A stretch of 12,950 nt of DNA from Campylobacteraceae bacterium (GTDB taxonomy: Bacteria > Campylobacterota > Campylobacteria > Campylobacterales > Sulfurovaceae), in contig JALWZK010000261.1 in assembly GCA_027002665.1 (NCBI GenBank), positions 1 to 12,950 on the forward strand. The letters run 5' to 3'. Below, piece after piece: positions 1-12,950 of the stretch. A program made the position numbers and the translations under genes. Within the stretch, counting starts at the first letter, position 1, and every line of letters starts with the position of its first letter. Below the pieces are notes generated by a model, which was not told the DNA's origin, did not search any database, and was given only the letters and a program-made list of their open reading frames with translations.

Positions 1-41
1 GAGTGGGAGTTGGCACAACTATCTTTTTAAAATTTTACTAA
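1..41 (+). CDS. 3' end of a probable sensor histidine kinase (partial)
   Basis: Only the last dozen codons are inside the window. Reading from position 3, the peptide is VGVGTTIFLKFY followed by TAA at 39-41. This resembles the final strand of the HATPase_c domain of two-component sensor kinases, where a GxGTTF-type motif and a short hydrophobic strand commonly end the protein. The match rests on very few residues. The other two plus frames also end close by (TAA at 28-30 and 50-52), so the frame choice is an inference. If correct, a response-regulator gene would probably lie just upstream of the window. Confidence 0.35.
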   Translation, partial: VGVGTTIFLKFY

Positions 42-77
42 CAGTTTGCTAATACTTTGCTAATACTTCACTAATAC
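34..77 (+). repeat. Four tandem 11-bp direct repeats upstream of a -10 box
   Basis: Four consecutive 11-base units are visible: TTTACTAACAG (34-44), TTTGCTAATAC (45-55), TTTGCTAATAC (56-66) and TTCACTAATAC (67-77). The middle two are identical and the outer two are diverged. The array ends 8 bases before the -10 box at 86-91, so it covers the -35 region and upstream. An 11-bp period is one helical turn, as in direct-repeat sites of OmpR/PhoB-family response regulators. The regulatory role is inferred. Confidence 0.6.
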
Positions 78-113
78 TTTTGTATTATAATCTTTTTATA
101 AAAAATACAAAAG
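77..113. promoter_or_regulatory. 10-bp perfect inverted repeat around the -10 and Shine-Dalgarno of the lipoprotein gene
   Basis: CTTTTGTATT (77-86) and AATACAAAAG (104-113) are exact reverse complements separated by 17 bases. The left arm touches the -10 hexamer TATAAT (86-91) and the right arm runs into the ribosome site AAAGGA (111-116). It could be an operator for a dimeric repressor. It could also be an RNA hairpin covering the ribosome site, but only in transcripts that start upstream of 77. A start at about 98 from the visible -10 would exclude the left arm from the RNA. Confidence 0.45.
86..91 (+). promoter_or_regulatory. -10 box (TATAAT) of the lipoprotein gene
   Basis: A perfect TATAAT lies 37 bases upstream of the ATG at 123. 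The expected transcript start is near 98. There is no recognisable -35; that region is occupied by the 11-bp repeats, which fits an activator-dependent promoter. Confidence 0.5.
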
Positions 114-122
114 GATTTAGAT

Positions 123-1358
123 ATGAATAGATTAACAATAGGTTCAATCATAACAGCAACACTACTTATAGTAGGTTGTGGAAATAATGGAGGTAGTAGC
201 ACTCCTACAACATCATCTCTAAGTGACTCTTCAACTCCAAGCAATAGTAGTGAAGCTAATAGTGTGGCTCAGAAGATTGGAAAAGGATATTATGTTGATT
301 CTGCCGTTGAAGGGGTAGATTATCAGTGCGATAATCAGAAAGGAACAACAGATGAGAATGGAACATTTACTTTTAAGAGTGGAAGTGATTGTAATTTCAC
401 CTTAGGAGGTATTAAGTTAAGAGATATTAATGGCTCTCTATTAGAAGATAATATTACAATATTAGAGACAAATGAGACAGTAGCTCAACTACTCCAAACC
501 TTAGATAGTGATGGAAATGCCTCTAATGGTATTCAGATATCAAAAGGTGTAGGTAAGGTAATTAGAGAGACACTACCATCTTTAAGTGATTTGAATCAAG
601 ACCTTTTAGAGGCAATCCATGATAGATTAAAGAGTGAATTAAAAGAGTATCATGGTAAAGTGGTAGATAGAAATCAGACAATAGAGCATTTAAATAGAAC
701 CAAGGCTGAATTGGAAGCGAGACATATTAGAACTCACTTAGATGTAGAAGCAGAACATAGACATAGAGGTAGAAGAGATAACAATGATTCTATGAGTGGT
801 TCTATAAATATAAATGGTCACCATAGTGAAGATAGTAATAATAGTATTAGAGATGAGTTAGATACTCATAGAGGAGATATAAATGAGACTGGACATAATA
901 ATTCATATATAGATATGGATAATAATGGTAGTATGGGTGAAGTAATGAGTGGTGTTCATACTCATTCTCATTCAAATTCAAATAGTGATGAAAACAGTTC
1001 ACCTCGTAATAGTGTAGCTAACTCTCTTGGAGATATGATGAGAGGAAATGGAGAGGAGAGAGAATCTCACAATAATCAAGAGCAACAAGAACACTCTAAT
1101 AACTCATCATCTCAATCTCATGGAGTAGATGATAATACATCTATGCCACCATTTACATCTAATATGGGAAATCACAACTCCTCTAATAGTCAAGAGCAGG
1201 AGCATTCAGGCAGTTCATCATCTCAACAGACAGGTTCACATAGTCAAAGTAACTCAGGAAATAATAGTAATCAAAGTGGTTCAGAAAATCATAACAACCA
1301 AAATAGTTCATCTAATGGAAGTAGTCACACTTCACCAACAGGAAGAAGAGGATTTTAA
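123..1358 (+). CDS. Asn/Ser/His-rich lipoprotein with an N-terminal GxYVDSAVxGVxY domain
   Basis: This is a 411-residue predicted lipoprotein. A short hydrophobic signal ends in the lipobox LIVGC with the lipidated Cys at residue 19, so the mature protein should be membrane-anchored. A Gly/Ser/Thr-rich linker (20-50) leads into a compact domain at about 52-145 beginning GKGYYVDSAVEGVDYQC. That domain has Gly-rich turns, two cysteines (69 and 90) that could form a disulfide, and the segment LLQTLDSDG (123-131). Similar domains occur in other proteobacterial lipoproteins, but the function is unknown. Residues about 150-215 are charged and probably helical. From about 215 to the end the protein is low-complexity Asn, Ser, His, Gln and Gly, including a diverged internal repeat (317-333 and 355-371). 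AAAGGA at 111-116 supports the ATG at 123. A role in surface adhesion or metal binding is only a guess. Confidence 0.8.
   Translation: MNRLTIGSIITATLLIVGCGNNGGSSTPTTSSLSDSSTPSNSSEANSVAQKIGKGYYVDSAVEGVDYQCDNQKGTTDENGTFTFKSGSDCNFTLGGIKLRDINGSLLEDNITILETNETVAQLLQTLDSDGNASNGIQISKGVGKVIRETLPSLSDLNQDLLEAIHDRLKSELKEYHGKVVDRNQTIEHLNRTKAELEARHIRTHLDVEAEHRHRGRRDNNDSMSGSININGHHSEDSNNSIRDELDTHRGDINETGHNNSYIDMDNNGSMGEVMSGVHTHSHSNSNSDENSSPRNSVANSLGDMMRGNGEERESHNNQEQQEHSNNSSSQSHGVDDNTSMPPFTSNMGNHNSSNSQEQEHSGSSSSQQTGSHSQSNSGNNSNQSGSENHNNQNSSSNGSSHTSPTGRRGF
1071..1235 (+). repeat. Diverged internal repeat in the lipoprotein low-complexity tail
   Basis: Two copies, 1071-1121 and 1185-1235, encode related peptides containing QEQQEHSNNSSSQ and QEQEHSGSSSSQ. 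They are separated by a spacer encoding a Met/Pro/Phe-containing stretch. The DNA copies share runs such as TCAAGAGCA and TCATCATCTCAA, so the tail probably grew partly by local duplication. Confidence 0.55.
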
Positions 1359-1374
1359 AGTCAATCTAATCTCA

Positions 1375-1400
1375 CTCTCTCAAATTACAGTTTGAGAGAG
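1375..1400. terminator. Bidirectional hairpin between the convergent lipoprotein and aat genes
   Basis: CTCTCTCAAA (1375-1384) and TTTGAGAGAG (1391-1400) form a perfect 10-bp stem with loop TTACAG. It sits in the 44-base gap between two converging stop codons. The T-tract after it is short on both strands, so it is a good but not textbook intrinsic terminator. Confidence 0.65.
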
Positions 1401-1402
1401 AT

Positions 1403-2122
1403 TTAACTCTCTAATCCCCAATCTATCCATAAGCCTATATCACTTGGTCTCTTTAAACTCCTTTCCAATTGCTCTAAAAAACTATCTCGACTAATGCTCT
1501 TAGCCCCAAGACTCATTAGATGTGGGGTTTCTACTTGACAATCGATAAAATCATAATCCTTTCGAACTAATATATTACAAAATATTCTAAGTGCTACCTT
1601 GGAGGCATCTGGCATAAGTGCAAACATAGACTCTCCAAAAAATGCCTTTCCCATAGATATACCGTAAAATCCACCAACCAACTTATCTTTATAGTATGTC
1701 TCAATGGAGTGTGCAAATCCCATCTCATGTAGTTTAATATAGGCACTTTTCATCTCATCTGTTAGCCATGTCCCCTCCTGCCCTGCTCTTGGAACTTTGC
1801 TACAATACTCTATTACCGCTCTAAAATTGGTATCAAATTTGACCACATATCCCTTATTTCGAATAACTCGTCGTAGAGATTTACTCTCTTTAAACTCATT
1901 CGGATACAGAATCAATCTGGGATTTGGGGACCACCATAAGATAGGGTCACCCTTATTAAACCATGGAAATATTCCACTTCTATATGCAGTTAATAGCCTA
2001 TAGGGATTTAAATCTCCTCCATAGGCCAATAGCCCTTCATCAGTTGCATATCTTGGATTTGGAAATATGTGAGCTTTTCCTATCTCAGCTATATAGAAAT
2101 CATCATCATACATTGAAGACAA
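1403..2122 (-). CDS. aat: Leucyl/phenylalanyl-tRNA--protein transferase
   Basis: Aat transfers Leu or Phe from aminoacyl-tRNA to the N-terminal Lys or Arg of proteins in the cytoplasm, creating a primary N-degron. The family signature is clear: GLLAYGGDL (30-38), LLTAYRSGIFPWF (43-55), DPILWWSPNPR (59-69), GTWLTDEM (117-124), FFGESMF (161-167) and FIDCQVETPHLMSLGA (192-207), with the conserved Glu and Gln in place. The length of 239 residues is normal. The start is interesting. GAGAGG at 2130-2135 lies 7 bases before TTG at 2122 but 16 before the ATG at 2113, so TTG is preferred. Either choice overlaps the end of clpA (by 17 or 8 bases), implying translational coupling. It is the last gene of the clpS-clpA-aat operon. 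Confidence 0.95.
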   Translation of the reverse strand: MSSMYDDDFYIAEIGKAHIFPNPRYATDEGLLAYGGDLNPYRLLTAYRSGIFPWFNKGDPILWWSPNPRLILYPNEFKESKSLRRVIRNKGYVVKFDTNFRAVIEYCSKVPRAGQEGTWLTDEMKSAYIKLHEMGFAHSIETYYKDKLVGGFYGISMGKAFFGESMFALMPDASKVALRIFCNILVRKDYDFIDCQVETPHLMSLGAKSISRDSFLEQLERSLKRPSDIGLWIDWGLES

Positions 2123-4334
2123 AATCTAACCTCTCATCTCTATATCCTATTTCTACAACTCCACCATCTTTCAATCTTCCAAATAGAATCTCATCTGTTA
2201 AAGGCTCTTTTATCTCCTTATCGATAACTCTTGCTATCTCTCTCGCTCCATATATATCACTATACCCCTCTCGTGCGATATACTCCAATGCCTCTCTATT
2301 TAATTTAATAGTTATATTTCGACTCTTCATCTGCTCATTTAATTTCTCTATCTCTCTATCCACTATTTGGACAATAACCTCAAAATTGAGATTGTTAAAC
2401 TCAACTACAGCACTCAATCTATTTCTAAACTCTGGAGAGAAGAAACTTTTTAAGGCGTTATCTGTTTTGCTACTATTATTTTTAGCAAACCCCATAACAT
2501 TAGCCTCTTTTGTGCCTATATTTGATGTCATAATTAAAATTACATTTTTAAAATCACTCACAACTCCATTATTGTCTGTAAGTTTTGCTCCGTCCATCAC
2601 TTGAAGTAGAATATTCATAATATCGGGGTGTGCCTTCTCTACCTCATCGAGAAGTAACACAGTATGGGGATTCTTTTTTATCATCTCTGTTAAGAGACCA
2701 CCCTGCTCATATCCAACATATCCCGGAGGTGCCCCTATTAGTCTGCTGAGAGCATGTTTCTCCATATATTCACTCATATCAATTCTCTCGAAATGGATAT
2801 CCATACTCTTTGCTAACTCTTCACTCAGTGCCGTCTTTCCAACTCCCGTTGGTCCCACAAATAGGAATGAGCCTATAGGTTGGTTATCCTTATTCAATCC
2901 TGCATAGGAGCGTTTAATCGCTTGGACTACACTATCTATGGCTCTATCTTGTCCTATAATTTTTCTCTTTATCCTTTTATCTAAATTTTTTAACTTAGCT
3001 GTATTATCAGTGGATACTACAGTTGATGGTAGTTTTAACATTCTGGCAACACTCTGCTCTATATCTATGCTATTTATAGTTATATCTCTTTTATCTTGTA
3101 GCATAAAGTGCGCTCCAACCTCATCTATAATATCCATTGCCTTATCAGGTAAAAATCTATCATGAAGATATTTTACACTCAAAGTAATTGCACTCTTTAA
3201 AGCCTCATCTGAAAAATGAATATTGTGATACTCTTCATATTTATGTTTAATACCTTGAAGTATCTTCATAGTATCATCAAAGTTTGGCTCCTCTATATCA
3301 ATCTTAGAGAATCTTCTCGATAGTGCCTTATCCTTATCTAAGTGGTTTCTAAATTCACTATAGGTTGTAGCTCCAATACATTTTAGCTCTCCCCTTGCGA
3401 GAGCCGGTTTTAATAGATTGGCAGCATCCATACTACCACCACTTGTAGCACCTGCACCGACTAAGGTGTGTATCTCATCTATAAATAGTATAGATTTCTC
3501 TATACTCTGAAGCTCTGTCAAGACACCTTTTAACCTCTTCTCAAAATCTCCTCTATATTTAGTTCCGGAAATCATGGAACCTAAGTCTAATGCAAATATC
3601 TTACTATCTTTCAATATTTCGGGTACACTACCTTCAGATATTTTAAGTGCTAACCCCTCTGCGATAGCAGTCTTACCAACTCCCGGCTCTCCAACCAGTA
3701 GTGGATTATTCTTCTTTCTTCTACATAGAGTCTGCATTACTCTATCTATCTCACTATCTCTACCAATTATAGGGTCAATTTTACCCTTTTTGGCAAATGT
3801 TACCAACTCCACTGTATAGGCATCTAAATTTGGATACTCCTCCTCATCTATAAACTCTATATCATTATCCTCTTCATCTTCGGTATCTTTACTCTTAAGT
3901 AGGTTGAGATGAGAAATTACCTCTAAAATATCTATTCTCTCAATCCCCTCTGCGTTCATTATCTTATATGCATAACTCTTCTCCTGAGTAAACATCGAGG
4001 CTAACATATCCCCAATAGTTGCCTCACTCTTTCCGGCACTATTTATATGCATCATCATATCATTCATAACATGTGATAGAGCTACTGTCTCATAAGGGTC
4101 ATCAATCTCCCCATTTTCATTTAGTTCTAAAACAGGCACATTATTCTTGAGATATGTTGTGGTTAATTCCTTCATATACTCGATATTGGCACCTATTGTG
4201 GATAATATCTCTCTCCCCTCGCTACTATTTAATATAGATAAAAAAATATGTTCAAGCGTAAGATACTCATGTCGATTATCTTTGGCATATCTTACAGACT
4301 CTCTAAATACTTTGTTAAGCTCTATACTTATCAT
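2106..4334 (-). CDS. clpA: ATP-dependent Clp protease ATP-binding subunit ClpA
   Basis: ClpA is the AAA+ unfoldase that feeds substrates into ClpP, including N-degron proteins handed over by ClpS. The 742 residues show the expected order: an N-terminal Clp repeat domain (about 1-145), an acidic linker (150-168), AAA-1 with Walker A GEPGVGKT (215-222) and Walker B ILFIDEI (282-288), and AAA-2 with GPTGVGKT (494-501), VLLLDEVE (559-566) and sensor region IMTSNIG (601-607). There is no ClpB-type middle coiled-coil domain. MGF at 614-616, before SPEFRNRL, falls where the ClpP-docking IGL/IGF loop is expected, so it should be a ClpP partner. AAGGAT lies just upstream of the ATG. The gene starts 19 bases after clpS and overlaps aat. 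ClpP is not in the window. Confidence 0.97.
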
Positions 4335-4353
4335 TTTTTATCCTTTTACTTAA

Positions 4354-4650
4354 TTAAACCTCTTCAACTGTTGCAAGGAGTGGAAATCCATTGCTCTTAG
4401 CTAATTTTCTAACTTGATAAACCTTCGTTTGAGCTATATCATAGGTATAGATACCACAGACCGCTTTACCCTCTCTATGAACCTTCAACATAATCTGTTC
4501 AGCTTCAAATCTGCTTTTATGAAAGATAGCCATTAAAATCTCTATTACAAAATCCATTGTTGTATAGTCGTCATTATGTAATAGAACCTTATATTTTGTA
4601 GGTTCATCTAATCTTAATATTGAGTTTATCTCTTCTTCTATCTTTGGCAA
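4354..4650 (-). CDS. clpS: ATP-dependent Clp protease adaptor ClpS
   Basis: ClpS is the small cytoplasmic adaptor that binds N-terminal Leu, Phe, Tyr or Trp and docks on the ClpA N-domain. The 98-residue protein carries YKVLLHNDDYTTMDFV (20-35), which includes the Asn-Asp pocket residues and the gating Met position (Met32). KVHREGKAVCGIYTYDIAQTKV (56-77) supplies the conserved His58 and the core. The start is TTG at 4648-4650: GAGGATTAAAGA sits immediately upstream with good spacing, an in-frame stop (TAA) lies two codons upstream, and the next ATG falls inside the conserved core. It is first in the operon, and a TATAAT at 4673-4678 (minus strand) probably drives it. Confidence 0.96.
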   Translation of the reverse strand: MPKIEEEINSILRLDEPTKYKVLLHNDDYTTMDFVIEILMAIFHKSRFEAEQIMLKVHREGKAVCGIYTYDIAQTKVYQVRKLAKSNGFPLLATVEEV

Positions 4651-4672
4651 TCTTTAATCCTCTATCATAAAT

Positions 4673-4678
4673 ATTATA
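4673..4678 (-). promoter_or_regulatory. -10 box of the clpS-clpA-aat operon
   Basis: On the minus strand this reads TATAAT, placing the transcript start near 4666, about 16 bases before the TTG of clpS. A second candidate, TATACT, reads on the minus strand at 4685-4690. No clear -35 is seen, which is usual for Campylobacterota sigma-70 promoters. Confidence 0.45.
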
Positions 4679-4700
4679 TAATAGAGTATAGCCTATTTTA

Positions 4701-4709
4701 TGTTACAAT
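4701..4709 (+). promoter_or_regulatory. Extended -10 promoter of bioD and the downstream operon
   Basis: TGTTACAAT matches the extended -10 pattern TGn-TAnAAT, with T-rich sequence just before it. The predicted transcript start near 4716 leaves a leader of about 43 bases. It is divergent from the clpS promoter, and the two -10 boxes are about 25 bases apart, so the transcription units may influence each other. Confidence 0.5.
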
Positions 4710-4758
4710 CTAATTTAATTATTCATATAAAAATTTATATAAAGATTGGAGATTAATT

Positions 4759-5400
4759 GTGAAATTTCTCTTTATTACAGCGACAAATACCAATATTGGT
4801 AAAACTTTTGCCTCATTAAAAATAATTGAAAATATAGCAAAACATAAAATAGAGATTGGTGTTTGTAAACCCATAGAAACTGGTGTTATTTATGAGCCTG
4901 AAGATGCTAAAAAACTCTTAGAAAAAGTTCAAATTTATAATAAAAAATTTAAATCTATGGGACCCAAAAGTGTAACTGCATACACATTTCCTCTACCCTC
5001 TGCACCATTCTGTGCTGATATAGAGAGAGAAATTAAAATAGATAAAATTAAGGAGAAAATTGAAGAGTTATCTAAACTATCTGATATATTAATTATTGAG
5101 GGGGCTGGTGGACTACTTGTTCCAATTACAAAAGATTATATGATGATAGATTTAATGCGAGATTTAAATGCTAAGGTGCTTCTAATAACTCCGTCCAAAT
5201 TGGGTTGTATAAATGATACACTACTTAGCATAGAGGCTCTTAAAAATAGAGGTATAGATTTTGATTGGTGTGTAAACTTATATCAAGATAGAGAAGAGTT
5301 TAAGAGAGTAACACAACCATTCTATGATAGCTATTTTAAGGGAGAGTGGTGGTTTTTAGATGAGGGATTGGAGAATTTTATAGAAAAGTTGCTATTATAA
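4759..5400 (+). CDS. bioD: Dethiobiotin synthetase
   Basis: BioD closes the ureido ring of biotin: 7,8-diaminopelargonate plus CO2 and ATP gives dethiobiotin. The 213-residue protein has the P-loop TNTNIGKT (9-16), the carbamate-site lysine in CKPIETG (Lys37), EGAGGLLVPI (114-123, Mg/ATP) and LGCIND (148-153, subunit interface and substrate contacts). The Asn residues in the P-loop, where E. coli has Asp and Glu, match the H. pylori enzyme, so they are lineage-typical rather than a defect. The start is GTG at 4759 with GGAG (4748-4751) 7 bases upstream. No other bio gene is in the window. Its stop is 4 bases from the next gene, so it heads an operon with three unrelated surface-decoration genes. 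Confidence 0.93.
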   Translation: MKFLFITATNTNIGKTFASLKIIENIAKHKIEIGVCKPIETGVIYEPEDAKKLLEKVQIYNKKFKSMGPKSVTAYTFPLPSAPFCADIEREIKIDKIKEKIEELSKLSDILIIEGAGGLLVPITKDYMMIDLMRDLNAKVLLITPSKLGCINDTLLSIEALKNRGIDFDWCVNLYQDREEFKRVTQPFYDSYFKGEWWFLDEGLENFIEKLLL

Positions 5401-5401
5401 A

Positions 5402-5428
5402 AATATGAAAAATATGAAAAATAGAAAA
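5402..5428 (+). repeat. 9-bp tandem repeat duplicating the start codon of the fusion gene
   Basis: Units AATATGAAA, AATATGAAA and the diverged AATAGAAAA run head to tail from 5402 to 5428. They give two in-frame ATGs (5405 and 5414) and the N-terminus MKNMKN. No Shine-Dalgarno is visible before either, so initiation probably depends on coupling to bioD. Confidence 0.5.
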
Positions 5429-6781
5429 ATAGTAATTACCTATGGAACTTACGACATGCTCCATAGAGGACATATGAATTTATTAAAACGGGCTAAGGCA
5501 CTTGGAGATTATCTAATTGTAGGCGTAACAGATGAGAATTATGACCGCTCAAGGGGGAAATTAAATGTTATTCAAAGCACAAAAAAGAGAGTAAAGGCGA
5601 TAAAGAAGCTCGATTTTGTCGATAAAGTTATAGTAGAGAAGCATAAAAAGCAGAAGGCTCAAGATGTAATCAAGTATGGTGTCGATATTTTTGCTATTGG
5701 AGATGATTGGGTTGGTGCCTTCGATTATCTAAAAGAGTTTGTAGATGTTGTATATCTTCCACGAACAGAGGGAATCTCCAGCACAAAACTCAGGAGAGAG
5801 AATTTCGATTCAATTAAGATGGGAATAGTTGGGCTTGGAAGGGATACTCAAGCTTTCATCGATGAGGCTCAATTTGTATCAAATATAAAGATAGATAGAA
5901 TCTATGGAGATGATTTTTTTGCTATTAAAAAGTTTACAAAAGAGAGTGCTATAATTAAATTTGGACATGATAATTATGATGAGTTTCTGGATAGCCCAAT
6001 TCAAGCAGTCTATATAGATACCTCCCTAAGAAAACACTATATATTAATAAAAAAGGCTCTACAAGCGGGGAAACATGTTCTATGTGAACACCCCATTGCA
6101 CTCAATAGAAAGGAGTTAAAGGAGCTATTAAGCTTAGCAAAATCTAAAAAGTTAATACTTCTTACCGCTCTAAAAACAGCCTTTTTACCGGCATTTAATC
6201 AACTCTTAAAAGAGCTTAAAAAGGGAGATATTGGCGAGATAAAGGAGGTTAGAGCTACACGAACATCTCTATATAGAGAGAAGAACTATCCCGATAGTTT
6301 TATGGAGCAGGGGGCTACAAATATATTATCGGGTTATCCATCTCTACTAATTCATAAAATCTTAGGGAAGAGAAAATCTATAAAATTTTTTGACCAGATA
6401 GAGAAAAATTATGATATTAGTAACTTAATTATCACTACCCATAAAAACAATACAATAGGAATTGCAAGAGTTGCTACAGCTATTAAATCTGAAGGAGATG
6501 CGGTTATATCTGGGACAAAAGGGTATGTATATATTCCTGCTCCATGGTGGCTTACAAGAGAGTTCTATTTTAGATTTGAAGATACACATAAGAGTTATAA
6601 GTTTCATTATGAGTTTGAGGGGTGTGGACTTAGATATATGATTGCTGAGTTTGCTTCACTTATTCAGAGAGATAAAAGAAAATCCAAAATGCTAACTCCA
6701 TCTGATATGGTATCTATTAGTAGAGTTGTATTGGATTACAATGAGTTTAAAAATAAGAGTAATAAAAAAAAGGAGAAATAA
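5405..6781 (+). CDS. Fused TagD-type cytidylyltransferase and Gfo/Idh/MocA-type oxidoreductase
   Basis: Two enzymes are joined in 458 residues. Residues 7-135 are a nearly canonical glycerol-3-phosphate cytidylyltransferase: ITYGTYDMLHRGHMNLL (11-27) holds the HxGH nucleotide-binding motif, followed by IGDDWVGAFDYL (98-109) and RTEGISSTKLR (120-130). This part should make a CDP-activated small alcohol, most likely CDP-glycerol or a relative. From Met139 a Rossmann domain of the Gfo/Idh/MocA family begins (MGIVGLGRDTQ), continuing with HVLCEHPIALN (224-234) and the C-terminal alpha/beta domain. This half is atypical: the usual GxGxxG is GLGRDT, the usual EKP is EHP (228-230), and the expected catalytic Asp region reads GATNILSGYPSLLIH (303-317) without the Asp. 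Its activity is therefore uncertain. The C-terminus is a Lys-rich tail encoded across an A8 run (6764-6771). Confidence 0.88.
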   Translation: MKNMKNRKIVITYGTYDMLHRGHMNLLKRAKALGDYLIVGVTDENYDRSRGKLNVIQSTKKRVKAIKKLDFVDKVIVEKHKKQKAQDVIKYGVDIFAIGDDWVGAFDYLKEFVDVVYLPRTEGISSTKLRRENFDSIKMGIVGLGRDTQAFIDEAQFVSNIKIDRIYGDDFFAIKKFTKESAIIKFGHDNYDEFLDSPIQAVYIDTSLRKHYILIKKALQAGKHVLCEHPIALNRKELKELLSLAKSKKLILLTALKTAFLPAFNQLLKELKKGDIGEIKEVRATRTSLYREKNYPDSFMEQGATNILSGYPSLLIHKILGKRKSIKFFDQIEKNYDISNLIITTHKNNTIGIARVATAIKSEGDAVISGTKGYVYIPAPWWLTREFYFRFEDTHKSYKFHYEFEGCGLRYMIAEFASLIQRDKRKSKMLTPSDMVSISRVVLDYNEFKNKSNKKKEK

Positions 6782-6784
6782 TTT

Positions 6785-7864
6785 ATGATATATGAAGATT
6801 ATTATATCTTTACACCGGGTCCGGTTAAGATGTCCGATGAGATTTTAGAGATTGGAGCAAAACAGACACCATACTTTAGAAATAGTAAATTTTCGGAGGT
6901 GATATTCAACTGTGAAAAGGGGCTTTTAGAGATAGTAAATGCTCCAAAAGGTAGCAGAGTAATATTTTTAACAGCTTCTGGGACTGCCGGTATGGAGGCT
7001 GCTATTATAAATCTTTTAAATAGAGATGATAAGGCATTGGTTGTTAATGGTGGTGGATTTGGACAAAGGTTTGTAGATATATGTGCAACTCACTCAATTC
7101 CACATAGAGATTTCAGAGTAGAAGATACAGATTTAACCAATATAGAGGAGTTAGCACCCAAAGCTAACTTTACTTCACTTGTTGTAAATGGTCATGAGAC
7201 ATCTATTGGACAGCTCTATAATCTCAATGCAATGGGAGAGTATGTTAGAAAGCATAATCTATTTTTTATAGTAGATGCTATTAGTATGTTAATAACCGAC
7301 CCGATTGATATGTCTGCACAAAATATTGATGTGATTATTGCAAGTAGTCAAAAGGGGTTAGCACTCCCACCCGGTTTAACAATGGTGATTTTATCTCCAG
7401 AAGCGATTGATAGAGTTCGAGATATAGATAATCTCTACTTCAATTTTAAAGATTATCTAAAAAATGGAGAGAGAGGGCAGACACCATATACCCCAGCTGT
7501 AACTATTATATTGCAGTTGGAGGCGAGATTGGCACAGATTAAAAGAAGAGGTGGTGTAAAAGAGTCTATTAAGAGAGCTAAGGAGATAGCAGAATATTTT
7601 AGAGCATCTATTAAAGATTTACCTCTAAAATTTTATACCTCATATATGCCAAATGCTATGACAACCTTAACGCCCACAGATGGCAAGAGGGCAATAGATA
7701 TAGTAAATAGCTTAGAGAAGGAGTATAAAATTATGGTCTGTCCCAATGGTGGAGATTTAAGAGATGTAATATTTAGAGTCTCTCACATGGGAGAGATGAC
7801 AAAATCTTATGTCGATGTCTTAATAGATGCAATGTTCAATTTTTATAAAATAGCGAGAAGATAG
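6785..7864 (+). CDS. Class V PLP aminotransferase, PhnW/serine-pyruvate type
   Basis: This 359-residue fold-type I, class V aminotransferase resembles 2-aminoethylphosphonate, alanine-glyoxylate and serine-pyruvate aminotransferases. It shows FTPGPVKMSDEI (9-20), ASGTAGMEAAI (64-74), VDAISMLITDPIDM (163-176) with the PLP-pairing Asp164, and SSQKGLALPPGL (187-198) with Schiff-base Lys190. The C-terminal FRVSHMG motif is typical of the family. The ATG at 6785 follows AAAGGAG (GGAG at 6772-6775) with 9-base spacing, 3 bases after the previous stop. The true amino acceptor cannot be read from the sequence. Context suggests an aldehyde or ketone on a phosphorylated or CDP-linked small alcohol. A phosphonate role is less likely because no PEP mutase or phosphonopyruvate decarboxylase is nearby. 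Confidence 0.88.
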   Translation: MIYEDYYIFTPGPVKMSDEILEIGAKQTPYFRNSKFSEVIFNCEKGLLEIVNAPKGSRVIFLTASGTAGMEAAIINLLNRDDKALVVNGGGFGQRFVDICATHSIPHRDFRVEDTDLTNIEELAPKANFTSLVVNGHETSIGQLYNLNAMGEYVRKHNLFFIVDAISMLITDPIDMSAQNIDVIIASSQKGLALPPGLTMVILSPEAIDRVRDIDNLYFNFKDYLKNGERGQTPYTPAVTIILQLEARLAQIKRRGGVKESIKRAKEIAEYFRASIKDLPLKFYTSYMPNAMTTLTPTDGKRAIDIVNSLEKEYKIMVCPNGGDLRDVIFRVSHMGEMTKSYVDVLIDAMFNFYKIARR

Positions 7865-8635
7865 GTGAATATAGAGCCTAAGATATTGAGAGAGGCTCAA
7901 CTCATTATGTTGGAGACTCTCATTGAGTTTGATAGGATTTGTAAAAAGCATAATCTGGACTATTGGTTAGATAGTGGAACTCTACTCGGTGCGGTTCGAC
8001 ACAAGGGATTTATTCCGTGGGACGACGATATAGATATAGCTATGCCCGTGGAGGATTATCAAATATTTGCAAAGGTGGCACGAGATGAATTACCAAAGGA
8101 TATGTTTCTACAGAATAGAGATACAGACCCATCATTTCCATTTGACTATATGAAAATTCGCTCATCTAAGGCTATAATTATAGAACATCATGAGAGAGGT
8201 AAAAGAGTTAATTATCATCAAGGGGTTTTTATAGATATATTTCCAATGTTTGCAATTAAAGAGACCAGATTAAACCATCTATTTTATAAATATACCTTTG
8301 CCACCATTAGATTCTTCTCTGCAAAAAAGTTTGATTGTATAAGAGTCCGAAAAGTTTTAAAAAAATCTCTTGAGAGGTTACACCTCGGTTGGGATAAAAA
8401 AGAGGGGACATCGGTTATATATAGTGGAAAGATGCCAGATGTGGCAGGAGCCTTTAAGTATAGTGCTATATATCCATTAAAAAAGATAGAGTTTGAGGGG
8501 TTAGAGTTTTTATCTCCAAATGACCCACACCACTACTTGGAGAATATATACTCATTTGACTATATGGAGCTACCTCCGATTGAGAAGAGAACCAATCATG
8601 CTTATAAGATTACTATTTTAAAAAAAAGTGACTGA
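7865..8635 (+). CDS. LicD-family phosphotransferase
   Basis: LicD-family (PF04991) enzymes move a phosphorylated group such as phosphocholine from a CDP donor onto a surface glycan; the family is related to fukutin-type ribitol-phosphate transferases. The nucleotidyltransferase core is unmistakable: LDYWLDSGTLLGAVRHKGFIP (31-51), then WDDDIDIAM (52-60) with metal-binding Asp residues, and GVFIDIFPMF further on. The length of 256 residues is normal, with no signal peptide or membrane segment, so it acts at the cytoplasmic face. The start is GTG at 7865, directly abutting the TAG of the aminotransferase gene, with the weak purine run GAGAAG upstream. A choline kinase or choline transporter gene (licA/licB) is absent from the window, and the neighbouring TagD domain is the likely source of its CDP donor. 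Confidence 0.92.
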   Translation: MNIEPKILREAQLIMLETLIEFDRICKKHNLDYWLDSGTLLGAVRHKGFIPWDDDIDIAMPVEDYQIFAKVARDELPKDMFLQNRDTDPSFPFDYMKIRSSKAIIIEHHERGKRVNYHQGVFIDIFPMFAIKETRLNHLFYKYTFATIRFFSAKKFDCIRVRKVLKKSLERLHLGWDKKEGTSVIYSGKMPDVAGAFKYSAIYPLKKIEFEGLEFLSPNDPHHYLENIYSFDYMELPPIEKRTNHAYKITILKKSD

Positions 8636-8647
8636 TTTTTTAATCAG
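8632..8647 (+). terminator. Weak hairpin at the end of licD-like gene
   Basis: CTGATT (8632-8637) and AATCAG (8642-8647) form a 6-bp stem with a TTTT loop overlapping the stop codon. It has few GC pairs and no following T-run, so termination would be partial at best; readthrough into mrp is possible. Confidence 0.25.
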
Positions 8648-8662
8648 ATAAGCTTACTCTTA

Positions 8663-8668
8663 GATAAT
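8663..8668 (+). promoter_or_regulatory. Possible -10 box for mrp
   Basis: GATAAT lies 37 bases upstream of the mrp start in an AT-rich 70-base gap that also holds a short AGTATAAA tandem duplication (8671-8686). The match is weak and the region is so AT-rich that it could be chance. Confidence 0.25.
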
Positions 8669-8705
8669 AAAGTATAAAAGTATAAAAATTAATATAGGAG
8701 TATTA

Positions 8706-9818
8706 ATGACAAAAGAAAATGTTTTAGAAGCATTAAAGAGTGTAACCTATCCGGGATTTACAAAAGATATTGTAACTTTTGGATTTGTAAAAGATATAAA
8801 TATTAACGGTAAGAGTATAGATTTACTCATAGATATTACCTCTTCAGCAGATGAGGTTAAGGCACAGATTCGAGATGATATTACAAAAGAACTCAAAAAA
8901 TTGGGATTTGATACTATAAATATAGAGATTAAAGCACCAAAACCGCCGAGACAGATGAGTAACTCTGTAACAGGTAAAAATATTGCTCCTCATGTGAAGA
9001 GTTTTATAATGGTAAGTTCTGGAAAGGGTGGAGTTGGAAAATCAACAACATCTGTAAATCTTGCAGTCGCAATGGCAATGCAAGGGAAAAAAGTTGGACT
9101 ACTTGATGCAGATATATATGGACCTAATATACCAAGAATGATGGGAATAGCAGAGCAGAAACCGGAAATTCAAGGGAATAAGGTTCTACCTCTCAGGGCT
9201 TATGGTGTAGAGGTTATGTCTATGGGTTCACTTATGGAAGAGGGGCAGTCGCTTATCTGGCGTGGAGCTATGATAATGAAGGCTATAGAGCAGTTCCTAA
9301 GAGATATTTTATGGAGTGAACTTGATGTGCTTGTGATTGATATGCCTCCGGGAACAGGTGATGCACAATTAACCTTAGCACAATCTGTTCCGGTTACAGC
9401 AGGAATTACAGTCACAACCCCTCAAGAGGTGAGTCTCGATGATAGTAGAAGAAGTTTAGATATGTTCAAAAAACTTCATATTCCAACTGCCGGAATTGTA
9501 GAGAATATGAGTGGATTTATATGTCCAGAGTGTGGCACAGAGTCGGATATTTTTGGAATGGGCACAACTGAAGCCGTTGCAAAAGAGTATAATATAGATG
9601 TAATTGCGAAAATTCCTATAGAGCCAGCTATTCGAGTTGGTGGAGATAGTGGAATGCCTATTGTCTATCATAAACCGGATTCCGAAACTGCAAAACGATA
9701 CCAAGAGGCAGCTAATAGGCTTTTAAATTTTATAGATAAGGTTATTGAAGAGGGTAGAGCAAGTAATCAAGCTATTCAACCTACAACACCACCGGGAGTT
9801 AGTGCTTGTAGCTTATAG
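8706..9818 (+). CDS. mrp: Mrp/ApbC iron-sulfur cluster carrier ATPase
   Basis: This 370-residue cytosolic P-loop ATPase of the Mrp/NBP35 family binds and delivers Fe-S clusters to apoproteins. An N-terminal MIP18/DUF59-type domain (about 1-78) is followed by the deviant Walker A SGKGGVGKST (105-114), LLDADIYGPNIPRMMG (132-147), IDMPPGTGDAQL (211-222), and the cluster-binding CxxC in ICPECG (Cys273 and Cys276). Both the ATPase site and the cysteine pair are intact. The last 20 or so residues form a Ser/Thr/Pro-rich tail. GGAG at 8697-8700 lies 5 bases before the ATG. It follows the LicD-like gene by 70 bases and is followed by a 17-base palindrome. Confidence 0.95.
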   Translation: MTKENVLEALKSVTYPGFTKDIVTFGFVKDININGKSIDLLIDITSSADEVKAQIRDDITKELKKLGFDTINIEIKAPKPPRQMSNSVTGKNIAPHVKSFIMVSSGKGGVGKSTTSVNLAVAMAMQGKKVGLLDADIYGPNIPRMMGIAEQKPEIQGNKVLPLRAYGVEVMSMGSLMEEGQSLIWRGAMIMKAIEQFLRDILWSELDVLVIDMPPGTGDAQLTLAQSVPVTAGITVTTPQEVSLDDSRRSLDMFKKLHIPTAGIVENMSGFICPECGTESDIFGMGTTEAVAKEYNIDVIAKIPIEPAIRVGGDSGMPIVYHKPDSETAKRYQEAANRLLNFIDKVIEEGRASNQAIQPTTPPGVSACSL

Positions 9819-9824
9819 TAATAG

Positions 9825-9841
9825 GGGGTTAAATTAACCCC
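9825..9841. terminator. Palindromic hairpin between mrp and the second lipoprotein gene
   Basis: GGGGTTAA and TTAACCCC are separated by a single A, giving a perfect 17-base palindrome; as RNA, a 6-bp GC-topped stem with loop AAATT is realistic. It starts 7 bases after the mrp stop and ends 7 bases before GGAG of the next gene. There is no T-tract, so it may attenuate, stabilise an mRNA end, or be a protein-binding site. Confidence 0.5.
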
Positions 9842-9856
9842 ACTTAAAGGAGTTTG

Positions 9857-10585
9857 ATGAAAAGAAGTTTATCTATTATTGCACTATTATATTTAATTGG
9901 CTGTGGAAGTAATGGAGGAAATAGTATCTCTATAGATATGGCAGACTACTATCCTAATGAAAATATGGAAAAGAGTTTCTATGTGATAACAGATAGTGGA
10001 GATAATAATCAATATGATGAGGATATATCGATAGATAGAGGTGTCATTACAGTAAAAGTTGATAATGTTGTAAAGCGAACCATTACTATTAATGATAATG
10101 GAATTATTGAAGAAGATAGTGATAGTAATCTAACTAAAACCATGAAGCGTTATATCCAAGTTGGAGAGATACTATACACTCTTCCAAAAAGCACGATTAT
10201 CCAAGATATAAAATTTGAGGATACTATCTTAGGTCATAAGAGTATAGAGGCTACTACAACATGCCGACTTGAAAGAAAATTAGATAAGTTAGATAAGTAT
10301 GATATTCAATATAGTGGAGATATTCTTAAATTTAAGTGTATAGAGGATAAAAAGATTAAGACTGAGGTCAGAGATAACCTACCGGACTATATCAATCTAC
10401 AAGATGGTGAAGAGAGGTCGGACTATAATATCTCCTATTTCTATATGGAAAAGAGTGTGGGATTGATTGCTATTATAGATGATGACTGCATTATAGATGA
10501 TAAAACGAATGGTAAAACACGAATTAACGATACAAGTTTAAGATGTAAACAAAAGAGATATACCCATACATTTTATTTAAAGTAG
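9857..10585 (+). CDS. Predicted lipoprotein of unknown function
   Basis: This is a 242-residue protein with a short hydrophobic signal and lipobox YLIGC (Cys16 lipidated), then a Gly/Asn/Ser linker much like that of the lipoprotein at 123-1358. I do not recognise the mature domain. It begins near DYYPNENMEKSFYVI (30-44), is rich in Asp, Ile and Lys, looks beta-rich, and has four further cysteines (136, 161, 211 and 230) that could make two disulfides. This suggests an envelope location outside the cytoplasmic membrane. The start is ATG at 9857: AAAGGAG (ending 9852) is 4 bases away, whereas the TTG at 9854 would leave only one base. The 17-base palindrome just upstream may separate it from mrp or tune its expression. 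Confidence 0.75.
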   Translation: MKRSLSIIALLYLIGCGSNGGNSISIDMADYYPNENMEKSFYVITDSGDNNQYDEDISIDRGVITVKVDNVVKRTITINDNGIIEEDSDSNLTKTMKRYIQVGEILYTLPKSTIIQDIKFEDTILGHKSIEATTTCRLERKLDKLDKYDIQYSGDILKFKCIEDKKIKTEVRDNLPDYINLQDGEERSDYNISYFYMEKSVGLIAIIDDDCIIDDKTNGKTRINDTSLRCKQKRYTHTFYLK

Positions 10586-10621
10586 AATAAAGAATAACAC
10601 AATTATTACACAAAATCTCTT

Positions 10622-10627
10622 TATACT
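10622..10627 (+). promoter_or_regulatory. Possible -10 box of the cytochrome c gene
   Basis: TATACT lies 37 bases before the ATG at 10665, in a 79-base gap after the lipoprotein. The sequence before it is T-rich (CTCTTTATACT), as is common for sigma-70 promoters in this phylum. There is no clear -35. Confidence 0.4.
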
Positions 10628-10664
10628 TACAATTGTCAATAAAAAAACACACTAAAGGACACAA

Positions 10665-10958
10665 ATGATGAAAAACATAGTTAAAATGTTAGCGGTTTCT
10701 GCACTACTAAGCCCGGCAATTTATGCAGGAGCAAACACAGCGGCGTGTGTAGGTTGTCATGGAGCAAACTTTGAGAAAGCGGCACTTGGTAAATCTAAAA
10801 TCGTAAAAGATATGTCAAAAGATGAAATTGTAAAAGCTCTTAAAGGGTATAAAGATGGCAGTTACGGTGGAGCTATGAAAGGTATTATGAAAGGTCAAGT
10901 AGCAAAACTAAGTGATGCTGATATTGAAGAGATTGCGGCTAAGGTTGGAAAAAAATAG
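10665..10958 (+). CDS. Periplasmic monoheme cytochrome c (c553 type)
   Basis: This small 97-residue cytochrome c of class I should act as a soluble periplasmic electron carrier, typically between the cytochrome bc1 complex and a terminal oxidase or peroxidase. A Sec signal peptide (1-21, likely cleaved at AIYA|GAN) is followed by the heme-binding motif CVGCH (28-32), where the two Cys bind heme and His32 is the axial ligand. A Met-containing YGGAMKGIMKGQV segment (67-79) supplies the sixth ligand, Met71 or Met75. The mature form is about 76 residues, the size of Campylobacterota c553. AAGGA at 10655-10659 can serve either ATG (10665 or 10668); the 8-base spacing to 10668 is also good. It converges on ruvA. 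Confidence 0.92.
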   Translation: MMKNIVKMLAVSALLSPAIYAGANTAACVGCHGANFEKAALGKSKIVKDMSKDEIVKALKGYKDGSYGGAMKGIMKGQVAKLSDADIEEIAAKVGKK

Positions 10959-10979
10959 TAAAAAGAGACATCTCCTTAT

Positions 10980-10997
10980 TAACCTCGTTTGAGGTTA
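10980..10997. terminator. Bidirectional hairpin between cytochrome c and ruvA
   Basis: TAACCTC (10980-10986) and GAGGTTA (10991-10997) form a 7-bp stem with loop GTTT between two converging stops. It is followed on the plus strand by GTTTAT, a short T-rich stretch. It is a plausible shared terminator. Confidence 0.6.
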
Positions 10998-10999
10998 GT

Positions 11000-11551
11000 T
11001 TATAGTCGTTGTAATTTTTTAAGGGCATATTTCACAATAGAGGCAGTATCGCCAGATGCTCCCTTTATTGCAGATTGAATATGCTCCCCCTTAAATCCAA
11101 GACTTTCCAATGCTAAGATTGCATCTCTAAGACTACTATCTATACTTTTACCACTATCAATAGTAAAATCGGATAGCTCAACCAAAATTCTATTAGCAGA
11201 TTTTATTCCAATTCCCGGCACCTGCTTTAACATTTTACTATTTCCATTTGCAATAATCTCCGCAAAAGTGGTTGGAGAGAATGTAGAGCAGACTGCCATT
11301 GCCACCTTTGAACCAATCCCATTAATCTTAATAAGTGTATCAAACATCTTCTTTTCATTTTTATCTAAAAAGCCAAATAGGAGATTTGTATCTTCTCTAA
11401 TAATCTGCGTTAATAGAAGTTTTACCCTATCCTCTACAATACGGTTTGATGTATTTATAGATATATGCACCTCATATATCAATCCATTTGTATTTATATG
11501 TAGTAGAGTTGGCTCTTTCTTCTCAATAGTTCCTTCAATTCCTACCAACAT
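11000..11551 (-). CDS. ruvA: Holliday junction branch migration protein RuvA
   Basis: RuvA forms tetramers that hold the four-way DNA junction and recruit the RuvB motor during recombination and repair. The 183-residue protein has the N-terminal OB-fold ([19 protein letters not shown]), then tandem helix-hairpin-helix motifs INGIGSK (76-82) and VPGIGIKSA (111-119) that bind the DNA backbone. An acidic or Ser-rich linker leads to the C-terminal RuvB-binding domain (from about 140, [14 protein letters not shown]). It is slightly shorter than E. coli RuvA (203 residues), mostly in the linker. GGGAG at 11559-11563 on the minus strand precedes the ATG by 7 bases. It is divergent from murJ; no ruvB or ruvC is in the window. 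Confidence 0.96.
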
Positions 11552-11579
11552 TTAAAATCTCCCGATAAATATTAACAAA

Positions 11580-11588
11580 AGTATATCA
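11580..11588 (-). promoter_or_regulatory. Extended -10 promoter of ruvA
   Basis: The minus strand reads TGATATACT, that is TGn followed by TATACT. The predicted start near 11573 leaves a leader of about 22 bases that keeps the GGGAG ribosome site. Confidence 0.45.
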
Positions 11589-11593
11589 AGTTT

Positions 11594-11602
11594 TGCTAAA
11601 AT
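11594..11602 (+). promoter_or_regulatory. Extended -10 promoter of murJ
   Basis: TGCTAAAAT is an extended -10 with one departure from TATAAT. It ends 6 bases before the murJ ATG, so the expected transcript start coincides with, or nearly with, the start codon. Confidence 0.4.
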
Positions 11603-11608
11603 TCCATT

Positions 11609-12950
11609 ATGAAATTAAAATCTATATTTACAAACAGTTTTGGCATTCTATTTTCAAGGGTTACAGGTTTAACCCGAGATGTTATTATGGCTTCAGCACT
11701 TGGAGCATCTATCTATACAGATATGTTTTTTATCGCTTTTAAATTTCCAAATCTATTTAGACGAATATTTGCCGAAGGTGCATTTACACAAGCCTTTATG
11801 CCATCATTTGTAGCCTCTAAACATAAAGGGGTATTTGCTACTGCCATATTTTTAAGATTTATGCTATTTATATTTATAATCTCTCTTATAGTTACTCTAT
11901 TTCCAGAGCTTGTAACTAAACTCTTAGCTTGGGGTTGGAGTGAAGATTTAATCGAAAAAACTGCCCCATTGACTGCCATAAACTTTTGGTATCTCGATTT
12001 TATATTTATGGTTACATTTTTAGCAACTCTATTACAATATAGAGAACACTTCGCAACAACTGCCATCTCAACCTCTCTTCTAAATATATCTATGATTAGT
12101 GCAATGTTAATATATATGCAGAGTGACCCTAAAGTGATTGTATATGCTCTTAGCTTTGGAGTTTTAATTGGAGGTATCTTACAGGTAGTTGCACATTTAA
12201 TTACAATAAAAAGATTTAAGCTACATAAGATACTTATAGGTGGTTGGAGATATAGAGATAAAAAAGATGTTCAAAATGAGAAGAGAAACTTTACTAAACT
12301 ATTTATTCCATCGGTTTGGGGAAACTCTGCACCTCAAATATCATCATTTCTCGATACATTTCTCGCATCTTTTCTAATTACAGGCTCTGTCTCATATCTA
12401 TTCTATGCAAATAGAGTATTTCAACTCCCATTAGGAATTATTGCGATAGCCACGGCAACTGCCCTATTCCCATCTATCTCAAAAGCCCTAAATAGAGATG
12501 ATACAGAGGGGGCATATAGTAATCTCTCAAAAGCCTTTTGGCTACTCTCTTTTCTATTGGGTGCATCTGTCGCAGGAGGAATAATTCTATCAGAGCCTAT
12601 TGTTTGGCTACTATTTGAGAGAGGTGCATTTACAAAGCTTGAGACCTTAGAGACTGTAAAGGTGCTTAGAATGTATATGATAGGACTTATGCCCTATGGG
12701 TTTGCTAAACTCTTCTCTATGTTTCTATATGCCTCCAATCGACATGGAAAAGCTGCTAAGATAGCTACAATTGCACTTATAGTAAATATAGTTACCTCCT
12801 TTATACTTATAAAACCTTTGGGTGCTATGGGGTTAGCACTGGCAGGAAGTGTTGGTGGTTGGGTTCTATTTATCTTAACTATAAGAGAGGTTGGGTTTAA
12901 TAGATTTTTTACTATTATAAAATCAAAAAATAGTATCTATTTCTTACTAT
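11609..12950 (+). CDS. murJ: Lipid II flippase MurJ (3' end beyond the window)
   Basis: The reading frame from ATG 11609 stays open to the end of the window: 447 codons, so the last transmembrane helices (roughly 20-60 residues) are missing. MurJ (MviN, MOP superfamily) flips lipid-linked peptidoglycan precursor across the cytoplasmic membrane. Recognition rests on the N-terminus, FSRVTGLTRD (15-24) and FKFPNLFRRIFAEGAFTQAF (44-63), which carry the conserved arginines equivalent to E. coli Arg18, Arg24 and Arg52. Many hydrophobic helices follow, along with the mid-protein segment YLFYANRVFQLPLGIIAIATA. No purine-rich ribosome site precedes the ATG, and the next in-frame ATG falls inside the conserved RDVIMAS segment, so 11609 is the start. 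A leaderless mRNA is possible. It is divergent from ruvA with a 57-base shared gap. Confidence 0.95.
   Translation, partial: MKLKSIFTNSFGILFSRVTGLTRDVIMASALGASIYTDMFFIAFKFPNLFRRIFAEGAFTQAFMPSFVASKHKGVFATAIFLRFMLFIFIISLIVTLFPELVTKLLAWGWSEDLIEKTAPLTAINFWYLDFIFMVTFLATLLQYREHFATTAISTSLLNISMISAMLIYMQSDPKVIVYALSFGVLIGGILQVVAHLITIKRFKLHKILIGGWRYRDKKDVQNEKRNFTKLFIPSVWGNSAPQISSFLDTFLASFLITGSVSYLFYANRVFQLPLGIIAIATATALFPSISKALNRDDTEGAYSNLSKAFWLLSFLLGASVAGGIILSEPIVWLLFERGAFTKLETLETVKVLRMYMIGLMPYGFAKLFSMFLYASNRHGKAAKIATIALIVNIVTSFILIKPLGAMGLALAGSVGGWVLFILTIREVGFNRFFTIIKSKNSIYFLL

Follow-up and report, generated by a model that had tools for sequence, protein, structure and literature searches.

The Three-Gene Cassette and Its Context

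The window, the whole stretch of 12,950 nt that was analysed, contains three adjacent genes separated by gaps of 3 and 0 bases. Their coordinates and profile matches bear out the gene order and domains given in the original prediction, and the HxGH (here HRGH) and RTEGISSTK motifs that it reported are both found in the TagD part of the fusion. The features are as follows:

4759–5400, + strand: bioD (dethiobiotin synthase; TIGR00347, 132.2 bits, cut-off 83.3), upstream neighbour, context only
5405–6781, + strand: fusion protein, 458 aa, with a TagD-type cytidylyltransferase domain (residues about 8–132) followed by a Gfo/Idh/MocA domain (about 136–450)
5813–6163, + strand: Rossmann half of the Gfo domain, decayed, with the stretches GLGRDTQ and CEHP; from the PF01408 match and from motifs set against those of 21 stand-alone Gfo proteins
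6785–7864, + strand: class V PLP aminotransferase, 359 aa, 3f0h-like (PF00266)
7865–8635, + strand: predicted LicD-family CDP-alcohol phosphotransferase, 256 aa, GTG start, motif WDDDIDIA (PF04991)

The three genes are genuine and constitute one unit, and it is nearly certain that they serve one pathway. Because bioD ends only 4 bases before the cassette, the transcription unit may start upstream of position 5405; this neighbour is common to two close relatives (G014 and G016) and is absent beside the other 13 complete cassettes compared. The flanks of the window comprise bioD, mrp and a gene for a ClpA-like ATPase, identified by profile matches, as well as clpS and aat, named by eye, and they rule out reading the window as a capsule or O-antigen locus. 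Polysaccharide clusters do enclose the gene set at the R. albus (L053) and B. finegoldii (L055) loci. From gene content, we would guess that the window's genome belongs to the Campylobacterota. The LicD gene of the cassette is the sole one detected in the window's genome assembly (G000, 86 % complete); its product matched PF04991 with 145.8 bits (cut-off 22.6; 2.7e-42), and is predicted to use a CDP-alcohol as donor for transfer to an acceptor.

A genome-neighbourhood search, the check proposed with the original prediction, showed that the gene set recurs. In a comparison of 21 loci, made up of the window and hand-picked relatives, 16 have the fusion, the aminotransferase and LicD in this exact order, and around the complete cassettes lie 11 distinct gene clusters upstream and 12 downstream. 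Among the matches listed, the aminotransferase gene adjoins that of the fusion in all 29 best-matching relative loci (L004–L032) and LicD comes next in 26, with L007, L011 and L015 stopping before the LicD position; this indicates that the arrangement is not due to chance. Lower-ranked relatives without the aminotransferase were also found (L040, L042, and L043). Taxonomically, the relatives span Bacillota, Bacteroidota, Methanobrevibacter, Planctomycetota and Elusimicrobiota, and they include loci from gut microbes (Faecalibacterium, Segatella, Prevotella, Methanobrevibacter).

A TagD-Type Domain Fused to a Degenerate Gfo Domain

The N-terminal part of the fusion matched CTP_transf_like (PF01467; residues 11–131, 8.8e-20), and the fusion is nearer to TagD (1coz, 1.8e-36) than to the Kennedy-type ethanolamine- and choline-phosphate cytidylyltransferases (3elb, 7.5e-16; 4zcp, 2.6e-10), which have a related domain and activate an amino-alcohol phosphate. 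It shares with TagD the domain fold, by homology, and the HxGH and RTEGIS motifs, but differs from it in scoring under the cut-off of the glycerol-3-phosphate cytidylyltransferase equivalog (TIGR01518, 125.8 bits; cut-off 165.4), in an altered substrate loop, and in the attached degenerate Gfo domain. This loop has Asp, where the TagD structures 1coz and 2b7l have Asn, in all members of a set of 105 fusions, near-copies such as L057/L059 and L113/L114 included, which was assembled from 80 genome_contigs loci, the 21 loci of the window and relatives, and L053, L056, L057, and L058. Along the fusion, conservation fell from 0.81 (TagD part) to 0.45 (first Rossmann stretch) and rose again to 0.72 in a late C-terminal stretch. 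The TIGR01518 score places the TagD domain nearest to glycerol-3-phosphate enzymes, and unmodified glycerol phosphate would fit it too.

The remainder of the fusion matched GFO_IDH_MocA (PF01408; residues 137–253, 8e-18; 65.7 bits, cut-off 24). In Gfo/Idh/MocA oxidoreductases the Lys of the EKP motif is catalytic, and the window's domain has EHP (H229) instead; the earlier description of a dehydrogenase-like domain on the same polypeptide thus holds for ancestry but not, since this Lys is missing, for expected activity. The Lys is missing in 103 of the 105 fusions, the window's included, and in every one of the 96 that have a PLP partner. It is kept in 19 of 21 control stand-alone Gfo proteins, the other two having V; these controls came from 30 loci returned across 16 fusion-bearing genomes, and their motifs were read by alignment. 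The G-x-G dinucleotide motif is missing in 72 fusions and kept in 33. The window keeps it (GLG, in GLGRDT), and it persists in 20 of the 21 window-relative loci, so that the window's fusion may still bind a dinucleotide. The fusion of R. albus has an alignment gap exceeding 20 residues in its Rossmann half (424 aa, compared with 445 for L057), and two fusions without a PLP partner (L040 and L042) retain the Lys, in an intact EKP, together with GTGRIA, making an active ancestral dehydrogenase likely. Loss of the Lys alone with a changed activity has precedent in GH109-type EVP proteins. From its motifs, the Gfo half is very probably not a working dehydrogenase, a warning against deducing oxidation of a CDP-alcohol from domain names.

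The Aminotransferase and Its Exchangeable Counterpart

The second gene product matched Aminotran_5 (PF00266, 4.7e-20), and its nearest solved structure is 3f0h (8.4e-94). The best NCBIfam match was the PhnW/AepZ equivalog TIGR03301, with 170.7 bits, under the cut-off of 360.8; judged by this score, the enzyme is related to PhnW/AepZ yet distinct. In class V PLP aminotransferases the Lys of SSQKGL forms the Schiff base and the Arg of FRVSHMG binds the carboxylate; both motifs are present in all 71 aminotransferase segments above 300 bits, the window's among them.

A search by the aminotransferase alone returned 18 loci, two of them (L171 and L185) from genomes already in the set. Within 1.5 kb flanks, ten contain the fusion, six a TagD-like protein alone, one a LicC-like enzyme, and one none of these, so that in 7 of 18 loci the neighbour of the aminotransferase is a cytidylyltransferase lacking the Gfo half. 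This suggests that the Gfo half is dispensable to the pairing of aminotransferase and cytidylyltransferase. Two of the adjoining cytidylyltransferases appear to resemble those for amino alcohols: the best PDB match was LicC (1jyk) for that of L054 and, over the whole chain, ethanolamine-phosphate cytidylyltransferase (3elb) for that of L055, 3elb being ahead only in sum (single-domain scores of 61.2 and 38.5, versus 73.7 for TagD).

In a six-frame count of the 80 genome_contigs loci, 49 had the aminotransferase only, 25 a HisC-like PLP enzyme only, one both and five neither (Fisher p = 9e-15). On a quick tree of the fusion, the HisC-like label changes 15 times, at least five of them forced by starred branches, and a single clade for fusions with HisC-like partners was rejected (p-AU 3.8e-7); L068 and L077, whose fusions are 83 % identical, have different PLP partners. 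Shuffled labels gave a mean of 21.6 changes and a count as low in 1 of 500 shuffles, and this clustering indicates that exchange of the partner has been repeated, but not free. Since the labels interleave on the tree of the fusion, both PLP enzymes probably yield the same product. HisC acts on a 1-phospho-2-ketone, and a class V transaminase and a HisC-like enzyme can share a reaction on dihydroxyacetone phosphate (DHAP). That two PLP enzymes replace one another next to one cytidylyltransferase leads to a testable substrate prediction.

Three HisC-like proteins scored 224–240 bits with HisC and 134–158 with the threonine-phosphate decarboxylase CobD, scores from models that are not strictly comparable. 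The HisC-like enzyme could instead be a serine-phosphate decarboxylase. When 248 genomes of the window's order were searched for HisC-like relatives, a single weak match (25 % identity) emerged, and neither Cj1436 nor Cj1437 was identified. No LicD, glycerophosphotransferase or LicC was found within 4.5 kb in 26 of the 80 loci.

Searches for Phosphonate and Choline Genes

We agree with the original prediction that the cassette contains no PEP mutase, choline kinase or LicC. It had named a PEP mutase elsewhere in the genome as a finding that would speak against it, and none exceeded the TIGR02320 cut-off in G000 (86 % complete), nor in any other of the 17 genomes or records searched, one of which (W01) is the R. 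albus plasmid only; G022 gave a weaker match (121.7 bits; cut-off 319.6). One of 12 further genomes or records was over the cut-off (G669, 420 bits), showing that the search is capable of finding a PEP mutase, and six others matched far below it; the locus fetched from G669 (L077) has the HisC-like partner. None of 15 genomes passed the cut-off for phosphonopyruvate decarboxylase (TIGR03297); weak matches turned up in each of them, and likewise in 13 of 14 control genomes. For LicA-like choline kinase (PF01633) there was no match in G000, at 86 % completeness, and matches of 33–41 bits to part of the model (cut-off 29) in 7 of 15 genomes.

Proposed Pathway and Alternatives

DHAP is a ketone of central metabolism, and serinol phosphate (2-amino-3-hydroxypropyl phosphate) is the 2-amino analogue of glycerol-3-phosphate. 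We propose that the PLP aminotransferase would first aminate a ubiquitous keto-phosphate, most likely DHAP, with an amino acid as donor, to give serinol phosphate; the TagD-type domain of the fusion would then convert this and CTP into CDP-serinol, from which LicD would move serinol phosphate to a surface glycan or another acceptor. As DHAP is already a ketone, no oxidation step is needed, and the Gfo/Idh/MocA half would be a pseudo-dehydrogenase retained for binding or scaffolding. We infer the order, substrate, product, and acceptor. Amination probably precedes activation with CTP; the choice of serinol as the alcohol is about evenly balanced, and so is our confidence in the entire route from DHAP to LicD transfer. 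The original reading as a single CDP-linked decoration cassette whose product is an amino alcohol is supported, and a serinol-like product is also our favoured guess.

The same order of steps with ethanolamine as the alcohol is unlikely. The HisC-like partner would decarboxylate phosphoserine, as Cj1436 converts L-serine phosphate to ethanolamine phosphate according to the available text of PMC11800397, and the class V enzyme would reach phosphoethanolamine otherwise, for example from glycolaldehyde phosphate. The CobD matches of the HisC-like proteins and the ECT-like and LicC-like cytidylyltransferases beside the aminotransferase (L055 and L054) agree with this, but those proteins score higher with HisC, within the limited comparability of the models, phosphoserine decarboxylation is not expected of a class V transaminase, and the exchange of partners is simplest if both enzymes transaminate to the same product. 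Glycolaldehyde phosphate, moreover, is not a standard metabolite.

Another aminated small phosphate might take the place of serinol phosphate, such as 3-amino-1,2-propanediol phosphate (from glyceraldehyde-3-phosphate) or a four-carbon amino-polyol phosphate. PhnW/AepZ enzymes, the best NCBIfam match of the aminotransferase, act on an aldehyde, and the substrate loop of the fusion is unlike that of TagD; TagD ancestry, however, would favour a three-carbon analogue of glycerol-3-phosphate with a free terminal phosphate, and the HisC-like alternative a 1-phospho-2-ketone such as DHAP, making this substitution quite unlikely.

The original prediction had a glycerol-like phosphate cytidylylated, oxidised, aminated and transferred, which we read as cytidylylation of glycerol-3-phosphate, oxidation of CDP-glycerol by the Gfo domain, amination of the ketone on the CDP carrier, and transfer. 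UDP-GlcNAc3N provides a known case of activation followed by Gfo oxidation and then amination, the window's Rossmann motif keeps GLG, and fusions with an intact EKP exist. Nevertheless, the oxidation step conflicts with the loss of the catalytic Lys, total among PLP-partnered fusions, with the widespread loss of G-x-G, and with the Rossmann gap in R. albus, and the order conflicts with the Gfo-less cytidylyltransferases and with a substrate, DHAP, that needs no oxidation; we consider it very unlikely.

A disguised aminoethylphosphonate pathway with its PEP mutase elsewhere in the genome was rejected as extremely improbable because PEP mutase was over the cut-off in just 1 of 29 genomes or records, despite the resemblance of the aminotransferase to PhnW/AepZ and the precedent of Treponema denticola PntC (6pd1), in which, according to the accessible part of PMC6697681, a cytidylyltransferase and a class V AEP transaminase are joined in one protein.

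Comparison With Known Systems

The PntC phosphonate pathway already exemplifies the general logic of a PLP enzyme, a cytidylyltransferase and transfer to the surface (PMC6697681, in the part available), and cassette loci likewise bring together a PLP enzyme, a cytidylyltransferase and a CDP transferase. Pnt (Tde1415, 6pd1) also combines a class V aminotransferase with a cytidylyltransferase and, as proposed for the cassette, has amination before activation and a donor presumably for surface molecules; unlike the cassette, with its TagD-type enzyme, it has a LicC-type cytidylyltransferase, needs PEP mutase and has no Gfo domain. The Lic system (LicA, LicC, LicD) shares the CDP-alcohol donor and the LicD transferase, whereas the cassette is without choline uptake or kinase, has a TagD-type cytidylyltransferase, and is predicted to obtain its alcohol from the PLP enzyme.

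In the portion available, PMC11800397 reports that Cj1437 of C. jejuni makes serinol phosphate from DHAP, and that Cj1438 then joins the phosphate as an amide and Cj1435 carries out dephosphorylation. In Cj1436/Cj1437, PLP enzymes make small amino-alcohol phosphates for a surface polysaccharide, as predicted for the cassette, but amide coupling by Cj1438 there contrasts with the predicted CTP activation and LicD transfer here. The available parts of PMC12096443 and PMC13276843 describe serinol in the C. jejuni capsule and no CDP-serinol.

In the literature searched we found no CDP-serinol, no serinol with LicD, and no LicD with Gfo and a cytidylyltransferase; the claim that the cassette is undescribed is thus not contradicted there, the general logic being already known from PntC and serinol phosphate from C. 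jejuni. At somewhat less than even confidence, we suggest an unrecognised CDP-serinol route, a third CDP-amino-alcohol decoration route beside Lic and Pnt, spread over gut bacteria, methanogenic archaea and the window's lineage; serinol phosphate would there come from either of two unrelated, interchangeable PLP enzymes, and a dead dehydrogenase domain would be kept on the cytidylyltransferase. Host immune proteins recognise decorations of the LicD type such as phosphocholine, and a widespread CDP-amino-alcohol route in gut microbes would affect the reading of their surface polysaccharides. The annotations seen for the R. albus and B. finegoldii loci leave the cassette product unnamed. A serinol match in the literature, N-palmitoyl serinol of commensals, is, from the part of the source available, a different compound.

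Conservation of the three-gene cassette

The window is contig C261 of an assembly of 1.55 Mb (343 contigs, 86% complete), and it carries the three-gene cassette that the original prediction had described, with the coordinates, gaps and domains proposed there:

5405–6781, + strand: fusion of a TagD-type cytidylyltransferase and a Gfo/Idh/MocA domain, with a gap of 3 bases to the next gene
6785–7864, + strand: class V PLP aminotransferase, with a gap of 0 bases to the LicD gene
7865–8635, + strand: LicD protein, third gene of the cassette

The closest PDB structures of the fusion were TagD (1coz, 1.8e-36) for its first half, which did not reach the TagD cut-off, and 3e9m (9.3e-20) for its second half. 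The aminotransferase matched 3f0h best (8.4e-94), with the runner-up structure at only 2.5e-29, and did not reach the PhnW/AepZ cut-off. The cassette is flanked by housekeeping genes (bioD, mrp, clpA and others), an arrangement common to two close relatives. Judged by its gene content, the window probably belongs to the Campylobacterota. Two further ORFs of the window show, by eye, a lipobox-like start and have no Pfam match: 123–1358, coding for a long Asn/Ser/His-rich protein, and 9854–10585.

The fusion was matched in 47 of 149 related genomes at E ≤ 1e-20, several matches being to the TagD part alone. The aminotransferase adjoined the fusion in all 29 best-matching loci, followed by LicD in 26 of them; the other three stop short of its position. 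We also examined 21 loci, comprising the window and longer stretches around 20 hand-picked fusion matches. Aminotransferase and LicD occurred near the fusion in 17 of these; in one other (L051) the aminotransferase lay at the contig end, and from the remaining three (L040, L042 and L043) it was missing. The exact order fusion, aminotransferase, LicD was found in 16, L041 departing from it with two LicD genes upstream of the fusion. The neighborhood search suggested in the original prediction recovered the set repeatedly, and amid changing surroundings: the neighbors of the 16 exact-order cassettes fell into 11 protein clusters upstream and 12 downstream. The three genes are one unit and not chance neighbors.

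Distribution and transfer partners

A scan of the genome_contigs collection returned at least 593 stretches; 565 of those listed encode a relative by tblastn, perhaps not all of them full fusions. Of these, the 80 best loci were retained, every one with a full fusion. The taxa represented are Bacillota, Bacteroidota, Methanobrevibacter, Planctomycetota and Elusimicrobiota; ranking by similarity to a Faecalibacterium-like query makes this an uneven sample. The cassette is a widespread variant of CDP-alcohol decoration, with a substrate prediction that is open to testing.

LicD lay within 4.5 kb of the fusion in 45 of the 80 loci: alone in 37, with a LicC-like gene in five and with a CDP-glycerol glycerophosphotransferase type in three. 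Among the loci without LicD, eight had the glycerophosphotransferase type alone, one a LicC-like gene alone, and 26 none of the three types within this distance. LicD is therefore the commonest partner, yet one of several. The D-D/H-D-x-D motif was seen in 82 of 95 LicD-type segments.

On a Ruminococcus albus plasmid, LicD, aminotransferase, fusion and a second LicD lie in that order within a polysaccharide cluster. The fusion encoded by a record labeled Bacteriophage sp. (MT837899.1) shares 99% identity with the one on a Faecalibacterium prausnitzii contig, and the record looks like bacterial DNA. The Fusobacterium vincentii record NZ_CP084075.1 is filed as a plasmid, yet at 2.1 Mb it is of chromosome size.

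The Gfo/Idh/MocA half of the fusion

The lysine of the EKP motif has an established role in the Gfo/Idh/MocA family. At this position the 105 aligned fusions have S (70), N (17), A (7), T (4), K (2), P (2), I (1), M (1) and, in the window, H (1); the lysine is missing from all 96 fusions that have a PLP partner. A control search for PF01408 in 16 fusion-bearing genomes gave nine fusions and 21 stand-alone Gfo proteins among 30 loci listed; of these stand-alone proteins, 19 had Lys and two Val. The Rossmann G-x-G was absent from 72 of the 105 fusions. From these residues the dehydrogenase half looks dead, and the oxidation that had been assigned to it is not borne out. The G-x-G is nevertheless retained in 20 of the 21 loci of window relatives (GLG in the window), and NAD(P) binding may therefore be possible there. 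Conservation across 102 fusions was 0.81 for the TagD part, 0.45 for the first Rossmann stretch and 0.72 for a late C-terminal stretch with a PAPWW motif, which is therefore probably selected for something besides hydride transfer. In the R. albus fusion (L053) the Rossmann part is shortened.

Two fusions of window relatives without a PLP partner (L040:9199–10536 and L042:6527–7888) have the EKP lysine and the GTGRIA motif intact, and may be working CDP-alcohol dehydrogenases of ancestral form. L056:5797–8758 has a fusion with EIP and GTGRIA, then a short-chain dehydrogenase, then LicD, and no PLP enzyme; it is perhaps a reductive version of the cassette.

Two PLP enzymes and the predicted substrate

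By six-frame search, the PLP partner within 4.5 kb of the fusion in the 80 loci was the class V aminotransferase in 49, a HisC-like enzyme in 25, both in one and neither in five (Fisher p 9e-15), two of the last (L090 and L121) being near a contig or locus end. The L120 protein, a different, general aminotransferase, was left out of the HisC-like model and of these counts. Three HisC-like proteins scored 224–240 bits with HisC (cut-off 276.6) and 134–158 with CobD. On a fusion tree of 80 rows, built by a quick method, the HisC-like label changed 15 times, at least five of these being forced by starred branches; shuffled labels gave a mean of 21.6 changes and were as low as 15 in 1 of 500 shuffles. 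Forcing the HisC-like loci together cost 272.6 log units (p-AU 3.8e-7), and the fusions of L068 and L077 are 83% identical with differing PLP partners.

The simplest reading of this exchange is that the two PLP enzymes would supply one cytidylyltransferase with an identical substrate. The natural substrate of HisC is a 1-phospho-2-ketone, and keto-phosphate transamination is the chemistry common to class V transaminases and HisC-type enzymes. Dihydroxyacetone phosphate (DHAP) fits, and it is ubiquitous, as a portable three-gene unit requires. Either enzyme would transaminate DHAP to serinol phosphate, which is the 2-amino analogue of the TagD substrate. The earlier suggestion of a serinol-like product survives as a prediction. 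In Campylobacter jejuni, Cj1437 is described as forming (S)-serinol phosphate from DHAP by transamination, and Cj1436 as decarboxylating phosphoserine to ethanolamine phosphate (PMC11800397). GNAT acetyltransferases adjoin or lie near the fusion in several loci (L124:5481–5984, L134:7316–8116 and, in R. albus, L053:11146–11943), and perhaps acetylate the amino group.

Alternative origins of the alcohol

PEP mutase, named in the original prediction as a source that would refute it, was over the cut-off in none of 17 fusion- or aminotransferase-bearing genomes or records (one being a plasmid only), with a weaker match in one; among 12 further genomes it was over the cut-off in one (G669), with weaker matches in six. 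At the fusion locus retrieved from G669 the PLP partner is HisC-like. Phosphonopyruvate decarboxylase was over the cut-off in none of 15 genomes, all with weak matches. Choline kinase had no match in the 86% complete assembly of the window, and weak partial matches in seven of 15 genomes. The open-access literature returned no mention of "CDP-serinol", of serinol together with LicD, or of LicD, Gfo and a cytidylyltransferase combined, which is weak evidence as it covers open papers only. Within the open-access text reached, only the PntC paper (PMC6697681) brought together LicD, phosphoethanolamine, aminotransferase, cytidylyltransferase and polysaccharide.

The aminotransferase beside other cytidylyltransferases

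With the aminotransferase alone as query, matches were found in 14 of the 151 genomes searched around Segatella and in 4 of the 197 searched around Faecalibacterium. Its partner in these 18 loci was a fusion in ten (two from genomes already in the set), a TagD-like protein alone in six, a LicC-like protein in one and none within 1.5 kb flanks in one. Amination thus does not appear to need the Gfo half, and the proposed order of CTP activation, oxidation and amination loses its footing. The six stand-alone TagD-like proteins and that of Bacteroides finegoldii (L055) share a DEL..YKGM.P loop. The top whole-chain PDB match of the L055 protein was ethanolamine-phosphate cytidylyltransferase (3elb, 2.7e-28 as the sum over two domains), whereas by best single-domain score TagD came first (73.7 vs 61.2 for 3elb). 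The LicC-like protein of Fusobacterium (L054) was nearest to phosphocholine cytidylyltransferase (1jyk, 1.3e-14), with PntC (6pd1) second. Because these partners resemble the kind of enzyme that activates amino-alcohol phosphates, their company argues that the amine would be made before CTP activation.

At L187:1–4038 the aminotransferase adjoins two LicD-type segments and an ornithine cyclodeaminase-family protein, no cytidylyltransferase being found in the flanks. At L188:1–1475 (− strand), aminotransferase, LicC-like enzyme and CDP-alcohol phosphatidyltransferase stand in a row, and the same donor may there supply a lipid head group.
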